34,997 nt of DNA. It comes from a virus. The notes under the pieces are model-generated. The model did no database searches. It worked only from the letters and a program-made list of their open reading frames with translations, and was not told where the DNA came from. Positions 1 through 34,997 of this stretch are shown piece after piece (positions within the stretch are counted from its first letter, which is position 1; every line of letters starts with the position of its first letter). The translations under genes were made by a program, and so were the position numbers. The stretch is from positions 1 to 34,997 of the IMG/VR virus record IMGVR_UViG_3300027980_000029; one strand, 5' to 3'.

Positions 1-243
1 GTTTTTCCAATCATCTGGATCAATCTCTATCCAACTCAGTGGATCATCGCTATCGTGGATCACTTCAATACGTTCCGCCAACTCCCTCCCCGCCGCGACG
101 TGGGCTTCGAGGGTGGCGAGGCGGGCCGAGATTCTGCGGAGATCGTGTTGAACTGCGCGGTTTGGATTATCTTCTTCGGAATCCATTACGTCGAATAAGT
201 TTGCCAGCAGATTCAACTTCTCTATATCTCTCATGGTTTCCAT
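1..243 (-). CDS. Hypothetical protein, 5' part of a gene split by the contig junction
   Basis: The reading frame starts at the ATG at 241-243, which overlaps the stop of the upstream gene (TGATG junction), and runs off the left edge. The terminal repeat lets it continue at 34901 and stop at 34839-34841, giving about 101 residues. The N-terminal half (METMRDIEKLNLLANLFDVM...) is helical and unlike anything recognised. From ARLATLEAHVAAGRELAERI onward it is identical to the C-terminal part of the gene at 32448-32789, which shares the same 156-bp DNA repeat. It sits in the train of small early genes. Function unknown. Confidence 0.7.
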   Translation of the reverse strand, partial: METMRDIEKLNLLANLFDVMDSEEDNPNRAVQHDLRRISARLATLEAHVAAGRELAERIEVIHDSDDPLSWIEIDPDDWKN

Positions 244-473
244 CACCCCACCCCCTCCACAGCGCGCTTCACCGCGCGCCACAGCACGTTGTCTTTCTCG
301 ATCTCCACGCCGTGGCGCTCGCACCACTTGGTGAACCGCTCGGGCGACATCGACATCCGCGCCGCCGCTTGACCCACAGTTATGCGGCCTTCCTTCTCTC
401 GCTGCTTGATCGCCGGGGTGTAGGTGGTTCCCCGGTTGGTGGTGCAGAAGTCTTTGGTGTAGCGGTCGTCCAT
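243..473 (-). CDS. Small putative helix-turn-helix protein
   Basis: 76 residues, start ATG at 471-473 preceded by AAAGGAA. Residues about 31-56 (ITVGQAAARMSMSPERFTKW and following) look like the helix-turn-helix of excisionase/MerR-type DNA-binding proteins: a helix with AA at the usual positions, then a turn and a recognition-like helix. It is the first gene after the RecT group in the leftward unit and is coupled to the next gene by a 1-base stop/start overlap. It could be a small regulator or excisionase-like protein. The family is not confirmed. Confidence 0.6.
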   Translation of the reverse strand: MDDRYTKDFCTTNRGTTYTPAIKQREKEGRITVGQAAARMSMSPERFTKWCERHGVEIEKDNVLWRAVKRAVEGVG

Positions 474-532
474 CGTGTTCCTTTCGGTAAACCCGCCGCC
501 GCGACCTCTCGTGGCGACGGGGGGAGGAGGAT

Positions 533-730
533 TCAGTCGTCGCTGTTGATCTCTGCGTACAACGTAGCCTCGCCCGTGATGATGTGGTGCATCTGTTCGC
601 AGTCAACCTCGACCTCGCCCACCGCGTTGCCGTCATCGTCCTCAATCAGAATACGGAAGCCATCACGTTCATCGTCGTCGATCGGGTCGATCCCGTACCA
701 CGAGAATCTGATTCTGTTCTTGTCGCTCAT
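533..730 (-). CDS. Small acidic hypothetical protein
   Basis: 65 residues, strongly acidic (IDDDERDG, EDDDGN, EVEVDCEQ), with the ribosome-binding signal AGGAGACC before ATG 728-730. The pattern of short strands suggests a compact beta-rich fold. It lies just downstream of RecT in the early leftward unit with a 33-base gap. I do not recognise the family. Small acidic proteins in this position are often DNA mimics or host-takeover factors, but nothing in the sequence proves that here. Confidence 0.6.
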   Translation of the reverse strand: MSDKNRIRFSWYGIDPIDDDERDGFRILIEDDDGNAVGEVEVDCEQMHHIITGEATLYAEINSDD

Positions 731-763
731 CGCTGGTCTCCTGCTTGGTGTGACGGTCAGTCT

Positions 764-1687
764 TCAGAACGGGATATCGTCCGGCGTGATGACCACCGGC
801 TCATCGCTGCGGGGCCGCTTCGGTTCCGGCTTCGGATTCTCGGCGGGTTCGAACAGTTCCTCGGTGAGTTCGTCGGCGCGGGTCTTGCGCTCATGACCGC
901 TGCCGGGGAGTTCGGGCATCGACGATGCCCCCACAAACTCAACACGATCCTCCTGCTCCAGTTGGTCGAGGACCGTGCCGAGTTCGGCGAACGCGGGCAG
1001 GTACTTGAACAGCCTGCGGATCGCCGTCTTGCGCGCCATCTCGATGTAGTCGCTCGCCCACGGCCCCCCCTGGCCGAACTTCGATCGCTTGCGGATCGCG
1101 TCGATCTCGGCCTTCGTCAGAACGTCGTGCATGTGATCGCCGCTCGGGAGCGTGGCGACGGCGTACACCAACCGCAGGTCGATGTTTGATCGCGGCCCGC
1201 CGTAGTCGGGGACGTGGATGATCTCATTCTGCGTGCCGCGACGATCCTCGAAACGATCCTCGGCGAACACCGGGACCGCCTCGATCTTGCGCACCGCGCC
1301 CGACCGGCTCGCCTGATGGATCATGCCCCGGTATCCGATCTGGACCTGCATCTCGGTGACGTAGGAGCCGTCGTCGCGCTTGTTGCTGTACGGGATCAGG
1401 TAGAGCAACCCGCGCTCGCGGTTGGGCTCCATGTTGAGGATCGTCACCTGGATCGCGGCGCGCTGCACGCTCTCGGGGTCGCAGAGCCACAGTTTCGGCT
1501 CGCGATGCACCTCGGTCATCATCAGGGCCAGCAGTTGCTCGGCCCGCTCCTGATCCTTCGAGGGCATCCGGCGAACGACCTTCTTGAGTAGCGTTTCGGA
1601 CCCCACCGCCTCGCCGATGGCGCGGAGATTGGAGCCCGCGTCGAGGGCGCCCCGGTTGTCGGGCTTGCGTTCGATCTGGTTGCTCAT
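764..1687 (-). CDS. recT: RecT-family single-strand annealing protein
   Basis: 307 residues, typical of phage RecT annealases that pair complementary single strands in recombination-dependent replication or repair. The core matches RecT: CDPESVQRAAIQVTILNMEP, then YLIPYSNKR, QVQIGYRGMIHQASRSGAVR (the IGYxG motif) and the GPWASDYIEMARKTAIRRLF block near residues 205-230. The C-terminal 55 residues are charged and proline-rich and end in PDDIPF, the same acidic tip that ends bacterial single-strand binding protein. It overlaps the gene before it by 4 bases and sits two genes downstream of the YqaJ exonuclease, its usual partner. Starts at ATG 1685-1687. Confidence 0.93.
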   Translation of the reverse strand: MSNQIERKPDNRGALDAGSNLRAIGEAVGSETLLKKVVRRMPSKDQERAEQLLALMMTEVHREPKLWLCDPESVQRAAIQVTILNMEPNRERGLLYLIPYSNKRDDGSYVTEMQVQIGYRGMIHQASRSGAVRKIEAVPVFAEDRFEDRRGTQNEIIHVPDYGGPRSNIDLRLVYAVATLPSGDHMHDVLTKAEIDAIRKRSKFGQGGPWASDYIEMARKTAIRRLFKYLPAFAELGTVLDQLEQEDRVEFVGASSMPELPGSGHERKTRADELTEELFEPAENPKPEPKRPRSDEPVVITPDDIPF

Positions 1688-1980
1688 GGCTGGTCATCCT
1701 CAAACGGGTCGATGTTGTGTGATTTGAGTTGCCCTTCAATCACATCCAACTGGTGAGCCCACTCTTTGAGAACCTGCTCCCTGATGCTCGCTTGGAGTTT
1801 GTCTGGAATAGGATGCGTGCTGTGCTGCCTCCAAGTCCCGTCATCCGGTGTTGAGATCCTGATCGGCGGCTTTGATGGGGTCTCGGCTGATTCTGATTCC
1901 GGTTTGGGGTCGATCCTTCGGATGATCTCGATCAACCTGTCTCGCTCTGCAAAAAGATGCTTGATTCCGGTGATGTTCAT
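1684..1980 (-). CDS. Hypothetical protein between the recombinase genes
   Basis: 98 residues lying between the exonuclease and annealase genes, joined to both by 4-base ATGA overlaps, so all three are translationally coupled. It has an N-terminal helix (HLFAERDRLIEIIRRIDP), a proline/serine-rich linker, a second helical segment around EQVLKEWAHQLDVIEGQLKS, and an acidic end. No family is recognised. Its position suggests an accessory factor for the recombination pair, an inference from context only. Confidence 0.7.
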   Translation of the reverse strand: MNITGIKHLFAERDRLIEIIRRIDPKPESESAETPSKPPIRISTPDDGTWRQHSTHPIPDKLQASIREQVLKEWAHQLDVIEGQLKSHNIDPFEDDQP

Positions 1981-2825
1981 TTGTTCCCCTTCAATCGGAA
2001 GTTCAGCGCCCGGAACTCGGACGGCTTCACGGTGTATTCCTTGCGGCTCTGCAACGCCAGCGACACGCGGAACCCGTCAGACTCCGCGATCTCCCCGTCG
2101 CCCATCGCCTCGATCAGCGCGGCCTTCGCGGCCTCAAGTTTCTGACTCGCCGCCTTGACATCATCGCGGGCGGCGCACGCGGCGCGGACGAGTTCGATCG
2201 GGACGCTCGCCACCTTGCCCGGCTCGCGCGGGATTCGCTTCAAGACCTCGACCGATGCCGTCTCTGGCGGCGGGACGCGCTTCTCGACGTGATCGCGCCA
2301 GAACGCCTCGCCACGGCTGACGATCATGTCGATCATCGTCGGGTGCCGCTTCACGACGTAGGTGCGGGTATCGAAGTTTGAGAATAGCCCCACGACGTAG
2401 GCGGTGTCAGCATCGCAGCAGTGGAGTTGGTGCTGCGCCTGCACCATGACGTATCGCGGGATCTCGTCGGTGCCCTCGTCGCCCCACTCGTCGAATACCG
2501 GCGAGTTGAACCGGACGGTCTTGACCTCGACGGGCTCGCCGTCTGTGGTCATGCCGTCAACGTTGGCGGCGAGGATGCCGCCCTTGCTGATGAACGTCTC
2601 GTCTCGGACGGCGATCGGGATGCCGATCATCTTGTCGGCGTGGTCGAGGACCGCCGCCTCGAAGTAGTTGCCCGCGTCGTACTCTTTGCGCCACGGTTTT
2701 TCGACGCCGAGTTTGGACCAATAGACATCACCCGCCGTGGCGTATGGGCTGACGCCGAGTATTGCGGGCGAGTCGCTGGACCCGACGTGCTGTCGCCGCT
2801 GCTCGCGTTGGGTGTCGGTAATCAT
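1977..2825 (-). CDS. YqaJ-type viral recombinase exonuclease
   Basis: 282 residues with the PD-(D/E)XK nuclease signature of the YqaJ/lambda-exonuclease family. It opens with GSSDSPAILGVSPY, the substrate-loop motif of YqaJ proteins. It then has GNYFEAAVLD with the conserved glutamate, ANVDGMTTDGEPVEVKT with the catalytic D...E-x-K, and VQAQHQLHCCDADTAYVVGL. Such enzymes resect double-strand ends to give 3' tails for the RecT partner, found here two genes downstream. The C-terminal 90 residues are helical and probably an accessory domain. Starts at ATG 2823-2825, overlapping the upstream gene by 4 bases. Confidence 0.92.
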   Translation of the reverse strand: MITDTQREQRRQHVGSSDSPAILGVSPYATAGDVYWSKLGVEKPWRKEYDAGNYFEAAVLDHADKMIGIPIAVRDETFISKGGILAANVDGMTTDGEPVEVKTVRFNSPVFDEWGDEGTDEIPRYVMVQAQHQLHCCDADTAYVVGLFSNFDTRTYVVKRHPTMIDMIVSRGEAFWRDHVEKRVPPPETASVEVLKRIPREPGKVASVPIELVRAACAARDDVKAASQKLEAAKAALIEAMGDGEIAESDGFRVSLALQSRKEYTVKPSEFRALNFRLKGNK

Positions 2826-3025
2826 TCGCGTGGCTCACTATCAAGTTTGTCGATAACCGCGTCAGCGATCTGAACACATCGAAGCGCCACAACCGTTCCG
2901 GTCTTGAGCGAGTTATCAACTTCCTCTTTCGCGAGCATTTCAGATAGCGGGCCGTTGCTGGAAATCCCGGTAAGAACGCACCCGGCGAGGTAAACCCTTC
3001 TGTTGTCTATTTCTTCTCTTCTCAT
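2822..3025 (-). CDS. Small hypothetical protein
   Basis: 67 residues, start ATG 3023-3025 with the genome's standard signal AGGAGACA seven bases upstream. It contains two cysteines (LAGCVLTG, ALRCVQIAD) and a C-terminal amphipathic helix. It overlaps the exonuclease gene by 4 bases. No family recognised. Confidence 0.65.
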   Translation of the reverse strand: MRREEIDNRRVYLAGCVLTGISSNGPLSEMLAKEEVDNSLKTGTVVALRCVQIADAVIDKLDSEPRE

Positions 3026-3033
3026 GTTGTCTC

Positions 3034-3420
3034 CTAAAGGTTATTCCTGATCCACTCCGCGATCGTGCGGAAGTCCTGCCCGTCGTCGTTCATCGCCTGG
3101 ACCGCCCGCATCGACGGGCCGTCGAGGCCGGCGACGCGCAGCACGGCCTTCGGTGGGTACGTCCGGCTCCCCATCATCTCGCAGACGCCATTGGCGTCGG
3201 GCCTGCCCCACTGGTCGGGGAACACGATATCGCAAAGGACGCCGAGCGCGCAGAACGCCCCGGCCTTGTGCGTGCGGTCGCCGCCGTGCGTGGTCTTGAC
3301 GCCGCGCGGCATCTTCCGCAGGTGGCCCCGGTGCTGGCGGTACTTCTTGCTCAGGAGCGCTTCGATCCACTGGTCGCGGATCTGGATGTCCATGAGGGTT
3401 TCGGGTGTGGTGGCGATCAC
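3034..3420 (-). CDS. Conserved phage hypothetical protein
   Basis: 128 residues. I place the start at GTG 3418-3420 because it forms a GTGA overlap with the upstream stop; ATG at 3391-3393 (MDIQIRDQW) is the alternative. The layout is that of a widespread phage protein of unknown role: WIEALLSKKYRQHRG near the N-terminus, a central FCALGVLCDI motif, YPPKAVLRVAGLDG, and a terminal MNDDGQDFRTIAEWI helix. This WI-AL-S-x-Y ... F-C-x-L-G-V-L-C-D ... MND-x-G-x-x-F-x-x-IA-x-WI pattern recurs in many phage and prophage genomes; its biochemical function is unknown to me. Confidence 0.8.
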   Translation of the reverse strand: MIATTPETLMDIQIRDQWIEALLSKKYRQHRGHLRKMPRGVKTTHGGDRTHKAGAFCALGVLCDIVFPDQWGRPDANGVCEMMGSRTYPPKAVLRVAGLDGPSMRAVQAMNDDGQDFRTIAEWIRNNL

Positions 3421-3908
3421 TTCGACACCCCCACCGTGACAACGGGCGGACCCGGTTTCGACCTGTCGATAACGACCGCGTTTGGCGATTCTGATGTGGT
3501 CTTGACGCTGTTGCCCCACGCCGTCACGGTCGAGTTGCCCCACGCCGTCACGGTCGAGTTGCCCAACGCATACACATGCCGGTCGCCGGTGATCTCGTGT
3601 TCGCCATCGAGAATAACGCGGGCCTCGTGCCAGTCCGCCAGCGCGAGCCTGGCGCGGCGCTCGCAGTCCTCCGCGTCGTACCACTCGGGCAGCAGGTCTT
3701 GGTCAACGCGGTACGCCCATTCTTCGATGGGCCTGCGCATGTCGCCATCCGGCGGCGTGATCTCGACCGAAACAGACTTGATGAGCCGGGGTACGCGAGA
3801 TGTCTCCTCGGCGATGCCGTATTCCTCTCTGATCTTTGTGTGGTGGTCCGAAGACATGCTCCAGAATGCGGACTTCTTCGTCAGCACGAATGACGCTGGG
3901 TTGCACAT
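3417..3908 (-). CDS. Conserved phage protein with C-terminal AWGNSTVT repeats
   Basis: 163 residues, start ATG 3906-3908 overlapping the upstream TAA by one base. The N-terminus MCNPASFVLTKKSAFWS, then the SVEITPPDGDMRRPIEEW and YRVDQDLLPEWYDAE blocks, are the hallmarks of a phage/bacterial family whose members end in repeated YGNSTV-like octapeptides. After ARVILDGEHEITGDRHVYAL come two perfect copies of an eight-residue unit (A-W-G-N-S-T-V-T) and a degenerate third, which probably build turns of a small beta-helix. Other members can carry many more repeats, so this is a short version. Function unknown. Confidence 0.8.
   Translation of the reverse strand: MCNPASFVLTKKSAFWSMSSDHHTKIREEYGIAEETSRVPRLIKSVSVEITPPDGDMRRPIEEWAYRVDQDLLPEWYDAEDCERRARLALADWHEARVILDGEHEITGDRHVYALGNSTVTAWGNSTVTAWGNSVKTTSESPNAVVIDRSKPGPPVVTVGVSK
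3511..3558 (-). repeat. Two perfect 24-bp tandem repeats inside a coding sequence
   Basis: The 24-base unit starting TTGCCCCACGCC occurs at 3511-3534 and 3535-3558 with no mismatch, and an incomplete third copy follows from 3559. The length is a multiple of three and encodes the octapeptide repeat of the overlapping gene, so copy number can change without frameshift. Confidence 0.9.
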
Positions 3909-4096
3909 TACTCGATCTCCCTCCCCGTCACCCTGCCGATGGCGAGGATCAGGTTGTCGATGTTCTCGCCGTTGATGACGATCTTGCTCATCACGAGTTT
4001 CGTGCCCGGCTTGCATTTCTCGATCCGCACGCCGCCGCCGGGCGACTTCCTGACGGTGACTTCCGCGCCGTTGGGTTCGGTGAGTTTTTCGGTCAT
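3908..4096 (-). CDS. Small hypothetical protein
   Basis: 62 residues starting at ATG 4094-4096, which overlaps the stop of the upstream gene (ATGA). The predicted protein is basic in the middle (VRKSPGGGVRIEKCKPGTKL) and ends in a hydrophobic helix plus VTGREIE. It is coupled at both ends to neighbours in the early cluster. Not recognised. Confidence 0.6.
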   Translation of the reverse strand: MTEKLTEPNGAEVTVRKSPGGGVRIEKCKPGTKLVMSKIVINGENIDNLILAIGRVTGREIE

Positions 4097-4434
4097 TGGG
4101 GTTCCTCCGTCGCTTTCAACATCGCAACGCACTTGTCGCGGAGGTCGGCATTGAGCCACCGATTGATGTCTTCAACATCCCACGACCACGAATAGACCTG
4201 GTTTTCTGTGCCACCAACGACTTCGCAGAACATGTCGAACTTCTGCTGCGGGGTCATCTCGTTCGTTGCGAGTACGAAGTCGTCGTGACACTCGATCGGG
4301 TTGAACAGCGAGCAATGCAAGTGTCCGTTAGGTTGCTCCCAATGCGGTCCATCAAAGTGCTGCGCAAGAGTCCAACCGATCATCTTGGCGATATCGCCGA
4401 TTATCTCTCTGTCTGTTCGCTTGGTTGTGGTCAT
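4093..4434 (-). CDS. ABA-sandwich-like phage protein, copy 1
   Basis: 113 residues, start ATG 4432-4434 in a 4-base overlap. It begins with DIAKMIGWTLAQHFDGPHWE, has ECHDDFVLATNEMTPQQKFD in the middle and ends LRDKCVAMLKATEEPQ. The opening 'I..k..GW' and the closing 'A..lLkA.e' helix resemble the phage ABA sandwich domain proteins common in small-gene clusters. A clear paralogue lies at 31517-31882, sharing the HDDF..A....TP.Q motif and the LR.KC.A.L.A.E ending. Function unknown. Confidence 0.7.
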   Translation of the reverse strand: MTTTKRTDREIIGDIAKMIGWTLAQHFDGPHWEQPNGHLHCSLFNPIECHDDFVLATNEMTPQQKFDMFCEVVGGTENQVYSWSWDVEDINRWLNADLRDKCVAMLKATEEPQ

Positions 4435-4679
4435 GCCCCGATCCTCATGCGCATCTCCTCGAAGTACGATTCCTTCCACGACCCGAGCGAGCCGGGCACG
4501 ACGACCGCCGCCGAGATGTCGATGTCGTCGGCGATGCCCTCGCAGACTTTGGCGAGTACGTCGTCGTCCATCGCGGCGATCCGATCGCGGTCCATGCGGC
4601 GCAGCGTCTCCCGCATCGCGTCGAGGTTGGCTTGTAAGGCGTCGATACGGTCGCTGAGTTCTCTGGTGCTGATCTTCAT
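4431..4679 (-). CDS. Hypothetical coiled-coil protein
   Basis: 82 residues from ATG 4677-4679, chosen over an upstream TTG because AGGAGACC stands directly before it. The first 45 residues form a long charged helix (LSDRIDALQANLDAMRETLR and onward) with a heptad pattern. The rest is acidic then hydrophobic and ends in a short basic helix. It overlaps the next gene by 4 bases. No family recognised. Confidence 0.65.
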   Translation of the reverse strand: MKISTRELSDRIDALQANLDAMRETLRRMDRDRIAAMDDDVLAKVCEGIADDIDISAAVVVPGSLGSWKESYFEEMRMRIGA

Positions 4680-4762
4680 GGTGGTCTCCTTATTCCGCGC
4701 GTTCGCGGCGGGGAAGCCGCCCGGACAAGGCGGCGCCCCTGCCGACAACACGTCGGCCCCTG

Positions 4763-4966
4763 TCAATCCGGTAGAACGTCGTTGTAGGTGTAGAGCGGCT
4801 TGCGCGGGTCGCTGTCGTCCATGCGTCCGAGTTCGCGCAGGCGGTCGAGTTCGCGCTGGTTGTCAAGCGATTCCTCGTGGCATTCCTCGCATCGGTCGTT
4901 CCTGGCGATGTCGCTGGGGTCTGCGGGTTCGCCGCAGAATGGGCATTCGGTTTGTTGGTCGTTCAT
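4763..4966 (-). CDS. Small zinc-ribbon protein
   Basis: 67 residues, start ATG 4964-4966 with AAGGAGACACC upstream. Two CxxC knuckles, CPFCGEP at residues 8-11 and CEECHEE about 17 residues on, predict a single zinc site. The remainder is acidic and helical (LDNQRELDRLRELGRMDDSD). Small zinc-ribbon proteins of this kind are frequent in phage early regions, where they bind nucleic acid or host proteins; the partner here is unknown. An 83-base gap with GC-rich inverted repeats separates it from the next gene. Confidence 0.7.
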   Translation of the reverse strand: MNDQQTECPFCGEPADPSDIARNDRCEECHEESLDNQRELDRLRELGRMDDSDPRKPLYTYNDVLPD

Positions 4967-4987
4967 GGTGTCTCCTTGTCGAAAGGA

Positions 4988-5022
4988 GCCGCCCAGCGCG
5001 CCGCGAGCGCGCGCCGGGCGGC
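4988..5022 (-). other. GC-rich hairpin upstream of the zinc-ribbon gene
   Basis: GCCGCCC (4988-4994) and GGGCGGC (5016-5022) form the base of a strong stem with additional GCGCG pairing inside. It lies between the stop of the gene at 5030 and the ribosome-binding signal of the gene ending at 4966. There is no U-tract, so it is more likely an mRNA-processing or stability structure than an intrinsic terminator. Confidence 0.45.
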
Positions 5023-5029
5023 GGGAGGA

Positions 5030-5392
5030 TCAGGCTGTGGGTTCCGCTAGGGCGAGGGCCAGCGCTTTTCGTGCCCGATGCACAACAGCCGAGATTGCTG
5101 TCGGCCTGGCCCCGGAGCCGTCGTAGGTCAGCGCGTCAATCTCGTCGGCGCATTCCTGAAGCGATAGAACCAGCGCGGCGTGACTGTTCACGGCGCGGAC
5201 GATGAAGGCGGTTTGTGCCTCCTTCCCCGCGTCGTCGTTGTATGGGTATCCAACGATGGCGATCCTGTTTGGGGTGTCGCCAATCCTCGCGCCGCCTTCG
5301 CCATACTTGGCCTTCTTGTCGTGGATTTCATTCCCGTTTGCGTGATACCACGGCGTCGGTGAGTGCGTGGTCTGTTTCGTCTCGGTTGTCAT
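5030..5392 (-). CDS. Conserved phage hypothetical protein, first leftward gene
   Basis: 120 residues, start ATG 5390-5392 with AGGAGA upstream. It shows the pattern of a common phage family: an N-terminal HSPTPWYHANGNEIHDKK, a middle IAIVGYP strand, then EAQTAFIVRAVNSHAALVLS and a C-terminal helix with alternating alanines. The family is widespread in early regions, has no known function and is usually a small soluble alpha/beta protein. It is the first gene of the leftward transcription unit. Confidence 0.8.
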   Translation of the reverse strand: MTTETKQTTHSPTPWYHANGNEIHDKKAKYGEGGARIGDTPNRIAIVGYPYNDDAGKEAQTAFIVRAVNSHAALVLSLQECADEIDALTYDGSGARPTAISAVVHRARKALALALAEPTA

Positions 5393-5649
5393 GGTTTTCT
5401 CCTGCCCTCGCGGGCTCCTCCAACCTGCTCTCCGGTTGGCCGAGGCCGGGCGTCATCCCGACACCACCATCATCGGGATTTTCAGCCGCGTGTGTTGAAG
5501 TAAATCCGAGAAATCGTCGAATCGGGGCGTTTTCTAGGGAAAACCCCGGGGTCCGCGCCGATAACTGGGGGAATCACCGGCCCCCGCTGTTGACGGTTTG
5601 GGGAGAACTTGGGGAGTAGTTTTTCGATTGACGCCGGGCGGCGTGTTCT

Positions 5650-5682
5650 CGCTGACAATCCGCTGACAATCCGCTGACAATC
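5650..5682. repeat. Three tandem 11-bp repeats (CGCTGACAATC)
   Basis: CGCTGACAATC occurs three times head to tail at 5650-5660, 5661-5671 and 5672-5682 without mismatch. An 11-bp period puts the copies on the same face of the helix, as expected for cooperative binding of a regulator or initiator. It sits in the divergent control region. Confidence 0.8.
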
Positions 5683-5696
5683 CTGTCAACGGGCCA

Positions 5697-5738
5697 CGCT
5701 ACATCCGGCGTAGCGGCCCGCTACATCTCCTGTAGCGG
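5697..5738. promoter_or_regulatory. Two adjacent palindromic operator-like sites
   Basis: CGCTAC/GTAGCG at 5697-5715 (7-base spacer) and CCGCTACA/TGTAGCGG at 5718-5738 (5-base spacer) are two related inverted repeats about 22 bases apart. The second is followed by TTTTT and could also act as a rightward terminator, but there is no rightward gene to its left. Paired operators for a dimeric repressor are the more economical reading. Confidence 0.55.
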
Positions 5739-5747
5739 ATTTTTATG

Positions 5748-5777
5748 AGACAGGTTGAAAATACATAAGACAGGTTG
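5748..5777. repeat. Two AGACAGGTTG direct repeats 20 bp apart
   Basis: AGACAGGTTG is found at 5748-5757 and 5768-5777. The 20-base spacing is about two helical turns. They lie just upstream of the rightward promoter, so they may be activator or initiator sites. The complementary word CCTGTC also occurs at 5682-5687. Confidence 0.6.
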
Positions 5778-5823
5778 GCCGGCGACGGCGTATATGAACA
5801 GTAGTGGGTCCGTAGCCGGCCGC

Positions 5824-5853
5824 TTGACGCCCAGGGCGGCGGCGCGGTATGGT
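5824..5853 (+). promoter_or_regulatory. Rightward sigma70-like promoter
   Basis: TTGACG (5824-5829) is followed after 18 bases by TATGGT (5848-5853), a good match to a housekeeping promoter. The expected transcription start is near 5860, just before the leader hairpin and about 120 bases before the replication gene. It is the best rightward promoter seen in the control region. Confidence 0.6.
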
Positions 5854-5859
5854 GGGGGC

Positions 5860-5963
5860 GTGAAGAATGAGACTCCCAACCACTGACGCATAAACACCGC
5901 CAGCGCGCCCTAGTCCGGCGGGCCGTTCTTCACATACCAGCCTTCACGCTGGCGGTGTTTTTT
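5860..5963 (+). ncRNA. Leader RNA or small RNA ending in a terminator-like hairpin
   Basis: From the predicted start near 5860 the transcript would carry GTGAAGAA (5860-5867), complementary to TTCTTCAC at 5926-5933; the overlapping CGTGAAG is also complementary to CTTCACG at 5942-5948. The second pairing would compete with the 3' arm of the large hairpin at 5947-5960. Mutually exclusive pairings of this kind are the mark of attenuators or copy-number control RNAs. A possible eight-codon leader peptide begins at GTG 5860. It is an inference from base pairing alone. Confidence 0.45.
5892..5963 (+). terminator. Long-stem rho-independent terminator or attenuator
   Basis: AAACACCGCCAGCG at 5892-5905 is perfectly complementary to CGCTGGCGGTGTTT at 5947-5960, a 14-bp stem with a 41-base loop, and six T follow at 5958-5963. 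The loop contains its own CGCC/GGCG hairpin. The U-tract points to rightward termination just before the replication gene, hence attenuation rather than end of an operon. Confidence 0.55.
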
Positions 5964-5979
5964 ATTGATCGGTCGCACA

Positions 5980-6906
5980 ATGCTGAGCCGACTCGAAAAG
6001 CGGATAGCCATCAGGAACGCCGACCTCGGGCTCGGGGCGATGGCGAAACTTGCCCTGTTCGCAATCGAGGAACTGGACGGGAAGGGCGACGGGTGCTGGG
6101 CGTCGATCGGTCGAATCGCGAAGGTGATGAACGCCGACAGGGGAACGGCCAAGCGGGCGATTGCCAGACTGGCCGGTGGCGGTTTCGTCCGGGTCGATGT
6201 CGGCGGAGGCGCCCGGTCGAGGGCTGGCGGGAAGCCGACCAATCGGACGACGATCGTCATGGATCGCGTGATCGCCGCCTGTCCTGATAGGGGCGCAGCG
6301 CCCCGTTCGGATAGGGGCGCAGAGACCCTATCAGATACCCCCCAACGGGGCGCAGAGACCCGTTCCAACGGGGCGCAGGGCGCACCTGATAGGGGCGCAG
6401 CGCCCCATAAAGGACAAGGGAAGGACAAAGAGAAGGACAATCAATCCAAGAGCGCGCGCGAGGCGACCGATCCCGCGCCGGTGTTCCCCGTGGAACAGCC
6501 CACCGACGAGCAGAACGCCCGCCTCGTCTCCCTCGTCCAGCAGGTCGAAGCCGCGTGGCCCAAACTCGCCAAGCGGCGCCACGGCGCCCGCGACCTCCAG
6601 CGGCTCTTGTCCACCCGGCTGCACGACCTGGGCCTCCCCGACTGGGACGCCCCCGCCGTCGCCGCCCTCGCCTACGCCGCGAGCCCGCTGGGCCGGGGCC
6701 GGTTCAGCCAGCAACTCGGAAACTGGATTCGGGACGAGGGCTGGCTGGAAGACCCGCGATCATGGGAGGACGACGGGGAGCACGAGAAGCGGAACGGCAG
6801 GCGGAAGTCCGAGGCGGAGCGGCTGGCCGATCTTCAACGCGAACTGGCCGAAGCCGACGCCGCCGATGCGGAGTGGCTGAACCGGCGCACACAGGAGGCG
6901 ACATGA
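5980..6906 (+). CDS. Replication initiator-like winged-helix protein with intragenic iterons
   Basis: 308 residues from ATG 5980; a TTG at 5965 is possible but lies in the terminator tail. Residues about 20-70 form a winged helix of the phage/plasmid replisome-organiser type, with AMAKLALFAIEELDGKGDGC, WASIGRIAKVMNADRGTAKR and AIARLAGGGFVRVDV. A repetitive, probably unfolded middle (RGAAP/RGAET units) is encoded by iteron DNA. The C-terminal half has a conserved helical domain ending in QQLGNWIRDEGWLED, as in many phage replication proteins, then a charged helix. This arrangement, origin repeats within the initiator gene followed by a loader-like gene, parallels lambda O/P. It overlaps the next gene by 4 bases. 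Confidence 0.75.
   Translation: MLSRLEKRIAIRNADLGLGAMAKLALFAIEELDGKGDGCWASIGRIAKVMNADRGTAKRAIARLAGGGFVRVDVGGGARSRAGGKPTNRTTIVMDRVIAACPDRGAAPRSDRGAETLSDTPQRGAETRSNGAQGAPDRGAAPHKGQGKDKEKDNQSKSAREATDPAPVFPVEQPTDEQNARLVSLVQQVEAAWPKLAKRRHGARDLQRLLSTRLHDLGLPDWDAPAVAALAYAASPLGRGRFSQQLGNWIRDEGWLEDPRSWEDDGEHEKRNGRRKSEAERLADLQRELAEADAADAEWLNRRTQEAT
6286..6406 (+). repeat. Iterons within the replication gene, candidate origin
   Basis: Five copies of a 12-13-bp word: GATAGGGGCGCAG at 6286-6298, 6310-6322 and 6388-6400, and AACGGGGCGCAG at 6344-6355 and 6367-6378. Copies are embedded in inverted repeats: GGGGCGCAGCGCCCC at 6290-6304 and 6392-6406, GATAGGG...CCCTATC at 6310-6332, and AACGGG...CCCGTT in the fourth segment. 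Iterons inside an initiator gene are the usual place for lambdoid-type origins. Confidence 0.65.
6482..6497. other. parS-like near-palindrome in the replication gene
   Basis: TGTTCCCCGTGGAACA differs by one base from the perfect palindrome TGTTCCACGTGGAACA found at 22465-22480. It lies about 75 bases after the last iteron, within the coding sequence for VFPVEQ. The coding constraint means it may be chance; its similarity to the intergenic copy makes it worth recording. Confidence 0.35.
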
Positions 6907-7424
6907 ACAATCACGACGTGGGCAAGGTGATCCTCACGCTGGAAGCGCTGTTCGACCGCGCCGACTGGAACATCGACAAGAAGAAACTCTGGCGGCGCAA
7001 GATCGCGGCGCTCAAGCACGATCCGGGGCAGGTGGTGTGGGCGATCGAGGAGCACCGCATGGCCTCGAAGTACCACGAACCGAACTGGCAGGCGATCAAG
7101 GGGCTGCTGTCCAACGTGCCGCTACCGGGCGAGCGGGCGCCCGACGAGAAGGCCGACCGCGACGACGAGAACCTCGCGTTCGACATGCGGCGCGCGCGGA
7201 CAAAGGCGTGGATCGCACAGGCGTCGCCGGATGAACTCGCGGCGGTCACGGAGCGCGCGGCGGCTCGGCACGAGAGGCTGGGCAACCAGATTTACGCGGA
7301 CCGTTTGCGCGGCAAGCCGTGGCCGTGGGGCGAGAGCGGCGGCGGGCTGCTCGGCGGATCGGTTGTCGCGGCGATCGCGGCCCAACTTGAGATCGACGGC
7401 ATTTTGGCGGAGGCTGGCGGATGA
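6903..7424 (+). CDS. Possible replication accessory protein (loader position)
   Basis: 173 residues, start ATG 6903-6905 in a 4-base overlap with the initiator gene. It is helical throughout. The first 75 residues (VGKVILTLEALFDRADWNID, then KKKLWRRKIAALKHDPGQVV and HRMASKYHEPNWQAIKGLLS) resemble the N-terminal layout of phage proteins placed after initiators. The middle is acidic and the end contains the sequence RGKPWPWGE. Position after an O-like gene suggests a helicase loader or primosome partner, but there is no Walker motif, so this is context only. Confidence 0.6.
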   Translation: MNNHDVGKVILTLEALFDRADWNIDKKKLWRRKIAALKHDPGQVVWAIEEHRMASKYHEPNWQAIKGLLSNVPLPGERAPDEKADRDDENLAFDMRRARTKAWIAQASPDELAAVTERAAARHERLGNQIYADRLRGKPWPWGESGGGLLGGSVVAAIAAQLEIDGILAEAGG

Positions 7425-7666
7425 GCGGCGCACCAAAGAAACCACGGCGCGGCGTCCGGTGCTGCGACTTCTGCGGGCGCGACACCGCCGCGAGGTGCGG
7501 CATCTGCGCCAAGTGCCTCGGGCGCGACCCGTACTCGTCGCCGATCGACAAGGCTGCGACGCATCAACGAATGGACACGCCGGAGGATGACTACGGCGAG
7601 GAATCAGGTCCGGACAGCGTTTACCCGGACAGCCCCGAATCACAATCCCCGGATTACTACCGATGA
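7421..7666 (+). CDS. Small zinc-finger-like protein
   Basis: 81 residues, start ATG 7421-7423 overlapping the previous stop. CCDFCGRDTAARCGICAKCL gives two CxxC pairs within 20 residues, a compact zinc-binding unit preceded by a basic stretch (KKPRRGVR). The second half is acidic and rich in serine and proline, and ends SQSPDYYR. Likely a nucleic-acid or protein-binding factor of the rightward operon. Confidence 0.65.
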   Translation: MSGAPKKPRRGVRCCDFCGRDTAARCGICAKCLGRDPYSSPIDKAATHQRMDTPEDDYGEESGPDSVYPDSPESQSPDYYR

Positions 7667-7995
7667 CCATTGACATCGAAAGCCTGACCCTGGCGCTGGA
7701 CAAAATCGCGGAAACACGCGCCGCCGAACTCCGCGAAATCATCAACGCAAAGGACAAGACCGCGCTTGCCTGCCGCGCCATGATGGACGACGTGTTCGAT
7801 GCGGTCGGCGGGTACTTGTGCAACTACGCGACGGCGACCGACCACAAGGGCGTCGATCACGAGATCGTTGACGTCATCCAGCGGGTCCAGGAATACATGG
7901 CCGACGAATACCAGCGATCAACCGGCGTCCGGTATCGGTCGCGCGTGGAGCGGAGGTGCGATGAAACGCGGTGGCGGCTGGAGGCTGGCGGATGA
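7663..7995 (+). CDS. Hypothetical protein of the rightward operon
   Basis: 110 residues, start ATG 7663-7665 in a 4-base overlap. It is mostly helical (LTLALDKIAETRAAELREII and following) with a central AMMDDVFDAVGGYLCNYATA segment and a basic tail. The final bases, including GGAGGCTGGCGGATGA, repeat the junction at 7410-7425 at the end of the loader-like gene. No family recognised. Confidence 0.65.
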   Translation: MTIDIESLTLALDKIAETRAAELREIINAKDKTALACRAMMDDVFDAVGGYLCNYATATDHKGVDHEIVDVIQRVQEYMADEYQRSTGVRYRSRVERRCDETRWRLEAGG

Positions 7996-8186
7996 CCCTC
8001 AAACGACCGTTTGACACCGAACCGCCCCCAGAGGGCCAAGAACGAGGGTTGCCCGTGAGGGGCCGCAGGATCGCCCCTGCTGGCGATCTGGCCTCAGCCG
8101 ACCCGGAGGGCGTCTCGGGGCTTGGATGCGATTGTGGGGGCGGGACGGCAGGCTACCGCAAGCGATACGACGGAGAATCGACATGA
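7992..8186 (+). CDS. Short hypothetical protein
   Basis: 64 residues, start ATG 7992-7994 overlapping the previous stop by 4 bases; the next gene starts in the same way at its end. The protein is rich in glycine, proline and arginine and has one CDC motif near the end. The 4-base couplings at both ends argue that it is translated; composition alone gives little support. Not recognised. Confidence 0.5.
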   Translation: MTLKRPFDTEPPPEGQERGLPVRGRRIAPAGDLASADPEGVSGLGCDCGGGTAGYRKRYDGEST

Positions 8187-8482
8187 ACCGACGAAACCGA
8201 AAACTCGACCCGATCTTCGACGCCCTGCTGATCCTCGCCGGGATCGGGCTCGTGGGCATCATCATCCTCGCGGCGGTCAGATCAGCACAGGCCGGCGGCG
8301 GCGACTTCGAGCCGCAGCAGCAGATGGCCGAACCGACGCGGCGCGCCGACGACACCGGGATCTCCGACGCCGCCTGGGCGACGCTCGGGACCATCGGCGC
8401 GGCGGGGATCGCGCTCGTGGGGACGATGATTACTGTGCGGGTTCACAACAAGAGATCGAAGACAGGAGACACCGATGGATGA
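8183..8482 (+). CDS. Small membrane protein with two transmembrane segments
   Basis: 99 residues, start ATG 8183-8185 within a 4-base overlap. Basic N-terminus (MNRRNRKLD), then FDALLILAGIGLVGIIILAA as the first membrane helix. A 40-residue loop follows, then WATLGTIGAAGIALVGTMIT as the second helix, and a basic tail. The positive-inside rule places both ends in the cytoplasm. It lies in the rightward early operon, so a superinfection-exclusion or membrane-anchoring role is possible. A holin role is less likely given its distance from the lysis genes. Confidence 0.65.
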   Translation: MNRRNRKLDPIFDALLILAGIGLVGIIILAAVRSAQAGGGDFEPQQQMAEPTRRADDTGISDAAWATLGTIGAAGIALVGTMITVRVHNKRSKTGDTDG

Positions 8483-8993
8483 GAACTTGATTATGTCATA
8501 CGCGCAGCAACTCGCCGAGCATTACGACAAGCAAGAGTGCGCGGATCTGGACCACAAAGAATGCGGTGTGATCGCCGGGTTTCTGCGTCAACTACTGAAC
8601 ACCGAACCACCCCACGAAACCACCCCCTCGCCGTCGCTGCGGGAGGCAATGGATCGCGTCCAGTCTGCGTTCTTCGATCACACAGAGGCCAACGAGTGCG
8701 GATGTTGCTATGGCAAGTCTGCCTTTCAACTATGCTCACAATGCGCCCTTAGAAACGCCATTGACGCACTCGATCACACTATTTCCACCCCGAAGACCCC
8801 CGATCCGGGCAGCGAGCCGTTGGAGGACGCCGACGCGGAAGTGGAAGCACAGTCGCTCGCCGATGAATGGCTGATGATTTTTGACAAAGAGATCGAGTCT
8901 AGAGGGGTCGATGCAATGCTTCGCTTCCTGTGGTTCGTCACCGATAAACTCCAACGCCGCCTCGCCGTCAAAGCAGCGGAGCCGAACCAATGA
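8475..8993 (+). CDS. Hypothetical cysteine-containing protein
   Basis: 172 residues, start ATG 8475-8477 after AGGAGACACCG, overlapping the previous gene by 8 bases. A central cluster NECGCCYGKSAFQLCSQCAL holds five cysteines and probably binds zinc. A helical N-terminus (MSYAQQLAEHYDKQECADLD) and a C-terminal helical domain ending LWFVTDKLQRRLAVKAAE surround it. No family recognised; it is the longest protein in the middle of this operon. Confidence 0.65.
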   Translation: MDENLIMSYAQQLAEHYDKQECADLDHKECGVIAGFLRQLLNTEPPHETTPSPSLREAMDRVQSAFFDHTEANECGCCYGKSAFQLCSQCALRNAIDALDHTISTPKTPDPGSEPLEDADAEVEAQSLADEWLMIFDKEIESRGVDAMLRFLWFVTDKLQRRLAVKAAEPNQ

Positions 8994-9325
8994 AGGAACA
9001 CCAGCACGGCCTGTTCTTCACTCCGACCATCGCCGACACGCCGCCGCGCAAGCACCCGACGCACCGGATGCACGACAACAGCCTCGACTCGTTCGCGCAA
9101 CACGACCTCACCGGGCGGGCGCTCGAAGTGTTCAACGTCATCCGGCAGCGCGGGCCGATGACCGACCGTCAGGCGATGGCGGCGTTGGGGCGGGTCGATC
9201 CGAACTACGTCCGGCCCGCGATCACTCGGCTGATCGACGACGGCGTACTCCGCGAGTGCGGGACGCGCAAAGACGAAACCACCGGGCGGAACGTCCGGGT
9301 TGTGGAGATCAACGATGCAAACTGA
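8990..9325 (+). CDS. Winged-helix DNA-binding protein
   Basis: 111 residues, start ATG 8990-8992 in a 4-base overlap. Residues about 40-110 make a winged helix: LTGRALEVFNVIRQRGPMTD, then the recognition region RQAMAALGRVDPNYVRPAIT, then RLIDDGVLRECGTRKDETTG as helix plus wing. Proteins of this type in phages act as transcription regulators or assist replication. It is the only clear DNA-binding candidate in this operon besides the initiator, so it may regulate the divergent control region. Confidence 0.7.
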   Translation: MKEHQHGLFFTPTIADTPPRKHPTHRMHDNSLDSFAQHDLTGRALEVFNVIRQRGPMTDRQAMAALGRVDPNYVRPAITRLIDDGVLRECGTRKDETTGRNVRVVEINDAN

Positions 9326-9530
9326 AATCGTGATGGTCGAGTGCGTGCGATACGACGGTGTTGATCCCGCCGTCGTGGCGACGACCACGCGGCCACGCGG
9401 GAAACAGAACGTGTACGCGAGGAACGGGGACGTTGCGGGCGCCGCGAGAAAACTCCATGACCGACTCAAGCGGATGCCCGGCTCGCACCTGATCCAGCGG
9501 TTCATCGACGCGGTGGAGATGGGGTCGTAG
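9315..9530 (+). CDS. Small hypothetical protein
   Basis: 71 residues from ATG 9315-9317, overlapping the winged-helix gene by 11 bases. The predicted fold is a few strands followed by the amphipathic helices AGAARKLHDRLKRMPGSHLI and QRFIDAVEMGS. No motif recognised. Confidence 0.6.
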   Translation: MQTEIVMVECVRYDGVDPAVVATTTRPRGKQNVYARNGDVAGAARKLHDRLKRMPGSHLIQRFIDAVEMGS

Positions 9531-9532
9531 TT

Positions 9533-9757
9533 ATGAGCAAGTTCAAGATGTGCGAGCGGTGCAACGACGATGCTGCGAAGCCGGGATTCCGGTTTTGTGA
9601 AAGGTGCAAGAAAATAGTCATCCGTGAAATCAGAGAGGCGAACAAGCCGATCGACTCATCGAATGTCCGCACGTTGTCACGGCACGGAACCGAGGAAATA
9701 GGTCGGAGCGGGCGAAACTGTCACGTTGTTGGGATGCAAACAGAGCCACCGGAGTAG
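9533..9757 (+). CDS. Small zinc-ribbon protein
   Basis: 74 residues, start ATG 9533-9535 two bases after the previous stop. Two knuckles, CERCND at residues 7-10 and CERCKK at 22-25, predict one zinc site. The rest is basic (KKIVIREIREANKP) with a disordered tail. It is the third small Cys-rich zinc protein among the early genes. Confidence 0.65.
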   Translation: MSKFKMCERCNDDAAKPGFRFCERCKKIVIREIREANKPIDSSNVRTLSRHGTEEIGRSGRNCHVVGMQTEPPE

Positions 9758-9763
9758 CGGGGT

Positions 9764-10030
9764 ATGACCACCTACCACGTCGAAGTCGAGGACTCGTCAG
9801 GCGACCGCCGTGTCATCGGCGTGGAAGCCGACGATCCGGTCCGCGCCGCGTGGAACGTGTACCGCGACGACACGACACACCGCGAGACCGTCACCCGCGT
9901 CTGGACCGGCGCCGGGGACATCGAACCAAACGACCGCGCCGTCGCGGTCCGGGCGCCGCTCATTGCGACGCTCGCCGTCATCACCGCCATCGGGGCCGTC
10001 GTGATCGCGGCGGCGCTGGTGGTTTTTTAG
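9764..10030 (+). CDS. Small tail-anchored membrane protein
   Basis: 88 residues, start ATG 9764-9766. A soluble beta-rich domain (TTYHVEVEDSSGDRRVIGVE and following) of about 60 residues is followed by APLIATLAVITAIGAVVIAA, one membrane helix that ends at the C-terminus, giving a tail-anchored layout. The soluble part would face the cytoplasm. Role unknown. Confidence 0.65.
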   Translation: MTTYHVEVEDSSGDRRVIGVEADDPVRAAWNVYRDDTTHRETVTRVWTGAGDIEPNDRAVAVRAPLIATLAVITAIGAVVIAAALVVF

Positions 10031-10038
10031 GAGACACC

Positions 10039-10881
10039 ATGACCACCCACACCATCAGGCTCATGCAGCAGCCGGGTAACCTGATCGAGAATCCTGAAGG
10101 ATTCCAACCACACGCCGTCCTAATCAACCTCGCGCGGTTGCTCCCGGAATACTTCGCGGGGCGCCCGGATGACTGGTTCATGGGCGATGAGCCGACCGAC
10201 GCCGAAGACGACGCGATGTGGAGAAACGTAGAAACCGTGTTGGTGTCGAATCTCGACGACGGGATTGGTGCGCGGGTCGCCGTGTTCGATGAGGAACGCT
10301 ACAACCTCAACCGCAACGACCAGTCGTCAGAGAAGCAAGGGCGTACGGATCGCTCGCACCGAATGGGAGCATCATCGCTCTACCGGGCCTGTGAACACGC
10401 CATCTGCATGAGGATCTGGTGGCATGGCTGGTGGGACAACCCCAGACTCGGCACCAGCGAACGCATCGCGTCAGACAACGCGGAAATGATTAGCGCCGCC
10501 ACAACCATCGCAGCCGTGTACCCCGATCTCTCGAAGGGTAGGGCGCACTTCATCAGAGAAGTCCGTGGGCACCTGCGGCTGCATCAGAGGGCTCATCCCA
10601 ACAAGAACCGCGTCCTCTGCCTCACTGTCCTCGGGAAGCAGAACACACCCGGCCAGTGGCAGCCCGTCCCCGCGTCGTGGATCAGGGCCGCGATGCGCCT
10701 CGCCTCGTTCGAGTTCGGTGTCCGCGAGTTCCATTTCTGGTGCAACACGGGGGACGGCGGCGTCCTCGCCCCGGCTTACGACCTGTGGTTCGAGCAGCAC
10801 TCCCCAACCCTCGTCCGCGAGTTCGTCAAGGGCCGAACGCCGGTCATAGTTCGGCTCGGTCGGGTGTTTCGGCGCCCCTAA
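10039..10881 (+). CDS. Hypothetical protein, last gene of the rightward unit
   Basis: 280 residues, start ATG 10039-10041 with a perfect AGGAGACACC before it. It is a tryptophan- and arginine-rich soluble protein with a central helical part (ASSLYRACEHAICMRIWWHG, WWDNPRLGTSERIASDN), a strand-rich end with WIRAAMRLASFEFGVREFHF, and a basic C-terminus. No enzyme motif is visible and I do not recognise the family. It is the largest unknown of the early operon. Its TAA overlaps the stop of the convergent gene at 10878. Confidence 0.75.
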   Translation: MTTHTIRLMQQPGNLIENPEGFQPHAVLINLARLLPEYFAGRPDDWFMGDEPTDAEDDAMWRNVETVLVSNLDDGIGARVAVFDEERYNLNRNDQSSEKQGRTDRSHRMGASSLYRACEHAICMRIWWHGWWDNPRLGTSERIASDNAEMISAATTIAAVYPDLSKGRAHFIREVRGHLRLHQRAHPNKNRVLCLTVLGKQNTPGQWQPVPASWIRAAMRLASFEFGVREFHFWCNTGDGGVLAPAYDLWFEQHSPTLVREFVKGRTPVIVRLGRVFRRP

Positions 10882-11300
10882 AACTTCCCCTGCGGGCAGT
10901 CCGGCGAGCAGCCCTCATGCGCCCGCTCGATCGCCGTCTTGCCAGCAGGGCTCCACGAGCCGCCAGCGTCCACCACGGCGACGATGCAGCCACAGGTCGG
11001 CTCAGCCTCGCCCGTCCGGTCATCGCCGAGAGGGCCGCACGAGACCACGCTGACGCGCGCCAGGCGCCCCGGCTTCCCCACCGAAGCGCAGGGGCACGCC
11101 TGGCACGTCGCCAATCTCGCCTGCTGCACGCCCGCCCGCGCGAGCCCGAAGTCGCGGATCGACCGGCGGAAGCACGACGCCGCCTTGAGCGCCAGCCACG
11201 CGGACGGGCAATCCAATCGCCCCGCCCGCCACAGCCTCGCCAGTTCCCGCGATCCCAGCGACGCCAATCGCCGCACCTGCCTTCGCTCGGTGGGGTTCAT
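10878..11300 (-). CDS. Cysteine-rich phage protein with zinc-binding tail module
   Basis: 140 residues from ATG 11298-11300, which overlaps the previous stop (TGATG). An N-terminal basic helical part (TERRQVRRLASLGSRELARL) is followed by a C-terminal module CQACPC...CGCIV...CSPDCPQGKF with about eight cysteines. A related C-x-x-C-x-C ... K ... CPxGKW pattern occurs in small proteins near tail genes of many phages and probably binds metal. It is the last gene of the late leftward unit. Confidence 0.65.
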   Translation of the reverse strand: MNPTERRQVRRLASLGSRELARLWRAGRLDCPSAWLALKAASCFRRSIRDFGLARAGVQQARLATCQACPCASVGKPGRLARVSVVSCGPLGDDRTGEAEPTCGCIVAVVDAGGSWSPAGKTAIERAHEGCSPDCPQGKF

Positions 11301-11560
11301 CACGACGAAAACCACAGCGTCGGGCTCAGGCTCACCACCGACCCGCAGGCCGTGCAATGCGAAATCTTCTTGGGCTTCGACACCGACCCGCCGCACTTGT
11401 TCACCTGGTCGCTCTCGCCCCGCTCATACACCCGGATGTCGCAGTTCGGGCAGCGCCAGTACCACGAGAACTCATCGGGCGGGTCAACGCTTTCCCCCAG
11501 CGTCTCCTCCTCGATCGCATGGAGCGGGACGACCGGGATGTCTTTGAGTTTGTCGGGCAT
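11300..11560 (-). CDS. Small zinc-ribbon protein of the tail module
   Basis: 86 residues, start ATG 11558-11560. The knuckles WRCPNCDI and SHCTACGS lie about 33 residues apart and flank a third cysteine in NKCGGS. Downstream of the tail fibre genes such proteins can be assembly factors or minor virion parts, but no role is known. One-base stop/start overlap with the next gene. Confidence 0.65.
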   Translation of the reverse strand: MPDKLKDIPVVPLHAIEEETLGESVDPPDEFSWYWRCPNCDIRVYERGESDQVNKCGGSVSKPKKISHCTACGSVVSLSPTLWFSS

Positions 11561-11572
11561 GGCGAACCCCTA

Positions 11573-11962
11573 TCACGAGATGGCCTTCACGCTCGTCGCG
11601 TAGCAATCGACCACGCAGAACAGTTTCGAGGATTCCGGAGTCGTCACCCTCGCCCGAACGAACGCGGCGGTCTCCACGTCGAGGGCGGCGGTGATCGCCT
11701 GCCCACCCGACAGGTCGCCGAACGCGATGGAGCCCAGCGTGAACCACGCATTGCCGTTCGTGCTGAACTCGACCGTGACCGTGAACGCGGACGGCGATCC
11801 CTCGATGCAGGACAGGCAGACGCGGGCGGTTGATCGCTTACGCACGTCCCAGGCGGAGGACGTGAAGTTATCCTCGCCCAGGTCGAACTCGGACGACCCG
11901 TAGAACGCCCACCCGTCGCCGGTGGTGTTGTGTTGGAGCGCGTTGGTTGGGATTTCGTTCAT
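11573..11962 (-). CDS. Hypothetical beta-rich tail protein
   Basis: 129 residues from ATG 11960-11962. The sequence reads as beta strands alternating with glycine turns, such as GWAFYGSSEFDLGEDNFTSS, ARVCLSCIEGSPSAFTVTVE, FSTNGNAWFTLGSIAFGDLS and AFVRARVTTPESSKLFCVVD. The pattern suggests a jelly-roll sandwich, plausible for a minor tail or fibre component. The start lies 11 bases downstream of the large tail-tip gene. Confidence 0.6.
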   Translation of the reverse strand: MNEIPTNALQHNTTGDGWAFYGSSEFDLGEDNFTSSAWDVRKRSTARVCLSCIEGSPSAFTVTVEFSTNGNAWFTLGSIAFGDLSGGQAITAALDVETAAFVRARVTTPESSKLFCVVDCYATSVKAIS

Positions 11963-11973
11963 GCCGTCACCTC

Positions 11974-13620
11974 TCAGAGCGAGTCGATACCGGGACCGCC
12001 GCCGCATCCTACACAACCGGCGGGCGCGATGATCGAGCCCGACGCGCCGGACGGGAGTTGGTACAGGATCTCCATGAACGCCGCGTCGATCTGAGTCTGG
12101 TACTCGTTGCCGGTGCCGGATGATCCTGACGGCGACGCGAGGCGGAGCCACGTCCCGAATCCGAAGTTGCCAGAGTTGATCGCGCTAATGGTCGCGGGGT
12201 CATCCCAAAATGACTGCGGCAGCCCCCACAGGTCGGGGCCGAAGGTGAGTTTGGTCCACGGCGTCGAGCCGTCCTGCGACGGGAACACCCCGGCGACTTG
12301 AAGAACCACAGGCTCCGGTCGCTGAGACGCCGGGATGCTCTGGAACTCGGGCGCCTTCCACAGCCTCATCCACTGCATCGTGGTGTCATTGATGGGCGAT
12401 CCGTTCGGAGCCCGCATGTGCCTGATCCAGAGGTCCAGTTTGCAGCCGGTGATGGTCGCCCCTACCGGCACGTCGTTGACGAAATCAATGAGCCCGACAA
12501 ACTGCCTCGTGGCAACGGCCTGCAAGGCGAGGTGCGCGTGCCCGAACGAGCCGTCCGGCGCGCCAACCGAACCAACCCGGTTCACCCACGACGCATAGTT
12601 CAGCGGCGGCATCTCCGGTTGTTCGAGTGTCGAGCCCGTGGCGGCCTCGTTCGGGATGTAGCCCTCGACGGGATCTGGGGGATCTCCACCGGGGCACCCC
12701 TGCGGGACCGGGGCGGGGTACGTTGCGGATGGAGCCCCGGCGGTCCCGCCCGGCGTGTTTTGCTGAGTCGCCGACAGCGACCACGCCCCCGAGACGCTGA
12801 CCCCGGCGCAGTTGCCGATCGTCGGCGTGTGTGTCCACGACCCCGACCACGACGTATCGCTCGCCGATTGCTGTCGCACGAAGTTATTGAACGGACCGGA
12901 GTCAGACGGGAACAGGGTGTGATGAAAGAGCCGCAGGCCATTGAATATCGGCGGCGCGTTGATGATCGCGATGTCAAGGTGGTGCGTGCTGAATAGGTAC
13001 GGATCGACGTTGGCCTGTCCATCCGACTGAAACGCAACAAATGCATCAGTTGGCCGGAACGGCGAGTTCGCGATGAGAAACCCAAGTCGACCGGACCCCT
13101 CCCATACCATCGGGTTCGGAGACGGCACGCCGTTGGGGTCGTGGTCCGTAACCCTGACGGCGCCTGCAAACCCGACGCCGCACACCTTGCCGGTCGAGTC
13201 CGACCCGTCCTGCATGTGGAAAAACGACGGTTCCTCCCACAGGTAGTTATCCACCCAATACAAGTCCCATTCGATCGTGACAGACAGAGCGGCGGCGCAC
13301 GCGGTGGACTGGTTGATGAGGATCTCTCGCGTTTCGCTCCCGGTGAGCCTTGAGCACGGCCCAAACGCATCGCACGGAAGTTCGCCGCCCCCACCGTCAC
13401 AGCAGCACGGCGCGCCGTCCTTCGTCGTCAGCGCCCTCCCGTCCCTGATAACAAGCCGCTTCCGCCCGGCGCCCTGATCCAGAAACAGGAACCGATGGTG
13501 GTCGCCCTCCGGCGCCGGGATGTCAACGCCGCCGCCAACGTCATCGCGACCGTCGCGCCCGGGGCCGTCGCCGAGATCGCCCGGGCCAACAGGACCGCCG
13601 CCGGAGTCGAACTGAGACAC
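11974..13620 (-). CDS. Large tail-tip or fibre protein
   Basis: 548 residues from GTG 13618-13620 with AAGGGAG upstream. The N-terminal 100 residues are low-complexity glycine/aspartate, then CCCDGGGGELPCDAFGPCSR, a cysteine-rich knot. The middle is beta-rich with many aromatics (IEWDLYWVDNYLWEEPSFFH). From about residue 340 a distinct domain begins, QFVGLIDFVNDVPVGATITG then CKLDLWIRHMRAP, a pattern shared with DNRLRE-type beta-sandwich modules of planctomycete secreted proteins. The tail GCVGCGGGPG ends it. A role at the tail tip is inferred from position. Confidence 0.65.
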   Translation of the reverse strand: MSQFDSGGGPVGPGDLGDGPGRDGRDDVGGGVDIPAPEGDHHRFLFLDQGAGRKRLVIRDGRALTTKDGAPCCCDGGGGELPCDAFGPCSRLTGSETREILINQSTACAAALSVTIEWDLYWVDNYLWEEPSFFHMQDGSDSTGKVCGVGFAGAVRVTDHDPNGVPSPNPMVWEGSGRLGFLIANSPFRPTDAFVAFQSDGQANVDPYLFSTHHLDIAIINAPPIFNGLRLFHHTLFPSDSGPFNNFVRQQSASDTSWSGSWTHTPTIGNCAGVSVSGAWSLSATQQNTPGGTAGAPSATYPAPVPQGCPGGDPPDPVEGYIPNEAATGSTLEQPEMPPLNYASWVNRVGSVGAPDGSFGHAHLALQAVATRQFVGLIDFVNDVPVGATITGCKLDLWIRHMRAPNGSPINDTTMQWMRLWKAPEFQSIPASQRPEPVVLQVAGVFPSQDGSTPWTKLTFGPDLWGLPQSFWDDPATISAINSGNFGFGTWLRLASPSGSSGTGNEYQTQIDAAFMEILYQLPSGASGSIIAPAGCVGCGGGPGIDSL

Positions 13621-13632
13621 TGGCGGGCTCCC

Positions 13633-14544
13633 TTAGAGATCGGCGAACCCAACCGGGCCGCTCCCGACGCGGGCGAAACCGTGCGTCACCGCCGCCGCCG
13701 TCTCCGTCACAACGATCGGCGCCGACTTCAGGTCCATCGTGTGCGTGTTCAGGTGGAGTTCCTGCGCCGAGATGGTGAAGTCGTTCAGCGCGCCCTTCGT
13801 CGTCGCCAGGCCGGCGTACCCGTTGAACTGCGCGATCGTGCCCGAACTGTTCATATACACCGTGCCGCCGTACTGGTCGATCTTCGTGTCGATCGCGGCG
13901 TCCACGAGTTGACGAAGCACCGCAGACCCGCCGACCTCGATCGTGTTGGCTGTCCGGTAGTTATTGACCTCGCCGCCGAGCGCGAGCATGGTCGCAGTGT
14001 CGCTCGTGCCGGACCCGGCGTGCTGGCGGATCGTCACGCTCCCGGCCAGCGCCTTCGCAACGCCGGACCCGGACGCCGGGGCGATCAGCCCGTCCGCCTC
14101 GACGATCACAGTTCCGCCCGCGAACACCGGGTTCGTGATCGAGCCGCCCGACAGGTGGAACTTGCCGGCGCCGGGGAACGAGACCGTGGCGTTCGTGATC
14201 GAGCCGCTGAGTTTGACGTACTGGCCCATGCCGTAGATCCGGCAGTAGGGATCGACCGTCGCCGAGTTCGTGTGGTCAACGTCGATCAGCAGCGGCGCGG
14301 AGGCCGTCCCGATCTGGAACCGGAACCCCGGCATCACCGCGAACCCGGCCAACTCCAGCGCCGATTGGTCGAGGTTGGCGTACACGCCCGTCGCCGACCG
14401 GTGATCGAACAGCACGCTCTCGCCGTCGCTCGGCGTGGTGGTCGTCGGCGACCCCGCGTGGGTCGTCCAGTTCCCGGCCGTCGCCATGTTGCCGTCGTCG
14501 GCGGCGCCGGTCCAACGGAGTACGTCTGCTTGTGAGCCGCCCAT
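13633..14544 (-). CDS. Beta-helix tail protein
   Basis: 303 residues from ATG 14542-14544. A tryptophan-rich start (VLRWTGAADDGNMATAGNWT) matches the opening of bacterial autotransporter-like and tail proteins that coat a beta-helix. The body consists of short repeated strands such as GQYVKLSGSITNATVSFPGA, GKFHLSGGSITNPVFAGGTV and IDQYGGTVYMNSSGTIAQFN, a right-handed beta-helix pattern. Likely part of the tail fibre or tip. No enzyme motif seen. Confidence 0.65.
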   Translation of the reverse strand: MGGSQADVLRWTGAADDGNMATAGNWTTHAGSPTTTTPSDGESVLFDHRSATGVYANLDQSALELAGFAVMPGFRFQIGTASAPLLIDVDHTNSATVDPYCRIYGMGQYVKLSGSITNATVSFPGAGKFHLSGGSITNPVFAGGTVIVEADGLIAPASGSGVAKALAGSVTIRQHAGSGTSDTATMLALGGEVNNYRTANTIEVGGSAVLRQLVDAAIDTKIDQYGGTVYMNSSGTIAQFNGYAGLATTKGALNDFTISAQELHLNTHTMDLKSAPIVVTETAAAVTHGFARVGSGPVGFADL

Positions 14545-14564
14545 AGCGAGCCCCTTTCATTCTT

Positions 14565-14882
14565 CTAAGCCGGCGGGCACTCGCCCTCGGCGAACTTCTC
14601 GGTGAGTTGAACCATAAGCGATATCCCGACGAACCGCATCACGATACACGGATCTCCAGCGACGCAGGGTACGATCTCGACGAGGCTGTCGTCAGGAACA
14701 GGCCTGTTGATCGGCTTGACACCGGTGAGCGTGATCCCGCCGCCGGATTCGGTCGTGATCGTCCGCACCCGGTAGGTGATATTGGCCGCGATGTCCGGCG
14801 ATGTTGTGGACGCGAGGACCACCTGGCCCGGGTAGATTTGGGCGAACCCGCGATTGATGGATTGAGGCAGTGAGTTGATCAT
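14565..14882 (-). CDS. Hypothetical tail protein
   Basis: 105 residues, start ATG 14880-14882 overlapping the upstream gene by 4 bases. It is largely beta, e.g. GQVVLASTTSPDIAANITYR and SLVEIVPCVAGDPCIVMRFV, and ends in GECPPA. It sits between the tail proteins at 14879-15733 and 13633-14544. Not recognised; a small tail-assembly or tip part by context. Confidence 0.6.
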   Translation of the reverse strand: MINSLPQSINRGFAQIYPGQVVLASTTSPDIAANITYRVRTITTESGGGITLTGVKPINRPVPDDSLVEIVPCVAGDPCIVMRFVGISLMVQLTEKFAEGECPPA

Positions 14883-15733
14883 GGCATCGGCGGCACGAGC
14901 CCGAGCGGGTCGCCCGGTAGGAGTTGCGCGTCGCCGGGATCGTACACCGGCGCGGTGATGATTTCGGGCTCGGTCAGCGCCCCGGCCTGCGCCGCCCCCG
15001 CGACGCGGTACTCATCGAAGGGCGGGAGTTCCGGGATCGGGAGGTAAATCCCGTTCAGCGTGATGTCCTGCGGCTTCGCCGCGATGGGCGCCCTGCCGAT
15101 CCAGCGGTAGTTCACCGCAACGATGTGATCGGCGTCCGATGTCGCCCGGACCCGGTTGTACGACGCCCCCTGGAACAGCCACTTATTCGACGGGGCGGTC
15201 CCGAACGTGTGGATCTTGCCGGTCTGCCCAGCGACCACCGACAGCATGTTCAAGTCCCAGTCCGCGATGTTGATCGTGACCTCGAACACCTGCTCGGGAA
15301 TGATGTATTCGATCCACGTCGATTCGTACTCAAACTGGTCGCCGCCGCCGAACGGGGCGCCGATCGCCGTGAGGCGCTCGAAGACTTGCGGCTGACGGAT
15401 GACCCCGATCCGTGTGAGCCCAGAATCCGACTTGTAGCCCGCCGCCTTGTTGTCCTGCGTCGGCCAGACCTCGCCGGGCCTCGCGTAGAAGCACTCCGCG
15501 AACGACTTCTGCCCATCGCCGGTCGCGCGAAACTCGCGGGACTGGCAGACGAGTTGCGGGTTCACCGGGTCTTGCGCCCCGACGCGGGGAAACGCCCCGG
15601 GATCGGTTGTCGAGTCGAGTTCGGCGATGAATGACGGCGCGTCGATCAGGAACCCGCGCACGCGGCGAGGCGCGGAGCCGTCCCCGCCGTCGAAACTGGA
15701 GTAGAGTTCGGTGACTGTGGCGAACTGGCTCAT
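14879..15733 (-). CDS. Putative distal tail protein
   Basis: 284 residues, start ATG 15731-15733 in a 4-base overlap with the tape-measure gene. It is a beta-rich protein with the N-terminal segment DGSAPRRVRGFLIDAPSFIA and a middle rich in strands (WIEYIIPEQVFEVTINIADW). A proline-rich end (LPGDPLGLVPPMP) follows. The gene after the tape measure in siphoviruses usually encodes the distal tail protein joining tube and tip, so I assign that by position; the sequence itself does not prove it. Confidence 0.55.
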   Translation of the reverse strand: MSQFATVTELYSSFDGGDGSAPRRVRGFLIDAPSFIAELDSTTDPGAFPRVGAQDPVNPQLVCQSREFRATGDGQKSFAECFYARPGEVWPTQDNKAAGYKSDSGLTRIGVIRQPQVFERLTAIGAPFGGGDQFEYESTWIEYIIPEQVFEVTINIADWDLNMLSVVAGQTGKIHTFGTAPSNKWLFQGASYNRVRATSDADHIVAVNYRWIGRAPIAAKPQDITLNGIYLPIPELPPFDEYRVAGAAQAGALTEPEIITAPVYDPGDAQLLPGDPLGLVPPMP

Positions 15734-16515
15734 TGCTGCGGATCTCTCGTGTTGCGCGCGATCTCACGCAGGAGGTCGAGGAACTCTCGGGTCGCGTCGA
15801 GCCCGCCCGGGGATGTCCTGATCGGGCCGCCAATGTCGATGGGCGCCCGCGTGGATGTCGGCTCGGCGGGGGACTCCTGCTCCACGGCGCGAGCGCGCTC
15901 GGCGTCCCGCACCCCACGCGCGGCGAGTTGGTTGAGCCTCGACCGCTCGACCAACAGTGATTGGTATTCGTCATCCCTGGCGAGGACACGCTGGGCGCCA
16001 GCGGGGCCGCCCGTGTTGAGAGCCTTCTTCAGCCGCTCATTGATCGCGTCGTCGATCCTTCGGGCCTCAGCGAGAAACGCCTGCGTCCTCGCCTCAGAAT
16101 CTACCCCGGTCAGCGCGTCATAACTCTCCCGCATCCGGTCCAGAGATTCACGGGTCTTCTCGATCTCCCGCCGCGCCTTCGGCATCGCGCTGTGCGCGTC
16201 GGCAAACTTCTTGATCCCGATCGCGGCGGCGGCCAGAAGGCCAACGACCAGAGAAATAGCACCCGCGATCCCGGTCCAGATGCCGATCGTTGACGAGATC
16301 GCACCAGAGAACTTGCGGAAGCCCTCTGTGGACTTCTCAACCTTCTTTCCGACGTTGTCGAACCCGTCGCCGATCCGCTTCGTGTCGCCCTCGACCTGCT
16401 TGGCGGTCTTCTGCGTCTCCGAGCGCAGTTTCTCAAGTTCCGGCTGGATCTTCGACGAGTCCGCGCGGAGTTCGACGTAGGCCTCGCCGACCTTCTTGCG
16501 TCCGCCCTTAGCCAT
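15730..16515 (-). CDS. Very short tape-measure protein
   Basis: 261 residues. The start AYVELRADSSKIQPELEKLR is the classical N-terminal signature of tape-measure proteins. A helical charged region follows, then a membrane-active stretch around residues 72-105 (SSTIGIWTGIAGAISLVVGL and AAAAIGIKKF), then further coiled coil (ARREIEKTRESLDRMRESYD) and a disordered tail. Tape measures in siphoviruses usually run from 600 to more than 1,500 residues. At roughly 0.15 nm per residue this one would set a tail no longer than about 40 nm. Confidence 0.75.
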   Translation of the reverse strand: MAKGGRKKVGEAYVELRADSSKIQPELEKLRSETQKTAKQVEGDTKRIGDGFDNVGKKVEKSTEGFRKFSGAISSTIGIWTGIAGAISLVVGLLAAAAIGIKKFADAHSAMPKARREIEKTRESLDRMRESYDALTGVDSEARTQAFLAEARRIDDAINERLKKALNTGGPAGAQRVLARDDEYQSLLVERSRLNQLAARGVRDAERARAVEQESPAEPTSTRAPIDIGGPIRTSPGGLDATREFLDLLREIARNTRDPQQ

Positions 16516-16539
16516 CGGTCATCCCCCCACAAGAGGGTA

Positions 16540-16731
16540 TCAGCCGATGATGTACCCGCGAACCGCCTCCTGTATGTCCCCGGCGTTCATCACGACGTAC
16601 ACGATCCCGGTGACGACGCCAGAAGCGATCGCGTACCCGACGAGCCCGATGAATACGCCGGTCGCCACGGTCCACATGTTCCTGCTGCGCCAGATCACCG
16701 ACGCATGCTCCGCGAGTTGGTCCCTTGTCAT
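16540..16731 (-). CDS. Small membrane protein between tail tube and tape measure
   Basis: 63 residues, start ATG 16729-16731 with AGGAGACACACC before it. NMWTVATGVFIGLVGYAIAS and GVVTGIVYVVMNAG make one long or two short membrane helices, so this is not the soluble tail-assembly chaperone (gpG/gpGT type) usually found at this point. No -1 frameshift site or longer fused product was found. A role in the virion or in the membrane during assembly cannot be told apart here. Confidence 0.65.
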   Translation of the reverse strand: MTRDQLAEHASVIWRSRNMWTVATGVFIGLVGYAIASGVVTGIVYVVMNAGDIQEAVRGYIIG

Positions 16732-16807
16732 GGTGTGTCTCCTGTTCGCGCATCGCGGGCAACGCCCCGCAGCCGCGCGTCAGGATGGTAGGGGCGTTCA
16801 TCATCGT

Positions 16808-17569
16808 TCAGCCAATCGAGAGCGCGCCGGTCCCCTGGAAGGCGATATCCATCACCACAAGGCCCGCAGCCGGGCATGAAATCGACAGCGAGGTCCAGAA
16901 CGCCGAGCCCGCGTACGTCCTGCCGGTGCTGGCCGTCAGGGTCAGGGTGCCGGTCGCGGGGATCACGATCTCGCCAACGCTGAACAGCCCGCTCGCCCCG
17001 GCCGCCGTGATCGCCCCGGAGCCCCGGAACGTCTGCGTCACCGTGTTCGGCTCGGACGGCGCTGACGACACCGACTGCCCGGTGACCGTGATGTCGCCCT
17101 CGATCGACCGCGTGGCGTCCATCGCAAACGTCGCCGACGCCGGCGGGTCCACCCCGAGCCCGCTCAGCGGCGAGGTGTCATCGACGAAGCCGTCGTACTG
17201 ACCACCCCACCCGATGAGCGACGGGATGAACGACTTCACCGATGTGCCGAACGCCGTTACGTCCTTCGCGGCGCTGGCGAGGTTCAGTTGCCACGAGTTC
17301 GTGTGAAGGACGTACCCGCTCCCATACGTCACGGAACCCGCAGACCCGATCTGCGCCGCGTCGTACCGCGTGGAGATCGTCCCGGCCCACGACTTAAGGC
17401 CCGCGATCGCCTCCATCGAGTTGGTCGCGTCGAACCCCGTCGTGTCCAGTTCGTCCGCGTTGTAGTTCAGCGTGAACGTCGAGGGCTGCGAGTTGGTGCC
17501 GATCAGCAGGCCGTTCGCCGTGCCGGTCCAACTCGTCACCGATCCAGTTGCTCCAGTGATAACAGCCAT
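16808..17569 (-). CDS. Major tail tube protein
   Basis: 253 residues from ATG 17567-17569. The start MAVITGATGSVTSWTGTANG and the repeated beta segments (STFTLNYNADELDTTGFDAT, GYVLHTNSWQLNLASAAKDV, FAMDATRSIEGDITVTGQSV) match the tail-tube fold, with DTTGF and SIEGDITVTG as typical words. It follows the tail terminator and precedes the tape measure, the standard order. It is expected to be a virion major protein. Confidence 0.8.
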   Translation of the reverse strand: MAVITGATGSVTSWTGTANGLLIGTNSQPSTFTLNYNADELDTTGFDATNSMEAIAGLKSWAGTISTRYDAAQIGSAGSVTYGSGYVLHTNSWQLNLASAAKDVTAFGTSVKSFIPSLIGWGGQYDGFVDDTSPLSGLGVDPPASATFAMDATRSIEGDITVTGQSVSSAPSEPNTVTQTFRGSGAITAAGASGLFSVGEIVIPATGTLTLTASTGRTYAGSAFWTSLSISCPAAGLVVMDIAFQGTGALSIG

Positions 17570-17572
17570 TGG

Positions 17573-17992
17573 TCAATCCTTTGTCATCGCGTATTCGGAC
17601 TCGTAAATCGAGTGGATCGTCTCTCCGTCCACAAACTGCGCCGACTCCGTGAACTCGCCCGCGCTCGCGGTCCAGCCCGTCACCGTCGGGTCAACCCTGC
17701 GGATCACCGCCCTGAGTTGGTCACCGATCGTCTTGGACACCGCCAGACCCGACCGCCGCTCGACGAACACCGAGAACTGTACCCGGACCACCTGGATGTC
17801 GTTGCCGAACCCGCTCTCATCAACGATCGAGATCGGCGTGAACACCAGGATCGGGAACACCGCCTCATTCGGCGCGAACATATTCCAGTAGCCGGTCACG
17901 ATCGGCGAGGAGACATGGTTGAACCCGCCCGCACCCGTATCGGCGTCGAGCAGCGCGACGATCCCCTCGCTCAGCGCGATGTAGGCGCTCAC
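17573..17992 (-). CDS. Tail terminator or completion protein
   Basis: 139 residues from GTG 17990-17992 (GTGA overlap). It has an alpha/beta layout: an N-terminal helix (YIALSEGIVALLDADTGAGG), the strand PILVFTPISIVDES, then DIQVVRVQFSVFVERRSGLA followed by a helix SKTIGDQLRAVIRRVD and the final strand QFVDGETIHSIYESEYAM. This fits the tail-terminator family (lambda gpU, DUF3168 type), which caps the tube at the head side. Position between the neck protein and tail tube agrees. Confidence 0.7.
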   Translation of the reverse strand: MSAYIALSEGIVALLDADTGAGGFNHVSSPIVTGYWNMFAPNEAVFPILVFTPISIVDESGFGNDIQVVRVQFSVFVERRSGLAVSKTIGDQLRAVIRRVDPTVTGWTASAGEFTESAQFVDGETIHSIYESEYAMTKD

Positions 17993-18642
17993 GGCGCCCG
18001 CTCCGTGAACACGCTAGCGATCGTGTCCGCGAACTCGTCGGCGACCTGCGCGCGGGTCTGATCGAGCGAGGGACGCATGTACGGCCGCGCGGGCATCACT
18101 ATTTTATGCGGCTTGGTGAACTTCGTGTGTGGCTTCGTCGCGGCGGCGCTTCCCTTCTTTACGAATACGGCTTGCCCAAAAAGAACGACATAAGGCTGTC
18201 CGCCGGGGCTGCTGATCGTCCCACCATACTCGTGAATCGCTGCGTATGGCACCGATTTATCAGGGCCAACCTTTCTTGCTCGCCTTTTTCCTGATTCGAT
18301 CACGATCGACCTCGCCAGTGTTCCGGTCCGCTTTCTTGGCATCCCACCAGGAGCGTCGATGAACCCGCCAAGATCCCGTACTGCGCGGACCTGGCGGAGC
18401 GCCGTCCTGGCTCGCTTGCTAAGTTTTCTGTATCGACCAAAGGCGCCAACACTTCCGCCGTCGTATACCGATTTGGCGCGGTTGAAGTTTTTGAGCCCGG
18501 TCTTACTCGAAGGCGTGCCCGGCCTGCTCAGGTTCAACTGCGCCCGGCCCTGAATCACGATCGCGCCACGGTCCAGCCCGACCTCGATCGCCTCGTCGAT
18601 CTCCTCAAGGAACTCCCGGATGGTCCACTTGTCCTCGGGCAT
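17989..18642 (-). CDS. HK97 gp10-like neck or minor tail protein
   Basis: 217 residues. VPYAAIHEYGGTISSPGG in the middle and MPARPYMRPSLDQTRAQVAD at the end are the two marks of the HK97 gp10/phage virion morphogenesis family: a Y-x-x-x-H-E-Y-G-G turn and the P-A-R-P-Y-M-R-P motif. The N-terminal region is longer than usual, with a basic insert (RYRKLSKRARTALRQVRAVR). These proteins join the head completion complex to the tail. The start ATG 18640-18642 overlaps the previous stop. Confidence 0.85.
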   Translation of the reverse strand: MPEDKWTIREFLEEIDEAIEVGLDRGAIVIQGRAQLNLSRPGTPSSKTGLKNFNRAKSVYDGGSVGAFGRYRKLSKRARTALRQVRAVRDLGGFIDAPGGMPRKRTGTLARSIVIESGKRRARKVGPDKSVPYAAIHEYGGTISSPGGQPYVVLFGQAVFVKKGSAAATKPHTKFTKPHKIVMPARPYMRPSLDQTRAQVADEFADTIASVFTERAP

Positions 18643-18974
18643 CAGATCAGTTCCTCAAGATCTACGGCGGTGTGGTGTTCGGACCCGAGCGGGTTACGGA
18701 CCTTGCGGACGCCCACCACGCGGAACGTCCGGCTGTCATACAGGATGATGTCTTTCGCCAGGATATCCGCGTCGCCGACCGCCCAGCCCCGCGCCGTGAT
18801 CGTCTGCGACTCCCGCGAGTTCAGGATCGACTCCTGCGCGCTCAGTTCGTCCAACTTGAACGCGAGCCCCGTCAGGTGGTTGGCGAACGTCTGCGTCGAG
18901 CCCCCGTAGGCATCAACCGCCAGCGTGGGCCGCTGCGTCGTCACCGTGATGTTCAACATCGACGTGATCGTCAC
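18642..18974 (-). CDS. Head-tail adaptor or stopper protein
   Basis: About 110 residues. GTG 18972-18974 overlaps the previous stop in a GTGA junction and is my preferred start; ATG 18957-18959 (MLNITVTTQ) is the alternative. Strands such as TLAVDAYGGSTQTFANHLTG, SRESQTITARGWAVGDADIL and YDSRTFRVVGVRKVRNP give the small beta-barrel of the SPP1 gp16/head-closure type (HK97 gp7/8-like). Its order after the connector and before the gp10-like gene agrees. Confidence 0.7.
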   Translation of the reverse strand: MTITSMLNITVTTQRPTLAVDAYGGSTQTFANHLTGLAFKLDELSAQESILNSRESQTITARGWAVGDADILAKDIILYDSRTFRVVGVRKVRNPLGSEHHTAVDLEELI

Positions 18975-19600
18975 AGCGTCCACCTCACGAACGGGCCGAG
19001 CAGCATCCGGACCCGCTTGTAGCGGTCGTCGTCGGGCTTGATGGTGTACGAATAATCCCCGAGCGTCTCGCTCGACAGCGTGCCGTCCCGCTTGCCCTCG
19101 CGGTACAGGATCGCGGTCATCTCGATCAGCGCCTGCAGCAGGTCGTCGGGCTCCGAGCCGTCCGCCCAGCCGCCGGTGTACGCGATGGCGATATTCTGAA
19201 AACCGACCGGCCACGACGGGGCGGTAAACCGCCGATCAGCCGGGCCGGTCAGTGAGGAGAACCCGGTCCATCGCCCAATGCTCGATCCGAGCAACCGGAT
19301 TTCTCCCGTATTCGGGTTGTGGCGGTAGGTCGTCGAGTCCTGAACCGTCTCGGTCCCGGCGTCGTCGGTGATCGTGATCGAGGTCAGCGCCGAGATCGGC
19401 GTCACGCGGACGAACACGCTCTCCGTGCCGTCCCCGTCGTGCTTCTCGGCGGCGATCGCCCCAGAGGCGAAGGCGTCGCGGTTGGTGAACCGGAGCGCGG
19501 CGTCCTCCGCGCGGTCGATCAGGTCGCCGATCAGCGTGTCGTCGTCCGACCCGGTGACGCCCATGTAGAGTTTGACCTGCGCCGCTGTGATGATCGCCAT
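18971..19600 (-). CDS. Head-tail connector (gp6-like) protein
   Basis: 209 residues from ATG 19598-19600. It opens with ITAAQVKLYMGVTGSDDDTL and IGDLIDRAEDAALRFTNRDA, the two-helix pattern of the HK97 gp6/DUF connector family. It then has a long insertion of beta strands (RVTPISALTSITITDDAGTE, EIRLLGSSIGRW) and a terminal helix DDLLQALIEMTAILYREGKR. Longer than the roughly 100-residue gp6, and nearer the phage_connect_1 layout. Position between decoration genes and head closure supports the assignment. Confidence 0.8.
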   Translation of the reverse strand: MAIITAAQVKLYMGVTGSDDDTLIGDLIDRAEDAALRFTNRDAFASGAIAAEKHDGDGTESVFVRVTPISALTSITITDDAGTETVQDSTTYRHNPNTGEIRLLGSSIGRWTGFSSLTGPADRRFTAPSWPVGFQNIAIAYTGGWADGSEPDDLLQALIEMTAILYREGKRDGTLSSETLGDYSYTIKPDDDRYKRVRMLLGPFVRWTL

Positions 19601-19613
19601 ATCGCCCCCCGCA

Positions 19614-20147
19614 TCAGTTGATGAACAGACCGAGGATCGGGACTTCCAACTGCACCGCGCCGTCGAGGATGTCAGCCGCCGTCGCCACCGTGACGTACAG
19701 GTACCTGCAGCCCTTGAGGTCGTAGCCGTCGAGCGTCGAGACGTTCGAGTAGGCCGTGTCGGTCCCGGCCACGGCGCCGGTCGCCACGACGGCGGATACC
19801 GCCTCACAGGTCAGCGTCACGCCCGCCGCGTTCGCGTCCGCGTTGTCGATCCGCAGCGGAACGCCGTTCGAGTCCGTGCCGGTCAGGCGGACGATGGGTT
19901 GTGTGTTGAACACGTCGGCCCCGGCGTCATACCCGGCGCGGATCAGGACGCGGGTGCAACCGGCGGGCACGACGACCCGGTGGGCGACGGAATCGTCGAT
20001 CGCGGACGGGTACAGGTAGTCCGTGGCGCCGGACGCGGTGGTCGCGTCGTCGTACAGGACGGTCCAGTCGCCCATCGCCGAGCCGGGCGAGCCATACGAC
20101 GCCTTGACGTGCGCGATGCCCGGTGAAACGTCTGCTCCGATTGCCAT
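19614..20147 (-). CDS. Putative head decoration or stabilisation protein
   Basis: 177 residues from ATG 20145-20147. It is a beta-rich protein: DWTVLYDDATTASGATDYLY, HRVVVPAGCTRVLIRAGYDA, GVPLRIDNADANAAGVTLTC and CRYLYVTVATAADILDGAVQ, ending LEVPILGLFIN. The strand order resembles that of the shorter protein upstream at 20238, though no clear homology is visible. Between capsid and connector, this is a likely virion surface protein. Family not named. Confidence 0.55.
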   Translation of the reverse strand: MAIGADVSPGIAHVKASYGSPGSAMGDWTVLYDDATTASGATDYLYPSAIDDSVAHRVVVPAGCTRVLIRAGYDAGADVFNTQPIVRLTGTDSNGVPLRIDNADANAAGVTLTCEAVSAVVATGAVAGTDTAYSNVSTLDGYDLKGCRYLYVTVATAADILDGAVQLEVPILGLFIN

Positions 20148-20180
20148 TAGTACGCCTCCGTGCCGTGTTCAGCCGTTCAG

Positions 20181-20235
20181 GAAAAACCCGCCCCCCCGGG
20201 GGAGGGGGAGGCAGGCGGAGACCCCATGATGGGGT
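20181..20235 (-). terminator. Leftward terminator-like structures after the decoration gene
   Basis: On the minus strand a run of C followed by G (complement of CCCGCCCCCCCGGGGGAGGG, 20187-20206) is followed by TTTTTC (complement of 20181-20186), giving a GC stem with U-tract. A second perfect hairpin, ACCCCA-tga-TGGGGT, lies at 20221-20235 directly after the stop at 20238. Together they probably reduce transcription after the abundant head proteins. Confidence 0.6.
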
Positions 20236-20237
20236 AG

Positions 20238-20705
20238 TCAGATCGCAACGCTCGCCGTCGTGGCCGCAAGGCCCGCTTCGGACGAGGTGGTGGGAGACTT
20301 CTCAAGATTGCTCAGGCGAGCAATCGCCGCAACGTAGGTGCCCGTCGTGCCGTCGCCGGCGGTGAACAGCACCTTGACGAACGGGAACGGGAGTTTGCGG
20401 CAATCGACGGTGAACAGGAAGACCTTGTTGTCGTCGGTCGCCGAGGGAAGAACGGAGGTCGTGCCGTCGATCCCCGCGTCCGTGCCGAACACGGAGTTGG
20501 AGACGGCGGTGTACGTCCCGCCCGACGTGGCGGACGCGGTGAGGCTGAGGCCAGCCGCCGCGATGTCCGACGCGCCGATGACAACGGCGATTTCGAGGAA
20601 ATCACCGCCCCTGGTGTCGATAGCGATGCCGGTCGCGGCTGCGTTATCGAGGATCGCCGCAGGCGCGATCGCAGGGAACCACTTGGAGTCGAGTGAAGGA
20701 AGCAT
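20238..20705 (-). CDS. Putative capsid decoration protein
   Basis: 155 residues from ATG 20703-20705. The N-terminal PSLDSKWFPAIAPAAILDNA, then IAIDTRGGDFLEIAVVIGAS, and a body of beta strands (SLTASATSGGTYTAVSNSVF, DNKVFLFTVDCRKLPFPFVK) ending in small residues, match decoration or fibre-like proteins placed directly after the major capsid gene in many siphoviruses. It is the first gene downstream of the capsid, with the same promoter. Confidence 0.6.
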   Translation of the reverse strand: MLPSLDSKWFPAIAPAAILDNAAATGIAIDTRGGDFLEIAVVIGASDIAAAGLSLTASATSGGTYTAVSNSVFGTDAGIDGTTSVLPSATDDNKVFLFTVDCRKLPFPFVKVLFTAGDGTTGTYVAAIARLSNLEKSPTTSSEAGLAATTASVAI

Positions 20706-20723
20706 GGTGCGTTCCCCTTTCTG

Positions 20724-22259
20724 TTAGGTGATGGACTGGAGCCCCACGATCGGCCCGACGCGCGTCGCGTTGCCGATGTCGTGGACGTTGATCGCCGTCC
20801 GCTGGAGGCCACGGAACGCGAGTTGGTCGGTGTCGAAGTACCGCTGATCCGAGAAGTCGATCTGCATCGTCCCGGCGACGGTGCCGAGCATCGCGCCCAT
20901 CGACAGGTCGCCGAAGTGAGCGAAGACCGTGGTGTCGGCCTCGGCGGTCGGCATGACCTGGGTGAACACGACCGGGTAGCCCCGGAACATCCGGGCAGGA
21001 CGGCCCTCGATCTCGGACATCGGCGTGCCGGACCCGCCGGTGGTTTCCAGCGGGAGCATGACCTTGAAGTAGAACGCGCGGGAGCAGTACCACTTGGCGT
21101 TGCCGTCCGCGTAGTCCGGGAGCGTGCCGCAGACCTCATCAAAGTCGCCAAGCACAAACTCAGCGAACGTGTTGCCCGACGCGGACACGAGGCCCGCCGA
21201 ATCGGTCCCGCTCCCAAGATCGAAGTCCTGCAACTTCGTCGAGATGCCGTTGACGAACCGGTGCGCCGTCAGGCCGTTGCCGATGAACATCGAGGTATCC
21301 TCGGCGTTCGCCAGCGACCGACCGAACGCGCGACCGATGTAGTCGCCCCAGTTGATCACGCCGTCGTTGACGAGTTCGGACGAGACGCGAGAGAGGCGCC
21401 CCCACTTGCCCGCCGTCAGTTTGACGTTCGTGTTCGTCGGGTCGCTCTCGGTGACAGCCGCGCCCTCGCCGATCAGAGACCACGAGCCATCGGCGGTATG
21501 CACCGGGAAGTGCTGCACGTCGCGGCTCATCGTCTCGACCTGCGCGTTCGCGCGCGCGACGCCGTACTCCTCGACGTTCTCGATGATGTCCGACGAGAAG
21601 TCCTCGGGGACGAAACCGGCGCCGCCGGTGAGGTCCATCGTGCTGGACGCCTTCTGCCCGAAGTAGTCGCTGAGGATGGCGAGGTCGTTGTCGGCCTTGC
21701 CGACGAGGTACGCGTGGCCGCCAGCCTGCTCGCGGAACTTCTGCCGGAAGTAGGCGCCAGCGGCCATCGCCTTGATGCCGTCGCAGAACACCGGGCGCTT
21801 GTCGGCGGGCATCAGGTGCTTCCGCTGGACGCGCTGGTTGTACGCGGCCACGGCGCCCTTGAACGTCCCGCCAGAACCGCTGACGCGGGTGACGCGGGAG
21901 CCGGTGTCGCCGTCGCGGACGCCGGACGCCTTGCCGCGACGGCCCCGGGCGAGCCCAGCCTTGTACGCCTTCGCAACCTCGTCGTCTTCCTCGTCCTCAT
22001 CCTCCATCTTCGCCTCGCCGTCCATCGCGGGCTCATCGGCGCCCTCGGGCGCGATGACCTGCACGTCCTCGCCGGCGTCGGCGGTGATCGTGACGGTCTT
22101 GCGGAACACCTTGTCGAGGTCGATTGACTTGCCGGTCGCATCGACGAGGTCGAAGCCGTCGTCAGAATCGACGAACGCCTTGACGCTTTCGAGCGACCCA
22201 TCGCCATCGTAGCCGCGCCCCTTCAGGAGCGCGAGCAGGCGGGCCTTTGTGATTTTCAT
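20724..22259 (-). CDS. Major capsid protein, HK97 fold
   Basis: 511 residues from ATG 22257-22259. An N-terminal scaffolding (delta) region of about 190 residues comes first, helical and very acidic (MEDEDEEDDEVAKAYKAGLA), which would be removed by the protease upstream. The capsid domain follows, with TGGAGFVPEDFSSDIIENVE, AQVETMSRDVQHFPVHTADG, EGAAVTESDPTNTNVKLTAG, WGRLSRVSSELVND and FIGNGLTAHRFVNG, all typical of HK97-type major capsid proteins. It ends with a P-domain helix. A strong promoter and 160-base leader stand before the gene. Confidence 0.92.
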   Translation of the reverse strand: MKITKARLLALLKGRGYDGDGSLESVKAFVDSDDGFDLVDATGKSIDLDKVFRKTVTITADAGEDVQVIAPEGADEPAMDGEAKMEDEDEEDDEVAKAYKAGLARGRRGKASGVRDGDTGSRVTRVSGSGGTFKGAVAAYNQRVQRKHLMPADKRPVFCDGIKAMAAGAYFRQKFREQAGGHAYLVGKADNDLAILSDYFGQKASSTMDLTGGAGFVPEDFSSDIIENVEEYGVARANAQVETMSRDVQHFPVHTADGSWSLIGEGAAVTESDPTNTNVKLTAGKWGRLSRVSSELVNDGVINWGDYIGRAFGRSLANAEDTSMFIGNGLTAHRFVNGISTKLQDFDLGSGTDSAGLVSASGNTFAEFVLGDFDEVCGTLPDYADGNAKWYCSRAFYFKVMLPLETTGGSGTPMSEIEGRPARMFRGYPVVFTQVMPTAEADTTVFAHFGDLSMGAMLGTVAGTMQIDFSDQRYFDTDQLAFRGLQRTAINVHDIGNATRVGPIVGLQSIT

Positions 22260-22427
22260 AGTTGTGCCCTGTAAGGGGGGTGCAGAGAAACCTTGCGGCT
22301 GCTCGTCACGGCCTCCCTTACTCCCTGCTCCTGGCGTTTCCCCTCGCGGGATCGGCGGGCAGGCGGGCGGGTCAGTCTGAGAGTCGGACCATCATTGGGC
22401 GGGGCAACGCGCCCCGCTCACGCCAGA

Positions 22428-22455
22428 ATCGTACCTCGGGGCCGGTGGGTGTCAA
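22428..22455 (-). promoter_or_regulatory. Leftward sigma70-like promoter for the capsid gene
   Basis: On the minus strand TTGACA (22455-22450) and TACGAT (22433-22428) stand 16 bases apart, the best promoter match in the window. It would transcribe from about 22420 into the capsid gene through a leader with a GCGGGGC/GCCCCGC hairpin (22399-22417). The parS-like palindrome lies eight bases before the -35 box. Confidence 0.65.
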
Positions 22456-22463
22456 GCGTTGGG

Positions 22464-22481
22464 GTGTTCCACGTGGAACAC
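22464..22481. other. Perfect 18-bp palindrome resembling a ParB-binding parS site
   Basis: GTGTTCCACGTGGAACAC is a perfect palindrome in the 222-base gap between protease and capsid genes, ending one base before the protease stop. Its 16-base core TGTTCCACGTGGAACA differs from the Bacillus chromosomal parS TGTTTCACGTGAAACA at only two symmetric positions (T to C, A to G). No ParA or ParB gene was found in this genome. It could instead be an operator for the capsid promoter beside it. Confidence 0.6.
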
Positions 22482-23147
22482 TCACACCACCACCAGCACC
22501 CGGCGACGATCCGGCAACCCCATCATCCGGGCCGACTTGCGGCTGATCTTGCCCTTCCGTAGCGCGTTATCCAGCCCGCCCAACACCCGGTCGTCCGGGG
22601 ACGCCTTGTGGACGCTCTGGATCATCGCCGATGCATTGCAGGGGAACCCGGTGATCGACAGTTCCAGCCACTTCCACGACGGCACGATCGAGCGGTGCGG
22701 CCCGTAGGTCTTCGTCTCCTCGTCCGTCGGCCTGCGGCTCTCGGTCGCCAGGAACCCGATCGACGTGCCACGGATCACGCCCTCGCTCATCATCGTGAAC
22801 ACGTCGGACGCGAACGGGGTCTTCGAGATGTACCCCGAGACCGTCCACGCCTTCGACCCGTCGTGCCGGATCATCTTCGGCTTGTTCACCATCGTCCCAA
22901 TCGGCTGTGTGTAGTCGTGGTTGTAGAACAGCGTCTTGTTCGCCTGGAAGTACGCCACGTCGGCGCCCTCGGGGACCACGACCTCGTCGTCGAGGTCCAC
23001 GGCGGCGGTGTTGGCGATCGCACGGAACGTCCGCGCGTCCTCGTTGACGCGGAGTTCCTCTGCCGGTCCGGCCTTCACGCCGACCTTCGCGTCGGCGCCC
23101 AAGTCGTGGTGTTCCCTGATCTTGTCGAGAATGGTTGCCATCGTCAT
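22482..23147 (-). CDS. Prohead maturation protease (HK97/U35 type)
   Basis: 221 residues from ATG 23145-23147, in a 4-base overlap. The catalytic layout is clear: TLFYNHDYTQPIGTM with His77, SEGVIRGTSIGFLA with Ser129, and WKWLELSITGFPCNASA with Glu162, the S-H-E triad of phage prohead proteases. It would cleave the delta region of the capsid protein after shell assembly. The N-terminal 30 residues are a short helical extension. Upstream of the capsid gene as expected. Confidence 0.92.
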   Translation of the reverse strand: MTMATILDKIREHHDLGADAKVGVKAGPAEELRVNEDARTFRAIANTAAVDLDDEVVVPEGADVAYFQANKTLFYNHDYTQPIGTMVNKPKMIRHDGSKAWTVSGYISKTPFASDVFTMMSEGVIRGTSIGFLATESRRPTDEETKTYGPHRSIVPSWKWLELSITGFPCNASAMIQSVHKASPDDRVLGGLDNALRKGKISRKSARMMGLPDRRRVLVVV

Positions 23148-23323
23148 ACCCTCGCTTTCGTCCTGATCTCCCGCTTCCGTGCCTCGCGCATCACCGCGCG
23201 AACCGACCGCATCGCCTCGATGTACCCGCGACGGTCGCCCTCGAGGACCGCACGCGACACGTCCTCCATCAGCCGTTCAAGCCTCGCGGCGTCGATCCCG
23301 GGCTTCCGCGTGGCGAGGCTCAC
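23144..23323 (-). CDS. Small helical protein between portal and protease
   Basis: 59 residues from GTG 23321-23323, chosen because it overlaps the portal stop in a GTGA junction. Basic and fully helical (DAARLERLMEDVSRAVLEGD, IEAMRSVRAVMREARKREIR). Coupled to both portal and protease. Could be a scaffold helper; no family is recognised. Confidence 0.6.
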   Translation of the reverse strand: MSLATRKPGIDAARLERLMEDVSRAVLEGDRRGYIEAMRSVRAVMREARKREIRTKARV

Positions 23324-25884
23324 GACTGCACCTCCGTCTCCCCGATCCCGCGAAGCACCGCGACCGTCGTGCACTTGCACCCCGGGTGCAGCGGCTCGCT
23401 CGTGATGTCCGCATAGTTCAGGCTCAGCCGACCACCGAACACCCCGCCCAGCGTCTCACCCATCTTGGCGAACGCCCCGTCAAGTGGCACGACCGGGTTG
23501 TCACGCTGGATCGCCCGGCAGAACTCGCAGGCGCCCGGCGACAGCACCCAGCGCTTCCCGCTCACCTGACCCGTCGATGCCCACTGCGCCGTCCGGCCCT
23601 CACCGTACGCGCGGGCGGTCTCGGAGCGGGCGATCATCGTGGCCCTCGCCTCGTTGATCTCTTTCCCGCTCTGCACGATGGAATCGGCGATCTGGCGGAC
23701 GTTTAGCGACCGCGCGAACCCCTCTCGGATCAGGGCCGACACCCGCTTCTCGGTGGTCGAGTTCACCAGCGCCGACGCCCGCGACAGCCTGACCGTGTAT
23801 TCGTCGAGGAACGCCCGGACCTCCGGGCTCTCCACGTCGAACGAGATGCCCACGCTCTCATCATCGCGGCCCTCGGACCGGAACAGGTCGATCAGCGCCG
23901 TGGCCCCGTCGTCCCCGCCACGCCTGAACACGCCCTCGGTGTGCCGGCGCAGGATATCGGTCAAGGCCTCGGACCACGGATCGCCCGGCCCGGCCTTCGA
24001 CGCGATCGACTTCTGGACCGGCACGCTGTTGAGGCTGAACCCGTCCTCATCGAACGAGCCCTTCCGCACCGCCTGCGCGATCGCGTTGGTCTGCTTGCGG
24101 AAGAACCCCTCAAGGGCGCCCTGGAACTTCTCATCGGCGTCGGTCCCCACCGCGTCGTCGGGCGTCAACTCGGCCTTCGTCCAGAGCGTGATCTGGTCGG
24201 TGTCGCCGTGGGTGTGGGCCTTCTCGCCGTCGTCGGGTTCGTCGTCCGCCTCTTCGACCGTATCGTTGGTTCCCTGCTCATCAGGGGCAATCTGGGGCTC
24301 AGGTTCCGGCTTCGGCTCTGGGATCATCGCCATCGCCTCGGCCAGCGAGTACCCGGTCTGGTCCTCGATCAGCCGGGCGGCGCCCTCGCGCGTCAGTTGC
24401 CCCTCCGCGACCATCTGCAACAGCGAGGCGATCGTCCGCAACTGGTCCGGGCTCGCCTTCGGGTCTGCCCCGCCATCGCCATCAGAAACCGCCTTCACGC
24501 CGCTCAGGCCGAAGATCGACGGCTGCTGCGCCCCCACCTCATCCAACGGAATCCCGTTGAACCTCGGCACATCACCGAAGTCATCCTCCAGCGGGTCGAG
24601 CCCTTCGTCGGTCCGCGCCTCGTTGATCGTGATGATGCCCGCGCCCACATACGCGACGTTCCGCTCACGCTTCGACAACTCGTCTTCGGGCACCGGGTTA
24701 TCGGGGGCCAGCCACATGTCCCCAGCCTGAACACCGAACAGCGGCAGGAGTTCCGAGTTCAGCGTCTTGCACCGCCGCTGCGTCCGGGGCAGCACCGCGT
24801 CCCGGGCGTGCTGCGTCTGCCCCGCGTCCGCGTTCGCCCGGTTCACATCGTCCGAGGTCGCCATCGACTTCGGGACGCCAGCAATCATCAGGATCGTGTC
24901 CCGCAGGTTATCCAGCCCCTGAACGTACTCCATCTCTTTCGGCGTGAACTGCATCGGCTCGAACTTCGCGCCCTCGCCGCCGAGGATTAGCACCTGCCCG
25001 TTCCTGCCGACGCCCTGGTGCCGCCGGATCGAGCCCTCGATCACCTTCCGCTGGTCCGTCGTCAGGTTCGTCTCGGTCGTGAACACGCCGAGCGGGCGGG
25101 CCTCGTTATCAAACCGAGCCAGTTCGTCCTGCCGCGCCGCCGCGTAGGTGTCCGCCTCGATCGCCACCATCCGCGTCCACGAGATGCCGTAGTACGGCTC
25201 CAGATGGCTCATCCGGTGCTTGAAGTGGATCACCTCCTCGCGGTCGAAGAACTCCTCGTTCGCCCCCGTCGAGCCGTAGAAGTACCCCACCACGAACCCG
25301 TCGTCAGACGGCTGGATCTTCGTCCACTGCGAGAGCATCGGATACAGCGCGGCGGGCCAGCCGGTTTTGTTGTCCAGCACGATGTTCGCGTAGCCGTTGC
25401 CGGTAATCTCGGTCAGGAACTCCACCAACTCCTGAACCTCGCCGCCGTCGTCGAAGCGGTTGCCGTACTCCAGCAGGTCGAGAATCGGGTGGTCGGTGAT
25501 CTCCTCAATCTCATCGGCGGATTCGGCGTACTGCACGGCCTTCATTCCCGGGCCGAGCCTGCCCCGCCGCGTCAGCCAATCGGCCTGCCGCTTCTTGACG
25601 GGCCGCGCGTCCCATTCGTACACCGCCTCCCGGACCTCGGCGGGCATCGCTTTGACCGTGGATTCCGACGCCTTCGGGCGATACAGCCTCAGCGGCACGT
25701 TCACCGTCGCCCCGGCGTTCACCGACGCGGCGTAGTAGATCCACCCGGTCGTCCTCGCCACCATCGCGGCGTGGTCCGGGTGCCGTAGCCCCCGGTATCG
25801 CTGGGCGTCGCCCGGCTTGACCGTGGAGTCGATCCAGGGCTGGGCGGACGAGCCGAGACGCTTCGTTGTGTTTTCGATCATCAT
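23320..25884 (-). CDS. Portal protein fused to a MuF-type minor head protein
   Basis: 854 residues from ATG 25882-25884. Residues about 1-470 are an HK97/SPP1-type portal: ARTTGWIYYAASVNAGATVN, the GNGYANIVLDNKTGWPAALY and YFYGSTGANEEFFDREEVIH strands, and the PKEMEYVQGLDNLRDTILMI crown region. A 120-residue acidic linker follows. From about 600 comes a second domain typical of Mu gpF/SPP1 gp7 head morphogenesis proteins, with ATMIARSETARAYGEGRTAQ and the metal site formed by C786-x-x-C789 and C836-x-C838 (HPGCKC). These two proteins are usually encoded separately, so this is a natural fusion. Confidence 0.88.
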   Translation of the reverse strand: MMIENTTKRLGSSAQPWIDSTVKPGDAQRYRGLRHPDHAAMVARTTGWIYYAASVNAGATVNVPLRLYRPKASESTVKAMPAEVREAVYEWDARPVKKRQADWLTRRGRLGPGMKAVQYAESADEIEEITDHPILDLLEYGNRFDDGGEVQELVEFLTEITGNGYANIVLDNKTGWPAALYPMLSQWTKIQPSDDGFVVGYFYGSTGANEEFFDREEVIHFKHRMSHLEPYYGISWTRMVAIEADTYAAARQDELARFDNEARPLGVFTTETNLTTDQRKVIEGSIRRHQGVGRNGQVLILGGEGAKFEPMQFTPKEMEYVQGLDNLRDTILMIAGVPKSMATSDDVNRANADAGQTQHARDAVLPRTQRRCKTLNSELLPLFGVQAGDMWLAPDNPVPEDELSKRERNVAYVGAGIITINEARTDEGLDPLEDDFGDVPRFNGIPLDEVGAQQPSIFGLSGVKAVSDGDGGADPKASPDQLRTIASLLQMVAEGQLTREGAARLIEDQTGYSLAEAMAMIPEPKPEPEPQIAPDEQGTNDTVEEADDEPDDGEKAHTHGDTDQITLWTKAELTPDDAVGTDADEKFQGALEGFFRKQTNAIAQAVRKGSFDEDGFSLNSVPVQKSIASKAGPGDPWSEALTDILRRHTEGVFRRGGDDGATALIDLFRSEGRDDESVGISFDVESPEVRAFLDEYTVRLSRASALVNSTTEKRVSALIREGFARSLNVRQIADSIVQSGKEINEARATMIARSETARAYGEGRTAQWASTGQVSGKRWVLSPGACEFCRAIQRDNPVVPLDGAFAKMGETLGGVFGGRLSLNYADITSEPLHPGCKCTTVAVLRGIGETEVQS

Positions 25885-27212
25885 CAGAACCCCCAGTCAG
25901 GGTCTTTCCGGTTGTCCGCGAACACCTGTGCCACGGACCGACCATCCTCAGCGGGTTCCTCAGGACCGCCAACCACCTCCGCGTACGCGCGGACGCCAGC
26001 GTCAAGATACTCAACACCATAGCGTAGTGCGTCCATCGCGTGATTGTTCTGGTCAACAGGCTTGTCTTTCGTCGAGCCGTCCTGCCGCTTCGACCACTCG
26101 TAGGTGTCCAACTCGTTGAACACCTCAACGCAGCCGGGGTCGAACGTCAGGCGAGCCCGGCCATCGCCGGCGGGCCCCATCCTCGCCCGGACCTTGTGGC
26201 AGCCGTTGACGATCGAGTCCGGCCCCTTCTTCGACGCCACCGCGTTCAGGCCGTCGCCCCGGATCGCCGCGATCAGTGATGCCGCCGCCGAGTCGCAGGC
26301 CACCGCCTCCGTGTCGTCGGTCCAGAACTCCCGCACCGCCGCCACCTTCTCGGCCTCGACCATGCCGGTTCGGTAGATCAGCCTCGATGCATGCGCACGC
26401 CCGTCCGGGTCGATCTCCAGCCGGATCAGGACGAACGGGTCGGTGTACCCGTCATCGCAGCACAGCACCGATTTCTTCCACGGACCAGCGAGGGCCGCCA
26501 CGTTCGCCTCGCGCGAGAAGTTGTCATAGACCAGACCGTCGCTCTGCACCCAGCGCCCGAGCAGCAGGCGCTCGCGGAGAGCCCCCTGGAGGTTGTTCAA
26601 CTTAGCAAGGTAGGCGTCAGTCACGGACGGGTTGTCCGTGTGGCGGCTCAGTATCCGCGTCATCCTCTGCGTCGATGCCCGCTCGTTCAGCCAGTGCGTC
26701 GGGCCTGCTGGGTTGCAGTCCGCGACGATCTGCTGGTAGGGCATCACCCCGTTGCGCAGCCGCGTCGTCAGTTTGTCGAAGGCGTCCTCCTGCACCTCGG
26801 TCGCCTCGAACACGCCGATGATGTCGTACTCGGTGGACATCAGGCGATCGGGGCGGTCGAGGCCGCCCGTCACCAGTTCGGAGTTGTTGTGGTACAGGTA
26901 CGAGTCCCGGTGCCCACGGCTCGCGCCGCGCTTGAGGTAGTGCCCCACCGGCAACACCTTGTCCTCGAACGTCACAAGGACAGAGTGCGTCATCGACACG
27001 CGGGTCGCCCGGACGATCAGCGCCTTCGCGCCGTCGTACTTGCACAGCGCGAGGTGGATCTTTTCGAGCAGCGCCCGCGACTTGCCGGTGCCCGCCGGGC
27101 CTTCGAGCAGGACTTCCTCATCGCGGCATCCGAACAGTTCATCGGCCCCGCCCATCGGCTCGTATGGTGCGTTGTCGAGGGTGATCTCGCTGTCGTCCTC
27201 GATCCACTGCAT
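25884..27212 (-). CDS. terL: Terminase large subunit
   Basis: 442 residues from ATG 27210-27212. ATPase: Walker A GPAGTGKS at residues 38-45, Walker B with YDIIGVFEATE at about 129-139, and the coupling segment ADCNPAGPTHW near 164-174. Nuclease (RNase H fold): Asp253 in LCCDDGYTD, Asp307 in AVACDSAAAS and Asp394 in NNHAMDALRYG. The order and motifs fit the PBSX/Terminase_3-6 type. It cuts and pumps DNA into the prohead through the portal encoded directly downstream. Confidence 0.93.
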   Translation of the reverse strand: MQWIEDDSEITLDNAPYEPMGGADELFGCRDEEVLLEGPAGTGKSRALLEKIHLALCKYDGAKALIVRATRVSMTHSVLVTFEDKVLPVGHYLKRGASRGHRDSYLYHNNSELVTGGLDRPDRLMSTEYDIIGVFEATEVQEDAFDKLTTRLRNGVMPYQQIVADCNPAGPTHWLNERASTQRMTRILSRHTDNPSVTDAYLAKLNNLQGALRERLLLGRWVQSDGLVYDNFSREANVAALAGPWKKSVLCCDDGYTDPFVLIRLEIDPDGRAHASRLIYRTGMVEAEKVAAVREFWTDDTEAVACDSAAASLIAAIRGDGLNAVASKKGPDSIVNGCHKVRARMGPAGDGRARLTFDPGCVEVFNELDTYEWSKRQDGSTKDKPVDQNNHAMDALRYGVEYLDAGVRAYAEVVGGPEEPAEDGRSVAQVFADNRKDPDWGF

Positions 27213-27508
27213 CAGACCTTATCGGCCGCGCCCTGCGCGATCGCCTTGAACGCCTCAACCAGACCGCCCTCGACGTTGACTTCCTGCGAAGCCTTGCCGC
27301 ATGCGCGGTCGAGAAACTCGCGGACCGCCCACGGCTCGCCCTCGATTGCGTTCGTGAGAAGAACGCGGACAACCGCCACAAGGTCATCGTCCGTGATCGT
27401 TTCACGGAGCAGCCGCGCAAAGTGCTTGGTCTTGGTCTGCCTCGGCTTGCTCGATAGGTTGTGACCCGGCGCAAACCTGCCGCCTTTCGCTCTTCCGTTA
27501 GTATCCAT
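27212..27508 (-). CDS. Terminase small subunit-like protein
   Basis: 98 residues from ATG 27506-27508; a TTG at 27512-27514 has slightly better spacing from AAAGG and may be used instead. The start GRAKGGRFAPGHNLSSKPRQ is the typical opening of a family found before TerL (DUF5681-like). A helical domain (FARLLRETITDDDLVAVVRV, LLTNAIEGEPWAVREFLDRA) follows. It would recognise the packaging site. One-base overlap with TerL. Confidence 0.72.
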   Translation of the reverse strand: MDTNGRAKGGRFAPGHNLSSKPRQTKTKHFARLLRETITDDDLVAVVRVLLTNAIEGEPWAVREFLDRACGKASQEVNVEGGLVEAFKAIAQGAADKV

Positions 27509-27667
27509 TAGCAACCGACGCCTTTCTCGTCACTGGTTTGTGCGTGCTAGCGTAGATGTTGATGCCCAATCGGCTCTCCCGGCCCCCATTGACGGGGGGT
27601 TGACAGCCTCGCTACATTGCTACTCGCGGAGTGATACGACGGAACCCGATTCTTGTTCCGCTCCTCC
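27509..27667. promoter_or_regulatory. Gap before TerS with a possible rightward (antisense) promoter
   Basis: A 159-base gap between the SGNH tail gene and TerS. On the plus strand TTGACG (27589-27594) and TACATT (27613-27618) are 18 bases apart, the same geometry as the promoter at 5824. It would transcribe against the SGNH gene. CGGAAC/GTTCCG at 27640-27660 is a small inverted repeat, and CCCCC/GGGGG at 27583-27599 another. I see no protein gene and no convincing leftward promoter. Confidence 0.35.
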
Positions 27668-29593
27668 TCATCGTACACCACCAGATCGGGCTCGGAAGTT
27701 CCTTGTCTCCCGGTGCGTTTCCTCGACCGGCGGGACGGTATAGGTGTATTCGATGGTCAGCGACGCGGCGGTCAGGCTCGGCATCACGTCTTTGTCGCTC
27801 TTATCGACGACGATGACGAACGATGGATCGGTCGCCGACGTGTTTCGCATGATGACAGCGAGGTTCGATCCCGAGTACCAACCGGCGCGGTCCACGACCT
27901 CCTGAACGGCGTTGGTGATGTCGGCTTGATGAACGCCGGTTGTGACCGCCGCCGCTGTCGCCGCGGTCGTGACGGTGCGGTTCGCCGGCGTGTCGGACGT
28001 AGCGAACTCGGCGCTCGTGTCGGCGTCCTCACAGTGGATCACGCCCGCTGGCGTTGAACCGATGGTGAGGTTCTCATACTCGAACGTGGCCGATTCGATC
28101 GTGGCGCCCTGCGGGATGTTGACCGCGACGAACCGGAACCCCGCAGACGATTCGAGCCCGCCGGAGAGCCCGAACGCGGCTGAGTTCTCGTTCCAGGTGT
28201 TCCCACCCGCGCCCGAGCCGGTGCCGTCGTTGGAGTTCTGATGGATTTCGAGGGTCTGCGACTGGGCGCTGTCCGCGACGGCGAGCATGAGGCCGATCGC
28301 ATCGCTGGTGATGACGTTGTAGCCGAGCGGGGTGCGGTGGGAATCCCATTCGACGCCGACGCCGCCGGCGTACAGGCCCTCGTCCTTCATTTCCTGCTGC
28401 GACTTGATGGCGGCGGGGTCGATGAATGTGCATCGGGCGCGGGCGGCGGCGATGGCGTAGAGGCTGGATCGATAGCCGTAGTCGGGGTCGTTGTCCTGTC
28501 CGAGCCCGTCTGCGGCGTGGTAGCCCTCCAGCCAGATGTTGAGTTTGGCGAGGTCGAACCCGCACTCAACCCAGACGGCCTCGAAGTGGTCGACGATCGC
28601 CTTGATGTTCGTCTCGAACGTGAACCGGTACGCCTCCTGCGCGACGGACGTTCCGCCCTGATCGGCCCACTCGTTGCCGCCGAGCGCGATGCGGAGGACG
28701 GCGTTCGGGGTGATGGATTCGCTGCCGCTATGAAGTATCCCTGTGTCTTTGAGCCGTTGCTTGAGGAAGGTGTCGTTGGCGGCGGTGGTCACGACCAGTT
28801 CATCCTTGCAGTCTTGGGCGGTGCCGCCGCCGAGGTTCCAGAGCGGGGAGACGTGGAGACCGGCGGTCACGTCGTCGAATCGCTGATACCACTCGCCCCA
28901 GGCGGCGATGCCGTTGTTGCTGGAGCCGGTGGTGAGGACAGAGACGGCGTAGGACTGGGTGTCCCAAACGGCGGTCCCGGCGGTCATTTCCAGGGCCTTG
29001 ACGAAGTGGATGTCGTCGTCGGCGTCGATCGCGTAGGCGTCGCCCACGTCGAGGTTCTGCGAGGACACGCCGTCGTTCTCGAAGACCTTGAACTGGAGGA
29101 CCGAGCCGGTCTGGGCGGTGTCGCCGTAGTAGCGGACCCACCACGAAACATCATGGGCGGCGAGGTCGTAGTCGTCGATCATCTGCCCGCCCGCGTGGTT
29201 GCGGGGCAGGCCCTTGAACCCGACGTGCTGCGAGGACGCGATCGCCTGATCGGGCATGTAGATGTTGCCCGCGTTGGTGTTCACGCTGCGGGTGTACGGG
29301 TCGTAGTTCGTGCCAGTGAGGTTGATCGTGATGGGTGATGAGACGGTTCGGTCGGAGAAGATGGTCTGGCACTGTCCGCCGTTGCCGCAGTGGGGTCCGT
29401 GCATCCAGTAGGCGATGCCGTGGTCGTTTTGGGCGGTGATGGCGATGGCGGCTCGGGTGCCGTGGTAGAGGGCCGAGCCGCCCGCGTTCGTCTCGTTGGA
29501 GTCGCCGATCGAGAAGACGGTGAGCGTGCCGGTGTCGCGTGCGTAGGCGAGTGAGGCGCCGACGATGCCTGGGCGGTAGTGGCCGACGGCCAT
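27668..29593 (-). CDS. Tail protein with SGNH/GDSL-like hydrolase domain
   Basis: 641 residues from ATG 29591-29593. Near the N-terminus TLTVFSIGDSNETNAGG gives the block I nucleophile (Gly30-Asp31-Ser32-Asn33), and ALRIALGGNEWADQGG-like sequence gives the block III GxN (about 305-309). Asp417 and His419 in VEWDSHRTPLGYN are probable block V residues, though the usual DxxH spacing is shortened. Residues about 450-635 form a beta-sandwich (NIPQGATIESATFEYENLTI, TNAVQEVVDRAGWYSGSNLA) of a type found in many planctomycete secreted proteins. Likely a receptor-degrading or deacetylating tail spike. Confidence 0.7.
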   Translation of the reverse strand: MAVGHYRPGIVGASLAYARDTGTLTVFSIGDSNETNAGGSALYHGTRAAIAITAQNDHGIAYWMHGPHCGNGGQCQTIFSDRTVSSPITINLTGTNYDPYTRSVNTNAGNIYMPDQAIASSQHVGFKGLPRNHAGGQMIDDYDLAAHDVSWWVRYYGDTAQTGSVLQFKVFENDGVSSQNLDVGDAYAIDADDDIHFVKALEMTAGTAVWDTQSYAVSVLTTGSSNNGIAAWGEWYQRFDDVTAGLHVSPLWNLGGGTAQDCKDELVVTTAANDTFLKQRLKDTGILHSGSESITPNAVLRIALGGNEWADQGGTSVAQEAYRFTFETNIKAIVDHFEAVWVECGFDLAKLNIWLEGYHAADGLGQDNDPDYGYRSSLYAIAAARARCTFIDPAAIKSQQEMKDEGLYAGGVGVEWDSHRTPLGYNVITSDAIGLMLAVADSAQSQTLEIHQNSNDGTGSGAGGNTWNENSAAFGLSGGLESSAGFRFVAVNIPQGATIESATFEYENLTIGSTPAGVIHCEDADTSAEFATSDTPANRTVTTAATAAAVTTGVHQADITNAVQEVVDRAGWYSGSNLAVIMRNTSATDPSFVIVVDKSDKDVMPSLTAASLTIEYTYTVPPVEETHRETRNFRARSGGVR

Positions 29594-30282
29594 CAGCGGC
29601 TCCTCCAGGATCGCTCGCGTGATCGGAAGCCGCCCGCGAAGTCGTTGGACACGCCGTCGTCGAGGTTCTCGATGGTGAGGTAGTTGGGGCCGCCCGCGCG
29701 CTCGCCGGTCGCGTACACGGTCAGGTAGCGGAGCGAGCCGGGGTCGCTCGACCCGACGCGGGTTGACGAATCAACGAGGACGGTCCTGTCCGCGTCCGAG
29801 TAGAACTGGGCAACGACGGTTTGGGTCGCCGCTGTCCGGGTGACGGTGACGTAGTATTTCACGTCGATCGTGAACGAGACACCGGTGGGCATGTCGCCCA
29901 CGGACGGCATATGGTCGGCGCTGATCTTGTACTTGTTGGGCGGCGAGGCTTTCGAGCCGGTTGAACTGAAGTCGGTGTGGAAGACCAGCACCCCGGCGTC
30001 GGCGGCGTTGAGGTCGGTCCACGAGCCGAGGGAGTTGGTGAGCGCGACCATGACGGCGAGTTCGTTCTTGGAGGTCGATACCACCTCATCGCGCAGTGTG
30101 AACTCGAACTTGAGGACCGCATCGCCCCAGAACCCGGCGCCGTAGTCCTTGTAGAACCAGATATTCTCGGCGGACGGCTGGTTGTCCACGGTGACGGCGG
30201 TTGTCGTGATGACCACGCCGCCCGGCTCGTTGGCGCCGCCGAACTTCCATTCCGGCTTCGTGAAGTCAACTGTGGCAGGCAT
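29593..30282 (-). CDS. Putative receptor-binding tail protein
   Basis: 229 residues from ATG 30280-30282. A beta-sandwich resembling a concanavalin-like lectin is suggested by the alternating strands: WFYKDYGAGFWGDAVLKFEF, NELAVMVALTNSLGSWTDLN, VSFTIDVKYYVTVTRTAATQ and PGSLRYLTVYATGERAGGPN. The C-terminus is basic. It overlaps the SGNH gene by one base, so the two are expressed together and probably lie on the same fibre. Confidence 0.6.
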   Translation of the reverse strand: MPATVDFTKPEWKFGGANEPGGVVITTTAVTVDNQPSAENIWFYKDYGAGFWGDAVLKFEFTLRDEVVSTSKNELAVMVALTNSLGSWTDLNAADAGVLVFHTDFSSTGSKASPPNKYKISADHMPSVGDMPTGVSFTIDVKYYVTVTRTAATQTVVAQFYSDADRTVLVDSSTRVGSSDPGSLRYLTVYATGERAGGPNYLTIENLDDGVSNDFAGGFRSRERSWRSR

Positions 30283-30327
30283 AAACGAGCCGGACGCCCT
30301 TCGGCGGCTGGCCCGGTGTGTGGCAGT

Positions 30328-30645
30328 CTAGTCTGGATCGGCGATCCAGTCGGGGTCGGGGACGATCCAGAAGCCGGGCGGTATGGTGGTCCAGCGGTTC
30401 ACCCACTGGCCCTCGGCGTTGCGGACGCCGACGCGGGCTCGGACCTCATGCGTCAGCACCATCGTCTCCCCCGGCCTTGCGACGATCAGACTTTGCTCGG
30501 CGCACCCGGTCAGCGAGGCGGTCGTTGAAATCGTCGCCAAGAGGGCGAGAGAACTCCACGTCCTGCTCCGGTGGCGGCGTCGATCGCAGCGTCTTGAAGA
30601 TGCCGAGAACGATGCGAGAGATGAGGTCGGCGAGCCAGCCCACAC
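30328..30645 (-). CDS. Outer-membrane spanin-like lipoprotein
   Basis: 105 residues from GTG 30643-30645; a TTG start near 30535 would shorten it. A basic stretch (RRCDRRRHRSRTWSS) and hydrophobic run lead to the lipobox LTGCAEQ, so the protein would be acylated at Cys. The mature part, PGETMVLTHEVRARVGVRNA then WTTIPPGFWIVPDPDW, resembles small phage lipoproteins found in lysis cassettes and thought to act as o-spanins. It completely contains the gene at 30446-30643 in another frame. The long n-region is unusual. Confidence 0.5.
   Translation of the reverse strand: MWAGSPTSSLASFSASSRRCDRRRHRSRTWSSLALLATISTTASLTGCAEQSLIVARPGETMVLTHEVRARVGVRNAEGQWVNRWTTIPPGFWIVPDPDWIADPD
30446..30643 (-). CDS. 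Small amphipathic protein nested in the spanin-like gene
   Basis: 65 residues from GTG 30641-30643, three bases after the holin-like stop. The N-terminus (GWLADLISRIVLGIFKTLRS) is an amphipathic, weakly membrane-seeking helix; the rest is charged and helical with DRLADRVRRAKSDRRKAGGD. It lies wholly inside the lipoprotein gene in another frame, as in the Rz/Rz1 layout, although here the nested partner is not the lipoprotein. Both frames show protein-like composition, so both may be real. Confidence 0.5.
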   Translation of the reverse strand: MGWLADLISRIVLGIFKTLRSTPPPEQDVEFSRPLGDDFNDRLADRVRRAKSDRRKAGGDDGADA

Positions 30646-30646
30646 G

Positions 30647-30856
30647 TCAGCCGCCCTTCGCGGCCTTCGCGGCGGCGCCGGACCGTTCGGAGGTCACGTC
30701 GTCGTCACGGCTGAAGAAGCCGATGCCGAGCATCCCGCCGAGAACGCCGACGACCTCGCCCCAGTCCTTCACGTCGGCGATGGACAGGTCGAACTGGCCC
30801 GCGAGGTAGATGAGGATGCCGAGAATCGCCGCCGTTGTGGTTTTCCATGATTTCAT
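30647..30856 (-). CDS. Holin-like small membrane protein
   Basis: 69 residues from ATG 30854-30856. KSWKTTTAAILGILIYLAGQ is the first hydrophobic helix and VVGVLGGMLGIGFFSRDDDV the second, with a charged C-terminus (TSERSGAAAKAAKGG). The opening 'KSWKTT..ILGIL' recurs in holins of small phage families. It overlaps the upstream gene by 4 bases. It would permeabilise the inner membrane at the end of infection. Confidence 0.7.
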   Translation of the reverse strand: MKSWKTTTAAILGILIYLAGQFDLSIADVKDWGEVVGVLGGMLGIGFFSRDDDVTSERSGAAAKAAKGG

Positions 30857-31185
30857 TGCTTCGCTCCGTTGACGGCCTTGAGGCCGCCGAGGTCTGCCTG
30901 GATGGTGGTCATCTGCTCGATCAGGCGATCCAGTTTCGCGTTGATCTCGGTCCTCGTGGCCCGCGCGTCAGATTCTACGCGGACGATCGCCGCCGTGTTG
31001 ACGCTGATTTCCTGGTCGTGGAGTTTGTCGTTGGAGTAGCCGACGATGAGCGAGGTTCCGGCCGCGACGGCGGCGAACCCGGCACCGGCGACGACGATCG
31101 AGGTCACGACCCCGAAGATCCACTTTTCCGCCGCCGTGAAGCGGATTCTCGTCTCGCCGTTCCTGGCGACCGTGGTGCTGCACAT
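30853..31185 (-). CDS. Membrane protein with coiled coil, lysis group
   Basis: 110 residues from ATG 31183-31185. One transmembrane helix, GVVTSIVVAGAGFAAVAAGT, at about residues 25-45, follows a charged start. A long coiled-coil region (VRVESDARATRTEINAKLDR, LIEQMTTIQADLGGLKAVNG) then reaches the end. This is the layout of i-spanin/XhlA-like lysis proteins. With the holin-like gene and lipoprotein downstream it makes a plausible three-part lysis module. No enzymatic lysin is next to it. Confidence 0.6.
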   Translation of the reverse strand: MCSTTVARNGETRIRFTAAEKWIFGVVTSIVVAGAGFAAVAAGTSLIVGYSNDKLHDQEISVNTAAIVRVESDARATRTEINAKLDRLIEQMTTIQADLGGLKAVNGAKQ

Positions 31186-31257
31186 GGAGCCAAGCCCTCA
31201 CCCCCGGACAACCGGACAGAATCGGCCCTGCCGCTTCCGTGCGGCGCCGACGCCGGT

Positions 31258-31287
31258 AGGGTAGCACAGGCGTATCGGGATGCACAA
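31258..31287 (-). promoter_or_regulatory. Possible leftward promoter for the lysis group
   Basis: On the minus strand TTGTGC (31287-31282) and TACCCT (31263-31258) are 18 bases apart in the 116-base gap before the lysis genes. The -35 box is imperfect, and the -10 keeps only the TA...T positions. If used, it separates lysis and late genes from the early run. Confidence 0.35.
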
Positions 31288-31301
31288 CCGATGCCGGGCG
31301 G

Positions 31302-31520
31302 TCAGGACTGCTCGGCGATGACCTTGAGGGCGAGGTCGAGGGCGGTGATGTAGCCCCCATGAAAACTAATCAGCGTTGGGGCGTCGGCGAACAGAAGACC
31401 CTCGATCACACTCTCGGCCCTGTCCCTCTCCGCGTACAGGTCCGCGACCGTCCGAACCTCGCGCGGCGGGTTGATCGAGCCGTGCCCGATGCCCCCGGTG
31501 GGGGTGGGGGTGTCAGTCAT
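31302..31520 (-). CDS. Small hypothetical protein
   Basis: 72 residues from ATG 31518-31520, which overlaps the previous stop by 4 bases. After a flexible Gly/Pro start (TDTPTPTGGIGHGSINPPRE) comes VRTVADLYAERDRAESVIEG and LLFADAPTLISFHGGYITAL, ending in a helix DLALKVIAEQS. Last gene of the small early group before the lysis genes. Family unknown. Confidence 0.6.
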   Translation of the reverse strand: MTDTPTPTGGIGHGSINPPREVRTVADLYAERDRAESVIEGLLFADAPTLISFHGGYITALDLALKVIAEQS

Positions 31521-31882
31521 TGGGAATCCTCCACCGCCGCGAGCAGGGCGAGGCACTTGGTGCGGAGTGGGGCGGTGAACACGCTGGCGATCGTCTTGCT
31601 CAAGGCTCCAGTGTCGTCAATCAATCCGATTGAATCGCACACGCGAAGCCACAGATCAGCCTGCTGCTTCGGCGTCAACGCCTCCACCGCCAGCATGAAG
31701 TCGTCGTGGGACTCAACGAAGTCGAGACAGCCCGGTCCGCCCTGACAAATACTTTCTACAACTATTTTCCCCTCCCCATCTACCCAGTATTCCCCGCCGC
31801 ATGAGCCACACTTTTTCCCTGTCCACCCCATCACCTTCGTTGCGATGTCGTGATTGAGTTGCTCGTTGGTGGGTTCAGTCAT
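31517..31882 (-). CDS. ABA-sandwich-like phage protein, copy 2
   Basis: 121 residues from ATG 31880-31882. TEPTNEQLNHDIATKVMGWT opens it, then a zinc-like CGSCGG and CQGGPGC pair that the paralogue at 4093 lacks, then SHDDFMLAVEALTPKQQADL and the ending LRTKCLALLAAVEDSQ. The shared HDDF.LA....TP.Q and LR.KC.A.L.A.E stretches mark the two genes as diverged duplicates. The unusually AT-rich stretch near 31750-31800 encodes the cysteine part and may be a later insertion. Confidence 0.7.
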   Translation of the reverse strand: MTEPTNEQLNHDIATKVMGWTGKKCGSCGGEYWVDGEGKIVVESICQGGPGCLDFVESHDDFMLAVEALTPKQQADLWLRVCDSIGLIDDTGALSKTIASVFTAPLRTKCLALLAAVEDSQ

Positions 31883-32082
31883 CGGGTGTCTCCTTCACCA
31901 ATGATTGGATCGCCTCGCAGTGTCCGGCGAATGCCGTCGCTCTCTGGCGGGGCGGCGTTCCGCGCGTCGTTGATCACACGCAGCAAGCCGCGCAGCGCGG
32001 TTTCGTATCGGGCATTGCCGAAAACGATGTCGCGCTTCGCCTTGTCCGCCGCGTCGAGGATTGATTTCGGGACGTTACTCAT
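31879..32082 (-). CDS. Small hypothetical protein
   Basis: 67 residues from ATG 32080-32082, after AAGGAGACACCACG, in a 4-base overlap. A helical start (NVPKSILDAADKAKRDIVFG) continues with NARYETALRGLLRVINDARN and a disordered end that includes the ribosome-binding signal of the next gene. Not recognised. Confidence 0.6.
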   Translation of the reverse strand: MSNVPKSILDAADKAKRDIVFGNARYETALRGLLRVINDARNAAPPESDGIRRTLRGDPIIGEGDTR

Positions 32083-32426
32083 CGTGGTGTCTCCTTCGTG
32101 TCTTCATCATCTTGCCATTCGTATAAGCCGTAGCGAAGTACCGTGACATCTGATTCGGGACACACACAGTCCCACCCGTCCAGAACACCGGGGCGTTTGA
32201 TATTCGGGTCTCGAAGCAAAGCGTCGGGCTCCCACGGCCAGTCGTGGGGCAGCCCATCTGCTCCGCTCTGGCATGTGTTTCCATCCGTATCATCGAAGTC
32301 TGATTCTGGTGGGTCGTGGCGCCCCCACTTGACCCCTACTCCCATGAGCCCATTGAACACGACGGTTCCCTCGCGTCCATCCGGCAACCTGACAATGGTT
32401 CCAAGTTTTGATATTGATGCGCCCAT
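32079..32426 (-). CDS. Hypothetical protein
   Basis: 115 residues from ATG 32424-32426 with TAGGAGACACC upstream. Starts with a small beta region, LGTIVRLPDGREGTVVFNGL and MGVGVKWGRHDPPESDFDDT, as in small SH3-like folds. A tryptophan-rich middle (LPHDWPWEPDALLRDPNIKR) and two cysteine pairs follow. The last residues (DEDTKETPR) are encoded by the next gene's ribosome-binding signal. No family recognised. Confidence 0.65.
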   Translation of the reverse strand: MGASISKLGTIVRLPDGREGTVVFNGLMGVGVKWGRHDPPESDFDDTDGNTCQSGADGLPHDWPWEPDALLRDPNIKRPGVLDGWDCVCPESDVTVLRYGLYEWQDDEDTKETPR

Positions 32427-32447
32427 GGTGTCTCCTATCAGTTGGTA

Positions 32448-32789
32448 TCAATCCTGCTTGTGATTGATAGATTCGGGTGTGTCGGGGCCGTCGAGGTGGG
32501 CGAGGATGTTTTTCCAATCATCTGGATCAATCTCTATCCAACTCAGTGGATCATCGCTATCGTGGATCACTTCAATACGTTCCGCCAACTCCCTCCCCGC
32601 CGCGACGTGGGCTTCGAGGGTGGCGAGGCGGGCCTTGAGTTTGTTGTTCTCTATCGCAAGGGCGGTGCTTCCGGTAGCAACTGGCGTCCCCCTGATTGGC
32701 ATTCCGTCGACTCGACCGATTGTGGTTCCGGCCTTCACGTGCCCGAGGGTCAGTTTCCCGATGTCTCTCATTGGATCTTCGTTGCTCAT
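32448..32789 (-). CDS. Hypothetical protein sharing a C-terminal module with the junction gene
   Basis: 113 residues from ATG 32787-32789, overlapping the dockerin gene's stop. An N-terminal part unique to this gene (MRDIGKLTLGHVKAGTTIGR, GTPVATGSTALAIENNKLKA) leads into ARLATLEAHVAAGRELAERI and onward for about 50 residues identical to the gene at the contig junction. The first words MRDI-KL occur in both, so the entire pair may derive from one gene with a replaced middle. Function unknown. Confidence 0.7.
   Translation of the reverse strand: MSNEDPMRDIGKLTLGHVKAGTTIGRVDGMPIRGTPVATGSTALAIENNKLKARLATLEAHVAAGRELAERIEVIHDSDDPLSWIEIDPDDWKNILAHLDGPDTPESINHKQD
32479..32634. repeat. 156-bp direct repeat, second copy at the contig junction
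   Basis: 32508-32634 is identical to 1-127, and 32479-32507 is identical to 34873-34901. Taken round the junction the two copies are 156 bases without mismatch and about 2.4 kb apart. Both lie in the same reading frame of two genes and encode the same C-terminal module. Perfect identity suggests a recent duplication or gene conversion. Confidence 0.9.
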
Positions 32790-34180
32790 CACATTTCTCC
32801 GATCAGGATGGCGAGGTCGGACGTATCGACCACGCCGTCGTTGTTGAGGTCGCACACCGGGTTGTTTGTTCCCATCGCAATAATCATTATCGTTGCGTCG
32901 GCGGTGTCGATCGCGCCGTCGCCGTTGAGGTCGTAGAGCGGGTTGTAGATCGGGGCGGCGGCGATCGTTGTGCGCGTCAGGTGGGCTTGCCAGCCGGTCG
33001 AGCCCATCGTCGCGGTGTGCGACCAGAACACGCCGGGCGATGTCGGGTCGGCGTCGATCGAGTAGAACGCGCCCCAATCGGCGGGGACCGGGGCAGATGA
33101 CGTTGCGAGGACAACGGGCGGGCGGAACTCGCCGGTGGGGTCGCCGGGGAACCGGACGGCGCGGATGACCGCGTGCCCGGTGCTGCTGCAAACGATGACC
33201 GCGTTCCCGCCGGCGTCGGCGGCGATGGCCGGGGTGTAGGTGTTGGCCCCGGTGTCGATGGAGCCGTGCTGCTCGAGGGCGACGGCCTGCCCGCTGTTGG
33301 GCCAGCCGTTGAGGTTGATTTCGTACCAGCGGACCACGGCGCGGTTGTCGTTGGTGATGGTGTGGGTGAGCCAGAGGGATTCCCCGACGATGCAGGAGGC
33401 TTGGAAGTCGCGCGTGCCGAAGCCCGCCGGCGGGTCGCTCTGCCACGGGATGTCGCAGACCGTGTGCGACCACGGCCATGATTGCGAGTCGTGCCGCCCG
33501 TTGATGCGGACGCGGCTGATCGAGCCGGAGTCGGCGGCGGTGAGGATCATTCGACCGTCGCCAGCCCCGCTCGCGGCGTTGGCGGCGAACCTGCGAGCCT
33601 CGTCCGATGCCTGCCCCACGCCGGGGTAGGCGGCGGGGTTGAACATGGTGTCGTTGGTGTACCAGAGGGCCCACGAACCGGCGCCGGTCGAGTAGTCGAA
33701 ACTGACGTAGAGCCCGTCGCCGCTGACACCGATCGAGATGTAGTCGGTGGCGGTGTTGGGCATGTTGACGCGATCGCGGCGGACGAACCAGGAGTCATCG
33801 ACGCCCCCAGCATCAGAGACGGCGAGCGCGACGTACTCGTCTGCGCCGTCACGCCAGAGGGCGGCGACGTAGTAACGGTCGGTGGTGGCGTTGTAGATCG
33901 CGCGGGCGTAGCGGGCGTCCTGCGGGGCGATCACCCACGGCCAGAGCGCGTCGAACGCGAGCCCGCCCATCCGCTGCCCGGTGGCCTTGCTGAACCAACC
34001 GAGTTCGCCGGCGACGGTGGCGACGACGTGGGCTGGACCCACCGCGAGGTCGGGCGACGGCATCGCCGCGCCATTGTCGGCGAACGAGGCCCACGTCGCG
34101 TCGGTCGCGGTCTGCGCGAGCGCCGTTGGGCTGAACACCGCCGGGACCAGCAGGAATCGCCAGAGTTTGGTCAGCAGCAT
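32789..34180 (-). CDS. Secreted beta-propeller-like protein with C-terminal dockerin repeats
   Basis: 463 residues from ATG 34178-34180. A signal peptide (MLLTKLWRFLLVPAVFSPTA, cleavage after ALA) is followed by about 380 residues of beta-propeller-like repeats such as MPSPDLAVGPAHVVATVAGE, ALWRDGADEYVALAVSDAGG and ISIGVSGDGLYVSFDYSTG. Residues 415-463 hold two calcium loops, DLNGDGAIDTAD (417-428) and DLNNDGVVDTSD (444-455), which are dockerin type I repeats as seen on many secreted Phycisphaerales proteins. It is out of place among phage early genes and probably acquired from a host. Confidence 0.8.
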   Translation of the reverse strand: MLLTKLWRFLLVPAVFSPTALAQTATDATWASFADNGAAMPSPDLAVGPAHVVATVAGELGWFSKATGQRMGGLAFDALWPWVIAPQDARYARAIYNATTDRYYVAALWRDGADEYVALAVSDAGGVDDSWFVRRDRVNMPNTATDYISIGVSGDGLYVSFDYSTGAGSWALWYTNDTMFNPAAYPGVGQASDEARRFAANAASGAGDGRMILTAADSGSISRVRINGRHDSQSWPWSHTVCDIPWQSDPPAGFGTRDFQASCIVGESLWLTHTITNDNRAVVRWYEINLNGWPNSGQAVALEQHGSIDTGANTYTPAIAADAGGNAVIVCSSTGHAVIRAVRFPGDPTGEFRPPVVLATSSAPVPADWGAFYSIDADPTSPGVFWSHTATMGSTGWQAHLTRTTIAAAPIYNPLYDLNGDGAIDTADATIMIIAMGTNNPVCDLNNDGVVDTSDLAILIGEM

Positions 34181-34249
34181 GGTTCTTTCCTTGTGAGTGG
34201 GAGTCGGTCGGGGTCCGCGTCGGGATACCGCGCCATGATAACCTTGTGG

Positions 34250-34639
34250 TCAGTCCAGCAGCACGCCGCACCCGCTGACGGGCTTCGCGCGTTCGGGGAT
34301 CACGGAAACGGACGACCACCGCCCGTTTTTCAGGCTGACGACGCGGAGTTCGCAGGGGCCGTACTTTTTCCACAGGTTCTTTTTCATGCGGAATACGGCG
34401 GTTTCGGCGCCTTTGACATCGACGAAGTATGCGCACGTCGGCTCGACCACGAAGAAGTCCGGCTGGTAGATCGTGTCCGCGCCGAGCCTCAGCCTCGGCT
34501 GCGGCATCCACCACGCGACTTCGCCGTTGGCGGTGAGCAGGTCCAGCATCTCGGCGTACTGCGCCTCGGCCTTCGACGCGAACGTGATGCCGCGATACTC
34601 GGTGCGGACGTTGCGGTACTTGTTGTGCTTCTTTTTCAT
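34250..34639 (-). CDS. DUF1064-type nuclease-like protein
   Basis: 129 residues from ATG 34637-34639 in a 4-base overlap. KYRNVRTEYRGITFASKAEA, then YAEMLDLLTANGEVAWW and QPRLRLGADTIYQPDFFV, and YFVDVKGAETAVFRMKKNLW reproduce the DUF1064 pattern: a K-x-E-A helix and the D...(V/E)D-V-K-G motif of PD-(D/E)XK nucleases. The metal-binding set would be Glu in SKAEA, Asp in QPDF and Asp-x-Lys in VDVKG. Such phage proteins may resolve branched DNA. The recombination genes of the same unit lie upstream in transcription order. Confidence 0.8.
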   Translation of the reverse strand: MKKKHNKYRNVRTEYRGITFASKAEAQYAEMLDLLTANGEVAWWMPQPRLRLGADTIYQPDFFVVEPTCAYFVDVKGAETAVFRMKKNLWKKYGPCELRVVSLKNGRWSSVSVIPERAKPVSGCGVLLD

Positions 34640-34860
34640 AGCCCCTTCTTCGCTGCGGCGAGGGCGTCGATATAGACTTGGGTGATTCGCTTCTGCTCCG
34701 CGAGTTCCGCTTCAAGTTCTTTGACGTGGCCTGCGGCTTGTGTGATAGCGATCCTAAGATGAATCGTGTCAATGCCGGACGTTCTTTCGATGTGCAGCAG
34801 GGTCTCCGGCACCCATCGCCGCAGCGTTTCCAGGATTGTCATTGGTCTGTCTTCAAGCAT
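34636..34860 (-). CDS. Small helical hypothetical protein
   Basis: 74 residues from ATG 34858-34860, with AAGGAGACACC upstream. Helical throughout, LRRWVPETLLHIERTSGIDT then AGHVKELEAELAEQKRITQV and a basic end. Its start overlaps the end of the junction-spanning gene by 22 bases. No family recognised. Confidence 0.6.
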   Translation of the reverse strand: MLEDRPMTILETLRRWVPETLLHIERTSGIDTIHLRIAITQAAGHVKELEAELAEQKRITQVYIDALAAAKKGL

Positions 34861-34997
34861 GGTGTCTCCTTCGTGTCGGGGCCGTCGAGGTGGGCGAGGA
34901 TGTTTTTCCAATCATCTGGATCAATCTCTATCCAACTCAGTGGATCATCGCTATCGTGGATCACTTCAATACGTTCCGCCAACTCCCTCCCCGCCGC
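34839..34997 (-). CDS. 3' part of the junction-spanning hypothetical gene
   Basis: The reading frame enters from the right edge in the duplicated C-terminal module, passes HLDGPDTKETPCLKTDQ and stops at TGA 34841-34839. The last 96 bases of this segment are the same as bases 1-96, so they must be counted once when the gene is joined with 1-243. Confidence 0.65.
   Translation of the reverse strand, partial: AAGRELAERIEVIHDSDDPLSWIEIDPDDWKNILAHLDGPDTKETPCLKTDQ
34902..34997. repeat. 96-bp terminal direct repeat (identical to 1-96)
   Basis: The last 96 bases equal the first 96 without mismatch, the usual sign of a circular or circularly permuted genome assembled linearly; the unit length would be 34,901 bases. 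It is part of the 156-bp repeat that has another copy at 32479-32634, so the overlap does not by itself prove closure. The reading frame continues across the junction, which supports it. Confidence 0.85.

Follow-up and report, generated by a model that had tools for sequence, protein, structure and literature searches.

The 34,997-nucleotide window (the whole stretch of viral DNA analysed here, IMG/VR record IMGVR_UViG_3300027980_000029) encodes a 463-residue protein (P0001; 32789-34180, minus strand) in which a signal-peptide-like start and a C-terminal type I dockerin enclose a body related to proteins of the planctomycete class Phycisphaerae, and in a sister phage an unrelated body stands between the same signal-peptide start and the same dockerin end. 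Because the ends are conserved and everything between them is unrelated, the locus appears to be a cassette, with a fixed export signal and dockerin and an exchanged cargo, which is the main point beyond the first-pass annotation of this DNA. The explanation that we favour, at a probability of about one half, is a surface-directed accessory cassette, the product of which would be exported and docked by its dockerin at the host envelope during infection, with the cargo acting on host surface proteins. The most likely host, judging from this accessory gene, is a Phycisphaerae planctomycete. The first-pass annotation had placed a gene at these positions, and an open reading frame occupies them exactly, on the minus strand; its interpretation as a whole holds in part, in that the product appears to be exported, dockerin-bearing and accessory, while the propeller fold given to the body was not confirmed and the description as a moron became doubtful.

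A search of IMG/VR with the dockerin alone retrieved the sister phage, a 38.9-kb contig (IMGVR_UViG_3300006467_000362; L141, L147, L148 and G454) that shares 87-94% identity with the window in a set of genes including RecT, YqaJ and DUF1064 and is colinear with it across the cassette locus, the structural genes differing at the DNA level. In the corresponding position, and with matching neighbours, the sister encodes a 343-residue dockerin protein (PF00404, 31.8 bits) with its own predicted signal peptide, and the dockerin gene therefore truly belongs to the phage. The two genes have in common a 5' block (34152-34244, minus strand; leader, ribosome-binding site, start codon and first signal-peptide codons) that is 92% identical over 93 nt, and a 3' block consisting of the second dockerin repeat (32792-32864, minus strand) that is 97% identical over 73 nt, with two synonymous and no nonsynonymous changes. 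Window and sister show no significant similarity anywhere between the two blocks, and the first dockerin repeats differ too. The sister body matched nothing in Pfam or in GenBank phages and found no convincing Planctomycetota relative in searches of 392-397 genomes; a single-sequence AlphaFold model of the sister cassette protein has a pLDDT of 31.

The 3' break coincides with the beginning of dockerin repeat 2. The two repeats of the dockerin resemble each other in DNA sequence, repeat 1 of the window aligning with repeat 2 of the sister (80% over 49 nt). From these two cases, the only independent cassettes known, we infer that the exchange was made by the RecE/RecT-type system of the phage, with dockerin-coding DNA as a homology arm. 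Phycisphaerae phages in general might run a cargo-exchange platform, in which a fixed export signal and dockerin are plugged into the dockerin-dependent surface machinery of the host, and recombinases take new cargoes from host dockerin genes, using dockerin-coding DNA as the shared homology arm; this extension is offered tentatively and is rather improbable.

The phage setting ascribed to the gene by the first-pass annotation is evident from the rest of the window, a tailed-phage genome with an HK97-type capsid, portal, large terminase, tail proteins, a replication initiator, a RecT-like single-strand annealing protein (764-1687, minus strand; PF03837, 5e-35; phrog_148) and a YqaJ/RecE-like exonuclease (1977-2825, minus strand; PF09588, 2e-12; phrog_434). 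The cassette lies between the recombination genes and the packaging genes. Its upstream neighbour is a DUF1064 or Holliday-junction-resolvase-like gene (34250-34639, minus strand; PF06356, 3e-9; phrog_190, 3e-24) that is conserved in the sister (90.5% nucleotide identity), and its downstream neighbour is a small ORF (A, 113 residues; 32448-32789, minus strand), the start codon of which overlaps the stop codon of the cassette gene. No match to the sigma-70 consensus, the one promoter type sought, was found upstream of the cassette, and terminators around it were predicted at chance level, none of them convincing.

The first 96 bp of the window are repeated exactly at its end (1-96 = 34902-34997) and the gene order of the sister continues unbroken across the two ends; the genome, of about 34.9 kb, is accordingly either circular or terminally redundant. 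ORF A contains a 156-bp repeat, R (copy 1, 32479-32634, plus strand), which it shares exactly with a paralogous small ORF (B, 101 residues) lying across the window ends, where the second copy occupies 34873-34997 and 97-127; the two copies flank a 2.4-kb segment comprising the cassette, the DUF1064 gene and a 91-residue ORF. In the sister phage, ORFs A and B are represented by a chimeric version, and contigs from two other datasets break at R. That the contig and the segment end in the same repeat might suggest host contamination or a chimeric assembly, an explanation rejected on the grounds that the independent sister genome has a dockerin gene at the same locus between the same neighbours, that codon usage of the cassette gene resembles that of the phage's other genes, and that the segment recurs unchanged in another dataset; it is left with a negligible probability. 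The open frame, the phage-like codon usage and the identical copy of the gene in an IMG/VR contig of a different dataset (L002) suggest, furthermore, that the gene is an intact, strongly diverged member of its family and not a decaying one.

The signal peptide that the first-pass annotation had reported agrees with sequence and hydropathy: residues 1-22 (34115-34180, minus strand), MLLTKLWRFLLVPAVFSPTALA, end in an AxA site followed by Q and are predicted from sequence to be of Sec type, and the most hydrophobic 11-mer of the whole protein is located there. Just before the ATG stands a ribosome-binding-site-like AAGGAAAG (34185-34192, minus strand), identical in the sister phage. A possible upstream ORF of 21 codons (MARYPDADPDRLPLTRKEPCC; 34171-34236, minus strand) overlaps the cassette start, and is also kept in the sister phage, as MARYPDMDPDRFPLTRKEPCC.

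At the other end of the protein, residues 416-461 (32798-32935, minus strand) constitute a type I dockerin that scores above the cut-off of Pfam Dockerin_1 (PF00404; 30.8 bits versus 22.9, E = 3.3e-7). Both of the calcium loops that had been noted earlier, DLNGDGAIDTAD (residues 417-428; 32897-32932, minus strand) and DLNNDGVVDTSD (residues 444-455; 32816-32851, minus strand), are complete, with ligands at positions 1, 3, 5, 9 and 12. For a loop motif picked after being seen in the protein, two occurrences were obtained in 0 of 100,000 shuffles of the protein and at least one in 57 of 100,000. P0001 resembles other type I dockerin proteins, cellulosomal and non-cellulosomal, in its two C-terminal DxNxDGxxDxxD loops and its predicted export, and differs from them in being phage-encoded and small, with no glycoside hydrolase and no cohesin partner found. 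Pfam scans of P0001 yielded no catalytic domain such as might mark a cellulosome component, and the larger window proteins that were scanned yielded no cohesin match.

Possibly the dockerin is not a cohesin ligand at all, but a sorting or anchoring tag as in the proteins that NCBI names "GC-type dockerin domain-anchored", and the cassette serves to display its cargo on the envelope. The NCBI model of the GC-type dockerin (NF041540) is matched by 7 of 24 members of the body family, and most dockerin-rich genomes have no recognisable cohesin, both of which would suit such a tag; the phage dockerin, however, reaches only 17.3 bits with this model (cut-off 29), ends in IGEM with no terminal GC motif, and passes the cut-off of the ordinary Dockerin_1, so that anchoring of this type is considered unlikely.

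The body, or cargo (residues 28-405; 32966-34099, minus strand), aligns throughout with a family of exported proteins of Planctomycetota. In the class to which a Phycisphaerales genome belongs, 71 of 397 genomes carry homologues, the best of them matching at 33% identity (E = 5e-35) over query residues 9-373 of 377, which amounts to whole-body homology; of 246 genomes from the phylum, 28 proved to contain the family when searched with a 24-member profile. Members such as L107 (Phycisphaerales UBA1910), L112 and L116 start with W-x-PPDP-x-AVGP-x-HVV, and many carry a dockerin after the body, as the phage protein does. Most host homologues are longer than the phage protein, which is without their N-terminal extension of about 120-490 residues. 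The protein search of planctomycete genomes proposed with the first-pass annotation thus returned Phycisphaerae proteins, many with dockerins, as the best matches of the body, not merely unrelated bacteria or virion proteins, and no phage family matched; this agrees with the earlier description of the architecture, given there as one of Phycisphaerales secreted proteins and supported here as of Phycisphaerae type. One host homologue led to distant relatives on plasmids of Deinococcus, Streptomyces, Bradyrhizobium and haloarchaea, and the body family alone is therefore not specific to planctomycetes; it is the combination of body family and dockerin that appears to point to them.

Pfam and the PDB gave no match to the body, even when the 24-member alignment profile was used, and its single-sequence AlphaFold model is strand-rich with a pLDDT of 40; the profile has a weak off-diagonal match to itself (P = 0.05). 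The "beta-propeller-like" fold named by the first-pass annotation is plausible and was not confirmed.

No other member of the family is nearly as diverged as the phage copy, the branch of which is about ten times the median. Among 77 positions at which the remaining members are at least 90% conserved, the phage copy keeps 40, the lowest number in the family, and so is missing 37 near-invariant residues, whereas other members keep 77-100% of these positions. Such a loss of near-invariant residues, together with the long branch, makes a conserved function of the phage body doubtful, and it weighs against the explanation that P0001 is the product of an auxiliary fitness gene, the cargo of which keeps the activity of the host family (such as adhesion or dealing with extracellular polymers) and gives the infected cell an advantage, the dockerin being a by-product of the gene's host origin. 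The relationship of the body to host proteins speaks for an auxiliary gene, as does a precedent in which a cultured planctomycete releases a chronic phage carrying auxiliary metabolic genes (PMC10945688). With a sister cargo that has no convincing relative in Planctomycetota, an auxiliary gene of this kind is nevertheless improbable, if worth keeping in mind.

P0001 had no match in the GenBank phage records searched, in PHROGs or in plasmid records, in keeping with the earlier judgement that it is not a known virion protein. Neither the cargo of the window nor that of the sister was found in GenBank phages. Within IMG/VR, the body profile retrieved this phage's own segment only, the sister body retrieved the sister only, and the DNA pattern of the conserved 5' end retrieved these two phages with no third example. 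A dockerin was absent from all 50 terminase relatives, a set with many partial records, and the stretch examined of a relative with a similar YqaJ (L151, 35%) contains no dockerin motif. The open literature, as judged from titles and abstracts, yielded no phage dockerins.

Exposed binding domains are present on phage tails and capsids, and P0001 could by analogy be a virion component (a fibre, decoration or adhesin) with a dockerin that binds host or virion partners; against this stand the predicted signal peptide, the location of the gene amid recombination genes, apart from the tail module, and the lack of a structural PHROG match, so that a place in the virion is very unlikely. Surface-modifying morons and superinfection-exclusion proteins of phages are accessory, exported and absent from most relatives, and the cassette protein is likewise accessory, predicted to be exported and absent from most relatives; it differs from them in being dockerin-based, in having its cargo swapped between fixed ends, and in belonging to a phage in which no tyrosine integrase was found. 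The term moron, used in the first-pass annotation, is apt inasmuch as the gene is absent from the 50 (often partial) terminase relatives and its body has been swapped in the sister, absence from most relatives with swapping or gain being a trait of morons. In the sense of lysogenic conversion it is doubtful, given that the cassette shows no convincing promoter or terminator of its own, and unsupported, given that a search for tyrosine-type integrases yielded none in either this phage or the sister.

Dockerins occur in 45 of 61 genomes of the candidate host class, with up to 70 per genome. Recognisable cohesins, a search for which had been suggested, are indeed present in the class (37 of 248 genomes); an approximate genome join puts them in no more than 4 of 21 dockerin-rich genomes and shows no association with the body family (Fisher p = 0.62). 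As the distribution of cohesins is patchy and unrelated to that of the body family, the dockerin may have some other partner or none at all. Cohesin and dockerin matches in one open frame were observed twice in a Phycisphaerae sample (G074, C226:23350-24201; G115, C35:2257-2946), and these frames are possible adaptor scaffolds. A cohesin/dockerin surface complex, the "planctosome", has been proposed as a hypothetical model for the Phycisphaerae family Nemodlikiaceae (PMC6461901); it concerns the same class of bacteria and non-cellulosomal dockerins, and differs from the phage cassette in that the passages describing it present a host-encoded system with a hypothetical peptidase scaffold and mention no phage part.

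If the locus is a surface-directed accessory cassette, a protein with a variable cargo and a fixed dockerin end would be made during infection and leave the cytoplasm via Sec, and its dockerin would bind the same partner as the dockerin proteins of the host. Docking would bring the cargo to the cell envelope or into extracellular complexes of the host, where it might act on host surface proteins by competition, masking or alteration, for example to keep out other phages. The cargo in this phage has diverged strongly from the exported-protein family of the host to which it is related, and the cargo of the sister is an unrelated domain. Conservation of the dockerin end, as against the change of cargo, suggests that docking is the common purpose, and may be taken as independent evidence of a real dockerin partner at the host surface. 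The dozens of dockerins encoded in a planctomycete genome are without an agreed role, and little is known of planctomycete phages; the phage protein, small and expressible, could be used to find the dockerin partner. Docking by a dockerin would, if this explanation is true, be a new route for phage action on the host envelope.

Three other features of the window deserve mention. A 24-nt tandem repeat (3510-3569) lies within an ORF with GNSTVTAW units, and an otherwise nearly identical contig (L149, 3300027828_000299) is without about 45 nt at this place. The only tape-measure-like protein found is 261 residues long (15730-16515, minus strand), which is short for a siphovirus. A 641-residue protein adjoining the terminase genes (27668-29593, minus strand) has no PHROG match and carries an N-terminal GDSN motif; it is perhaps an SGNH hydrolase.
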